A DNA stretch of 42,275 bases from Burkholderiales bacterium (GTDB lineage: Bacteria; Pseudomonadota; Gammaproteobacteria; Burkholderiales; SG8-39). Both the position numbers and the translations under genes were made by a program. The stretch's first letter is position 1; each line of letters starts with the position of its first letter. Below are positions 1 through 42,275 of this stretch, in pieces. The DNA lies in the NCBI GenBank assembly GCA_025458245.1, contig JALOSW010000003.1, forward strand, positions 1 to 42,275. The letters are read 5' to 3'. The notes under the pieces were generated by a model, which saw only the letters and a program-made list of their open reading frames with translations, was not told where the DNA came from and did no database searches.

Positions 1-639
1 GCGCTTGCGGTCATCACCGCGGCGGTGATGCTCCCGGTCGCGATCTGGGCAGGCCGCGCACTTGCGTGGGGGCGCTTTCGCGGCAAGGCAGCGGTCGAGG
101 CACTCGTCGCCCTGCCGCTCGTGCTTCCGCCCACTGTCCTCGGCTACTACCTGCTGGTCGCGTTCGCGCCGCAATCGGCTCTCGGGCAGTTCTACCAGAG
201 CCTCGTCGGCGCCTCCCTGGCGTTCAGCTTCGAGGGGCTCGTGGTCGCGTCCATCATCGCGAACGTGCCGTTCGCGATCCAGCCGGTGCAGCGCGGGTTC
301 GAGGCGATTCCGGCCGAGGTGCGCGAGGCCGCGTGGCTTTCGGGCATGTCGTCGTGGCGTGCGCTCTGGAAGGTCGAGCTGCCGCTCGCGTGGCCGGCGC
401 TGCTCACCGCGTTCGTGCTCACTTTCGCACACACGCTCGGCGAGTTCGGCGTCGTCTTGATGGTCGGCGGCAACATCCCCGAGGCGACACGGACGGTGTC
501 GATCGCGATCTACGACCGCGTACAGGCGTTCGACGACCGGGCGGCCGGCGTCATGGCGGCGACGCTGCTCGCCCTGTCGTTCGTGTCGATCAGCGTCGTC
601 TACTGGATCGACCGCGCCGCGCGGAGGCGGCATGGCTAG
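1..639 (+). CDS. modB: Molybdate ABC transporter permease ModB (5' end outside window)
   Basis: Inner-membrane permease that passes molybdate from periplasmic ModA into the cytoplasm using ATP hydrolysed by ModC. The frame is open from base 1, so the start lies upstream; a GTG at 25 is only an internal codon. The visible 212 residues contain several hydrophobic helices. They also carry the binding-protein-dependent transport signature (EAAWLSGMSSW followed by ELPLAWP), which is the EAA loop that docks on the ATPase. The C-terminal hydrophobic helix ends in a basic tail. The stop overlaps modC by 8 bp, so the two are translationally coupled. Specificity for molybdate rather than sulfate is inferred from family resemblance and the short adjacent ModC; modA is not in view. 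Confidence 0.88.
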   Translation, partial: ALAVITAAVMLPVAIWAGRALAWGRFRGKAAVEALVALPLVLPPTVLGYYLLVAFAPQSALGQFYQSLVGASLAFSFEGLVVASIIANVPFAIQPVQRGFEAIPAEVREAAWLSGMSSWRALWKVELPLAWPALLTAFVLTFAHTLGEFGVVLMVGGNIPEATRTVSIAIYDRVQAFDDRAAGVMAATLLALSFVSISVVYWIDRAARRRHG

Positions 640-1771
640 CGCCGGCCTGCATGTGCGCCTCCAGCAGGCGCATCCGATCCCGCTCGCGGCGGCTTTCGAG
701 GTCGCGGCGGGCGAGCTGCTCGCGCTCGTCGGCCCCTCCGGCAGCGGGAAGACGACGATCCTGCGGGCGATCGCGGGCCTCGTTCATCCGGCGCGCGGCG
801 AGGTCGCGTGCGGCGGCGAGCAGTGGCTCGACACCGCGCGCGCGGTGCGCCTGGCGCCGCAGGCGCGCCAAGTCGGCATGGTGTTCCAGCACTACGCGCT
901 CTTTCCGCATCTCACCGCCGCCGGCAACGTCGAGGCGGCGCTGCTCGACCGGCCGCCGGCAGTGCGGCGCGAGCGGGCCCGGGAACTGCTCGCGACCGTG
1001 CACCTCGACGGCCTCGCCGACCGCCTGCCGCGCCAGCTCTCGGGCGGCCAGCAGCAGCGCGTCGCGCTCGCCCGTGCGCTCGCGCGCGAGCCCCGGGTGC
1101 TGCTGCTCGACGAGCCCTTCTCGGCCGTCGACCAGGTCACGCGTCGGCGGCTGCAGCGCGAACTCGGGATGCTGCGCCAGAGGCTCGCCATCCCGATCGT
1201 GCTCGTCACGCACGATCTCGAGGAGGCCGGGGTTCTCGCCGATCGCATGGTGGTGCTGTCGCGCGGCGAGACGCTTCAGGACGGGCCGCCGTTCGAGGTG
1301 ATGGCGAAGCCGAAGAGCGTGCACGTCGCACGGCTGGTCGATTTCCAGAATCTGCTCCGGGGCGAGGTGCTTGCGCACGATCCGAGCGGCGATCGCACGC
1401 TGCTCCGCTGGCTCGACTACACGCTCGACGCGCCGCTCACGCGCGCCGTGTCGCCGGGCACTCGAGTCGCGTGGGGAATTCTTCCGGCGCACTGCATCCT
1501 GCATCGGCGCGATCGCCCCTCGCGCGGCGAGCGTGAGAACCCGATCGCGGGCGTCATCGGCGAGTACCTCCCGTTCGGCGAGAACGCCGCGGTGACGATG
1601 TGGGTCCAAGGCAGGCAGGACGCGGAGCTGCGGCTCTCGGTGCCGACGCACGTCGCCGATCGCAACCGGCTCGCTAAAGGCGTGGAGATTCGCGTATCGC
1701 TCCTCAAGGAAGCGATTCACTTTATGCCCGACGCCCCCGAGCGGTTGACTGCCCCCGAGTCCGCCCGCTAA
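632..1771 (+). CDS. modC: Molybdate ABC transporter ATP-binding protein ModC
   Basis: Cytoplasmic ATPase that energises ModB. The 379 residues show Walker A GPSGSGKT (34-41), a Q-loop ([10 protein letters not shown]), the ABC signature LSGGQQQR, Walker B VLLLDEP and the switch histidine in LVTHD. The C-terminal third, from about residue 235, looks like the MOBE/TOBE ligand-sensing domain found in ModC and related importers. It starts inside modB (8-bp overlap). The last codons contain the -35 hexamer of the grxD promoter, so the two transcription units are compressed together. A sulfate or ferric family member is possible, but pairing with a ModB-type permease favours molybdate. Confidence 0.87.
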
Positions 1772-1774
1772 AAT
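1745..1774 (+). promoter_or_regulatory. Sigma70-type promoter for grxD
   Basis: TTGACT (1745-1750) and TAAAAT (1769-1774) are separated by 18 bp, close to the sigma70 consensus. The promoter lies across the modC stop and gives a predicted start near 1781, inside the IscR-like site. This suggests grxD is transcribed separately from modBC. Confidence 0.62.
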
Positions 1775-1776
1775 CC

Positions 1777-1801
1777 AATCCTGACTGTTTTAGTCGGATA
1801 T
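1777..1801 (+). promoter_or_regulatory. IscR-like operator (type 1) overlapping the grxD transcription start
   Basis: A partly palindromic 25-bp site has GACT (1783-1786), a GTTTT core and AGTC (1792-1795), flanked by CCT before and GGATAT after. This matches the published IscR type 1 consensus (YYGACTRWWWYAGTCRRSTAT) at all but one position of its core, with two mismatches in the left flank. AGTCGGATA recurs at 1804-1812, 12 bp further on, as an extra half-site. Its position just downstream of the -10 fits repression by [2Fe-2S]-IscR of an iron-sulfur-related gene. Confidence 0.55.
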
Positions 1802-1853
1802 TGAGTCGGATAGTGTGCCGGCCCCTCGGATGCCGGCTTTCGGAGGCAAGCCA

Positions 1854-2174
1854 ATGGACGTGAAAGCGAAGATTCACCAGCAGGTCACCGGCCACCCGGT
1901 GGTGCTCTACATGAAGGGCACGCCGCAGTTTCCGCAGTGCGGATTCTCGGCGATGGCCGTGCAGATCCTTCAGGCCTCGGGCGCGAGCGATTTCTACTCC
2001 GTGAACGTGCTCGAGGAGCCCGAGATCCGCCAGGGCATCAAGGATTACGCGAACTGGCCAACGATCCCGCAGCTCTACCTCAAGGGCGAGTTCGTCGGCG
2101 GCTCGGACATCATGAAGGAAATGTACCAGTCGGGCGAGCTGCAGAAGAAGATCAAGGAAGTGGTGACGGCGTAG
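1854..2174 (+). CDS. grxD: Monothiol glutaredoxin GrxD (Grx4 family)
   Basis: A 106-residue CGFS-type glutaredoxin that binds and transfers [2Fe-2S] clusters with glutathione. The active site is CGFS at 29-32, preceded by the family motif MKGTPQFPQ. The glutathione-binding segments WPTIPQLY and GGSD follow. I chose the ATG at 1854 because CGGAGG lies 8-13 bp upstream and the product then has the normal family length; an upstream in-frame ATG at 1815 has no such support. Promoter and IscR-like site precede it. The last 15 codons are repeated just downstream in a 105-bp tandem duplication. Confidence 0.93.
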   Translation: MDVKAKIHQQVTGHPVVLYMKGTPQFPQCGFSAMAVQILQASGASDFYSVNVLEEPEIRQGIKDYANWPTIPQLYLKGEFVGGSDIMKEMYQSGELQKKIKEVVTA

Positions 2175-2199
2175 CGAGCCCGCTTGCTCGGGGGATTCT

Positions 2200-2222
2200 G
2201 AAAGGGGGCGTTGCCCCCTTTC
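2200..2222. terminator. Hairpin terminator, first copy, after grxD
   Basis: AAAGGGGGC and GCCCCCTTT pair around a 3-nt GTT loop, giving a 9-bp stem flanked by A and T runs on both sides. This shape can terminate in either direction. It lies 26 bp after the grxD stop. Confidence 0.6.
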
Positions 2223-2304
2223 TCACGCGCGCAGTCGGGCGAGCTGCAGAAGAAGATCAAGGAAGTGGTGACGGCGTAGCGAGCCCGCTTGCTCGGGGGA
2301 TTCT

Positions 2305-2327
2305 GAAAGGGGGCGTCGCCCCCTTTC
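2305..2327. terminator. Hairpin terminator, second copy
   Basis: This is the duplicated hairpin, with loop GTC instead of GTT. The two stems in series would form a double terminator between grxD and the oppositely oriented thioesterase operon. Confidence 0.55.
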
Positions 2328-2352
2328 TCACGCGCGCAGTCAAGAAAAGACC

Positions 2353-2563
2353 GCAACGCAGAGGGCGCAGAGGGCCGCAGGAGTTTCGTTCGCGGTCCAG
2401 GCGGAGCGCCTGCCAATCCGCATTAGGAACGGGGATTCGCGCCCCGTTATTCCCTTTTGTACCGTCAAGGCCAGGAGCGACCGGGCGGACGCGGCGCGGC
2501 GCACTGCGCTCTCCCAGCGCCCTTTCCCTGCGGCCCCCTGCGCACTCCGCGCCCTCTGCGTCG
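2353..2563. repeat. Intergenic element with inverted 9-mer-repeat arms
   Basis: The left arm (2353-2383) reads as CGCAGAGGG-like 9-mers ending GGCCGCAGG. The right arm (2528-2563) is its reverse complement with one extra 9-mer inserted. About 145 bp between the arms shows no gene that I can recognise. Another element of the same design lies at 9213-9355. Together with the tandem duplication this accounts for the 407-bp gap between grxD and the thioesterase gene. Confidence 0.6.
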
Positions 2564-2581
2564 AAGTGCTCGCGTCGCTCG

Positions 2582-3109
2582 CTACAACCCGAGGATCAGG
2601 CACGTCGTCGTGCCGTGCGCGTACAGCTTTCCGTCGGCGCCGACCAGCCGTCCTTCCGCCGTCGCGATCGTCCGACCGGCGTTGATCACGCGGCCCTCCG
2701 CGCGCAGCGGCCCGGTCTCGCTCGATATCGGACGCACCAGGTTCACCTTCAGTTCGACGGTCGTATAGCCCTGTCCCGCGGCGAGCGTCGTCTGCACCGA
2801 GCACGCCATGCACGAGTCGAGCAGCGTGCACGCCCAGCCGCCGTGCACCGAGCCGATCGGGTTGTAGTGGGCGGGCAGCGCATGCCCGAGCATCGTCACG
2901 TGCCCCTTCACGGCCTCGAGGAAGCAGAAGTTGATCGCATCGCCCATCGGCGGGTGCGGCAGCCTGCCCTCCGCGATCGCGCGGATGAACTCGAGCCCGG
3001 TCATGGACCGGATCGTCTCGACGGTGCTCACGCCCGGGGCGCTCTTGCGTGCCGGCGCGTTCTCGAACTGCGCCAGCCACTCGTCGCGGGTCGCTTCGGC
3101 TTTCGTCAC
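2582..3109 (-). CDS. PaaI-family hotdog-fold thioesterase
   Basis: Likely acyl-CoA thioesterase of the PaaI/4HBT (hotdog) superfamily. The core from about residue 60 shows the family pattern HYNPIGSVHGGWACTLLDS, in which the HGG turn and following acidic residue form the active site. After it come VELKVNLVRPI and a GRTIATAEGRL strand. I prefer the GTG at 3109 (about 175 residues), since GAGGAGA lies just upstream and the gene then follows the fructosamine kinase by 22 bp. An ATG at 3145 would add 12 residues and overlap that gene. It is last in the argH operon; substrate unknown. Confidence 0.8.
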   Translation of the reverse strand: MTKAEATRDEWLAQFENAPARKSAPGVSTVETIRSMTGLEFIRAIAEGRLPHPPMGDAINFCFLEAVKGHVTMLGHALPAHYNPIGSVHGGWACTLLDSCMACSVQTTLAAGQGYTTVELKVNLVRPISSETGPLRAEGRVINAGRTIATAEGRLVGADGKLYAHGTTTCLILGL

Positions 3110-3131
3110 GTCGGTCTCCTCGCGCGGCGGG

Positions 3132-4022
3132 TCAACGGGCGGCATCGAGCAGGCGGGACATCATGCGCGCCGCCTGCGCTGCGTAGCTGCCGCCGAACAG
3201 GTTCGCATGGTTCAGCACGTGGTAGAGATTGTAGAGGTCGCGGCGCCGCGCGTACCCGGGGTCGATCGGCGCGATCTCGCCGTAGCCCTCGTAGAACGCG
3301 CGCGGGAAGCCGCCGAAGAGTTCCGTCATCGCGAGATCGGCCTCGGGGTCGCCGCGATACACGGCCGGATCGAAGACGACGGGCTCGCCGCTTTGGACGA
3401 ACGCCGCGTTTCCGCCCCACAGGTCGCCGTGGAGCAGCGCCGGCTTCGGCGCGCGGCCGGCGAGGAGACGGGGCACTGCCGCGCGCAGCCGCGCTCCGAG
3501 CGACTGGAGCGCATCGCCGAGGCCGCGCTCGGCCGCGAGCGCGAGCTGCGGCCCGAGCCGCTCACGGTCCCAGAACTCGGCCCAGTCGTGCGTCTCGCCG
3601 TTTCGCTGCGGCGTCGCCCCGATGAAGTTCGGGCGGTGCCAGCCGAAGGTCGTCCCGACCGGCCTCGCGTGCATGCGCGCGAGCGAGCGTCCGAGCTCGC
3701 GATACTCCGCAGGGCGGCCTTCGCGCAACGCGAGATGCTCCAGCACGAGGAAAGCCGTGTCCTCGGCGACGCCCTGCGCGATGACGGTCGGCACCCGCAT
3801 TCCGGCTGCCGCGAGCGCGGCGAGTCCGTCCGCTTCGGCCGCGAGGTTCGCGCCTTGCCGGGCATCGTTCGTTTTCGCGAAGTAGTGCCGGCCATCTTCG
3901 CCCGCGAGCGCGACCGAGGCGTGGATGCAGCCGCCGGAAACGGCGCGCGAAGAGGCGATGCGGAAGGGCGCCCCGGTCGCCGCGGAGATGGCGGCTGCGA
4001 TGAGCGGGGACGCGCGATTCAG
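3132..4022 (-). CDS. Fructosamine kinase family protein (FN3K/YniA-like)
   Basis: Aminoglycoside-phosphotransferase-fold kinase related to FN3K and E. coli YniA, which phosphorylate ketosamines on glycated proteins so that the sugar is released. Visible hallmarks are the ATP-site lysine in YFAKT, the catalytic loop LLHGDLWGGN, VVFDPAVYRGD (metal-binding Asp) and the C-terminal LYHVLNHANLFGG, all as in YniA. No ATG or GTG lies between the preceding stop and the conserved domain. The best start is CTG at 4022 (296 aa) or CTG at 4043, both inside a heptamer-repeat array, so the start is uncertain. It is co-directional with the protein kinase upstream and the thioesterase downstream. Confidence 0.82.
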   Translation of the reverse strand: MNRASPLIAAAISAATGAPFRIASSRAVSGGCIHASVALAGEDGRHYFAKTNDARQGANLAAEADGLAALAAAGMRVPTVIAQGVAEDTAFLVLEHLALREGRPAEYRELGRSLARMHARPVGTTFGWHRPNFIGATPQRNGETHDWAEFWDRERLGPQLALAAERGLGDALQSLGARLRAAVPRLLAGRAPKPALLHGDLWGGNAAFVQSGEPVVFDPAVYRGDPEADLAMTELFGGFPRAFYEGYGEIAPIDPGYARRRDLYNLYHVLNHANLFGGSYAAQAARMMSRLLDAAR

Positions 4023-4057
4023 GGACGAGGAACCGGGACTCAGGATCCCGGACCCTA
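4016..4057. repeat. Degenerate heptamer array at the kinase/fructosamine kinase junction
   Basis: Six 7-bp units in exact phase on the + strand: GATTCAG, GGACGAG, GAACCGG, GACTCAG, GATCCCG, GACCCTA. The last unit contains the reverse complement of the upstream kinase stop codon. The first contains the CTG taken as the fructosamine kinase start. Same family as the arrays at 30973, 32312, 34500 and 39973. Confidence 0.6.
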
Positions 4058-5356
4058 GACGGCGGAGAGCCGGTTGTTCGCGAACGTCAGCCGGTCCACG
4101 AGGATCCACATGAACGCCCGGTCGAAGCGGTGCCGGCAGGCGTCCGACGCGTGGTCGAGATCGTCGCATCGGATCGTGATGATCCGCGAGGGCGACAGCG
4201 TCGCGACGTCCGCGGTCCGTTCGCTGCGCGTCCTCGAGAGATACGCCATCTCGCCGAAGCATTCGCCCCCCGCGAGGATGTTCAGCACCTTCTGGCGTTT
4301 CGACACTTTCACTTCGCCAGACGCGAGGATGCAGAAATGCTCGCCCGGCTCGCCCGCCTGCATGACGGTGCTGCCGGCCGGTTCGTCGCGCCAGTTCGAG
4401 ATGCGCAGCACCTCCCAGAGCTCGCCGTCGCTGAACTCCGCGAAGAACGGCATGGCGCGCAGCGTGTTGAACTTCTCGGTGTCGGCCACATCGGCCTGCT
4501 TCGCGACCGCGAGATCGGCGCGAAACGCGTTCGCGAGATCCATCGAGAACTCGTCCCACGTCTGATAGCGCCGCTCGAGCTCCTTCTCCATCGCGCGCTT
4601 GACGATGCGGTCGAGCGACGGCGGAATCTCGTTGCGGTGCGAGGAGGGCGGCGGCGGCTCGACGCTCGTGATCTGGTACATCACGCTGAAGTTGTTCTTG
4701 CCCGAGAACGGCAGGATCCCGGTGAGCAGCTGATACATCACCACGCCGAGGGAGTAGATGTCGGTCTGGTGGTTGAGCGGATGCTCCTTGATCTGCTGCG
4801 GCGACATGTAGGCGGGCGAGCCGATGCCCGACACCTGCGTGGTGTCGCCGGTCGCCATGATCGCGGAGCCGAAGTCCGAGATCTTGATGTCGGTGCGGCC
4901 GAGGAGCGAAATCGGCCCCGTGAGCAGGAGATTGGCCGGCTTGATGTCGCGGTGCGTGACGCCGAGCTTGTTCGCGTAGTCGAGCGCGCGCGTGCACTTG
5001 AAGACGACTTCCACCACCTTGTCGAGCGGCAGGAGGTTCCCGGGCTCGCAGTATTGCTCCAGCGTTCCGCCGGGCACGTACTCCATCACGATGTAGCTGG
5101 TCTCGTCGCCGGTGACGGCGTCGAAGATCTGTGCGATGTGAGGATGCGCGAGCTTGCCGGCGAGCGATGCCTCGGTGACGAACAGCTTGCGGTACACGCG
5201 CCCGCCGCCGGCGTCGCCGAGCTTATCGGGGTACACGATCTTCACCGCGACGTCGCGGCGCGCGAACTCGTCGTGGCAGAGATACACCTCGCTCGTCGCG
5301 CCCTCGCCGAGCTTGGAGAGCACCTGATACTTGCCGATGCGCTCGGGCTGGCTCAT
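4055..5356 (-). CDS. Ser/Thr protein kinase with C-terminal cyclic-nucleotide-binding domain
   Basis: Cytoplasmic Hanks-type kinase fused to a cNMP-binding domain, 433 residues. All catalytic motifs are intact: glycine loop LGEGATSEV (16-24), Lys39, Glu62, HRDIKPAN (135-142) and DFG (161-163). A GSPAYMSPQQ segment then corresponds to the P+1 loop. From about residue 300 a cNMP-binding fold follows. Its phosphate-binding cassette, GECFGEMAYL, leads to ERTADV with the conserved Arg, suggesting real nucleotide binding. I see no transmembrane helix or PASTA domain. The ATG at 5356 lies 7 bp after argH. Regulation of the kinase by cAMP or c-di-GMP is inference. The stop codon lies in a heptamer repeat. 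Confidence 0.9.
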   Translation of the reverse strand: MSQPERIGKYQVLSKLGEGATSEVYLCHDEFARRDVAVKIVYPDKLGDAGGGRVYRKLFVTEASLAGKLAHPHIAQIFDAVTGDETSYIVMEYVPGGTLEQYCEPGNLLPLDKVVEVVFKCTRALDYANKLGVTHRDIKPANLLLTGPISLLGRTDIKISDFGSAIMATGDTTQVSGIGSPAYMSPQQIKEHPLNHQTDIYSLGVVMYQLLTGILPFSGKNNFSVMYQITSVEPPPPSSHRNEIPPSLDRIVKRAMEKELERRYQTWDEFSMDLANAFRADLAVAKQADVADTEKFNTLRAMPFFAEFSDGELWEVLRISNWRDEPAGSTVMQAGEPGEHFCILASGEVKVSKRQKVLNILAGGECFGEMAYLSRTRSERTADVATLSPSRIITIRCDDLDHASDACRHRFDRAFMWILVDRLTFANNRLSAV

Positions 5357-5363
5357 CGGGCGA

Positions 5364-6776
5364 TCATGCCGAGCCGAGCGTCTCGCGCGCGCGACGGACG
5401 GCCGCCCGCACGGCCTCGGGCGCGGTGCCGCCGAAGCTCGTGCGGCTCGCCGCCGAGCCCTCGGGCGTGAGCACCGCGAAGACGTCCTCGCCCACGAGCG
5501 ACGAAAAGCCCTGCAGATCCGCAAGCGGCAGCGCGGCGAGGTCGACGCCGCGTTCCTCGGCGGCGCGCACGGCGCGCGCGACCGTCTCATGCGCGTCGCG
5601 GAACGGCATGCCGCGCTTCACGAGATAGTCGGCCAGGTCCGTCGCCGTCGCAAAGCCCTCCTGCGTCGCCGCGCGCATCGCGTCCGCGTCGACCTCGATT
5701 CCCGCGACCATCTCCGCGAAGATCGCCAGGGTGTCGACCAGCGTATCGACCGTGTCGAAGAGCGGTTCCTTGTCTTCCTGATTGTCCTTGTTGTACGCGA
5801 GCGGCTGCGCCTTCATCAGCGTGACGAGCGCCATGAGATGGCCGACGACGCGTCCGGTCTTGCCGCGCGCGAGCTCGGGCACGTCCGGGTTCTTCTTCTG
5901 CGGCATGATCGACGAACCGGTCGTGTAGCGGTCCGGGAGCCGCACGAAGCCGAACCGCGGATTCATCCAGAGGATCAGCTCCTCCGAGAGCCGCGAGAGG
6001 TGCACCATCACGATCGAGGCGGCCGCCGCGAACTCGATGGCGAAATCGCGATCCGACACCGCGTCGAGCGAGTTCGCGCAGACGCCCTCGAAGCCGAGCT
6101 CGCGCGCCACGCGGTCGCGGTCGATCGGGAACGAAGTGCCGGCGAGCGCCGCGGCGCCGAGCGGCAGCCGGTTCACGCGCCTGCGGCAGTCCGCGAGCCG
6201 CGCGACGTCGCGGTCGAACATCTCGTAGTACGCCAGGAGGTGGTGGCCGAAGGTCACCGGCTGCGCCACCTGGAGATGCGTGAAGCCGGGCATCACCGTG
6301 GCCGCATGCCGGTCGGCGAGCTCGACGAGCGCGCGCTGCAGCTTGCGCACGAGCGCCGCGATGTCGTCGATGGCCGCGCGCAGGAAGAGGCGCACGTCGG
6401 TCGCGACCTGGTCGTTGCGCGAGCGGGCCGTGTGCAGGCGCTTGCCCGCGTCGCCGACGAGCGCGGTGAGCCGGCGCTCGATGTTGAGGTGCACGTCTTC
6501 CGCGTCGAGCGACCACTCGAACCGGCCCGACGCGATCTCGGCGCCGATCTCGGCCATGCCGCGCTCGATCGCGGCGAGATCCTCGTGCGACAGAAGCTTC
6601 GCGGCTGCGAGCATGCGCGCGTGCGCGAGCGAGCCCATGATGTCGAACTCCGCGAGGCGGCGATCGAACGAAACCGATGCGGTGTAGCGCTTCACCCGTT
6701 CGTCCACGGGCTCGGCGAAGCGGCCCGACCACGCGCCCTTCGCGCCAGCGTGAAGGTTTTCCTCGGAGGGCGGCAT
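5364..6776 (-). CDS. argH: Argininosuccinate lyase
   Basis: Last step of arginine synthesis: splits argininosuccinate into arginine and fumarate; a cytoplasmic homotetramer. The 470 residues include WSGRF near the N-terminus, [14 protein letters not shown], the substrate loop [14 protein letters not shown] and the fumarase/lyase signature [11 protein letters not shown] (about 290-300). Length agrees with E. coli ArgH (457) plus a short N-terminal extension. It heads a four-gene operon with a protein kinase, a fructosamine kinase and a thioesterase. It is divergent from the sensor kinase gene, a neighbourhood shared with Pseudomonas (argH-algZ-algR-hemC). Confidence 0.96.
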
Positions 6777-6833
6777 GCTCGCTTGTAAACCCGGGTCGGA
6801 GGTCAGAGAATCGGCGCGTTCGCGCGCGCGTCG

Positions 6834-6860
6834 TAATAATTTTCTTCCGGTCTGACCGGA
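6834..6860 (+). promoter_or_regulatory. Putative -10 region and palindromic operator of the sensor kinase operon
   Basis: An A/T-rich TAATAAT (6834-6840) sits in otherwise G/C-rich DNA and could be the -10. Directly after it is a perfect palindrome, TCCGGTC-T-GACCGGA (6846-6860), followed by AGGAGG-type sequence at about 6868-6873 and the GTG start at 6884. The palindrome would overlap the transcription start. The binding protein is unknown, and it could instead serve the divergent argH. Confidence 0.4.
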
Positions 6861-6883
6861 GTGCGCGAGGAGGCCTCGAGCGC

Positions 6884-7897
6884 GTGTCCATTCTAAGCGA
6901 AAAAACCTCCGGCGACGCCCTTCCGGACTTCCGCAGCCTGGGTGTGATCGCCCGGGCGCTCGTCGGCGTGAACTTTGCCGCGCTTCTCGCCGCCGCGGTG
7001 CGCGCCCAGGACCTCACCGAGCTCGCCGACTACATGCTGGAGATCGCTGCCGTGCTCGAGCCGGCGCTCCTCGGAAGCCTGATCGTCCTGTACGCGGCGA
7101 ATCCGATGCTCGCGAAACTGCCCTACCGCACCGGGCTCGCGGCGGTATTCGCGATCGTGATTGCCGTCACGCTGGCGATCCTCTGGCTCGGCGCGGCGGC
7201 CCTGCAGGACGCGTTCGCGCCGGGCGCGCTGCGCGCCGTGGCGTTCGCGATCCTGGTGACGGCGCTGCTCGCGGCGTATTTCCAGCTGCGCGCCCGCGCT
7301 TTCTCGCCCGCGCTCGCCGAAGCGCGGCTGCAGGCGCTGCAGGCGCGGATCCGGCCGCACTTCCTCTTCAATTCGCTCAACGCCGTCCTGTCGGTCATTC
7401 GCAGCGACCCGAAGCGCGCCGAGGGCGCGATCGAGGATCTCGCGGAGCTCTACCGCATGCTCATGGCCGATACCCAGACCCTCACCACGCTCGCCAACGA
7501 GATCGAGGTGACGCGCCAATACCTCAACCTCGAGCACCTGCGCCTGGGTGACCGGCTCGCGGTCGAATGGCGCGTCGAGACGGCGCCGCGCGATGCGCTG
7601 GTGCCGCCGCTGCTCCTGCAGCCGCTCGTGGAGAACGCCGTGTACCACGGCATCGAACCCGGCATCGCGCGCGGCACCATCGAGATCGCGATCTACCGCG
7701 ACGGCGAGCGCGTGCACGTCCGGCTCACGAACCCCTACCATCCCGAGCACCAGCACCGCCAGGGCAACCGCATGGCGCTCGCGAACATCCGTGAGCGGTT
7801 GGCGCTGCACTTCGACGTCGAGTCGAGGCTCGAGTCGGGAGCGGTCGGCGCGAACTGGGAGATCCACATGGTCATGCCGTACCGGCGCAAAGCATGA
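6884..7897 (+). CDS. LytS/AlgZ-type sensor histidine kinase
   Basis: Membrane sensor of the His_kinase (PF06580) class. About four hydrophobic helices (roughly residues 18-38, 55-72, 85-107, 117-133) precede the H-box [13 protein letters not shown], with the phosphorylated His at 159. An N-box, [14 protein letters not shown], and a C-terminal [13 protein letters not shown] follow, as in AlgZ/FimS. I see no separate periplasmic sensor domain. The GTG at 6884 was chosen because GAGGAGG lies about 11 bp upstream; the product is then 337 residues. It overlaps the regulator gene by 4 bp (ATGA). Resemblance and position before hemC suggest the AlgZ lineage, but alginate control is not implied here. 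Confidence 0.88.
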
Positions 7898-8658
7898 ACA
7901 CCGCGCCGCTTCGCGTTTTCATCGTCGACGACGAGGCCCCGGCGCGGAGCCGCCTCAGGGAACTCCTCGGCGACCTCTCGACCGAGCTGCCGAACGTCGT
8001 CGTGGGGGAGGCCGCCAATGGCCAGGAAGGACTCGCGCTCCTGCCCGCCGCCGCGCCCGACGTGGCGCTCGTCGACATCCAGATGCCGCAGATGAACGGC
8101 ATGGAATTCGCGCAGCACCTCGGCGCGCTCGACCAGGCGCCTGCGGTGGTGTTCGTCACCGCGCACGGCCAGTACGCGATCGAGGCGTTCGAGGTGAATG
8201 CGCTCGACTATCTGCTGAAGCCGGTTCGCGCGCAGCGGCTTGCGGCGGCGCTCGCGAAGGCGGCGGCGACCGGGCCCGCGAGCCGCGAGGCGCTCGCGCG
8301 GGCAAGCCACGGTCCGCGCCGCTACCTCTCCGTCGCCGAGCGCGGCAAGATCCTGCTCGTGCCGGTGGCGGAAGTGCTGTTCATGAAAGCCGAACTCAAG
8401 TACGTCACGCTGCGCACGTCCGAGCGCGAGTACCTCGTCGAGGAATCGCTCACGAGCCTCGAGCAGGAGTTCGGCGCGGCGTTCGTGCGCGTGCATCGCA
8501 ACTGTCTGGTCGCGCGCCGTGCGATCCGCGGCTTCGAGCGCGCGGGTGCGGAAGACGGAGAGGGCGCCGGCTGGTCGGTGCTGCTCGAAGGCTGCGACGA
8601 GCGTCTTCCGGTGAGCCGGCGGCAGTGGCCGTCGGTCAAGTCGATCGCGAACGCCTGA
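7894..8658 (+). CDS. LytTR-family response regulator (AlgR-like)
   Basis: Partner of the upstream kinase, 254 residues. The receiver domain (1-120) has the acidic pair D12/D13, phospho-acceptor D61 in ALVDIQMP, Thr in VFVTAHG and Lys in LLKPV. A short linker leads to a LytTR DNA-binding domain (about 145-250), seen in VAEVLFMKAELKYVTLRT, the EYLVEESL strand and FVRVHRNCLV. Such regulators bind direct repeats upstream of target promoters. Translation is coupled to the kinase. Order argH-kinase-regulator-(ppc)-hemC resembles Pseudomonas argH-algZ-algR-hemC, with ppc and a small gene inserted. Confidence 0.92.
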   Translation: MNTAPLRVFIVDDEAPARSRLRELLGDLSTELPNVVVGEAANGQEGLALLPAAAPDVALVDIQMPQMNGMEFAQHLGALDQAPAVVFVTAHGQYAIEAFEVNALDYLLKPVRAQRLAAALAKAAATGPASREALARASHGPRRYLSVAERGKILLVPVAEVLFMKAELKYVTLRTSEREYLVEESLTSLEQEFGAAFVRVHRNCLVARRAIRGFERAGAEDGEGAGWSVLLEGCDERLPVSRRQWPSVKSIANA

Positions 8659-8794
8659 CGGTCCGCCGACGCTCTCACGCGCTGTCGAAACCGCGACGCG
8701 AAATAGTTCGCGCCCGCTTCGGAGCCGCAGCGTGCGCAGTGCGATTTGCCACAGCCCCGCTTTCTTTCCGGCGCGCCGGCGCGCGCCTCGCTTC

Positions 8795-8800
8795 TAGAAT
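8795..8800 (+). promoter_or_regulatory. -10-like TAGAAT just upstream of the small unknown gene
   Basis: TAGAAT lies only 11 bp before the ATG at 8811, so transcription would start about 4 nt before the start codon, a nearly leaderless message. A 14-bp GC palindrome (8771-8784, GCGCGCCGGCGCGC) covers where the -35 should be. No good -35 is visible. Confidence 0.35.
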
Positions 8801-8810
8801 TCGCGTCACC

Positions 8811-9194
8811 ATGTACCTCGCGAAAAAAGTGTTCAAAGACCTCCTCGAAGGACTCGCCAAGCGACGCGACGATCAGCGGCGCGTGCGCCTGCTCGTGCAT
8901 CGGTCGCCGTGGCATATCGACGGGCGCGACCCCGGCCGCGACTGCTACTTCATCACCGCCACCAACGTCGCCGGCGGCGAAGAGGTGGAGATCACGTCGA
9001 TCTGGTTCGAGTCCGAGCCGCGCCGGTTCGTCGAGCGCCGCCAGCGCCGCCTGCCCGTGCGAATCCGCCCCGGCGAAACCTGGGAAACGTGGATCGAGGT
9101 GGAGAAGCTGCCCGAAATCGCGCGCGACGGCGCGCACGACCTCGCGCGCGTGCGGCTCGCGAGCGGCACCGTGCTCACGCCCGAGCGCGCCTAG
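8811..9194 (+). CDS. Small protein of unknown function
   Basis: A 127-residue protein that I do not recognise. The N-terminus is a basic amphipathic helix (AKKVFKDLLEGLAKRR). The middle alternates short strand-like segments (YFITATNVAGG, EVEITSIWFE, LPVRIRPGETWETWIEV) and the end is charged. The N-V/A-G-G then V-E-I-T-S-I-W pattern, with LPVRIRPGE following, resembles small immunoglobulin-like beta-sandwich proteins; that is inference only. There is no signal peptide or membrane helix. Codon use matches neighbours and the frame is well bounded. A TAGAAT lies 11 bp upstream of the ATG and there is no clear Shine-Dalgarno sequence. Confidence 0.6.
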   Translation: MYLAKKVFKDLLEGLAKRRDDQRRVRLLVHRSPWHIDGRDPGRDCYFITATNVAGGEEVEITSIWFESEPRRFVERRQRRLPVRIRPGETWETWIEVEKLPEIARDGAHDLARVRLASGTVLTPERA

Positions 9195-9212
9195 GCAGGC
9201 GCTCGCCGGGGA

Positions 9213-9355
9213 GCCACGGAGCGCACGGAGGGCCGCGCAAGGATCGATCGTGGCCCCCGTGCTGCCCGAGCCGCGTGCGCGATTCGGCCGCCGACGGAGG
9301 GCGGGGCGTCGCGCGCATCTTCGCGGCCCTCGGTGTCCTTCGTGCCTCGGCGGTG
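9213..9355. repeat. Second inverted-arm 9-mer element, between the unknown gene and ppc
   Basis: The left arm (9213-9237) reads GCCACGGAG, CGCACGGAG, GGCCGCG. The right arm (9322-9355) starts CGCGGCCCTCGGTGTC and is its degenerate reverse complement, sharing GAGGGCCGCG exactly. About 85 bp separates the arms. This is the same design as 2353-2563 and fills the gap between two convergent genes, where it could also act as a terminator. Confidence 0.5.
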
Positions 9356-9382
9356 AACACGGCGGCCCGCACGGGCGGCACA

Positions 9383-12139
9383 CTACCCGCTGTTGCGCAG
9401 CCCGGCCGCGATCCCGTTGATGGTGAGGTGGATGCCGCGCTGCACGCGCTCGGACGTCTCTCCCTCGCGGAAACGCCGGATCAGCTCGACCTGGAGGTGG
9501 TTCAGCGGGTCGAGATACGGCAGGCGGTTCTTGATGGCGCGCGCGAGGAGCGGGTTGCCGTCCAGGAGATCGCGCTGGCCGGTGATATGCAGCAGCGCGC
9601 GGCGCGTGCGATGCCACTCTTCCTCGATCGCTGCGAACACCCGGCGGCGCAGGGCGGCATCCGGAACGAGCTCGGCATAACGCGAGGCGACGCCGAGATC
9701 GGTCTTCGCGAGCACCATGTCCATGTTCGCGAGCAGCGTCTGGAAGAACGGCCACTGGCGATGCATTCGCTTCAGCTCGTCCCAGTGCCTGCGCGGCGCG
9801 GTTTCGGCGAACGCCACCACGGCCGAGCCGAAACCGAACCAGCCCGGGAGCAGCACGCGGCTCTGCGCCCAGCTGAACACCCAGGGAATCGCGCGCAGGT
9901 CTTCGATGCGCTTCGAAGCCTTGCGCGACGCTGGCCGGCTGCCGATCTTCAGCTCGGCGATCTCGGTGATGGGTGTCGCCGCGCGGAAGTAGTCGTTGAA
10001 CCCGGGCGTCTCGTAGACGAGCCCGCGGTAGGCGCGATACGCCTGCGCCGAGAGGACATCCATGATCTCGCGGTAGCGCGCCGTCTTCGCCGCGGGTTCC
10101 GTGTGCGCGAGCGTCGCCTCCATCGTCGCGGCCACCAGCGTCTCGAGGTTGCGTCGGCCGATCTCGCGGTTCGCGTACTTGCTCGCGATCACCTCGCCCT
10201 GCTCGGTGATGCGGATCTGTCCGCTCACGGCGCCCGCCGGCTGCGCGAGGATCGCCTGGTAGGTCGGCCCGCCGCCGCGGCCCACCGAGCCGCCGCGCCC
10301 GTGGAAGAGCCGCAGCCGCACGTCGAGCCGGCCCAGGAGCTCCGATAGCGCGATCTCGGCCTTGTAGAGCTCCCAGGTCGACGTGAGGAAGCCGCCGTCC
10401 TTGTTCGAGTCGGAGTAGCCGAGCATCACCTCGAGCGTGTTGCCCCAGCTGTGGCGCACGAGATGCATGACACCCGGCATCGCCAGGAAGCGCTCGGTGA
10501 TCGCGGCGCATCCGCGCAGGTCGTCGATGGTCTCGAAAAGCGGAATGACGCGCATGGTCGCGGCCGGGTGCTTGCCCGGCGAGAGCATGCCCGCCTCGCG
10601 CAGCAGCAGGGCGACCTCCAGCAGGTCGGACGCCGACGTGGTCTTCGAGATGATGTAGTGAGGCAGGGTCTCGCGGCCGTAGCGCGACTGGATGCTCCGC
10701 GCGGCCTCCAGGATCCCGAGCTCGCCCGTGGTTTCGTCGGAGTAATCGAGGTACGGCGAGCGCAGCGGCCGCGCGTGCGCGAGCTCCGCGGCGAGCAGTT
10801 GCTCGCGGTCGGTCTCGCTCGCGGCGGCATAGTCCGCGTGCACGCTCGCCTTGGCGAGCAGCTCGGCGACGACGCGCTCGTGCACGTCCGAGTTCTGCCG
10901 CAGGTCGAGCGCAGCCAGCGCGAAGCGGAACGTGCGCGCCGCGGCGATCAGCGCGCGCAGGCGCCCGCGCGCGAGCGTCTCGCTGCCGTTCGCGACGAGC
11001 GACGCCTCGATGGTTTCGAGGTCGGTCACGAACTCGTCGGCGTTCCGGTACGGATCGGCCTCGGCCGCGGGATGCCGGAGCGGCACGGCCCCGTTCAGCG
11101 CCTTGGTGGTCGCAGCGAGTCGCGCGTAGATGCCGATCAGCGCACGCCGGTACGGCTCGTCCTCACGGTGCTCGGAGCGGTCCGGCGAGCGCGCGGCGAG
11201 CGCGGCGAGCTGGCGCGACACGTCCACCATGCCGAGCGACAGCGGCAACTCGGCGCCGAGCGTGTGCACCTCGTCGAGATAATGCTCGAACGCGACCACC
11301 GACTGGCGGCGGACCGCGTACTCGAGTACCGGCCGGGTCACGAACGGGTTGCCGTCGCGGTCGCCGCCGATCCAGCTGCCGATGCGCAGGCACGGCGCGA
11401 GCTTCCATCGCTCGCGCGAGGGATACTCTTCGGCGAGCAGATCCTCGAGGTCGCCGAGCAGCGCGGGGACCTCGGCGAGGAACGTATGGCGGTAGTACGC
11501 GAGCGCGTTCTCGATCTCGTCTTCGACGCGCAGCTTGGCGAGCCGCAACATGCGCGTCTGCCAGAGCGTGAGGATCTGCCGGGCGAGCGCGGCGTGATTG
11601 CGGCGGGCCTCCTGCGGCGTCAGCGGGCCGCGGTCGCGCTCGGCGAGCAGGCGCGCGATCTCGAGCTCGCAGTCGAGGATGCTCTTTCGCTGCACCTCGG
11701 TGGGATGCGCCGTGAGCACGGGCGAAACGAGCGCCGCCGCGAAAAAGCCCGCGAGCGTCGGCGCGCGCACGCCGGCCGCCTTCAGCGTCGCGACGGCATG
11801 AGCGACGGAGCCCTGCTGCGGGCGCGATCCGCGGACGCGATGGAATCGCCGGCGCCGGTTGTGGTGTTCGTCCTCGGCAAGGTTCGCGAGGTGCGAGAAG
11901 TAGCTGAAGGCGCGCACCACCGAAATCGCCTCCTCCAGGTCGAGCCCGTCGAGGAAGCGCCGCAGCTCGGCGCGCGCCGTCTCGTCCCGGTCGCGGCGGA
12001 AGCGCACCGCCGTCTGCCGGATCCGCTCGACCGTGTGGAACATCTCCTCGCCCTCGTGGCTGCGCAGCGTGTCGCCGAGCAGCCGCCCGAGCAGGCGGAT
12101 GTCTTCCTTCAGCGGGAGATCCTTGTCCGGGCGCGGCAT
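9383..12139 (-). CDS. ppc: Phosphoenolpyruvate carboxylase
   Basis: Anaplerotic enzyme that adds bicarbonate to PEP to make oxaloacetate; a cytoplasmic tetramer. The 918 residues hold the catalytic His145 in [35 protein letters not shown], and the glycine-rich mobile loop [16 protein letters not shown]. The conserved C-terminus ends [10 protein letters not shown], close to the usual NTG. I chose the ATG at 12139 because the domain begins just after it; an in-frame extension upstream is low-complexity and unlike the family. It is transcribed alone, divergent from hemC and convergent with the small unknown gene. Confidence 0.96.
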
Positions 12140-12269
12140 GGGCGGATCGCTTTCGTGATGCAGGCAGGCGGAGCCGGAGCGCGGCTCAGGCGGTGCGGGC
12201 GCGCATCGGCACCGCGCATGTCGAGCGCGGGAGACGCGCGCCGAGACCGGCAGTGGCACGCAGGGCCCA

Positions 12270-12278
12270 TGCTAGAAT
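12270..12278 (+). promoter_or_regulatory. Extended -10 promoter for hemC
   Basis: TGC-TAGAAT (12270-12278) matches an extended -10 (TGnTAnAAT), which can work with a weak -35; none is obvious. The predicted start, near 12285, gives a leader of about 37 nt to the GTG at 12322. It lies in the 182-bp gap between divergent ppc and hemC. Confidence 0.45.
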
Positions 12279-12321
12279 CGCCGCTCTCGCCGCCGCACCC
12301 ATCGCCTTCCCGAGCCCCCGA

Positions 12322-13263
12322 GTGTCCGCACCCACGCCGTCGCGCATCGTCATCGCGTCGCGCGAGAGCCGGCTCGCGTTGTGGCAGTCCGAGCACGTCC
12401 GCGAGCGGCTGCGCGGATTATATCCACGGGTTCCGGTGGACATCCTCGGCATGACGACGCAGGGCGATCGCATCCTCGACGTGACGCTCGCGAAAATCGG
12501 CGGCAAGGGGCTCTTCGTGAAGGAGCTCGAAACGGCGCTCGCCGAGGGCCGCGCGGATCTCGCCGTGCACTCGGCGAAGGACGTGCCGGTGCTGATGCCC
12601 GACGGCTTCGTGCTTGCGGCGGTGCTCGAGCGCGAGGATCCGCGCGATGCCCTCGTCTCGAATCGCTATGCGCGCCTCGAAGAGCTGCCCGAGGGCGCGG
12701 TGGTCGGCACGTCCAGCCTGCGGCGCGAGTCGCAGCTGCGCGAGCGATTTCCGCACCTCGACATCCGGCCGCTTCGCGGCAACCTCGACACGCGCCTCGC
12801 CAAGCTCGACCGCGGCGAGTACGACGCGATCGTGCTTGCGTGCGCCGGTTTGATGCGCCTCGGTCTCGCAGCGCGGGTGCGCGCGGTGATCCCTCCCGAG
12901 GTGAGCGTCCCGGCCGTCGGGCAAGGCGCGCTCGCCATCGAATGCCGCGCCGACCGACCCGACATCGCGGCGCTGCTCGCGCCGCTCGTGCACCGGGACA
13001 CCGCCGCCGCGGTCGCCGCCGAGCGCGCCGTGAGCCTCGCTCTCGGCGGGAGCTGCCAGCTGCCGCTCGCCGCCCACGCCGAGGTGCGCGGGGAGCGTCT
13101 CGTCATGCGCGGCATCGTCGCGAGCCCCGACGGCCGCCGCATCGCGCGCGCCGAGACCGAGGGGCACGCGGAGGCGCCGGAGGCCGCAGGCGCGGCGCTC
13201 GCGGCGTCGCTCCGGGCCCACGGCGCGGAGGAGATTCTCGCCGCGGTCGCGGCGACGCAATGA
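12322..13263 (+). CDS. hemC: Porphobilinogen deaminase (hydroxymethylbilane synthase)
   Basis: Joins four porphobilinogen molecules into hydroxymethylbilane. The 313 residues start [14 protein letters not shown] and include AVHSAKDVP (catalytic Asp), [11 protein letters not shown] and RGNLDTRL (substrate-binding Arg residues). The dipyrromethane cofactor cysteine is Cys245 in GGSCQLPL. The GTG at 12322 is the only plausible start near the domain, though no clear Shine-Dalgarno precedes it. It overlaps hemD by 4 bp (ATGA) and leads the hemCDXY operon. Confidence 0.95.
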
Positions 13264-14054
13264 GCGGCGAAGGGCGGGGCGGAGACCAGGCGTCGCTTCG
13301 CGGACGACGCATCGTGGTGACGCGTCCCGCCGGTCAGGCCGACGCGCTCGCCGGGTTGATCGAATCGCGTGGCGGGGAGGCGGTCGTGTTCCCGGTCATC
13401 GAGATCCGCGACGTCGAGGATGTCCGACCGCTGCTCGACGTCATCGACCGCCTCGACCGGTTCGACCTCGCGATTTTCATCAGCCCGAACGCCGTCAACA
13501 AGGCGATGAATCTGATCCTCGCCCGGCGCCGGTGGCCTGATGCGCTCACCGCGGCGGCCCTGGGGCGCGAGAGCGAGAAGCAGCTGCGGCGCCACGGCGT
13601 CGCGCGCACGATCGCGCCGCAGGGGCGCTCCGACAGCGAGGCGCTGCTCGCCCTGCCCGAACTGCAGGCGATGGCCGGCAAGCGCGTCGTCGTATTCCGC
13701 GGCGACGGCGGCCGGGAGCTGCTGGGCGACACGCTGGTCGCGCGCGGCGCCACGCTCGAGTACGCCGAGTGCTACCGACGCGCGCGTCCCGTGGCCGACA
13801 TGACGCCGCTCCTGACGGCCTGGGCGCGCGGCGAAATCGATGCCGTCACCGTCACGTCCAGCGAAGGGCTCGCGAACCTCTTCGACATGGTGGGGAAGCT
13901 TGGCCAGCAATGGCTGCGGCGCACGCCGCTGTTCGCGCCGCATGCGCGCATCGCCGAGAACGCCCGGGCGCTCGGACTGGACAACGTCGTTCTGACCGAC
14001 GCGGGGGACGCGGGGCTCATGGCGGGACTCGAAGCCTTTTTCGCTAAACTATGA
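13260..14054 (+). CDS. hemD: Uroporphyrinogen-III synthase
   Basis: Cyclises hydroxymethylbilane with inversion of ring D to give uroporphyrinogen III, the branch point to haem, sirohaem and cobalamin. The 264-residue protein shows the weakly conserved HemD pattern: [11 protein letters not shown] at the N-terminus, [26 protein letters not shown], then CYRRARP and [13 protein letters not shown]. Low sequence conservation is normal for this family, so context (coupled to hemC and followed by hemX) adds weight. The ATG at 13260 is set by the ATGA overlap. Confidence 0.93.
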
Positions 14055-14082
14055 CGTCATACGAAGCCCGCGCCGACGCCCG

Positions 14083-15138
14083 ATGACCGACCCTGCCGAA
14101 CCGACCGCCGCGTCCGAGCGCGTGCCCGCGCCGCAGCGCAGCGAGGTGGCCGCGAGGCTTCGCCCCAACCTCCTCGCGCTGGGCGCGCTCGCGGTCGGCG
14201 CGATCGCGCTCTGGCAGTGGTACTCGACGCAGGGCGAGCTGGACCGCCTGCGCGAGGAGTTCGCGCTGCGCCTGCGCGATGCCGACGCCGAGGCGCGCGC
14301 GAGCCGCCTCACGGCCAAGGACGCCGAGAGCCTCGTGCGCGAGGCGGACAAGCGGCTCGACGCGCTCGAGGCGAAGGTGGGCGAGTCGCAGAGCCAGCAG
14401 CTCGCCCTCGAGGCGATGTATCAGGAGCTCTCGCGCGGGCGCGACGACTGGGTGCTCGCCGAGATCGATCAGACGCTCTCCATCGCCGCGCGCGAATTGC
14501 AGCTCGCGGGCAACGTTCCGGCGGCGCTCGCCGCGCTGTCGGCGGCCGAAGCGCGGCTCGCGCGGGTCGATCGCGCCCAGTACCCGCAGCTTCGCAAGGC
14601 GATCGCGCGCGACGCCGAGCGGCTGCGCGCGGCGCCGTCGCTCGACATCTCCGGGCTGACCGCGAAGCTCGACCAGCTCGCGGCGTCCGTCGACGCGCTC
14701 CCGCTCCTGGCGGAAGGGCGGCCGCAGCCCGAGAAGGAGCCCGCCGGCGGGCCGGAGCCCGGCTGGTGGGTGCGCTTCGGCACCGCGCTCTGGGGAGAGG
14801 TGAAGAGCCTCGTCCGCGTCCAGCGCCTCGACGCGCAGGATCAGGCGCTGGTGTCGCCGGACCAGGCGTGGTTCCTGCGCGAGAACCTCAAGCTCCGCCT
14901 CGCGCATGCGCGGGTCGCGCTCCTGCAGCGCAACGAATCGGCCTATCGTGCCGACATCCGCGCCGCGACGCAGTGGATCTCGCGCTACTTCGATCCGCGC
15001 GACAAGCGCACGATCGCAGCGCTCGCGACGCTCAAACAGCTCGAGGCGGCCACCGTGAGCGTCGAGCTGCCTTCGATCGCCGAAAGCCTGGCCGCGGTGC
15101 GCGCCCTGCGAACGCCGCGGGAGCGCGCCGGGAAATGA
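14083..15138 (+). CDS. hemX: HemX-type membrane protein
   Basis: Single-pass inner-membrane protein found in proteobacterial hem operons. It is often annotated as a uroporphyrin-III C-methyltransferase, but I see no methyltransferase motifs, so that activity should not be assumed. The 351 residues have a polar N-terminus, one transmembrane helix (about 28-44) and a charged coiled coil (about 50-105). A helical domain follows with DWVLAEIDQTLSIAARELQLAGN, a signature of the HemX family. The gene starts 28 bp after hemD and overlaps hemY by 4 bp (ATGA). A scaffold role in haem synthesis is inference. Confidence 0.88.
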   Translation: MTDPAEPTAASERVPAPQRSEVAARLRPNLLALGALAVGAIALWQWYSTQGELDRLREEFALRLRDADAEARASRLTAKDAESLVREADKRLDALEAKVGESQSQQLALEAMYQELSRGRDDWVLAEIDQTLSIAARELQLAGNVPAALAALSAAEARLARVDRAQYPQLRKAIARDAERLRAAPSLDISGLTAKLDQLAASVDALPLLAEGRPQPEKEPAGGPEPGWWVRFGTALWGEVKSLVRVQRLDAQDQALVSPDQAWFLRENLKLRLAHARVALLQRNESAYRADIRAATQWISRYFDPRDKRTIAALATLKQLEAATVSVELPSIAESLAAVRALRTPRERAGK

Positions 15139-16322
15139 AGGGTCTGCTCTGGTTCCTGGCGGTCGCGGCCGCGGCGGTGGCGCTCGCGCTCTTCGCGCGC
15201 TACCAGGACGGCTACGTGCTGCTCGTCTCGCCGCCGTACCGGATCGAGATCTCCCTCGTGCTCTTCCTGCTGCTGGTGCTCGGCGTCTTTGCGCTGCTCT
15301 ACTGGTTCACCCACCTCGCCGGGACGATGCTGCGCATGCCCGCGAACGTGGCGGCGTATCGCAAGCGGCAGCGTCACAACCGCGGCGTCGAGGCCCTGCG
15401 CGCGGCGTGGCAGGCGTACTTCGAGGGGCGCTTCGGCAAGGCGGAGAAGCTTGCCGGCCGCGCGTGGAGCTTCGATGAAGCGCCCGCCGTGGCGGCGCTG
15501 CTGGCGGCGCGCGCGGCGCACTTCATGCGCGACCCGGAGCGGCGCGAGCTCTGGCTCACGCGCGCCGAGAACTCGGCCGGCCAGGACCGCAGCGCCCGAC
15601 TCGCGACGCGCGCGGAGCTGCTTCTGGACGAGCGCCGCTTCGAGGCAGCGCGCGACACGCTCGCCGAACTGTCCGAACACGGCCCCAAGCACGTCGCGAC
15701 GCTGCGCCTGCGCCTGCGGGCCGAGCAGGGACTGCAGAACTGGGACGAGGTGCTGCGTCTCGTGCGCGCGCTCGAGAAGCGCAACGCCATGGCGCCGGAT
15801 CTCGCAGCCCAGCTTCGCACGACGGCAACGATCGAGAACCTGCGCAAGAAGTCGCTCGACGCGGAGAGTCTCGCCTCGTTCTGGAACGAGGTGCCCGAGG
15901 CCGATCGCGCCGAACCGCGCATCGCCGCAGCGGCTGCGCGTCACTTCATCCGGCTTGGCGGCTGCCGGCAGGCGCACAAGATTCTCCGCGAGGCGCTGCA
16001 GGGCCGTTGGGATGCGTCCCTGGTGCTCGCTTTCGGCGAATGCCGCGCCGACGACTCGCTCGAGCGGCTCGGCGACGCGGAGGGCTGGCTCAAGACCCAC
16101 CCGCGCGACGCGGCGCTGCTGCTCACGCTCGGGAGGCTCTGTCAGCAGCGGGAGCTGTGGGGCAAGGCGCAGAGCTACCTCGAGGCGAGCCTGTCCGAGC
16201 AGCCTTCCCGCGCGGCGCACGTCGAGCTGGCGCGGCTGCTCGAGGCGATCGGCAGGCCCGACGATGCGGCGACGCACTATCGCGCCGCGGCCGACGAGGG
16301 GTTAGCGGCCGATCCGCGCTGA
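15135..16322 (+). CDS. hemY: HemY-type membrane TPR protein
   Basis: 395-residue inner-membrane protein with two N-terminal hydrophobic helices (about 3-20 and 37-60). A long cytoplasmic or periplasmic alpha-helical part follows, with tetratricopeptide-like repeats, for example AAWQAYFEGRFGKAEKLAGRA and the C-terminal AHVELARLLEAIGRPDDAATHY. It belongs to the proteobacterial HemY family and is unrelated to protoporphyrinogen oxidase, which shares the name. It is last in hemCDXY and starts inside hemX. It probably scaffolds porphyrin enzymes; its function is not firmly known. Confidence 0.88.
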   Translation: MKGLLWFLAVAAAAVALALFARYQDGYVLLVSPPYRIEISLVLFLLLVLGVFALLYWFTHLAGTMLRMPANVAAYRKRQRHNRGVEALRAAWQAYFEGRFGKAEKLAGRAWSFDEAPAVAALLAARAAHFMRDPERRELWLTRAENSAGQDRSARLATRAELLLDERRFEAARDTLAELSEHGPKHVATLRLRLRAEQGLQNWDEVLRLVRALEKRNAMAPDLAAQLRTTATIENLRKKSLDAESLASFWNEVPEADRAEPRIAAAAARHFIRLGGCRQAHKILREALQGRWDASLVLAFGECRADDSLERLGDAEGWLKTHPRDAALLLTLGRLCQQRELWGKAQSYLEASLSEQPSRAAHVELARLLEAIGRPDDAATHYRAAADEGLAADPR

Positions 16323-16394
16323 GCGGCGGTCGGCTCTCGGCATTCGGCCCTCTGCGGGCCTGTCCCGGCTTCCCGCGTCCCCTCGGACCGCCGC
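16323..16394. other. Inverted repeat between convergent hemY and hemF
   Basis: GCGGCGGTC (16323-16331) and GACCGCCGC (16386-16394) are perfect 9-bp complements with about 54 nt between them, in the 95-bp gap between two convergent stops. It could help termination, but the long loop and lack of a U-run make this weak. Confidence 0.3.
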
Positions 16395-16417
16395 CGAAAC
16401 CGGCCTGTCGATGACGG

Positions 16418-17314
16418 TCATGCCCACTCGCGCGGCGTGAGGAAGATCTCGTACAGCCGCGCCTCCGGCGAGCCCGGCTCCGGGTGCCAGTCGTAGCGCC
16501 ACTTCACGAGCGGCGGCATCGAGGCGAGGATCGACTCGGTTCGTCCGCCTGACTGGAGACCGAACAGCGTGCCGCGATCCCACACCAGGTTGAACTCCAC
16601 GTAGCGCCCGCGCCGATAGAGCTGGAACTCGCGCTCGCGCTCGCCGTAGGCGTGATCGGCGCGCCGCGCGACGATCGGCGCGTAGGCGTCGAGGAATGCG
16701 TCGCCGACGGCGCGGGTCAGCGCGAAGGAGGTCTCGAACCCCGGCTCGTTGAAGTCGTCGTAGAAGATGCCGCCGACGCCGCGCGGCTCGTTCCGGTGCT
16801 TGATGAAGAAATAGCGGTCGCACCAAGCCTTGAAGCGCGGGTGGAACTCCGCGCCGAACGGCGCCAGCGCCTGCTTGCAGGTCGCGTGAAAGTGCCGCGC
16901 ATCCTCCTCGAAGCCGTAGTAGGGCGTCAGGTCCATGCCGCCGCCGAACCACCAGACCGGATCCGCATCCGGCTTTCGCGCGACGAAGAACCGCACGTTG
17001 AGATGCACGGTGGGCACGTAGGGATTGCGCGGGTGGAGCACCAGCGAAACGCCCATCGCCTCGAAGCCGCGCCCTGCCAGCTCGGGGCGGGCCGCGGTCG
17101 CCGATGGCGGCAGGCTCGCGCCCGCGACGTGCGAGAAGAGCACGCCGCCGCGCTCGAGAACGTTCCCTTCCTCGATGAGCCGCGTGAGCCCGCCGCCGCC
17201 TTCGGGCCGCGTCCAGGCATCGCTGCGAAAGGTCTTGCCGTCGAGCGCTTCGAGGCCCGCCACGATGCGCGCCTGCAGACCCGTGAAGTACTGCCTGATG
17301 GATTCGACGTTCAT
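16418..17314 (-). CDS. hemF: Oxygen-dependent coproporphyrinogen III oxidase
   Basis: Decarboxylates two propionates of coproporphyrinogen III using O2, giving protoporphyrinogen IX. The 298 residues match HemF closely (E. coli 299): [20 protein letters not shown], the [13 protein letters not shown] active-site region and [19 protein letters not shown]. After these come [20 protein letters not shown] and a C-terminal [13 protein letters not shown]. Start ATG at 17314 is clear. It is last in the purH-pagP-purD-hemF run, 134 bp after purD. It indicates aerobic haem synthesis. Confidence 0.96.
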
Positions 17315-17448
17315 GTCGCCTCGAGCGCGCGCGGTTGCGCGGGTGAGAGAACGGGCCGGGAAGGCCGGGTTCGTGCAGCCTCGGACGCTCCGCGCCCGCC
17401 GCCGCGGGTGAGCCGATCGGCGCCGGCGCGCGTCGCGCCCCTGCCGGG

Positions 17449-18726
17449 TCAGATCCTCTTCGCTGCGATGGCGCGAAAGCCGATGTCGCGCCTCAGCTGC
17501 ATGCCTTCGAACCGGATCTGGTCGACCGCCTGATACGCGCGGCGCTGCGCCATCTTGATCGAGTCGCCCAGCCCGGTCACGCAGAGCACCCGTCCGCCCG
17601 CAGTGACGACCTTGCCGTCGTGCACGGCGGTGCCGGCATGGAAGACGTGGCAGTCCTCGGCCGCCGGCGGCAGGCCCGAGATCACGTCGCCCTTGCGCGG
17701 CGTCTCGGGATAGTTCGCGGCGGCCAGCACCACGCCGAGCGCCGCGCGCCGGTCCCACTCGGCCTCGGCCTTGTCCAGGCCGCCCGCGAGCGCCTGGTCG
17801 AACAACTCGAGGAGATCTGACTTGAGGCGCATCAGGATCGGCTGCGTCTCGGGATCGCCGAGGCGGCAGTTGAACTCCAGCACCTTCGGGTTGCCCGCAG
17901 CGTCGATCATGAGGCCGGCGTAGAGAAAGCCCGAATACGGCAGGCCGTCGTCGCGCATGCCGCGCACGGCCGGCAGGATGATCTCTCGGACGACGCGCGC
18001 GTGCAGCGCGGGCGTTACCACCGGCGCCGGCGAGTACGCGCCCATGCCGCCCGTGTTCGGGCCCGCGTCGCCGTCGCGCAGCCGCTTGTGGTCCTGGCTC
18101 GTGGCGAGCGGCAGGACGTGCTCGCCGTCGGCCATGACGATGAAGCTCGCCTCTTCGCCGTCGAGGAAATCCTCGACCACCACGCGCGCGCCCGCGTCGC
18201 CCATGCGGTTGCCGACGAGCATCTCGTCGATCGCACGGTGCGCTTCCGCGACGCTCGTCGCGACCACCACGCCCTTGCCCGCGGCAAGGCCGTCGGCCTT
18301 GACCACGATCGGGGCGCCGCGCCGCGAGACATAGGAGCGGGCCGCTGCGGCGTCGGTGAACGTCTCGTAGGCCGCGGTCGGAATCGCGTGGCGGACGAGG
18401 AAGCGCTTGGCGAAGTCCTTGGACGACTCGAGCTGCGCCGCGGCCTTCGTGGGCCCGAAGATGCGCAACCCGCGCGAGCGGAAGAGATCCACGACGCCGG
18501 CCGCGAGCGGCGCCTCGGGTCCCACGACGGTGAGGTAGATCTTCTCGCGCTCGGCGAAGTCCGCGAGCGCGCCGAGGTCCGTGATCGCGACATTTTCGAC
18601 CCCGGGCTCGAGCGCCGTACCGGCGTTGCCCGGCGCGACGTACACCTTCTGCACGCGAGGGCCCGATGCGAGCTTCCACGCGAGCGCGTGCTCGCGCCCG
18701 CCCGAACCGATCACGAGGAGCTTCAT
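17449..18726 (-). CDS. purD: Phosphoribosylamine-glycine ligase (GARS)
   Basis: Second step of purine synthesis: joins phosphoribosylamine and glycine with ATP. The 425 residues begin [17 protein letters not shown]. The ATP-grasp domain follows, with [29 protein letters not shown], and [13 protein letters not shown] (the family has N-x-R-x-GDPE-x-Q). Start ATG is 13 bp after pagP. The gene pairs functionally with purH, from which it is separated by pagP. Confidence 0.96.
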
Positions 18727-18739
18727 CGAGGGGCCGCGC

Positions 18740-19351
18740 TCAGAACGTGAACTGCGCCCAGGTGAAGATCACGTTCCCGTAGCCGTTGCCCCCCGGGACG
18801 TAGGTGGTCTCGATGCTCAGGCGCTTGTAGCCGACGCCTGCGACCGGGAGGATCCCGGGAAAGGGTATGTAGCTCGAGTCCTCGCGCGCCATCAGGAAGA
18901 GCGTGTAGCCGAGGCCGAGCCGGAAGTCCTGCGCGGCCCGGACCGGCCGCCACTGCTTGAGCCAGAGGTAGCCTGCCTGGTACTGCGGCTTGCCGCCCGA
19001 GTCCTGGAAGATGAACGCGAACACCTCGCGCTTGTTGCCGTCTTCGTCGAACCGCGTGCGCGCCAGGCCGAAGCCGAGCGGCCACTCCGTGTAGTTCTCG
19101 ATCTTCTCGTCCGAGTAGGCGAAGCGGAGGTGGTAGGTATTGATCGGCAGCATCGCGGTGGTGCGGCCGTCCTTGAAGGTGTCGGTCCAGTTCTTCCAGA
19201 TGCCCTGGTACCACGTGTCGGGCGCCGGGTCGCGCAGCGTGTGCCAGGCGCTTTGCCAGAAACTCTCGTCTTCGGCGTACGCGCTCGTGGCGAGCGCGCA
19301 GCCGGCGGCGAGGGCTGTCGCGGCGAGGAGTGTCTTGGCGGAGTGGCGCAT
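18740..19351 (-). CDS. pagP: Lipid A palmitoyltransferase PagP-like outer-membrane protein
   Basis: Outer-membrane beta-barrel enzyme that moves palmitate from phospholipid to lipid A. The 203-residue precursor has a signal peptide (cleavage after about Ala26, SAYA). The rest aligns with PagP: TYHLRFAYSDEK places catalytic His74. QDSGGK places the Asp117-Ser118 pair that matches D76-S77 of mature E. coli PagP. GYKRLSIETTYVPGG and the C-terminal FTWAQFTF, ending in Phe, fit an outer-membrane barrel. The gene starts 2 bp after purH, so translation depends on it. Its presence inside purHD is odd. Confidence 0.85.
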   Translation of the reverse strand: MRHSAKTLLAATALAAGCALATSAYAEDESFWQSAWHTLRDPAPDTWYQGIWKNWTDTFKDGRTTAMLPINTYHLRFAYSDEKIENYTEWPLGFGLARTRFDEDGNKREVFAFIFQDSGGKPQYQAGYLWLKQWRPVRAAQDFRLGLGYTLFLMAREDSSYIPFPGILPVAGVGYKRLSIETTYVPGGNGYGNVIFTWAQFTF

Positions 19352-19353
19352 GA

Positions 19354-20925
19354 TCAGTGCCGGAAGTGGCGGACCCCGGTAAATACCATGGCGAGGCCCA
19401 ATTCGTCAGCGGCGGAAATCACCTCGTCGTCGCGCACCGACCCGCCCGGCTGGATCACCGCCTTTGCCCCCGCGTTCGCGACGACGTCCACGCCGTCGCG
19501 GAAGGGGAAGAACGCGTCCGAGGCCACCACCGACCCGGCGAGCGAGAGCCCCGCGTTCTGTGCCTTGATCGATGCGATCCGGGCGCTGTCGACGCGGCTC
19601 ATCTGCCCGGCGCCGACGCCGAGCGTGCGGCCGTCGCCGCAGAACACGATCGCGTTCGACTTCACGAACTTCGCGACGCGCCACGCGAACATGAGATCGG
19701 CGAGCTCCTTCGCCGTGGGCTGTCGCCGTGTGACGACGCGCAGCTCGCCCGGCTGGACGTTGCGCGCGTCCGGCGTCTGCGCCAGCAACCCGCCCCCGAC
19801 GCGCTTGAAGTCGTAGGTCTGGACATCGTGCGCGAGCGGCACTTCGAGCACGCGCACGTTCGTCTTCGCTGCGAACACGCCGCGCGCCTCGGCCGTCACC
19901 GCGGGCGCGATCACCACCTCGACGAACTGCTTCGCGACCGCCTCCGCCGCAGCGCCGTCGAGCGGGCGGTTGAACGCGATGATGCCGCCGAAGGCCGACG
20001 TGGGATCGGTTTCGAACGCGCGCCGGTAGGCGTCGAGGAGCGTCGCCGCCTGCGCCACGCCGCACGGGTTGGCGTGCTTGATGATCACGCACGCCGGCTC
20101 GGCGAACGTCTTCACGCATTCCCACGCTGCGTCCGCGTCCGCGACGTTGTTGTACGAGAGCTCCTTGCCCTGGAGCTGCGCATAGCGCGCGAGGCTGCCG
20201 GCGACCGGCGCCGGATCGCGGTAGAACGCCGCGGCCTGATGCGGGTTCTCGCCGTAGCGCATCTCCTGCACTTTTTCGAACTGGACGTTGAGGCGGTCCG
20301 GAAACGTGCCGGGGCGGTGCTCCGCGTCGAGGGAAGTGAGCCAGTTCGAGATCGCACCGTCGTAGGCGGCCGTGTGCGTGAACGCCTTCTTCGCGAGCGC
20401 GAAGCGCGTCGCCTGCGACAGCTTGCCGCCCTTCGCGTTCAGCTCTTCGACGATGCACGCGTAGTCGCCGGGGTCGGTGACGACAGCGACGCCGGTGTAG
20501 TTCTTGGCGGCGGCGCGGACCATCGTCGGGCCGCCGATGTCGATGTTTTCGATCGCGTCCTCCAGGCCGACGCCCGGCGTCGCGACCGTTTCGCGGAACG
20601 GGTAGAGGTTCACCACGACGAGATCGATCGGCGGCGTGTCCGCCGCAGCGATCGCGGCCATGTGCTCGGGCAGGTCGCGCCGCGCGAGGATGCCGCCGTG
20701 CACTTTCGGATGCAGCGTCTTCACCCGGCCGTCGAGCATTTCCGGGTAGCCGGTGTAGTCGCCCACCTCGACCACAGGAACGCCGTTCGCAGCGAGGAGC
20801 TTGGCGGTGCCGCCGGTCGAGAGGATCGTGACGTCCAGCGCCGCGAGCGCGCGCCCGAGTTCGACGACGCCGGTCTTGTCGGAAACGCTGACGAGGGCCT
20901 GCCTGATGCGAATGTTGGTGTCCAT
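19354..20925 (-). CDS. purH: Bifunctional AICAR formyltransferase / IMP cyclohydrolase
   Basis: Catalyses the last two steps of purine synthesis. The 523 residues have an N-terminal IMP cyclohydrolase/MGS-like domain ([28 protein letters not shown]-type [19 protein letters not shown]). The C-terminal formyltransferase domain follows ([21 protein letters not shown], ending [13 protein letters not shown]). Start ATG at 20925 lies 78 bp after fis. I see no Shine-Dalgarno in the pyrimidine-rich leader. It leads purH-pagP-purD-hemF. Confidence 0.96.
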
Positions 20926-21003
20926 GGACGGGGTGACGGCTGGGTCGGGGTCGGCGGGGACGGCGCGCGCGCGATTCCGGGATCTCGCCTCGCGCGGATC
21001 CGG

Positions 21004-21246
21004 TCAGAGTTTGATCTTCAGTTGCGCGAGCTTCTTGCGCAGCGTGTTGCGGTTGATGCCGAGCATCTCCGCCGCGATCGTCTGGTTGCCCTCGGCCGCG
21101 GCGAGCACCGTCTCGATCATCGGCTTCTCGACGTTTTTCATCACCATGTCGTAGATCGCGCACGGCTTCGCGCCGTCGAGGTCGCGAAAATAGCGCTCGA
21201 GCGACTTGCGCACCGTCTCGCCGATCTCGCTGTGGGTCTGCTTCAT
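21004..21246 (-). CDS. fis: Fis-family nucleoid protein
   Basis: Small DNA-bending regulator of rRNA promoters, supercoiling and recombination. The 80 residues end in the typical Fis helix-turn-helix: IETVLAAAEGNQTIAAEMLG then INRNTLRKKLAQL. The N-terminal part is shorter than E. coli Fis (98). The beta-hairpin region for invertase contact is poorly conserved, as in other betaproteobacteria. Its ATG overlaps the dusB stop (ATGA), the usual dusB-fis arrangement. Confidence 0.92.
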   Translation of the reverse strand: MKQTHSEIGETVRKSLERYFRDLDGAKPCAIYDMVMKNVEKPMIETVLAAAEGNQTIAAEMLGINRNTLRKKLAQLKIKL

Positions 21247-22250
21247 GCTGCGCGCTCCTCCTCGTAGACGAGACGCGGGGCGGACCCGGCCAGCCGGCCG
21301 AGATACCGGTCGACTGCCGCGACCTGCTCCTCGCACGTCTCCAGCGTGTTCATCTCCGCCCGGAAGGCCGCTGCGCCCGCGAGCCCCTTCGTGTACCAGG
21401 CGATGTGCTTGCGCGCGACACGCATCCCGGTGTCGCGTCCGTAGAACTCGTACAGCGCGTCGAGGTGCTCGAGCAGCACCGCGCGGATCTCCGTGACGAG
21501 CGGCGCGGCGAGTCGCTCGCCGGTCGCGAGGTAATGCGCGATCTCGCGGAAGATCCAGGGCCGGCCCTGCGCGGCGCGCCCGATCATCACGCCGTCGGCG
21601 CCGGTTGCACCGAGCACGCGTCCGGCTTCCTCGGGCGAGGCGATGTCGCCGTTCGCGATCACCGGCAGGCGCGTCGCGCGCTTCACCTCCGCGACCGTAG
21701 CGTGCTCGGCCCGGCCGGAAAAGCCGCAGGCGCGCGTCCGTCCGTGCAGCGCGAGCGCCTGGATGCCCGCGTCCTCGGCGATCCGCGCGATGCGCACGGC
21801 GTTGCGGGACTCGGGATCCCATCCGGTGCGGAACTTGAGCGTCACCGGCACGTCGACCGCCGCCACCACCGCGTCGAGAATCCGCGCGACCAGCGCCTCG
21901 TCGCGAAGCAGCGCCGAGCCCGCCGCCCTGTTGCAGACTTTCTTCGCCGGGCAGCCCATGTTGATGTCGATGATCTCGGCGCCGCGCTCGACGTTGTGCC
22001 GCGCCGCCTCGGCCATCATGGCCGGATCGGCGCCCGCGATCTGCACCGCGATCGGCGAGGCTTCGCCCGCGTGGTCGGCGCGCCGCCGCGTCTTCTCGGT
22101 CGCGTAGAGCTGGGTGTTCGCGCTGATCATCTCCGAGACCGCGAGGCCTGCGCCGAAGCGCTTGCAGAGCTTGCGAAAGGGACGATCGGTGACGCCCGCC
22201 ATCGGCGCGACGAAAAGGTTGTTGCGCAGCGCGTGCGCACCGATTTTCAT
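21243..22250 (-). CDS. dusB: tRNA-dihydrouridine synthase DusB
   Basis: FMN enzyme that reduces uridine in the tRNA D-loop (U17 in E. coli). The 335 residues include VAPMAGVTDRPFRKLC, catalytic Cys100 in DINMGCPAKKV (same number as in E. coli), and LALHGRTRACGFSG. FMN-site motifs VIANGDIASPEEA and VMIGRAAQGRPWIF follow. I took the ATG at 22250, where family similarity starts (KIGAHALRNNLFVAPMAG). A -10-like TAGAAT lies about 40 bp upstream. The gene is coupled to fis by a 4-bp overlap. Confidence 0.95.
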   Translation of the reverse strand: MKIGAHALRNNLFVAPMAGVTDRPFRKLCKRFGAGLAVSEMISANTQLYATEKTRRRADHAGEASPIAVQIAGADPAMMAEAARHNVERGAEIIDINMGCPAKKVCNRAAGSALLRDEALVARILDAVVAAVDVPVTLKFRTGWDPESRNAVRIARIAEDAGIQALALHGRTRACGFSGRAEHATVAEVKRATRLPVIANGDIASPEEAGRVLGATGADGVMIGRAAQGRPWIFREIAHYLATGERLAAPLVTEIRAVLLEHLDALYEFYGRDTGMRVARKHIAWYTKGLAGAAAFRAEMNTLETCEEQVAAVDRYLGRLAGSAPRLVYEEERAA

Positions 22251-22287
22251 CGAGGAAACGGGATGTCGGGACGGGGAAGGGAGCGCG

Positions 22288-22293
22288 ATTCTA
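22288..22293 (-). promoter_or_regulatory. -10 element (TAGAAT) for dusB-fis
   Basis: On the minus strand TAGAAT lies 38 bp before the dusB ATG; the -35 is weak. It sits in the 207-bp gap after ubiH and suggests dusB-fis is a separate transcription unit from amgK-ubiH. Confidence 0.4.
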
Positions 22294-22422
22294 CTCCCGA
22301 ATCCGAGCGCGCGGCGATAAGACTTTTCGCTGCGGGCTCGCATGCGCGACCGCGATCGCTGGCAAGGCAAAAAGCAAGGTCGATGCCGGGCCGAAGATGC
22401 CTGCGCGAAACCGGATCCGATG

Positions 22423-22444
22423 CGCCGGCTTCGCAGAGCCGGCG
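22423..22444. terminator. Hairpin after ubiH
   Basis: CGCCGGCT (22423-22430) and AGCCGGCG (22437-22444) form a perfect 8-bp stem with loop TCGCAG. It is 13 bp after the ubiH stop. No U-run follows, so it may be a stabilising or weak terminator structure. Confidence 0.4.
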
Positions 22445-22457
22445 TAAGGAATGCGCA

Positions 22458-23597
22458 CTAAGGCAGTGCGCGCGCGCCGAAAATCATGCGGCGGGCGAAG
22501 AACCGGCGGACCGGAGGCGCGAGATCGAGCGCGACGAGCCCGAGGCCGCGCGCGACGGCGAGCGCCGGGTTCGAATTGGAGAACACGCGCACGAGGCTGT
22601 CGGTGAGGCCGATAGTCGCGTAGCGATCGGAGGTGCGTCCGGCAGCGACCCGGGATGCAAACGCGGGCGTGCCGATCTCTCCGCGCGGCGTAGCGCGGAT
22701 CAGCGCGGCGAGCTCGGCCGCATCGCGCAGCCCGAGGTTGAGCCCCTGGCCCGCGACCGGATGGAGCGTCTGCGCGGCATTGCCGACGAGGACGACGCGG
22801 GGCGCAGCGAAGGGCTCGCGTTGAAAGCGCAGCACCAGCGGATAAGACGTGCGCGGCCCTGCGGCGAGAAAGCGCCCGAGACGTCCGCCGAAGGCTTCCG
22901 CGAGCGCGCGAAGGAACGCCGGCTCGTCGAGCGCGAGAATCCGCCCGGCGGCGCTCGCTGCGACCGTCCAAACGAGCGCGTAGCGATCGGCGAAGGGCAG
23001 CAGCGCGAGCGGACCTTGCGGCGTGAACCGCTCCCACGCGACGCCGCGGGGCGCCGCTTCGGTCGCGACGGTGGCGGCGATCGCAGTCTGGCCATAGTCT
23101 TTCTGCGAAACGCCCGCGCCGGCGTGGCCGCCGCCGTCGGCGAGCACGACGAGGCGGGCCGACCAGCGTTCTTCGCCGCTTGCCGTGCCGAGCGTCGCTG
23201 TCGCGCGATCTGCACCGCCTTCCCAGCGAAGCACGCGGCCGCGCACGCGCGCGCCGGCGGCGCGCGGCGCGAGATGCGCGGCGAGCGCGGAGAGGTCGAC
23301 CACGTAGCCGAGCGCCGGGACGTCGAGTTCCTCGCGCCGCATCGCGGTGCGGCCGAATCCGCCTGCCTGCGACACGTGGATCGTCTCGATGGGCGTCGCA
23401 TCGAGGCCGGCGAACGCGCCGACGCTCTCGAGCACGAGCCGGCTGCCGTGCGAGAGCGCGATCGGCCGCAGCCGACCGCTCGCCGGCTCGACCGGATCGA
23501 CGAGCGCGACGTCGAGGCCGCTTCCTTCCAGCGACGCCGCGAGCACGGCGCCGACCGGGCCGCCGCCTGCGACGAGGACGTCGACCTCGCGCGTCAT
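22458..23597 (-). CDS. ubiH: UbiH/COQ6-family FAD-dependent hydroxylase
   Basis: Aerobic monooxygenase that hydroxylates the ubiquinone precursor ring. The 379 residues have an N-terminal FAD-binding VLVAGGGPVGAVLA, a central YGQTAIAATV and ARLVVLADGG. The family signature VVLVGNAAQTLHPVAGQGLNLG (second FAD motif) follows. Which ring position it uses (UbiH, UbiI or UbiF) cannot be read with certainty. The symbol rests on the pepP-ubiH neighbour order seen in E. coli. It follows pepP by 7 bp. Confidence 0.85.
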   Translation of the reverse strand: MTREVDVLVAGGGPVGAVLAASLEGSGLDVALVDPVEPASGRLRPIALSHGSRLVLESVGAFAGLDATPIETIHVSQAGGFGRTAMRREELDVPALGYVVDLSALAAHLAPRAAGARVRGRVLRWEGGADRATATLGTASGEERWSARLVVLADGGGHAGAGVSQKDYGQTAIAATVATEAAPRGVAWERFTPQGPLALLPFADRYALVWTVAASAAGRILALDEPAFLRALAEAFGGRLGRFLAAGPRTSYPLVLRFQREPFAAPRVVLVGNAAQTLHPVAGQGLNLGLRDAAELAALIRATPRGEIGTPAFASRVAAGRTSDRYATIGLTDSLVRVFSNSNPALAVARGLGLVALDLAPPVRRFFARRMIFGARALP

Positions 23598-23604
23598 CGC
23601 GTCG

Positions 23605-24918
23605 TCAGACCCCGCGTCCTGCGCGCATCACGGCCTCGATGTCGGACACGGACTTGGGCGCGGCGGCGGTGAGGATCTCGCAGCCCGACTCGGTCACGAG
23701 CGCGTCGTCCTCGATCCGCACGCCGATGTTCCAGAAGCGCTCGGGGACGCCTTCGCCCGGGCGGATGTAGGTGCCGGGTTCGACCGTCAGAGTCATGCCG
23801 GGTCTGAGCGGTTTCCACTCGCCCGACTCCTTGTATTCGCCGGCGTCGTGCACGTCGAGGCCGAGCCAGTGCCCGGTGCGGTGCATGTAGAAGCGCTTGT
23901 AGTCGCCCGACTCGATAACATGGTCGACGCTGCCGGCGAGGAGTTTCAGGTCGACATACCCCTGCGCGAGGACGCGCACCGCCGCTTCGTGCGGGGCGTC
24001 CCAGCGGCTGCCGGGCTTCACCGCCGCGATGGCTGCGGCCTGGGCGGCGAGAACCAGCTCGTACACGTCGCGCTGCGGCCCGGAGAACCTGCCGTTCACC
24101 GGGAACGTGCGCGTGATGTCCGACGCGTAGCCGTCGAGCTCGCATCCCGCGTCGATCAGGAGCAGATCGCCGTCGGCGAGGCGCATGTCGTTGCCGCGGT
24201 AATGGAGCACGTTCGCGTTCGCGCCGCCCGCGACGATCGAGCCGTAGGCCGGCGCCTGCGAGCCCGAACGCCGGAACTCGTGCAGGAGTTCCGCCTCGAT
24301 CTCGTACTCGAACGCTCCGGGCCGCGTCGCGCGCATCGCGCGCTCGTGCGCGCGCGCCGAGATCGCAGCGGCTCGCCGCATGATGTCGATCTCGCGCGCG
24401 TCCTTCACCAGCCGCATTTCGTCCAGCACGACGCGCAGGTCGCGAATCTCGGCGGGCGCCGCGACGCCGTTGCGCGCCTGTGCGCGCACTGCGTTCAGCC
24501 AGCCCATGACGCGCGCGTCCCACGCCGCGTCCATGCCGGGCATGTAGAAGAGGGCCGGCTGATTCGCCAGCAGGTCCGGAAGCCTGGCGTCGAGCGCTGC
24601 GATCGGAAACGCCTCGTCGAAGGCGAACGCCTCGCGCGCGGCGTCCGGCCCGTGGCGGAACCCGTCCCACAGCTCGCGCTCGGGGTTTCTCTCCCGTGCG
24701 AACAGGATCGACTTCGGCGTCTCGCCCGCGACGAGCACCAGAACGGACTCGGGCTCGGTGAAGCCGGTCAGGTAATAGAAATAGCTGTCGAAGCGATAGG
24801 GATATTCGCTGTCGCGGTTGCGGAGCCGCTCGGGCGCCGTGGGCACGAGGGCGATACCGCGCCCCATGGCGCGCGCGAGGGCCGCGCGCCGTGCCCGAAA
24901 AGGTGAGATCTCGCTCAT
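23605..24918 (-). CDS. pepP: Xaa-Pro aminopeptidase P
   Basis: Cytoplasmic Mn-dependent peptidase (M24B) that removes N-terminal residues before proline. The 437 residues have the N-terminal domain DSEYPYRFDSYFYYLTGF and a pita-bread domain. Metal ligands are in LLIDAGCELDGYASDITRTF (two Asp), HRTGHWLGLDVHD (His), TLTVEPGTYI (Glu) and GVRIEDD (Glu). The ATG at 24918 gives MSEIS, identical to the E. coli PepP start. A GTG at 24930, directly after the upstream stop, is an alternative. It sits between a small unknown gene and ubiH. Confidence 0.95.
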   Translation of the reverse strand: MSEISPFRARRAALARAMGRGIALVPTAPERLRNRDSEYPYRFDSYFYYLTGFTEPESVLVLVAGETPKSILFARERNPERELWDGFRHGPDAAREAFAFDEAFPIAALDARLPDLLANQPALFYMPGMDAAWDARVMGWLNAVRAQARNGVAAPAEIRDLRVVLDEMRLVKDAREIDIMRRAAAISARAHERAMRATRPGAFEYEIEAELLHEFRRSGSQAPAYGSIVAGGANANVLHYRGNDMRLADGDLLLIDAGCELDGYASDITRTFPVNGRFSGPQRDVYELVLAAQAAAIAAVKPGSRWDAPHEAAVRVLAQGYVDLKLLAGSVDHVIESGDYKRFYMHRTGHWLGLDVHDAGEYKESGEWKPLRPGMTLTVEPGTYIRPGEGVPERFWNIGVRIEDDALVTESGCEILTAAAPKSVSDIEAVMRAGRGV

Positions 24919-24930
24919 CGGCTGAAGCAC

Positions 24931-25374
24931 TCAGGCGGGGGAGGCATTGTCGTCCTCTTCCGAGCGGCGGGCAAGGAGCGCTGCCCACGCGTTCATGCGG
25001 GGCTCGAGGTCGACGAGCCGCGCGCCGATTGCCTCGAGCTCTTCATTGAATGCCCCTAAATCCGCACCGGCGTCGAGGTCGGCGGCGCCGGACCGGACCT
25101 GCGCGAAGCTCTCGCGCAGCGACAACGCGGAAGCGAGCGCGTTCTTCAACTGGTCGCGCGGCTGCGGGATCCACTCGCGCGCCGCGAGCACGGAGCGCAG
25201 GCGCTCGCCGAGGTCGAGCACTTTCCGCCGCAGGCGCGGCAGCGCACCGAGCCGCTGTGTCTTCACGTCGCCGAGAACCGCGAGTGCGACGAGCGCCGTC
25301 CAGTGGCGGCGCATCGCGTCGGACCACGCCGGGTCGAGCTCGAGCGCGGCCTCCACTTCGGCACGGTCAAGCAC
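24931..25374 (-). CDS. Small helical protein of unknown function
   Basis: 147 residues, not recognised. It is predicted almost wholly helical, with heptad-like hydrophobic spacing (VLDLGERLRSVLAAREWI; LGAFNEELEAIGARLVDLE) and an acidic end (RRSEEDDNASPA). It has no signal peptide, cysteine cluster or membrane helix. The position between pepP and murU is where E. coli has ygfB (UPF0149) beside pepP, but I see no UPF0149 motif. The GTG start overlaps murU by 8 bp and the stop directly abuts pepP, so it is a real translated member of the operon. Its partner may be one of these two enzymes. Confidence 0.7.
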   Translation of the reverse strand: MLDRAEVEAALELDPAWSDAMRRHWTALVALAVLGDVKTQRLGALPRLRRKVLDLGERLRSVLAAREWIPQPRDQLKNALASALSLRESFAQVRSGAADLDAGADLGAFNEELEAIGARLVDLEPRMNAWAALLARRSEEDDNASPA

Positions 25375-26050
25375 GGTGGCCGCCGCCGATCAGACGATCG
25401 AGCGCGGCGAGCCGCTCGGGGGTACCGACGTCGTGCCAATCGCCGGAGAACCGCTCGCCCGTCACCGCGCCGCGCGCCATGGCCGCACGCAGCAGCGGCG
25501 CGAGCTTCGCCTTGGCGCCGCGCGGTATGTCCGAGAAAAGCTGCGGGCGATAGAGGCCGATGCCGCTGAACGTGAGCCGCGCACCGTCGGCGTCGAGCAC
25601 CCGGTCGCCCGCGAGCGCGAAGTCGCCGCCCGGATGCTGCGGCGGGTTGCGCACCAGCACGAGATGCGCGAGCACCTCGGGCGCGAGCGCGCGGCCGGCG
25701 AGCGGCGCGTACTCGAAGTCGCACCAGATGTCGCCGTTGACGACGAGAAAGGGCGCATCGCCGAGCAGATCCGCCGCGGCGGCGATGCCGCCCGCCGTCT
25801 CCAACGCCTCGCGCTCGGGCGAGTAGCGGATCGTCGCGCCGAAGCGCCTGCCATCGCCGAGCGCTGCTTCGATCCGCTCGCCGAGGTGGGCGTAGTTCAC
25901 CACGAGGTCGACGATGCCGGCGCGCACCAGGCGCTCGATCGTCCACTGCACGAGCGGCTTGCCGCCGACGGCGAGCAGCGGCTTCGGGGTCGCGTCGGTG
26001 AGCGGGCGCATGCGCTCGCCGCGTCCCGCGCACAGGATCATGGCTCGCAT
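25367..26050 (-). CDS. murU: N-acetylmuramate 1-phosphate uridylyltransferase (MurU-like)
   Basis: Nucleotidyltransferase that turns MurNAc-1-P and UTP into UDP-MurNAc in the cell-wall recycling bypass. The 227 residues begin AMILCAGRGERMRPLTDATP, with PKPLLAVGGKPLVQW, the sugar-nucleotide transferase signature. The metal Asp is in VVNGDIWCDF, with SGIGLYRP and GDWHDVGTPERL further on. It would otherwise be called mannose-1-phosphate guanylyltransferase. The directly upstream AmgK-type kinase, 8 bp away, supports MurU. Start ATG at 26050 is the first of two nearby Mets. Confidence 0.88.
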   Translation of the reverse strand: MRAMILCAGRGERMRPLTDATPKPLLAVGGKPLVQWTIERLVRAGIVDLVVNYAHLGERIEAALGDGRRFGATIRYSPEREALETAGGIAAAADLLGDAPFLVVNGDIWCDFEYAPLAGRALAPEVLAHLVLVRNPPQHPGGDFALAGDRVLDADGARLTFSGIGLYRPQLFSDIPRGAKAKLAPLLRAAMARGAVTGERFSGDWHDVGTPERLAALDRLIGGGHRA

Positions 26051-26058
26051 GGCGCGGC

Positions 26059-27075
26059 TCAGAAGCTGTACCCGACCTTCTGCGTGCGGTCTTCGATCCG
26101 GTCGAGGAAGGCGAGCAGCGGCGCGAACGCGGCGTAGCGGGACGCGACCTCGCGCACGTAGCGCATGAAGCGCGGCGTGTCCTCGAGGTAGCCCGGCTTG
26201 CCGTCGCGGTAGTTGATGCGCGCGAAAATGCCGAGCACCTTGAGGTGACGCTGCAGACCCATCCACTCGAAGTCGCGCCAGAAGTCGCTGAAGTCGGACG
26301 CCACCGGCAATCCGGCGGTGCGCGCCTTCTCCCAGTAGCGGATGGTCCAGTCGAGCACCCGCTCCTCGGGCCACGACACGAACGCGTCGCGAAAGAGCGA
26401 CACCACGTCGTAGGCGATCGGTCCGACGACGGCATCCTGGAAGTCGAGCACGCCCGGATTCGGCTCGCTCAGCATCAGGTTGCGCGGCATGTAGTCGCGG
26501 TGCACGAACACCTGCGGCTGCGCGGTCGCCGATGCGATGAGAAGCGCGAACACGCGCTCCAGCATCTCGCGGTCTTCCGCGGCGAGCGCCACGCCGAGAT
26601 GACGGGCGAGATACCACTCCGGGAACAGGTCGAGTTCACGGCGCAGGAGCGCCGCGTCGTAGGGGGGCAGCGCGTGCGGCACGGTCGCGCGCTGCCATTT
26701 CACGAGTGCGTCGAGCGCGTCGCGGAAGAGGGGGTCGGCGTTCTTCTCGTCGAGCACGGCGAGGTAGGTGCGCGTGCCGAGGTCGGAAAGGAGCAGGAAG
26801 CCCTGCTCCAGATCCTGCGCGAGGATCGCCGGCACGTGCAGGCCGGCCGCAGCCATCAGCGTCGCGACGCGCGCGAACGGACGGGAGTCCTCCTTCTCCG
26901 GCGGCGCATCCATCGCGATGACGGAGGGCTGCGAGGTGGACGGGAAGGTGACGCGATAGTAGCGCCGGAAGCTCGCGTCCGCCGATGCGGGCGCGAGCGC
27001 GTAGGACCCGGGCGGGATGCGCGTTTCGAGCCAGCGCTCGAGCGCCTTGAGCCGATCCACGTGCTTTGACTTCAT
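26059..27075 (-). CDS. amgK: Anomeric MurNAc/GlcNAc kinase (AmgK-like)
   Basis: Aminoglycoside-phosphotransferase-fold kinase that phosphorylates recycled MurNAc at C1, supplying MurU. The 338 residues contain ASADASFRRYYRV (N-lobe), FLLLSDLGTRTYL, the catalytic loop VFVHRDYMPRNLML and GVLDFQDAVVGPIAYD (metal Asp). The C-terminal half has LKVLGIFARINYRDGKP, typical of the family. It is divergent from lptD over a 54-bp gap, an arrangement also seen in Pseudomonas and Burkholderia relatives. The pathway bypasses de novo UDP-MurNAc synthesis and gives fosfomycin tolerance in other genera. Confidence 0.88.
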   Translation of the reverse strand: MKSKHVDRLKALERWLETRIPPGSYALAPASADASFRRYYRVTFPSTSQPSVIAMDAPPEKEDSRPFARVATLMAAAGLHVPAILAQDLEQGFLLLSDLGTRTYLAVLDEKNADPLFRDALDALVKWQRATVPHALPPYDAALLRRELDLFPEWYLARHLGVALAAEDREMLERVFALLIASATAQPQVFVHRDYMPRNLMLSEPNPGVLDFQDAVVGPIAYDVVSLFRDAFVSWPEERVLDWTIRYWEKARTAGLPVASDFSDFWRDFEWMGLQRHLKVLGIFARINYRDGKPGYLEDTPRFMRYVREVASRYAAFAPLLAFLDRIEDRTQKVGYSF

Positions 27076-27078
27076 GCC

Positions 27079-27108
27079 TTGATTCGGGGAGGCGGCGGAT
27101 TGTAGCAT
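27079..27108 (+). promoter_or_regulatory. Sigma70-like promoter for lptD
   Basis: TTGATT (27079-27084) and TAGCAT (27103-27108) are 18 bp apart in the 54-bp gap between amgK and lptD. Predicted start is near 27115, leaving a leader of about 15 nt without a Shine-Dalgarno. I do not see a sigmaE (GAACTT/TCTGA) promoter like that of E. coli lptD. Confidence 0.45.
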
Positions 27109-27129
27109 CGCCCGAAGCCCCCACTTCCC

Positions 27130-29436
27130 ATGCGGATTCTCCCTTTCTTCGCCGCCTGCGCGCTGGCGCTTGCTGCGCCGGCCGGCGTGCACGCGGAGGG
27201 ACAGGGGCTGCGGCTGCAGCAGTCGCTTCCCGGGGCGCCTTCGGCCGAGCCGTCCGAGCTTCCGGTGTACGTGATCGCGGACCGCATCGAGGGCGTTGCG
27301 TCCGACGAACTCCAGGCGAGCGGCGACGCGGAACTGCGCAAGCCGAACGCGCTCCTGAAGGCAGACACGATCCGCTTCTTCCGCTCGACCAACGAGGTCG
27401 AGGCCGCGGGCAATGTCCGCTTGCAGCAGGGCGACGATTCGGTCACCGGGCCGCGCTTGCGCTTTCGCGTCGACGACTCGCGCGGCATCTTCGAGTCGGC
27501 CAGCTACGAATTCGCGCCGCGGGCGCGCGCGCCCACCTCCGACCTGCGCCGCTCGTCGCAGCCGATCGGCGGGCGCGGCGAGGCGGCCGCGTTGCGACTC
27601 GACGGCGAGGACCGCTATCGCGTCGACCACGGCACCTTCACGACCTGCAAGCCCACGGAGTCGGGGTGGGAGATCAGCGCGGAGGAACTCGACCTCGACT
27701 TCGGGCGGGGCGTCGGCAGCGCGCGCAACATGCGCCTCGACTTCCTGGGTGTCGAGACGCCCGCGATCCCCTACGCGAGTTTCCCGCTCAACAACGACCG
27801 CAAGTCGGGCTTCCTGGCGCCGATATTCGGCATCCAGGGCAGAGTGGGGCCGGAGATCCTGGTTCCGTTCTACTGGAACATCGCGCCGAACTACGACGCG
27901 ACCTTCACGGGCCGATTGATGGAGAAGCGCGGCTTCCAGGTGATCGCCGAGGGCCGCTATCTCGAGCGCACCTACAACGGCCGAGCCAACCTGCAGTATC
28001 TCCCGAACGACTGGGTCCTCGACCGTGACCGGTGGCTCGTGTCCTGGCAGCACGCTTACATCGATCCGGCGCGGGGCATGTCGGGCGCGATCAACTACAA
28101 CCGCGTCTCGGACGACAACTACTTCCGCGACCTCTCGGGCCGCCTCGCGCTCGCCACCCAGATCTACCTGCCGCAGGACGCCTTCCTGAGTTACGGGAGC
28201 GGCTTCTGGGATGGCGGCACGTACACGGTCACCGGCCGGGTATCGCAGTTCCAGACGCTGCAGGATCCGCAGAACCCGGTGCCGATTCCCTACGACCGGT
28301 TGCCGCAGATCCTCGTCTCGTCGCTGAAGCAGAACGCGTTCGCGGGCGTCGACGTCGGCGCAACCGGCCAGTTCGATCGGTTCGAGCACCCGACGCTGCC
28401 CACCGGGAACCGCACCTACGTCTATCCTTACCTCACGTATCCGCTTCTCACCGCCGGCACGTTCCTCGTCCCGAAGATCGGCGTCAACGCCACGTATTAC
28501 AGCCTCGACCGCGTGCCTGCCGGCATCCCGACCTCGCAGACCCGCGTGCTGCCGATCGCGAGCGTCGACGCGGGCGCCGTGTTCGAGCGCGACATGAGCT
28601 TCGCCGGGCGCAACGTCGTGCACACGCTCGAGCCGCGCGCGTTCTACCTGTACGTGCCCTTCAAGGATCAGAGCCAGATCCCGATCTTCGACACCTCGCG
28701 CGCGGACTTCAACTACGCGCAGATTTTCTCCGAGAACGCGTATCTCGGCTGGGACCGCATCATGAACGCGAACCAGGTGACGCTCGCGCTCACGTCGCGG
28801 CTGATCGTCCCCGAGACCGGCCAGGAAGCGCTGCGCGGCGTGATCGGGCAGATCTTCTACTTCGACGACCAGCGCGTGCCGATCGCCGGCATCCAGCCCT
28901 CGACCGACAATCGCTCGCCGTACCTCGTCGGCCTCGGCGGCATCGTCTGGCCGAATGTCTACGCCGAGGCCATCAGCGTGATCAACTCGGACAATTTCCG
29001 CGCGCAGCGCCTGAACGCCGGCGTTCGTTATCAGCCCGCGCTCAACCGGGTGCTGAACCTCGGCTACCGGTTCACCGATGCCAGCATCACGCCGCCCACC
29101 GGAATCCGGCAGGTGGACGTGTCCGGCCAGTGGCCGATCTACGGCAATGTCTACGCGGTCGGGCGACTGAACTGGGACCTCAACGAGAACAAGCCGGTCG
29201 AGCGGCTACTCGGCGTGGAGTACAATGCCGGCTGCTGGGCGCTGCGCGGCGTCTGGCAGGCGTTTCCCAACTCGGCCGGGCAGGACACCAACGTCTTCTT
29301 CGTCCAGCTCGAGCTCGGCGGGATCGCGAACATCGGCTCGAACCCGTTCGAGATCCTGCGACGCAACATCCCCGGCTACACGCGTTTCAACCAGGCGGCG
29401 GATCCGCTGCGCCAGCAATTCGACTATTTCGACTGA
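27130..29436 (+). CDS. lptD: LPS-assembly outer-membrane protein LptD
   Basis: Outer-membrane barrel that, with LptE, inserts lipopolysaccharide into the outer leaflet. The 768-residue precursor has a signal peptide (cleavage after about Ala22, GVHA). The OstA/LptA-like jellyroll follows (YVIADRIEGVASDELQASGD, IRFFRSTNEVEAAGNVRLQQ). The LptD barrel includes ETPAIPYASFPLNNDRKSGF and PRAFYLYVPFKDQ. The mature protein has only two cysteines, Cys173 and Cys702, whereas E. coli has four in two disulfides. These would form a single inter-domain bond. A 25-bp gap follows to surA. Confidence 0.95.
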   Translation: MRILPFFAACALALAAPAGVHAEGQGLRLQQSLPGAPSAEPSELPVYVIADRIEGVASDELQASGDAELRKPNALLKADTIRFFRSTNEVEAAGNVRLQQGDDSVTGPRLRFRVDDSRGIFESASYEFAPRARAPTSDLRRSSQPIGGRGEAAALRLDGEDRYRVDHGTFTTCKPTESGWEISAEELDLDFGRGVGSARNMRLDFLGVETPAIPYASFPLNNDRKSGFLAPIFGIQGRVGPEILVPFYWNIAPNYDATFTGRLMEKRGFQVIAEGRYLERTYNGRANLQYLPNDWVLDRDRWLVSWQHAYIDPARGMSGAINYNRVSDDNYFRDLSGRLALATQIYLPQDAFLSYGSGFWDGGTYTVTGRVSQFQTLQDPQNPVPIPYDRLPQILVSSLKQNAFAGVDVGATGQFDRFEHPTLPTGNRTYVYPYLTYPLLTAGTFLVPKIGVNATYYSLDRVPAGIPTSQTRVLPIASVDAGAVFERDMSFAGRNVVHTLEPRAFYLYVPFKDQSQIPIFDTSRADFNYAQIFSENAYLGWDRIMNANQVTLALTSRLIVPETGQEALRGVIGQIFYFDDQRVPIAGIQPSTDNRSPYLVGLGGIVWPNVYAEAISVINSDNFRAQRLNAGVRYQPALNRVLNLGYRFTDASITPPTGIRQVDVSGQWPIYGNVYAVGRLNWDLNENKPVERLLGVEYNAGCWALRGVWQAFPNSAGQDTNVFFVQLELGGIANIGSNPFEILRRNIPGYTRFNQAADPLRQQFDYFD

Positions 29437-29461
29437 TCGACCGGCGTATCGCGAGCCTCGG

Positions 29462-30967
29462 ATGAGATCTCTCGGCAACTTCCTCGACGACGGCGCGACC
29501 ACGCGCGGCGCGCTCTCCTCGCGGCTCGCGCGAGTCCTCGCGGCGATCGGGGCTGCGCTCGCGATGCTCGCGCTCCAGTCACCCGCGCTCGCGCAGCTCG
29601 GACCCCGCGCGCAGCCGGGACCGCTCGGTCAGCCCGCCCAGCCCGGCACGTTCGGACAGCCCGCGCCTGGTGCGCCGTTCGCGAAGCCGATGCCCGGATT
29701 CCCGCAGCCCTCGCTTCGCGCCGCGCCGCCTCCCGCCAGCGGCTTCGTCGACCGCATCGTCGCCGTGGTCAACAACGAGGTGATCACGCAGAAGGAGCTC
29801 GACGACCGCATTCGCCTCGTCACGATGCAGCTCCAGGCGCAGAAGGTGCCGCCGCCGCCGCGCGACGTGCTCGAGCGCCAGGTGCTCGAGCGCATGATCA
29901 TCGACCGCGCGCAGCTGCAATTCGCGCGCGAAACCGGCGTGCGCGTCGACGACCTCACGCTCGACCGCACCATCGCGCGGATCGCCGAGCAGAACCGGAT
30001 GTCGCCCGGCGATTTCCGGCGCGCGCTGGAGCGCGACGGCGTTTCGTACGAGAAGTTCCGCGAGGACATCCGCAACGAGCTCATCCTCGCGCGCCTGCGC
30101 GAGCGCGAGGTCGACAGCCGCATCCAGGTGGGCGATGCCGAGATCGACGCGTTCCTCGAGGAGCAGAAGGCGAGCCCGACCGGCGGCAACGTCGAGTACA
30201 ACCTACGCCACATCCTCGTGCGCGTGCCGGAGCAGGCGACGCCGGAACAGCTGGAGCGCCTCGCGGCGAAGGCTGCCGAGTCGCGGCGCCAGATCCTGTC
30301 GGGTGCCGATTTCGGGCAGGTGGCCGCGAGCTTCTCCGACGCCCCGGACGCGCTGCAGGGCGGGAGCCTCGGATGGCGGCCGCGCGACCGCCTCCCCGAA
30401 CTCTTCGCCGACGCGGTCGAGAAGCTCAAGCCGGGAGGCGTGACGCCCGTGCTGAGGAGTCCGGCGGGCTTCCACGTGATCCGCGTCGAGGACGTGCGCG
30501 GCGCTGCCGCGACCGCGCGCCAGGTGGACCAGACGCATGCCCGCCACATCCTCGTGCGCACGAGCGAGCTGGTCTCGGAAGCCGAGGCGCGACGCAAGCT
30601 CGCCCTGCTGCGCGAGCGCATCAAGGGCGGCGCCGACTTCGCCGAGCTGGCCCGGCTCAACTCCGACGACGGCTCGGCATCGCGCGGTGGCGACCTCGGC
30701 TGGATCTATCCCGGCGACACGGTGCCCGAGTTCGAGCGCGCAATGAACGAACTCAAGATTGGCGACGTCAGCGACCCCGTGCGCTCGCAGTTCGGCTACC
30801 ACCTCATCCAGGTGCTCGCGCGCCGCAAGGCGGACGTCGCGGCCGATCGCCAGCGCATGGAGGCGCGCCGCATCCTCGCCGAACGCAAGCTCGACGAGTC
30901 GATCCAGGACTGGATCCGCCAGCTCCGCGACCGAACGTACGTCGAATACCGGCTGGAAGAGCGGTAA
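29462..30967 (+). CDS. surA: Periplasmic chaperone / PPIase SurA
   Basis: Periplasmic chaperone for outer-membrane proteins, including LptD. The 501 residues have a long N-terminal signal (hydrophobic stretch about 24-44). An unusual low-complexity segment rich in Pro, Gln, Gly and Ala follows (45-94). The SurA core begins at FVDRIVAVVNNEVITQKELD. Two parvulin domains occur (about 242-345 and 356-455), each with RHILVR and LGW motifs. Length exceeds E. coli SurA (428) mostly through the insert. The normal next gene, pdxA, is absent; a heptamer-repeat element and rsmA follow instead. Confidence 0.94.
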   Translation: MRSLGNFLDDGATTRGALSSRLARVLAAIGAALAMLALQSPALAQLGPRAQPGPLGQPAQPGTFGQPAPGAPFAKPMPGFPQPSLRAAPPPASGFVDRIVAVVNNEVITQKELDDRIRLVTMQLQAQKVPPPPRDVLERQVLERMIIDRAQLQFARETGVRVDDLTLDRTIARIAEQNRMSPGDFRRALERDGVSYEKFREDIRNELILARLREREVDSRIQVGDAEIDAFLEEQKASPTGGNVEYNLRHILVRVPEQATPEQLERLAAKAAESRRQILSGADFGQVAASFSDAPDALQGGSLGWRPRDRLPELFADAVEKLKPGGVTPVLRSPAGFHVIRVEDVRGAAATARQVDQTHARHILVRTSELVSEAEARRKLALLRERIKGGADFAELARLNSDDGSASRGGDLGWIYPGDTVPEFERAMNELKIGDVSDPVRSQFGYHLIQVLARRKADVAADRQRMEARRILAERKLDESIQDWIRQLRDRTYVEYRLEER

Positions 30968-30972
30968 GGGGC

Positions 30973-31067
30973 GGATTCGGGATCCAGGATCCGGGATCCA
31001 GGATCTAGGATCCAGGATTGAGCTCTCGATCCTCAATCCTCAATCCTCAGTCCTGACTCCTGAATCC
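30973..31067. repeat. Heptamer array with inverted arms between surA and rsmA
   Basis: Seven forward 7-mers (GGATTCG, GGATCCA, GGATCCG, GGATCCA, GGATCTA, GGATCCA, GGATTGA) are followed by six inverted units (GGATCGA-type to GGATTCA on the opposite strand). The whole 95 bp can fold into a long imperfect hairpin beginning GGATTC and ending GAATCC. It starts 5 bp after surA and ends 2 bp before the TTG of rsmA. Confidence 0.85.
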
Positions 31068-31069
31068 CG

Positions 31070-31855
31070 TTGTCCCACGTTCCGCGCAAGCGCTTCGGGC
31101 AGCACTTCCTCGCCGATCGGCACTACGTCGAGCGGATCGTGTCCGCGATCGACCCCAAGCCTGCCGACACGGTCGTCGAGATCGGCCCCGGCCTCGGCGC
31201 ACTCACCGGGCCGCTGCTCGCACGGCTCGAGCGGCTGCACGTGGTGGAGATCGATCGCGACCTCGCTGCGCGGCTTCGGGAGACCTATCCGTCCGATCGC
31301 GTGGCGGTGCATGTCGCCGACGCGCTCGAGTTCGACTTCGCGCTGCTGCCCGAAGGGCTGCGCGTCGTCGGCAATCTTCCCTACAACATCTCGACGCCTC
31401 TGCTCTTCCGGCTCGTCGCCTACGCAGACCGGATTCGCGATCTCACCTTCATGCTGCAGAAGGAGGTCGTCGACCGGATGGTCGCCGCGCCGGCGACACC
31501 CGAATACGGGCGGCTCTCGGTGATGCTGCAATACCGCTTCGCGATGGCGAGGCTCTTCGACGTGCCTCCCGGCGCGTTCCGCCCGCCCCCAAAGGTCGAC
31601 TCGGCCGTCGTACGCATGGCGCCGCGACCCGCCGACGAACTGGCGGCGCGTGATCCGGCGCGGCTCGCCGCCCTCGTCACGGCGGCCTTCGGACAGCGTC
31701 GAAAGACGCTCCGCAACGCGCTCGCGGGGCTGCTCGGCCCGGATGAGTTCAGGGACGCCGGGATCGACCCGGGCGCACGCGGGGAGACGCTCCCCGTCGA
31801 AGCGTTCGTGCGCCTGGCGAACATCGCGTACGCCCCCGGCGCGGCGCGCGGCTGA
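31070..31855 (+). CDS. rsmA: 16S rRNA (adenine1518/1519-N6) dimethyltransferase RsmA (KsgA)
   Basis: Dimethylates A1518 and A1519 in helix 45 of 16S rRNA and checks 30S assembly. The 261 residues start HVPRKRFGQHFL, a family hallmark, followed by the SAM motif VVEIGPGLGALT and the catalytic NLPYNISTP. The C-terminal RRKTLRNAL follows. The only start matching this N-terminus is TTG at 31070; there is no Shine-Dalgarno because the repeat array runs to 2 bp upstream. It converges with gloA (18-bp gap). Confidence 0.93.
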   Translation: MSHVPRKRFGQHFLADRHYVERIVSAIDPKPADTVVEIGPGLGALTGPLLARLERLHVVEIDRDLAARLRETYPSDRVAVHVADALEFDFALLPEGLRVVGNLPYNISTPLLFRLVAYADRIRDLTFMLQKEVVDRMVAAPATPEYGRLSVMLQYRFAMARLFDVPPGAFRPPPKVDSAVVRMAPRPADELAARDPARLAALVTAAFGQRRKTLRNALAGLLGPDEFRDAGIDPGARGETLPVEAFVRLANIAYAPGAARG

Positions 31856-31873
31856 CGCCGTCGTGCCGAGGCG

Positions 31874-32284
31874 TCATGCGCCAGGGCGTGAGGACGCGCT
31901 GGTGCCCTTCTGGATGAACTCGATCTTGTAACCGTCGGGATCCTCGACGAAGGCGATCACGGTCGTGCCGTGCTTCATCGGACCGGCTTCGCGCGTCACC
32001 TTGCCGCCGCGCTTCTTCGCTTCTTCGCAGGCCTTGTAGGCGTCGTCGACCTCGACCGCGATGTGGCCGTATGCGTTGCCGAGCTCGTACTTCTCGACGC
32101 CCCAGTTGTGGGTGAGCTCGAGCACCGTGTGGTCGGCCTCCGCGCCATAGCCCACGAATGCAAGCGTGAACTTGCCGTCGGGATAGTCCTTGCGGCGCAG
32201 TAGCTGCATGCCGAGCACTCCGGTGTAGAACGCGAGCGACCGGTCGAGGTCGCCGACGCGCAGCATGGTGTGGAGCATTCTCAT
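31874..32284 (-). CDS. gloA: Lactoylglutathione lyase (glyoxalase I)
   Basis: Detoxifies methylglyoxal by converting its glutathione hemithioacetal to S-lactoylglutathione. The 136 residues match E. coli GloA over nearly the full length. They keep all four metal ligands at the same positions: His5, Glu56, His74 and Glu122. This set, with short length, marks the Ni/Co-dependent class. Other motifs are [13 protein letters not shown] and [12 protein letters not shown]. Start ATG at 32284, with GGGGA about 8 bp upstream. It is last in the glyQS-gmhB-plsC-ygjP-gloA run. Confidence 0.96.
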
Positions 32285-32311
32285 GGGATGTCCCCGCTGA
32301 AGTTGAACTGC

Positions 32312-32346
32312 GAATCCTGAATCGCTAACGGCGAACCTGCAACCTG
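32312..32346. repeat. Degenerate heptamer array upstream of gloA
   Basis: Five in-phase 7-mers: GAATCCT, GAATCGC, TAACGGC, GAACCTG, CAACCTG, the reverse orientation of the GGATTCN family. It lies in the 150-bp gap between ygjP and gloA, where no gene is visible. It is 27 bp from the gloA start, so it does not replace its Shine-Dalgarno. Confidence 0.45.
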
Positions 32347-32434
32347 CGGCGAGCTTCACGCGTCGGGCCGCTCCGCCGCGGACTGCTTCTCTGCGCGTCT
32401 CTTCATCCTTTGCGCCCGTTGCGTCGGGGCGCTG

Positions 32435-33184
32435 CTACAGCTCCGGCAATGTCCGCTCGCGCTCGCGCAGCTCGCGCCGCGCCGCCCGCCAGTTCGGAAA
32501 GAGCCGCTCCACGGCGCGCCAGAACTTCGCCGAGTGATTCATCTCGTCGAGATGCGCGAGCTCGTGCGCCACCACGTAGTCGACGAGATGCAGGTCGAGG
32601 TGGACGAGCCGCCAGGACAGGAACACTCGGCCGTCGTGATGGCAGCTGCCCCACTGGCTTCTCGCGTTGGAGAGGCGGATCGCCGGGGCGGCACGCCCGG
32701 CGCGGGCGGCGAGCAGCGCCGCGCGCTCGCCGAGCAGGCTGAGCGCATGGTCGCGCAGGAACGCGACGACCGAATCGCGCATCGCGGTGACCGGCGCGTC
32801 CTGCCGCAAAGCGACTTCGAGCCGCGTGCCGGCGAGCCGCGTGGCCGGCGCGTGCGGCGCGAGCGCGAGCGACACGGGTCTGCCGAGCACCGGCAGGATC
32901 GCGCCGACACGCCACTCGAAGGGCTGCGCGGGCCGGCGTGCGTGATCGTCGAGCTTCTTGGTCACCCAGCGCGCCTTCTCGCGGATGAACGCTTCGATCT
33001 CGGCGAGCGCGACCCAGTGCGGCGCGCTCGCCGTGAGACCGTGACGGTCCACGACGAGACCGATCGTGCGGCGCTGGGCCCGGCGCAGCCGGTAGGTCAC
33101 GACACGCCCCTCGAGCTGGATGTAGCGGTGGCGTGCGTCCGCCACCGGCGGCACAGCGAGCATGAAGTCGAGCTGGAGCTGCAT
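32435..33184 (-). CDS. YgjP-type metal-dependent hydrolase (SprT/M48-like)
   Basis: Likely zinc metallopeptidase-like protein of the YgjP/DUF45 family. The zinc motif is HELAH (207-211), with His217 in NHSAKFW as the third ligand, preceded by the family's RSQWGSC and FLSWRLVHL. The N-terminal part has RRAQRRTIGLVVDRHGL, typical of the family. 249 residues, soluble, no signal. Its ATG shares one base with the plsC stop (TGATG). Molecular target unknown. Confidence 0.88.
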   Translation of the reverse strand: MQLQLDFMLAVPPVADARHRYIQLEGRVVTYRLRRAQRRTIGLVVDRHGLTASAPHWVALAEIEAFIREKARWVTKKLDDHARRPAQPFEWRVGAILPVLGRPVSLALAPHAPATRLAGTRLEVALRQDAPVTAMRDSVVAFLRDHALSLLGERAALLAARAGRAAPAIRLSNARSQWGSCHHDGRVFLSWRLVHLDLHLVDYVVAHELAHLDEMNHSAKFWRAVERLFPNWRAARRELRERERTLPEL

Positions 33185-33930
33185 CAGCGAGGTCCCGCGG
33201 CCGCCGCGCGCCGCGCGCGCTCCGCCGCCACGAGCGCGCCCGTCTCGGCCTCGATCCAGTCCTCGACCCGCTGCATGATCTGCTCGGAGGACAGGCCTTC
33301 CGGCGCGATCGGCGCGCCGATTCTCACGGTGACATGGCCCGGGTGCTTGAGGAAGGAATTGCGCGGCCAGACCAGCCCCGCGTTGTGGGCCACCGGAAGG
33401 ATCTTGGCGCCGGTGTTCACCGAGAGGATCGCGCCGCCCGGGCGGTACTTGCCCCGCTTGTCCACGGGAATGCGCGTTCCCTCCGGATAGATCATGATCG
33501 AGAAGCCCTCCGCGAGCCGCTCGCGGCCGAGCTCGATCATCCGCCGCATCGCGTTTCTGCGGTTGGCGCGGTTGATCGCGATCGGCGAGAAAAGAGCAAG
33601 CCCCCAGCCGAGGAACGGCAGCCACAGGAGCTCGCGCTTCAGCACATACACGTGCGGGGGGAAGATCGACGTGTAGGCGATCGTCTCCCAAGCCGAGGCG
33701 TGCTTCGAGAGGATGATCGCCGGCTCCGCGGGGATGTTCTCGCTGCCGATCACCTCGTAGTCGATGTGCAGCAGACGCTTTGCGAGCCACGTCGCGAACT
33801 GCGGCCAGCCCGCGATGATCTTCCAGCGGGCCATGCGCGAGAGCGGCGCAGTGCACAGGACCATGAACGAGTAGGGGATGACGACCGCGACCAGGATCGT
33901 CTGGTAGAGGAGCGAGCGGACGAACGTCAT
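33184..33930 (-). CDS. plsC: 1-acyl-glycerol-3-phosphate acyltransferase (PlsC-like)
   Basis: Membrane enzyme that acylates lysophosphatidate in phospholipid synthesis. The 248 residues start with a hydrophobic helix (about 8-28). The acyltransferase boxes are KHASAWET (block I, about 76-83), LFSPIAINR (block II) and IYPEGTRIP (block III). Block I reads HX4E (His77...Glu82) rather than the usual HX4D. I selected the ATG at 33930 after the gmhB stop (10-bp gap); a longer form from 34017 would overlap gmhB and adds basic, unrelated residues. Paralogues with other acyl acceptors are possible. Confidence 0.86.
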   Translation of the reverse strand: MTFVRSLLYQTILVAVVIPYSFMVLCTAPLSRMARWKIIAGWPQFATWLAKRLLHIDYEVIGSENIPAEPAIILSKHASAWETIAYTSIFPPHVYVLKRELLWLPFLGWGLALFSPIAINRANRRNAMRRMIELGRERLAEGFSIMIYPEGTRIPVDKRGKYRPGGAILSVNTGAKILPVAHNAGLVWPRNSFLKHPGHVTVRIGAPIAPEGLSSEQIMQRVEDWIEAETGALVAAERARRAAAAGPR

Positions 33931-33940
33931 CGCCGCGCCG

Positions 33941-34474
33941 CTATGCGCCGAGCGCTTGCGCGACCGCCGCGAGATCCGCGTAGATCTCCGTGCCCTCGGG
34001 AAGCCCGCCGGCGTCACGGGTGCGCGCGCCCTTGCCGGTCAGCACGAGGATCGGCCGCGCCCGCACGGCGACGGCCGCCTGCAGGTCCCTGAGCGAGTCG
34101 CCGACCGTCGGCACGCCGTCGAGCGCCGTGTTGAACCGCTCGGCGATGTCGACGAGCATGCCCGGACTGGGCTTGCGGCAGGCGCAGGTCGAGTCCGCGG
34201 CATGCGGGCAGTAGAACACCGCGTCGATCCGCCCGCCGGCCTGGTTCACCGCGCGGTGCATCTTGTCGTGGATCGCGGAGAGCGTCGCCATGTCGAACAG
34301 GCCGCGGCCGACGCCCGACTGGTTGGTCGCGACCACCACGCGGAAGCCCGCCTGCGTCAGGCGCGCGACCGCCTCGAGGCTTCCCGGGATCGGCCGCCAC
34401 TCTTCCGGGCTCTTGACGAACTGATCGCTGTCGAAGTTGATGACGCCGTCGCGATCGAGGATGACGAGCTTCAT
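33941..34474 (-). CDS. gmhB: D-glycero-beta-D-manno-heptose 1,7-bisphosphate 7-phosphatase
   Basis: HAD-family phosphatase that makes heptose-1-phosphate for the LPS inner core. The 177 residues show the nucleophile motif LDRDGVIN (Asp7, Asp9), VVATNQSGVGRG (motif II Thr) and the structural zinc site C89-x-H91...C97-x-C99 in CPHAADSTCACRKP. Motif IV, VGDSLRDLQAA, follows. Start ATG at 34474 is clear. It lies 124 bp after glyS; heptamer remnants occur in that gap. Confidence 0.94.
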   Translation of the reverse strand: MKLVILDRDGVINFDSDQFVKSPEEWRPIPGSLEAVARLTQAGFRVVVATNQSGVGRGLFDMATLSAIHDKMHRAVNQAGGRIDAVFYCPHAADSTCACRKPSPGMLVDIAERFNTALDGVPTVGDSLRDLQAAVAVRARPILVLTGKGARTRDAGGLPEGTEIYADLAAVAQALGA

Positions 34475-34499
34475 GAGGCAATGCTACTTGGTCGTCGGC

Positions 34500-34520
34500 G
34501 AATCGTGAATCGCGAGTGAA
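34500..34520. repeat. Heptamer remnant between glyS and gmhB
   Basis: GAATCGT, GAATCGC and GAGTGAA occur in a row 25 bp before the gmhB start. Only three units, so the assignment to the family is tentative. The rest of the 124-bp gap shows nothing further. Confidence 0.35.
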
Positions 34521-34598
34521 GCCGCGATGGGTACAGCCAAGCCTTGCGGTCGTGCATCGCCCCGCGCGCGCCGAGTCTCCGCGACGTGCGGCAAGCCC

Positions 34599-36664
34599 CT
34601 AGACCGCGAGCCTGGAGATGTCCGCCACTTCGTTCATCAGCCGGTCGAGTTTCGCGAGCAGCGCGAGCCGGTTCGCGCGCACCGTCTCGTCCTCCGCCAT
34701 GACGAGCACTTCGTCGAAGAACTTGTCCACGGGTCCGCGCGTTTTCGCGAGCTCGAGGAGCGCCTTCGTGTACTCGCCCCGATCGACCAGATCGCGCGTG
34801 TCCGGCGCGAGACGCTCCACCGCATCGAAGAGCGCCCGTTCGGCCGGGTCGACGAGCTTGGCCGCCTGCGGCGTCGCATCGGCCTGTGCCGGAGACTTCC
34901 GCAGGATGTTGCGGATGCGCTTGTTCGCCGCAGCGAGCGCGGCCGATTCGGGAAGCTTGCGGAACTCGGCGACCGCGGCGAGGCGCTGCGGCACGAGGTC
35001 GATGCGCCCCGGGTTCTGGCTGACGACCGCCTCGATCGCGTCGGGCTCGAACCCGCGCTCGCGCAGGTAGCCGCGCAGGCGCTCGAGCATGAACTCGCGC
35101 ACCGCCGCGACGGTTTCGGGGGCGAGATTCGTATCGCCGAACGCGGCGCGTGCGTCGCCGAGCAGCTCGCCGAGATCGAGCGGCATCTCCCGCTCGGCGA
35201 GGAGCCGCAGCACGCCGAGCGCGGCTCTGCGCAATGCGAACGGATCCTTGTCGCCCGTGGGGGCAAGGCCGATGCCCCAGATCCCGACGAGGGTGTCGAG
35301 CTTGTCCGCGAGCGCGACCGACGCACCCGCGACCGACCCCGGCAGCGAGTCGCCCGCGAACCGCGGGTGATAGTGAGCTTCGATGGCCGAGGCGACTTCC
35401 TCGGGTTCGCCGTCGTGGCGCGCGTAGTGCATGCCCATCGTGCCCTGCAGTTCCGGGAACTCGCCCACCATGCCGGTCAGGAGATCCGCCTTGGCGAGGC
35501 GCGCGGCGCGCCGCGCCAGGGCTTCGTCCGCCCCGAGCTTCGCCGCGATCGTTCCCGCGAGCCACTCGAGGCGTGCGACGCGCGCGAGCTGCGACCCGAG
35601 CTTGTTGTGGTACACGACCGCACCGAGCTTTTCCACGCGCGACGCGAGCGGACGCTTGCGGTCCTGGTCGTAGAAGAATCGCGCGTCGGAGAGCCGCGCA
35701 CGCAGCACCCGCTCGTTGCCGCGGACGATGTGCGCCGGGTGCGGCGTTTCCATGTTGCTCACCACCAGGAACCGGTTCTGCAGCCGTCCCTGGCCGTCGA
35801 CGAGCGGAAAGTACTTCTGGTTCTGCTTCATCGTGAGCATCAGGCATTCCTGGGGCACGTCGAGGAAGCCCCGGTCGAACCGGCCTTCGTAGACGGCCGG
35901 ATATTCGACGAGCGCGGCGACCTCTGCGATCAGCGCGTCGTCGGCTGCGATCGACGCCGCGCCCGCCGCGGCCGCGAGGCTGTCGCGGATGAGGCGCTCG
36001 CGGCGCTCGAAGTTCGCGATGACCTTGCCCTCGCGCTCGAGCAGATGCTCGTACTCGTCGGCGCGCGGCACCACGATCTCGCTCCGCCCCATGAACCGGT
36101 GGCCGCGCGTCGCCCGTCCGGAGACCGCGCCGAGCACGGTGCCGTCCACCACGCGCGAGCCGTGCAGCATCACCAGGCCGCGCACGGGGCGCACGAACTC
36201 GGCGTCCGAATCGCCCCAGCGCATCATTTTCGGGATGGGCAGCTTCCTGACCGCCGCCTCGATCATGCGCTCGAGCGACGCGGCCAACTCCGCGCCTTTC
36301 GCGACCGAGCGGTGCACGAACACTTCCTGCTTGCCGTCGCTCTCGCGGGTCAGCGCCGCGACGTCCGCGCCGGCCTTCTTCGCGAAGCCGAGGAGGGCCT
36401 GCGTCGGATTGCCGCTCGCATCGAGGCCCGCTTTTGCCGACGGGCCCTTCACGACGACCTCGCGGTCGGGTGCGCGCGCCGCCACGTCGCGCACCAGCAC
36501 GCCGAGGCGCCGCGGCGTCGCGAACACGTCGAACGCGCCGTCCGCGGGCGCGAACCCGTCGCCGCGCAGGCTCGCGACGAGCGCGTCGCCGAACGCGTAG
36601 CCGAGCGCGCGCAAGGCCTTCGGCGGCAGCTCCTCGGTGAGAAGCTCGACGAGAAGCGGCTCGC

Positions 36665-36668
<4 letters not shown>
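34599..36668 (-). CDS. glyS: Glycyl-tRNA synthetase beta subunit
   Basis: tRNA-recognising subunit of the heterotetrameric bacterial glycyl-tRNA synthetase. The 689 residues equal the E. coli length. They start [15 protein letters not shown], followed by [23 protein letters not shown]-free body motifs such as [20 protein letters not shown], and [14 protein letters not shown]. The C-terminal half carries the HD-like and anticodon-binding domains, ending [20 protein letters not shown]. Start ATG overlaps the glyQ stop by 4 bp (ATGA). Confidence 0.96.
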
Positions 36669-37564
<896 letters not shown>

Positions 37565-37615
37565 GAGCGCGCGCCGGTCGCGAGAGCGCCGACGGTCGGT
37601 TCGGGAAAAGCGCGG

Positions 37616-37621
37616 ATTTTA
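37616..37621 (-). promoter_or_regulatory. -10 (TAAAAT) for glyQS overlapping the lnt stop
   Basis: On the minus strand TGTAAAAT overlaps the lnt TAA stop (37619-37621). No strong -35 is seen. A start near 37607 would leave about a 43-nt leader before the glyQ ATG; it contains no T-box or riboswitch that I can identify. Confidence 0.4.
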
Positions 37622-39127
37622 CAGGGTTGGCGCCCGCTGCACCCGCCGGCTCGCCGCGAACGCCGCAGCGGCGAGCGCGAGCGAGCCGAGGATCGCCGGC
37701 GCGTTGCCCGCGCGCACGTAAGGGGTAGCGCCCGTCCGGCCTTGCGCCGCGCCGTCGAGCGTGCCCTCGGCGAAGGTCGGCAGGCGCGCAACGATGCGCC
37801 CGCGGTCATCGACGATCGCAGTGACACCGGTGTTGGTTGCACGCAGGAGATACCGGCCGGTCTCGAGCGCGCGCATGCGCGAGATCTCGAGGTGCTGCGC
37901 AGGCGCGAGCGAATCGCCGAACCACGCGACGTTCGATACGTTCACGAGCAGGGTCGCCGCGGGCAGCATGCGGATGATCTCTTCGCCGAACACGTCTTCG
38001 TAGCAGATGTTCGGCGCGACCCGCTGGCCCGCCACCGAGAGCGGCGGCTGGTCGGATCCGCCGCGCGAAAAGTCCGAGAGCGGGATGCGCAGCACCGCGA
38101 CGATCCAGTGAAAGCCCGGCGGGATGAATTCGCCGAACGGCACCAGGTGCGACTTGGCGTAGGTCTGCCGCGGCGACGTCCCGATGCTCACCAGCGCGTT
38201 GAAGTAGCGGCCATCGGCGTCGCGCAACGGGACGCCGAGCAGCGCATCGCCGCCGTTCGCGCGCGCCCGCGCCGCGATCCGCTCCACCAGGGCCGGGTCG
38301 ACGGCATCGAGGAATCGGGGCACGGCGGTCTCGGGGAAAACGATGAGCTTCGCGTGCGACGCTTCCGCGAGCCGAAGGTACGTCTCGAGCGTCGCGCGGT
38401 AGCGCGCCGGATCGAACTTGAGATCCTGCGGGATGTTGCCCTGGAGCAGCGCGACCGACACGGGAGACCCGGTTGGCGCGGTCCATTCGATCCGGCCCGC
38501 CGCGAAGCCCGTGGCGAAGAGCGCCCCCGCGACCCCCACGGCAGCGACTCGCACGGCACCCCTGGCGAGGACGAGGCACGCGAGCGCGCCCGCGACGAGC
38601 GCGCTGGCGAGCGAGACCGCGAAGACGCCGCCGAGCGGCGCGAGCCCGGCAAGCGGCGTGTCGATCTGCGAATAGCCGAGCGCGAGCCAGGGAAAGCCCG
38701 TGAAGAGCCACATGCGCACCCACTCGGCGATCACCCAGAGGCCTGGCGCAGCGAGGAGAAGCCGCGCGGCGGTGCCGCCGCCGAGTTTCTGCGTCGCGGC
38801 CATCGCGGCGGCGGGGAAGAGCGCGAGGTAGGCGCAGAAGAGCGCCGTCGCGGCCGCGGCGATCGGCGCGGGCATCATGCCGAAGTCGTGCAGGCTCACG
38901 TAGACCCACGAGACGCCGACCCCGAAGTGCCCGAGCCCCCAGGCGAACCCGAGAGCGAACGCGTGGCGCGGCGCGTAGCGTGCCGCGAGCCCGAAGAGCG
39001 CGGCGACCGAAACGATCGCAAGCGGCGCGACGCCGGCGGGCGCGAACCCGGCCACGCCGAGCGCGCCGGCGATCATTGCGAGCGCCAGATGCGCGCGCCG
39101 CAATTCCGGGGTCACACCGCGGCTCAC
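37619..39127 (-). CDS. lnt: Apolipoprotein N-acyltransferase
   Basis: Inner-membrane enzyme that adds the third acyl chain to lipoproteins. The 502 residues have about six hydrophobic helices in the first 210 and a periplasmic nitrilase-like domain. The catalytic triad is Glu266 (VFPETAVP), Lys325 (YAKSHLVPFGEF) and Cys375 (NICYEDVF). A last helix lies near the C-terminus (LGSLALAAAAF). The start is GTG at 39127, sharing GTGA with the corC stop. Confidence 0.95.
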   Translation of the reverse strand: MSRGVTPELRRAHLALAMIAGALGVAGFAPAGVAPLAIVSVAALFGLAARYAPRHAFALGFAWGLGHFGVGVSWVYVSLHDFGMMPAPIAAAATALFCAYLALFPAAAMAATQKLGGGTAARLLLAAPGLWVIAEWVRMWLFTGFPWLALGYSQIDTPLAGLAPLGGVFAVSLASALVAGALACLVLARGAVRVAAVGVAGALFATGFAAGRIEWTAPTGSPVSVALLQGNIPQDLKFDPARYRATLETYLRLAEASHAKLIVFPETAVPRFLDAVDPALVERIAARARANGGDALLGVPLRDADGRYFNALVSIGTSPRQTYAKSHLVPFGEFIPPGFHWIVAVLRIPLSDFSRGGSDQPPLSVAGQRVAPNICYEDVFGEEIIRMLPAATLLVNVSNVAWFGDSLAPAQHLEISRMRALETGRYLLRATNTGVTAIVDDRGRIVARLPTFAEGTLDGAAQGRTGATPYVRAGNAPAILGSLALAAAAFAASRRVQRAPTL

Positions 39128-39966
39128 GCCGGCCGCGCGTCGGGCAGGCGCTCGACCTGCAGCGTGTGCAGCCGCCGGCTGTCGGCACGCAGGACGTGGA
39201 ACTTGAGCCCGCCGATGACGGCGCTCTCGCCGCGCTTGGGCACGCGCCCGAAACGGCTGATCACGAGGCCGCCGATGGTGTCGTGCTCGGCGTCGGACAA
39301 ATCGGTGCCGAACGACTCGTTGAAGTCGGCGATCGGCACCTGCGCCTTGACGCGGAAGCGTCCGCTCTTCTCGCGGATGATGTTGTCGCCCGCCTCCTCG
39401 TAGTCGTACTCGTCCTCGATCTCGCCGACGATCTGCTCGAGCACGTCCTCGATCGTCACCAGCCCCGCGACGCCGCCGTACTCGTCGACCACGATCGCCA
39501 TGTGGTTGCGCGTGGTCTTGAAGTCGCGCAACAGCACGTTGAGCCGCTTCGACTCCGGCACGAACACCGCCGGCCGCAGCATGTCGCGCACGTCGAACTC
39601 CTCCTCGCCTGCGTAATAGCGCAGCAGGTCCTTCGCGAGCAGGATGCCGATCACGTTGTCGCGGTCGCGGTCGATCACCGGGAAGCGGGAGTGGCCCGTG
39701 CCGATGACGTAGGGAATGAACTTGTCGGGCGTCTCGCTGATGTCGATCGCGTCCATTTGCGCGCGCGGGATCATCACGTCGCGCACCGACATCTCGGATA
39801 CGCCGAGCGCGCCCTCGATGATCGAGAGGGCGTCCGCGTCGAGGATGTTGCGCGTATGCGCGGACTGCAGCAGGGCGATCAGCTGCTCGCGGTCCTCGGG
39901 CTCGCGCATGAGGATCGCGCCGATGCGGTCGAGTAGCGAAGGCTTGCTGGCGGGGACGTCGTCCAT
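39124..39966 (-). CDS. corC: CorC/YbeX-type CBS-domain protein
   Basis: Soluble protein with two CBS domains (about 65-125 and 130-188). They include SVRDVMIPRAQMDAI, GTGHSRFPVIDRDRDNVIGI, and HMAIVVDEYGGVAGLVTIED. A C-terminal CorC_HlyC domain (about 205-275) ends SRRLHTLQVERL. The family is linked to Mg/Co efflux and, in the ybeZ-ybeY-ybeX operon, to ribosome and lipoprotein functions. ATG at 39966 is the only good start; the heptamer array immediately upstream leaves no Shine-Dalgarno. Confidence 0.92.
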   Translation of the reverse strand: MDDVPASKPSLLDRIGAILMREPEDREQLIALLQSAHTRNILDADALSIIEGALGVSEMSVRDVMIPRAQMDAIDISETPDKFIPYVIGTGHSRFPVIDRDRDNVIGILLAKDLLRYYAGEEEFDVRDMLRPAVFVPESKRLNVLLRDFKTTRNHMAIVVDEYGGVAGLVTIEDVLEQIVGEIEDEYDYEEAGDNIIREKSGRFRVKAQVPIADFNESFGTDLSDAEHDTIGGLVISRFGRVPKRGESAVIGGLKFHVLRADSRRLHTLQVERLPDARPA

Positions 39967-39972
39967 GATCGG

Positions 39973-40040
39973 GGATCAGGATTCAGGATTCGGGATTCGG
40001 GATTCGGGATTCGGGATTCGGGATTCAGGATTCGGGATCC
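39973..40040. repeat. Heptamer tandem array in the corC leader
   Basis: Eight near-perfect 7-mers GGATTC(A/G) run from 39979 to 40034, flanked by GGATCA and GGATCC. This is the most regular copy of the family in the window. It fills most of the 107-bp gap between ybeY and corC, ending 7 bp upstream of the corC ATG (on the minus strand it reads as NGAATCC units). Confidence 0.92.
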
Positions 40041-40073
40041 TCGATCCGGGGGGGCAGCAAGCGGGTTGCACCC

Positions 40074-40553
40074 TCAGTCCTGCGCCAGGTAGGGATCCGC
40101 GTATCCGAGCCGCGCGAGAACGCGCCGCTCGAGCTTTTCCATCTTCGTCGCGTCGGCGCCGCGCTCGTGGTCGTGGCCGGCGAGATGCAGCGCCCCGTGC
40201 ACCAGGAGGTGCGCGTAATGCGCGTCCAGGGCTTTCCCCTGCTCGCGCGCCTCGCGCGCAACCACCGGGGCGCAGAGCACGAGATCGCCGGAGAGCGCGC
40301 GCCGCGCCCGGTTCTCGTACACGAAGGTGAGCACGTTGGTCGCGTAGTCCTTGCCGCGGAACCCGCGGTTCAGCGTGCGGCCCTCGCGCGCGCCGACGAA
40401 GCGGACCGTCACCGCCGCGCTCCGCCGCAGGGCCGCGCCCAGCCAGCGCTCGATTCGGGCGCGTCCCGGAAGGCCCGTGCGCCGCGTCGCGTACTGGACT
40501 GCGAGCGAGAGCCTCGGCCCGCGGGCGGCGGCCTGACGAGCATCGCGCGTCAC
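40074..40553 (-). CDS. ybeY: Endoribonuclease YbeY
   Basis: Zn-dependent RNase involved in 16S rRNA 3' maturation and ribosome quality control. The 159 residues end with the zinc site HGALHLAGHDH (His119, His123, His129). Earlier is GFRGKDYATNVLTF, matching the R-x-x-(D/N)-x-x-T-N-V-L-(S/T)-F motif of the family, then SGDLVLCAPVV. The start is GTG at 40553, sharing GTGA with the phoH stop. Confidence 0.95.
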   Translation of the reverse strand: MTRDARQAAARGPRLSLAVQYATRRTGLPGRARIERWLGAALRRSAAVTVRFVGAREGRTLNRGFRGKDYATNVLTFVYENRARRALSGDLVLCAPVVAREAREQGKALDAHYAHLLVHGALHLAGHDHERGADATKMEKLERRVLARLGYADPYLAQD

Positions 40554-41506
40554 CCGGCTTCGCGCTCGTGACGCTCGTAGGCGTTCACGATCCGCTGCAC
40601 CAGCGGGTGGCGGACCACGTCCTCGGCCTGAAAGCGCGTGAACGCGATGCCGCGCACGTCCGACAGGATCCGGCCGGCTTCGACCAGCCCGCTCTTCTGG
40701 CCGCGCGCCAGGTCGATCTGCGTCACGTCGCCCGTCACCACCGCCTTCGAGCCGAAGCCGATGCGGGTGAGGAACATCTTCATCTGCTCCGGCGTCGTGT
40801 TCTGCGCCTCGTCGAGGATGATGAACGAGTGATTGAGCGTGCGGCCGCGCATGTAGGCGAGCGGCGCGATCTCGATCGTGCCCTTCTCGAAGAGCCGCCC
40901 GACCTTGTCGAATCCCATCAGGTCGTAGAGCGCGTCGTACAGCGGCCGGAGGTACGGGTCCACCTTCTGCGCGAGATCGCCCGGCAGGAAGCCCAGCCGC
41001 TCGCCGGCCTCCACCGCCGGGCGCGTGAGCACGAGCCGCTTCACGTGCTCGCGCTCGAGCGCGTCGACGGCGCAGGCGACCGCCAGGTAGGTCTTGCCGG
41101 TGCCCGCCGGCCCGACGCCGAACGTGACGTCGTGCGCGAGGATGTTCTTCACGTATTCGCGCTGTCGCGGCGTGCGGCCGTGCAGATCCGGCTTGCGCAC
41201 GAGGAGCTGCGGCAGCGCCGCGTCCTCGAGCGTCTCGGTGCCGCGCGCAAGCTCGATCAGGCCGAGCTGGATGTCTTCGGTCGAGAGGATGCGTGCCGCG
41301 TCGGCGTAAAAGCGCTCGAGCACCTCTGCGGCGAGCTCCGTTTGCGCCGGCTTCCCGCGCAGGGTGAACGTGTCGCCGCGCCGCGCGATGGAGACATCGA
41401 GCGCGGTTTCGATCTGGCGCAGGTTCTCGTCCAGGGCGCCGCAGAGGTTCGCGAGGCGCTCGTTGTCCGGCGGAGCCAGGACAACTTCGAGGGGGCGCGG
41501 CTTCAA
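40550..41506 (-). CDS. ybeZ: PhoH-like ATPase (YbeZ)
   Basis: P-loop NTPase/putative RNA helicase-related protein that partners YbeY. The 318 residues have an N-terminal KH-like region and TPRQREYVKNI. Walker A is GPAGTGKTYLAVA (about 130-137), followed by RPAVEAGERLGFLPGD. Walker B is FIILDEAQNTTPEQMKMFLTR, and VTGDVTQIDL comes after it. The start is TTG at 41506, with no strong Shine-Dalgarno. A weak promoter (TTGCCG, 17 bp, GAGAAT, minus strand, 41564-41536) may lie between miaB and this gene. Confidence 0.95.
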   Translation of the reverse strand: MKPRPLEVVLAPPDNERLANLCGALDENLRQIETALDVSIARRGDTFTLRGKPAQTELAAEVLERFYADAARILSTEDIQLGLIELARGTETLEDAALPQLLVRKPDLHGRTPRQREYVKNILAHDVTFGVGPAGTGKTYLAVACAVDALEREHVKRLVLTRPAVEAGERLGFLPGDLAQKVDPYLRPLYDALYDLMGFDKVGRLFEKGTIEIAPLAYMRGRTLNHSFIILDEAQNTTPEQMKMFLTRIGFGSKAVVTGDVTQIDLARGQKSGLVEAGRILSDVRGIAFTRFQAEDVVRHPLVQRIVNAYERHEREAG

Positions 41507-41581
41507 GAAGGCTGCGGGAGGGTCACGACGGCAAAATTCTCCGGCATCGCCGGGGATTCGGCAAGGGTGCCGGGAGCGCCG

Positions 41582-42275
41582 TTAACGCACTGATTCAACG
41601 GGATTCGTCGCGGCGAAGCCGCCGGTGGGAACGTCCGCCCCGCGCGATTCCGAGTGCGCGTCGAGGCGCCTCACCTCGCCGCGCAGCGAGTGCGGCAGGG
41701 CCGAAGTGATGATTACGTCGACGATCTCGCCGACGAGCCGCGGGTGTCCGGCGAAGTTCACGACGCGATTGTTCGACGTGCGGCCGGCGAGCTCCGCCGG
41801 GTTCTTCCTGGACGGGCCCTCGACGAGCACGCGCTCGACGCTGCCGACCATCGACTCGCTCACGGTACGGGCCTGAGTCTCGACGCGCTCCTGCAGGCGC
41901 GCGAGCCGGGCGAGTTTGACGTCCTCGGGCGTGTCGTCGGCGAGGTCCGCCGCGGGCGTCCCCGGCCGCGCGCTGTAGACGAACGTGAACGCGCCGTCGA
42001 ACCCGACGTCGGCCGCGAGCGTCATGGTCTGCTCGAAGTCTTCGGCCGTCTCGCCGGGGAAGCCGACGATGAAATCGGTCGAGATCGAGATGTCCGGGCG
42101 CGCGGCGCGGAGCCGGCGGATGATCGACTTGTATTCGAGCACCGTGTAGCCGCGCTTCATCGCGGCCAGCACGCGGTCGGACCCCGACTGCACCGGCAGG
42201 TGCACCTGCGACGCGAGCTTCGGAATCCGGGCGTGGGCGTCGATGAGCCGCTGCGTGAACTCGCGCGGATGCGAC
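41582..42275 (-). CDS. miaB: tRNA-2-methylthio-N6-dimethylallyladenosine synthase MiaB (5' part outside window)
   Basis: Radical-SAM methylthiotransferase that modifies A37 of tRNAs. Only the C-terminal 230 residues are visible; the frame is open to the window end. Seen are [51 protein letters not shown] and [19 protein letters not shown] domain follows, with [20 protein letters not shown] and [17 protein letters not shown]. The cysteine clusters lie beyond the window. The C-terminal tail of about 20 residues is low in similarity. A 75-bp gap to ybeZ contains a small hairpin (41541-41553). Confidence 0.96.

What the first reader, a model, noticed from the sequence alone, without database searches (positions are those of the whole stretch)
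32312..34520. The heptamer family is dispersed: further degenerate arrays before gloA and gmhB
Five in-phase 7-mers (32312-32346) and three (34500-34520) match the reverse form NGAATCC. With 4016, 30973 and 39973 this makes five sites in 42 kb, all intergenic or at gene edges and showing different levels of decay. No transposase is in view. Dispersal of pure 7-bp-period DNA, rather than a bounded element, is unusual and its mechanism is unclear.
Basis: partly seen in the sequence, partly recalled or inferred. Interest (0 to 1): 0.55.

Follow-up and report, generated by a model that had tools for sequence, protein, structure and literature searches.

The report
Seven-base repeats anchored at gene edges
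This bacterium has many short runs of a seven-base DNA repeat packed into the gaps between genes, nearly always pointing away from the neighbouring gene; similar repeats are known from other bacteria and most likely grow and shrink by copying slips, but what fixes their direction is still unexplained.

Summary
The dispersed family is real; of the two cited sites one is a plausible remnant, the other is not established. GGATTCN arrays: 283 overlapping 3-unit matches (up to 3 mismatches) genome-wide against 2 reversed controls; present in the one other genus member searched, in 0 of 59 further relatives.

Organisation: the 5' end of the G-rich strand lies a median 5 bp from a stop codon (34 of 39 within 15 bp) or 6 bp from a start codon; 3' ends lie 57 and 118 bp away. 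A second set gave 15 of 18 the same way. Neighbouring arrays here: 16 convergent, 0 divergent, 2 same direction; crudely called loci of other taxa are less strict.

Mechanism favoured: replication slippage plus selection against intrusion into genes. Two overlapping contigs of this assembly differ by one 7-bp unit and 3 substitutions. One Xanthomonas gene's stop codon carries a period-7 array in 28 of 30 loci, with unit type changed en bloc. No transposase in 40 window genes; no RVT_1 in either array-rich genome (incomplete).

New member of a known kind (Xanthomonas/Nostoc heptamers, PMC4692102). Polarity between two stop codons remains unexplained.

The parts
4008..4056 (+). Degenerate GGATTCN array between a fructosamine-kinase gene (minus strand, left) and the stop codon of a protein-kinase/cNMP-binding gene (minus strand, right)
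   Evidence: Score 12.1; none of 40 shuffled windows reached 11. Pfam of neighbours. The home-made gene finder starts the left gene 207 bp away, but its Pfam match begins at profile position 72, so the true start is probably next to the array (inference).
30973..31021 (+). Left arm of a convergent pair, 7 units, starting 5 bp after the surA stop codon
   Evidence: Score 25.9, distance, SurA by Pfam
31022..31025 (.). 4-nt centre (gctc) between the arms; the same spacing in 6 tight pairs of two species
31026..31067 (-). Right arm of the pair, 6 units, ending 2 bp before the predicted TTG start of ksgA
   Evidence: Score 19.9; pair folds as RNA at -50.5 kcal/mol, z -3.56; RrnaAD by Pfam
32311..32346 (-). 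Probable degenerate remnant upstream of gloA: two good units, three poor
   Evidence: 20/30; 0.105 expected per shuffled window, 19 of 200 shuffled windows hold one, 0 of 2000 local shuffles; degenerate heptamers in the same gap of G001 on the other strand
34499..34519 (-). Claimed three-unit site before gmhB; not distinguishable from chance window-wide
   Evidence: 13/18, about 2.15 expected per shuffled window; local p 0.0055
39972..40048 (+). Best array of the window, 11 units, 5 bp from the predicted start codon of a CorC-family gene (minus strand)
   Evidence: Score 54.5, distance; the gap is 25 bp in G001

Best explanation
A slippage-driven, selection-filtered intergenic heptamer satellite. 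A short GGATTC-like seed in a non-coding gap gains and loses whole 7-bp units by replication slippage (unit change shown at one site here; slippage inferred), so that variant units sweep through an array (seen as blocks here and as en bloc differences in Xanthomonas). Arrays spread over the gap until they touch a start or stop codon, where purifying selection stops them; they survive mostly in gaps that need no promoter (inferred). The G-rich strand is not tolerated just upstream of a start codon, which would explain the orientation on the start side (inferred). Why it also points away from stop codons is not explained. A lineage-specific rise in seed formation or tolerance made the family abundant in this genus (abundance shown; cause inferred).
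For: Two overlapping contig ends (C86, C94) align over 349 columns with 339 identities, 3 substitutions and one gap of exactly 7 bp inside the array; read as strain variants of one locus. Runs of one variant unit inside arrays: GGATCTA x5, GGATTGA x4. At one Xanthomonas gene 28 of 30 fetched loci (of 35 genomes matched) show period-7 signal above shuffles directly after the stop codon, 27 of 30 with two or more GGGNNTC units, while the unit is mainly GGGAATC, GGGATTC, GGGAGTC or GGGGTTC by species, and L282 holds a block of 6-mers. Copy number varies within X. euvesicatoria: 6-18, 5-16, 5-12 and 4-5 repeats at four such loci (PMC8002079, table passage). Vibrio: two species have a pure array between stop and a terminator-like hairpin; 29 of 29 other fetched loci have no unit. 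Predicted start codons that an array abuts have a Shine-Dalgarno-like motif in 1 of 25, others in 188 of 448. No G-strand 3' end lies nearer than 32 bp upstream of a predicted start (29 measured).
Against: Slippage alone does not predict polarity: between two stop codons, where starts and promoters do not matter, single arrays still have d5<d3 in 6 of 7. The shared 4-nt spacing of tight pairs (gap 4 modulo 7 in 10 of 16, p 1e-5) suggests shared descent or a common way of forming. No cause of the genus-specific abundance was found. The polarity is looser in the loci of other taxa under a crude gene caller: d5<d3 in 39 of 56, and 12 convergent, 5 divergent, 8 same-direction neighbours.
Confidence: 0.6

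Rival explanations
1. Directional templated 3'-end synthesis: DNA ends at breaks in gaps are extended with a G-rich heptamer (as telomerase does) and rejoined, giving convergent arms and fixed polarity.
For: Polarity on all edge types; 16 convergent, 0 divergent neighbours in the genus, 2 and 0 in the second set; convergent arms of different heptamers (GGATTCN against GGACAGA) at four G001 loci, so arms form independently; constant spacing in tight pairs.
Against: No RVT_1 reverse transcriptase in G000 or G001 (0 of 2; both incomplete, 77% and 89%), present in 10 of 37 genomes searched. 3' ends are not cleaner than 5' ends in any of 4 groups; if anything they are more degenerate, not significantly. 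6-mer blocks and a one-unit variant look like slippage. The Vibrio gain left the neighbouring hairpin in place.
Confidence: 0.12
2. A mobile palindromic element (REP/MITE-like) with heptamer arms and a GGATYSA-NNNN-TSRATCC centre, copied into gaps.
For: 13 exact centre places listed in G000 (12 loci, as C86 and C94 are one), at most 1 exact in each of the five relatives listed; G001 and G021 were cut from the list. Many singles keep a decayed opposite arm: 12 of 33 against 2 of 33 for the control orientation.
Against: With one mismatch allowed the centre is not enriched in G001 (10 places, relatives 3-16, G000 27). Arms within a tight pair match each other no better than swapped arms (0.77 against 0.81); hetero-heptamer pairs; no transposase in 40 window genes; Vibrio gains contain no centre.
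Confidence: 0.13
3. A selected RNA or DNA structure (hairpin, terminator or G-quadruplex) that regulates the neighbouring genes.
For: Persistence of an array at one stop codon across Xanthomonas; strong hairpin at the ksgA pair; G4 formation by repeat oligonucleotides and transcription of repeats reported (PMC4692102).
Against: No compensatory pairing between arms; unit sequence and number change freely; only 39% of units here end in G and so give three Gs in a row; no Rfam match in the window; that paper states it could not identify a role in gene regulation.
Confidence: 0.12

Closest known systems
GGGAATC / GGGGA(C/T)T heptamer repeats of Xanthomonas and Nostoc (Rehm et al. 2015, PMC4692102; abstract and sections 3, 10, 13, 14, 16 read)
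   Same: G-rich heptamers, dispersed, mostly intergenic, convergent inverted pairs, G-strand nearer to its 5' neighbour gene, many gene classes, generally not linked to mobile elements
   Different: Unit here is GGATTCN (A or G last), GGG in a minority of junctions; other lineage (betaproteobacterial gene order, inferred); tight pairs with a constant 4-nt spacing; a second heptamer (GGACAGA) in the sister species
TAACTGA repeats of Beggiatoaceae (MacGregor 2015, PMC4679880; abstract, introduction and section headings read)
   Same: Intergenic heptamers next to start codons, a heading reports few ribosome-binding sites there, scattered phylogeny, no evident mechanism of spread
   Different: Unrelated unit; mostly upstream of start codons
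GGACCGG four-unit elements of Geobacter metallireducens (PMC2700814; passages read)
   Same: 49 dispersed places with tandem heptamers
   Different: Four repeats, also inside genes
Heptamer VNTR loci of Xanthomonas MLVA schemes (PMC8002079, PMC6459536; table passages read)
   Same: GGGATTC, GGGAATC and related units; variable copy number in PMC8002079
   Different: Used as typing markers; position rule not seen in the passages read
Bacterial satellites from heptamers, e.g. (GATAGRA)n in Chloroflexus (PMC6749651; passages read)
   Same: Many sites of one heptamer in one genome
   Different: Unrelated unit; position rule not seen in the passages read

Membership tests
Xanthomonas-type GGGAATC repeats (PMC4692102 definition) | At least two units and at least one GGGAATC heptamer | tested here: not met
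   Window arrays hold no GGGAATC (sequences)
Xanthomonas-type GGGAATC repeats (PMC4692102 definition) | Intergenic bias | tested here: met
   74 of 77 arrays outside predicted genes
Xanthomonas-type GGGAATC repeats (PMC4692102 definition) | Convergent inverted pairs and proximity to the 5' neighbour gene | tested here: met
   16 convergent, 0 divergent, 2 same; d5<d3 in 65 of 73 and 15 of 18
Xanthomonas-type GGGAATC repeats (PMC4692102 definition) | G-quadruplex formation | not testable with these tools
   39% of units end in G; no biophysics possible
Dispersed intergenic heptamer satellite (broad kind) | Tandem 7-bp units with variable number, many sites | tested here: met
REP / MITE / insertion element | Associated transposase nearby | tested here: not met
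   None in 40 window genes; the rest of the genome was not searched for transposases
REP / MITE / insertion element | Fixed termini and target-site duplication | tested here: inconclusive
   Pure heptamer gain at the Vibrio site; in this genus the gaps are mostly not alignable
Telomerase-like templated repeat | Reverse transcriptase with template | tested here: not met
   0 of 2 array-rich genomes have RVT_1 (genomes incomplete)

The most novel reading that the evidence does not exclude
Heptamer arrays across bacterial phyla share a DNA-level directional growth: each array is anchored by the 5' end of its G-rich strand at a coding edge and grows 3'-ward, independently from each side of a gap and with different heptamers on the two sides, by a polar DNA-synthesis process that is neither plain slippage nor transposition nor reverse transcription.
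Probability: 0.13. Interest if true: 0.75.

Novelty: new member of a known kind. Interest (0 to 1): 0.42.

Why it matters
Heptamer families have been noted for years without an agreed mechanism. Here the position rule is measured on exact stop codons, repeated on a second set, and combined with one-unit variation in the same assembly and wholesale unit turnover at one orthologous stop codon. That makes two questions testable: what produces the polarity in gaps between two stop codons, and how genes cope when the repeat has displaced the ribosome-binding site (motif in 1 of 25 against 188 of 448 predicted starts).

Tried and rejected
Telomerase-like reverse transcription: attractive for the polarity, but no RVT_1 in either array-rich genome and no age gradient along arrays. 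Bounded palindromic element: tight pairs share a spacing, but arms do not mirror each other. A supposed copied arm in contigs C86 and C94 turned out to be one overlapping stretch in two variants, not a dispersed copy; my first position-by-position comparison was off by 7 bp. Empty-site comparison inside the genus: G000 and G001 are about 80% identical in genes and their gaps are mostly not alignable; Xanthomonas and Vibrio were used instead. The reversed control is not independent, because arrays with an A at the last position also match it. A possible strand bias in one Xanthomonas genome was not followed.

Limits: genes were called with a home-made codon-usage finder; starts are uncertain, stops exact. 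Of 77 arrays, 3 inside genes and 1 that lacks a gene on one side were left out of the 73. In one search, with a cruder longest-ORF caller, only 56 of 127 arrays could be measured. Stretches were chosen because they hold arrays, or because they are orthologues of the window, except ten contigs picked by number (67.6 kb, 2 arrays of score 9 or more, one weak). L297 was left out of the second set as an overlap. Of the Xanthomonas matches 30 of 35 genomes, and of the Vibrio matches 30 of 60, were fetched as loci.

Full report
OBSERVATION. A phase-locked scan of the window finds GGATTCN arrays at 4008-4056, 30973-31021, 31026-31067 and 39972-40048, and a weak one at 32311-32324. In dinucleotide shuffles the five-unit score of the 32311 site is expected 0.105 times per window; 19 of 200 shuffled windows hold such a place, and 0 of 2000 shuffles of its own gap do. 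Its plain period-7 self-match is ordinary for this window. The same gap in the sister species holds a degenerate heptamer run. The three-unit score of 34499 is expected about 2.15 times per window (local p 0.0055). So the first cited site is a probable remnant and the second is not established. Tandem Repeats Finder lists the arrays at 30973, 31025 and 39972 and neither cited site.

GENOME SCALE. The assembly has 2.98 Mb in 267 contigs, 77% complete. Three-unit matches with up to 3 mismatches number 283 (overlapping) against 2 for the reversed pattern. With up to 1 mismatch there are 125 in this genome, 30 in the one other genome of the genus, and none in 59 further relatives of family and order; the control rings once, in G050. 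A motif-free test, GGA at period 7 five times, gives 137 places here, 36 in the congener, and matches in 3 of 35 other relatives, where the listed matches fall in one array each; the reversed control of that test is contaminated by the arrays themselves. The family is thus a genus-level burst. In a phylum sample 4 of 299 genomes, this one included, have a four-unit array with at most 1 mismatch.

POSITION RULE. In 77 arrays from stretches of both species and the window, 3 lay inside predicted genes. The 5' end of the G-rich strand is a median 5 bp from a stop codon (34 of 39 within 15 bp) or 6 bp from a start codon (27 of 35); the 3' end is 57 bp from a stop (6 of 50 within 15 bp) or 118 bp from a start (0 of 23). 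Overall d5<d3 in 65 of 73. A second, later set of 19 arrays gave 15 of 18. Singles alone: 33 of 39 by position in the gap, including 6 of 7 between two stop codons. Neighbouring arrays within 200 bp: 16 convergent, 0 divergent, 2 in the same direction, and 2, 0 and 2 in the second set. The named loci, with a cruder gene caller, show a weaker trend: 39 of 56, stop-side medians 7 against 113 bp, and 12 convergent, 5 divergent, 8 same-direction neighbours. Rehm et al. reported the same rule for Xanthomonas and Nostoc (PMC4692102, sections read).

PAIRS. Six tight pairs of both species have exactly 4 nt between the arms, and 10 of 16 convergent gaps equal 4 modulo 7. Thirteen exact centres are listed in this genome (12 loci), at most 1 in each of five relatives listed; with one mismatch the counts are 27 here, 10 in G001 and 3 to 16 in six relatives, so the centre is not shown to be special in G001. 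Of 33 apparently single arrays 12 keep a decayed opposite arm at the other gene edge, against 2 for the control orientation (two of the 33 rows are overlapping flanks of one locus, L084). But the arms are independent: in G001 a second heptamer, GGACAGA, forms one arm and GGATTCN or GGATTGA the other at L050, L053, L056 and L312; GGACAGA-type rows have d5<d3 in 12 of 15 with both flanks (16 listed, one of them a GGACTGA run); and arms within a tight pair match no better than swapped arms. At one gap the long arm is on opposite sides in the two species.

TURNOVER. Contigs C86 and C94 overlap by 349 columns with 339 identities, 3 substitutions and one 7-bp gap inside the array, read as strain variants of one locus. 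At a Xanthomonas gene all 35 genomes matched and 30 loci were fetched; 28 of 30 have period-7 signal above shuffles right after the stop codon, and 27 of 30 have two or more GGGNNTC units (L275 and L278 fail the first test, L273, L275 and L276 the second). The unit type differs en bloc, and the bases right after the stop often follow the local type (by eye). One species has a block of 6-mers. Within X. euvesicatoria four such loci vary by 6-18, 5-16, 5-12 and 4-5 units (PMC8002079, table passage). In Vibrio two species carry a pure array between stop codon and a terminator-like hairpin; 29 of 29 other fetched loci have no unit in the 70 bases after the gene.

WHAT IT COSTS. Predicted start codons that an array abuts have a Shine-Dalgarno-like motif in 1 of 25 cases, others in 188 of 448 (p 7e-5). 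Starts are predicted, so this needs confirmation. The ksgA pair folds well as RNA (-50.5 kcal/mol, z -3.56), as its inverted arms would make it do.

SURROUNDINGS. All 40 predicted window genes were scanned with Pfam: 38 have a family, mostly housekeeping (LptD, SurA, RrnaAD, glyoxalase, glycyl-tRNA synthetase, LNT, CorC, YbeY, PhoH, Hem proteins), none a transposase; gene names beyond these are recalled. The window has no Rfam match. Between surA and ksgA, outgroups G003 and G021 hold about 800-900 bp more than this genome; pdxA would be expected there (recalled, not tested), so the pair may sit where a gene was lost in this genus.

MECHANISM. Shown: whole-unit change, blocks of variant units, a clean gain in Vibrio, a stop at coding edges. 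Inferred: replication slippage as the motor, selection as the edge-setter, intolerance of the G-rich strand just upstream of starts. Not explained: polarity in stop|stop gaps and the constant spacing. A telomerase-like model would give both but finds no reverse transcriptase and no age gradient.

NOVELTY. A new member of a known kind. GGGATTC as a variable-number repeat of Xanthomonas is in print. Searches for 'GGATTCG' with 'tandem repeat' (15 of 133 papers listed), heptamer and palindromic repeats (7 of 7), GGGAATC (10 of 39) and heptanucleotide repeats (30 of 33 and 15 of 80) listed no paper whose title or abstract start treats GGATTCN as a dispersed family outside Xanthomonas; the unlisted papers and the full texts of most listed ones were not seen.

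Noticed in passing
window 30967-31070; L064, L065: surA and ksgA are adjacent here and in G001, while two outgroups have about 800-900 bp more between them, possibly pdxA; the convergent heptamer pair sits at this junction.
   Followed up: partly
L050:5101-5149, L053:4929-4963, L309:4833-4888, L311:4882-4930 and others: A second dispersed heptamer, GGACAGA, in the sister species, often beginning with a shared ..CAGA start and facing GGATTCN arms.
   Followed up: partly
window 2127-2341: Two 105-bp tandem copies at 99% identity, beginning inside the end of a glutaredoxin gene (1854-2174).
   Followed up: no
L296:5194-5542 and L297:1-342: Overlapping contig ends that differ by one heptamer unit and 3 substitutions; arrays may be breaking this assembly.
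   Followed up: yes
G064 contig C1: In one Xanthomonas genome the perfect GGATTCN matches are 39 forward and 3 reverse, which may be a strand bias.
   Followed up: no
start codons listed: 24 of 25 predicted genes with an array at the start codon lack a Shine-Dalgarno-like motif.
   Followed up: partly
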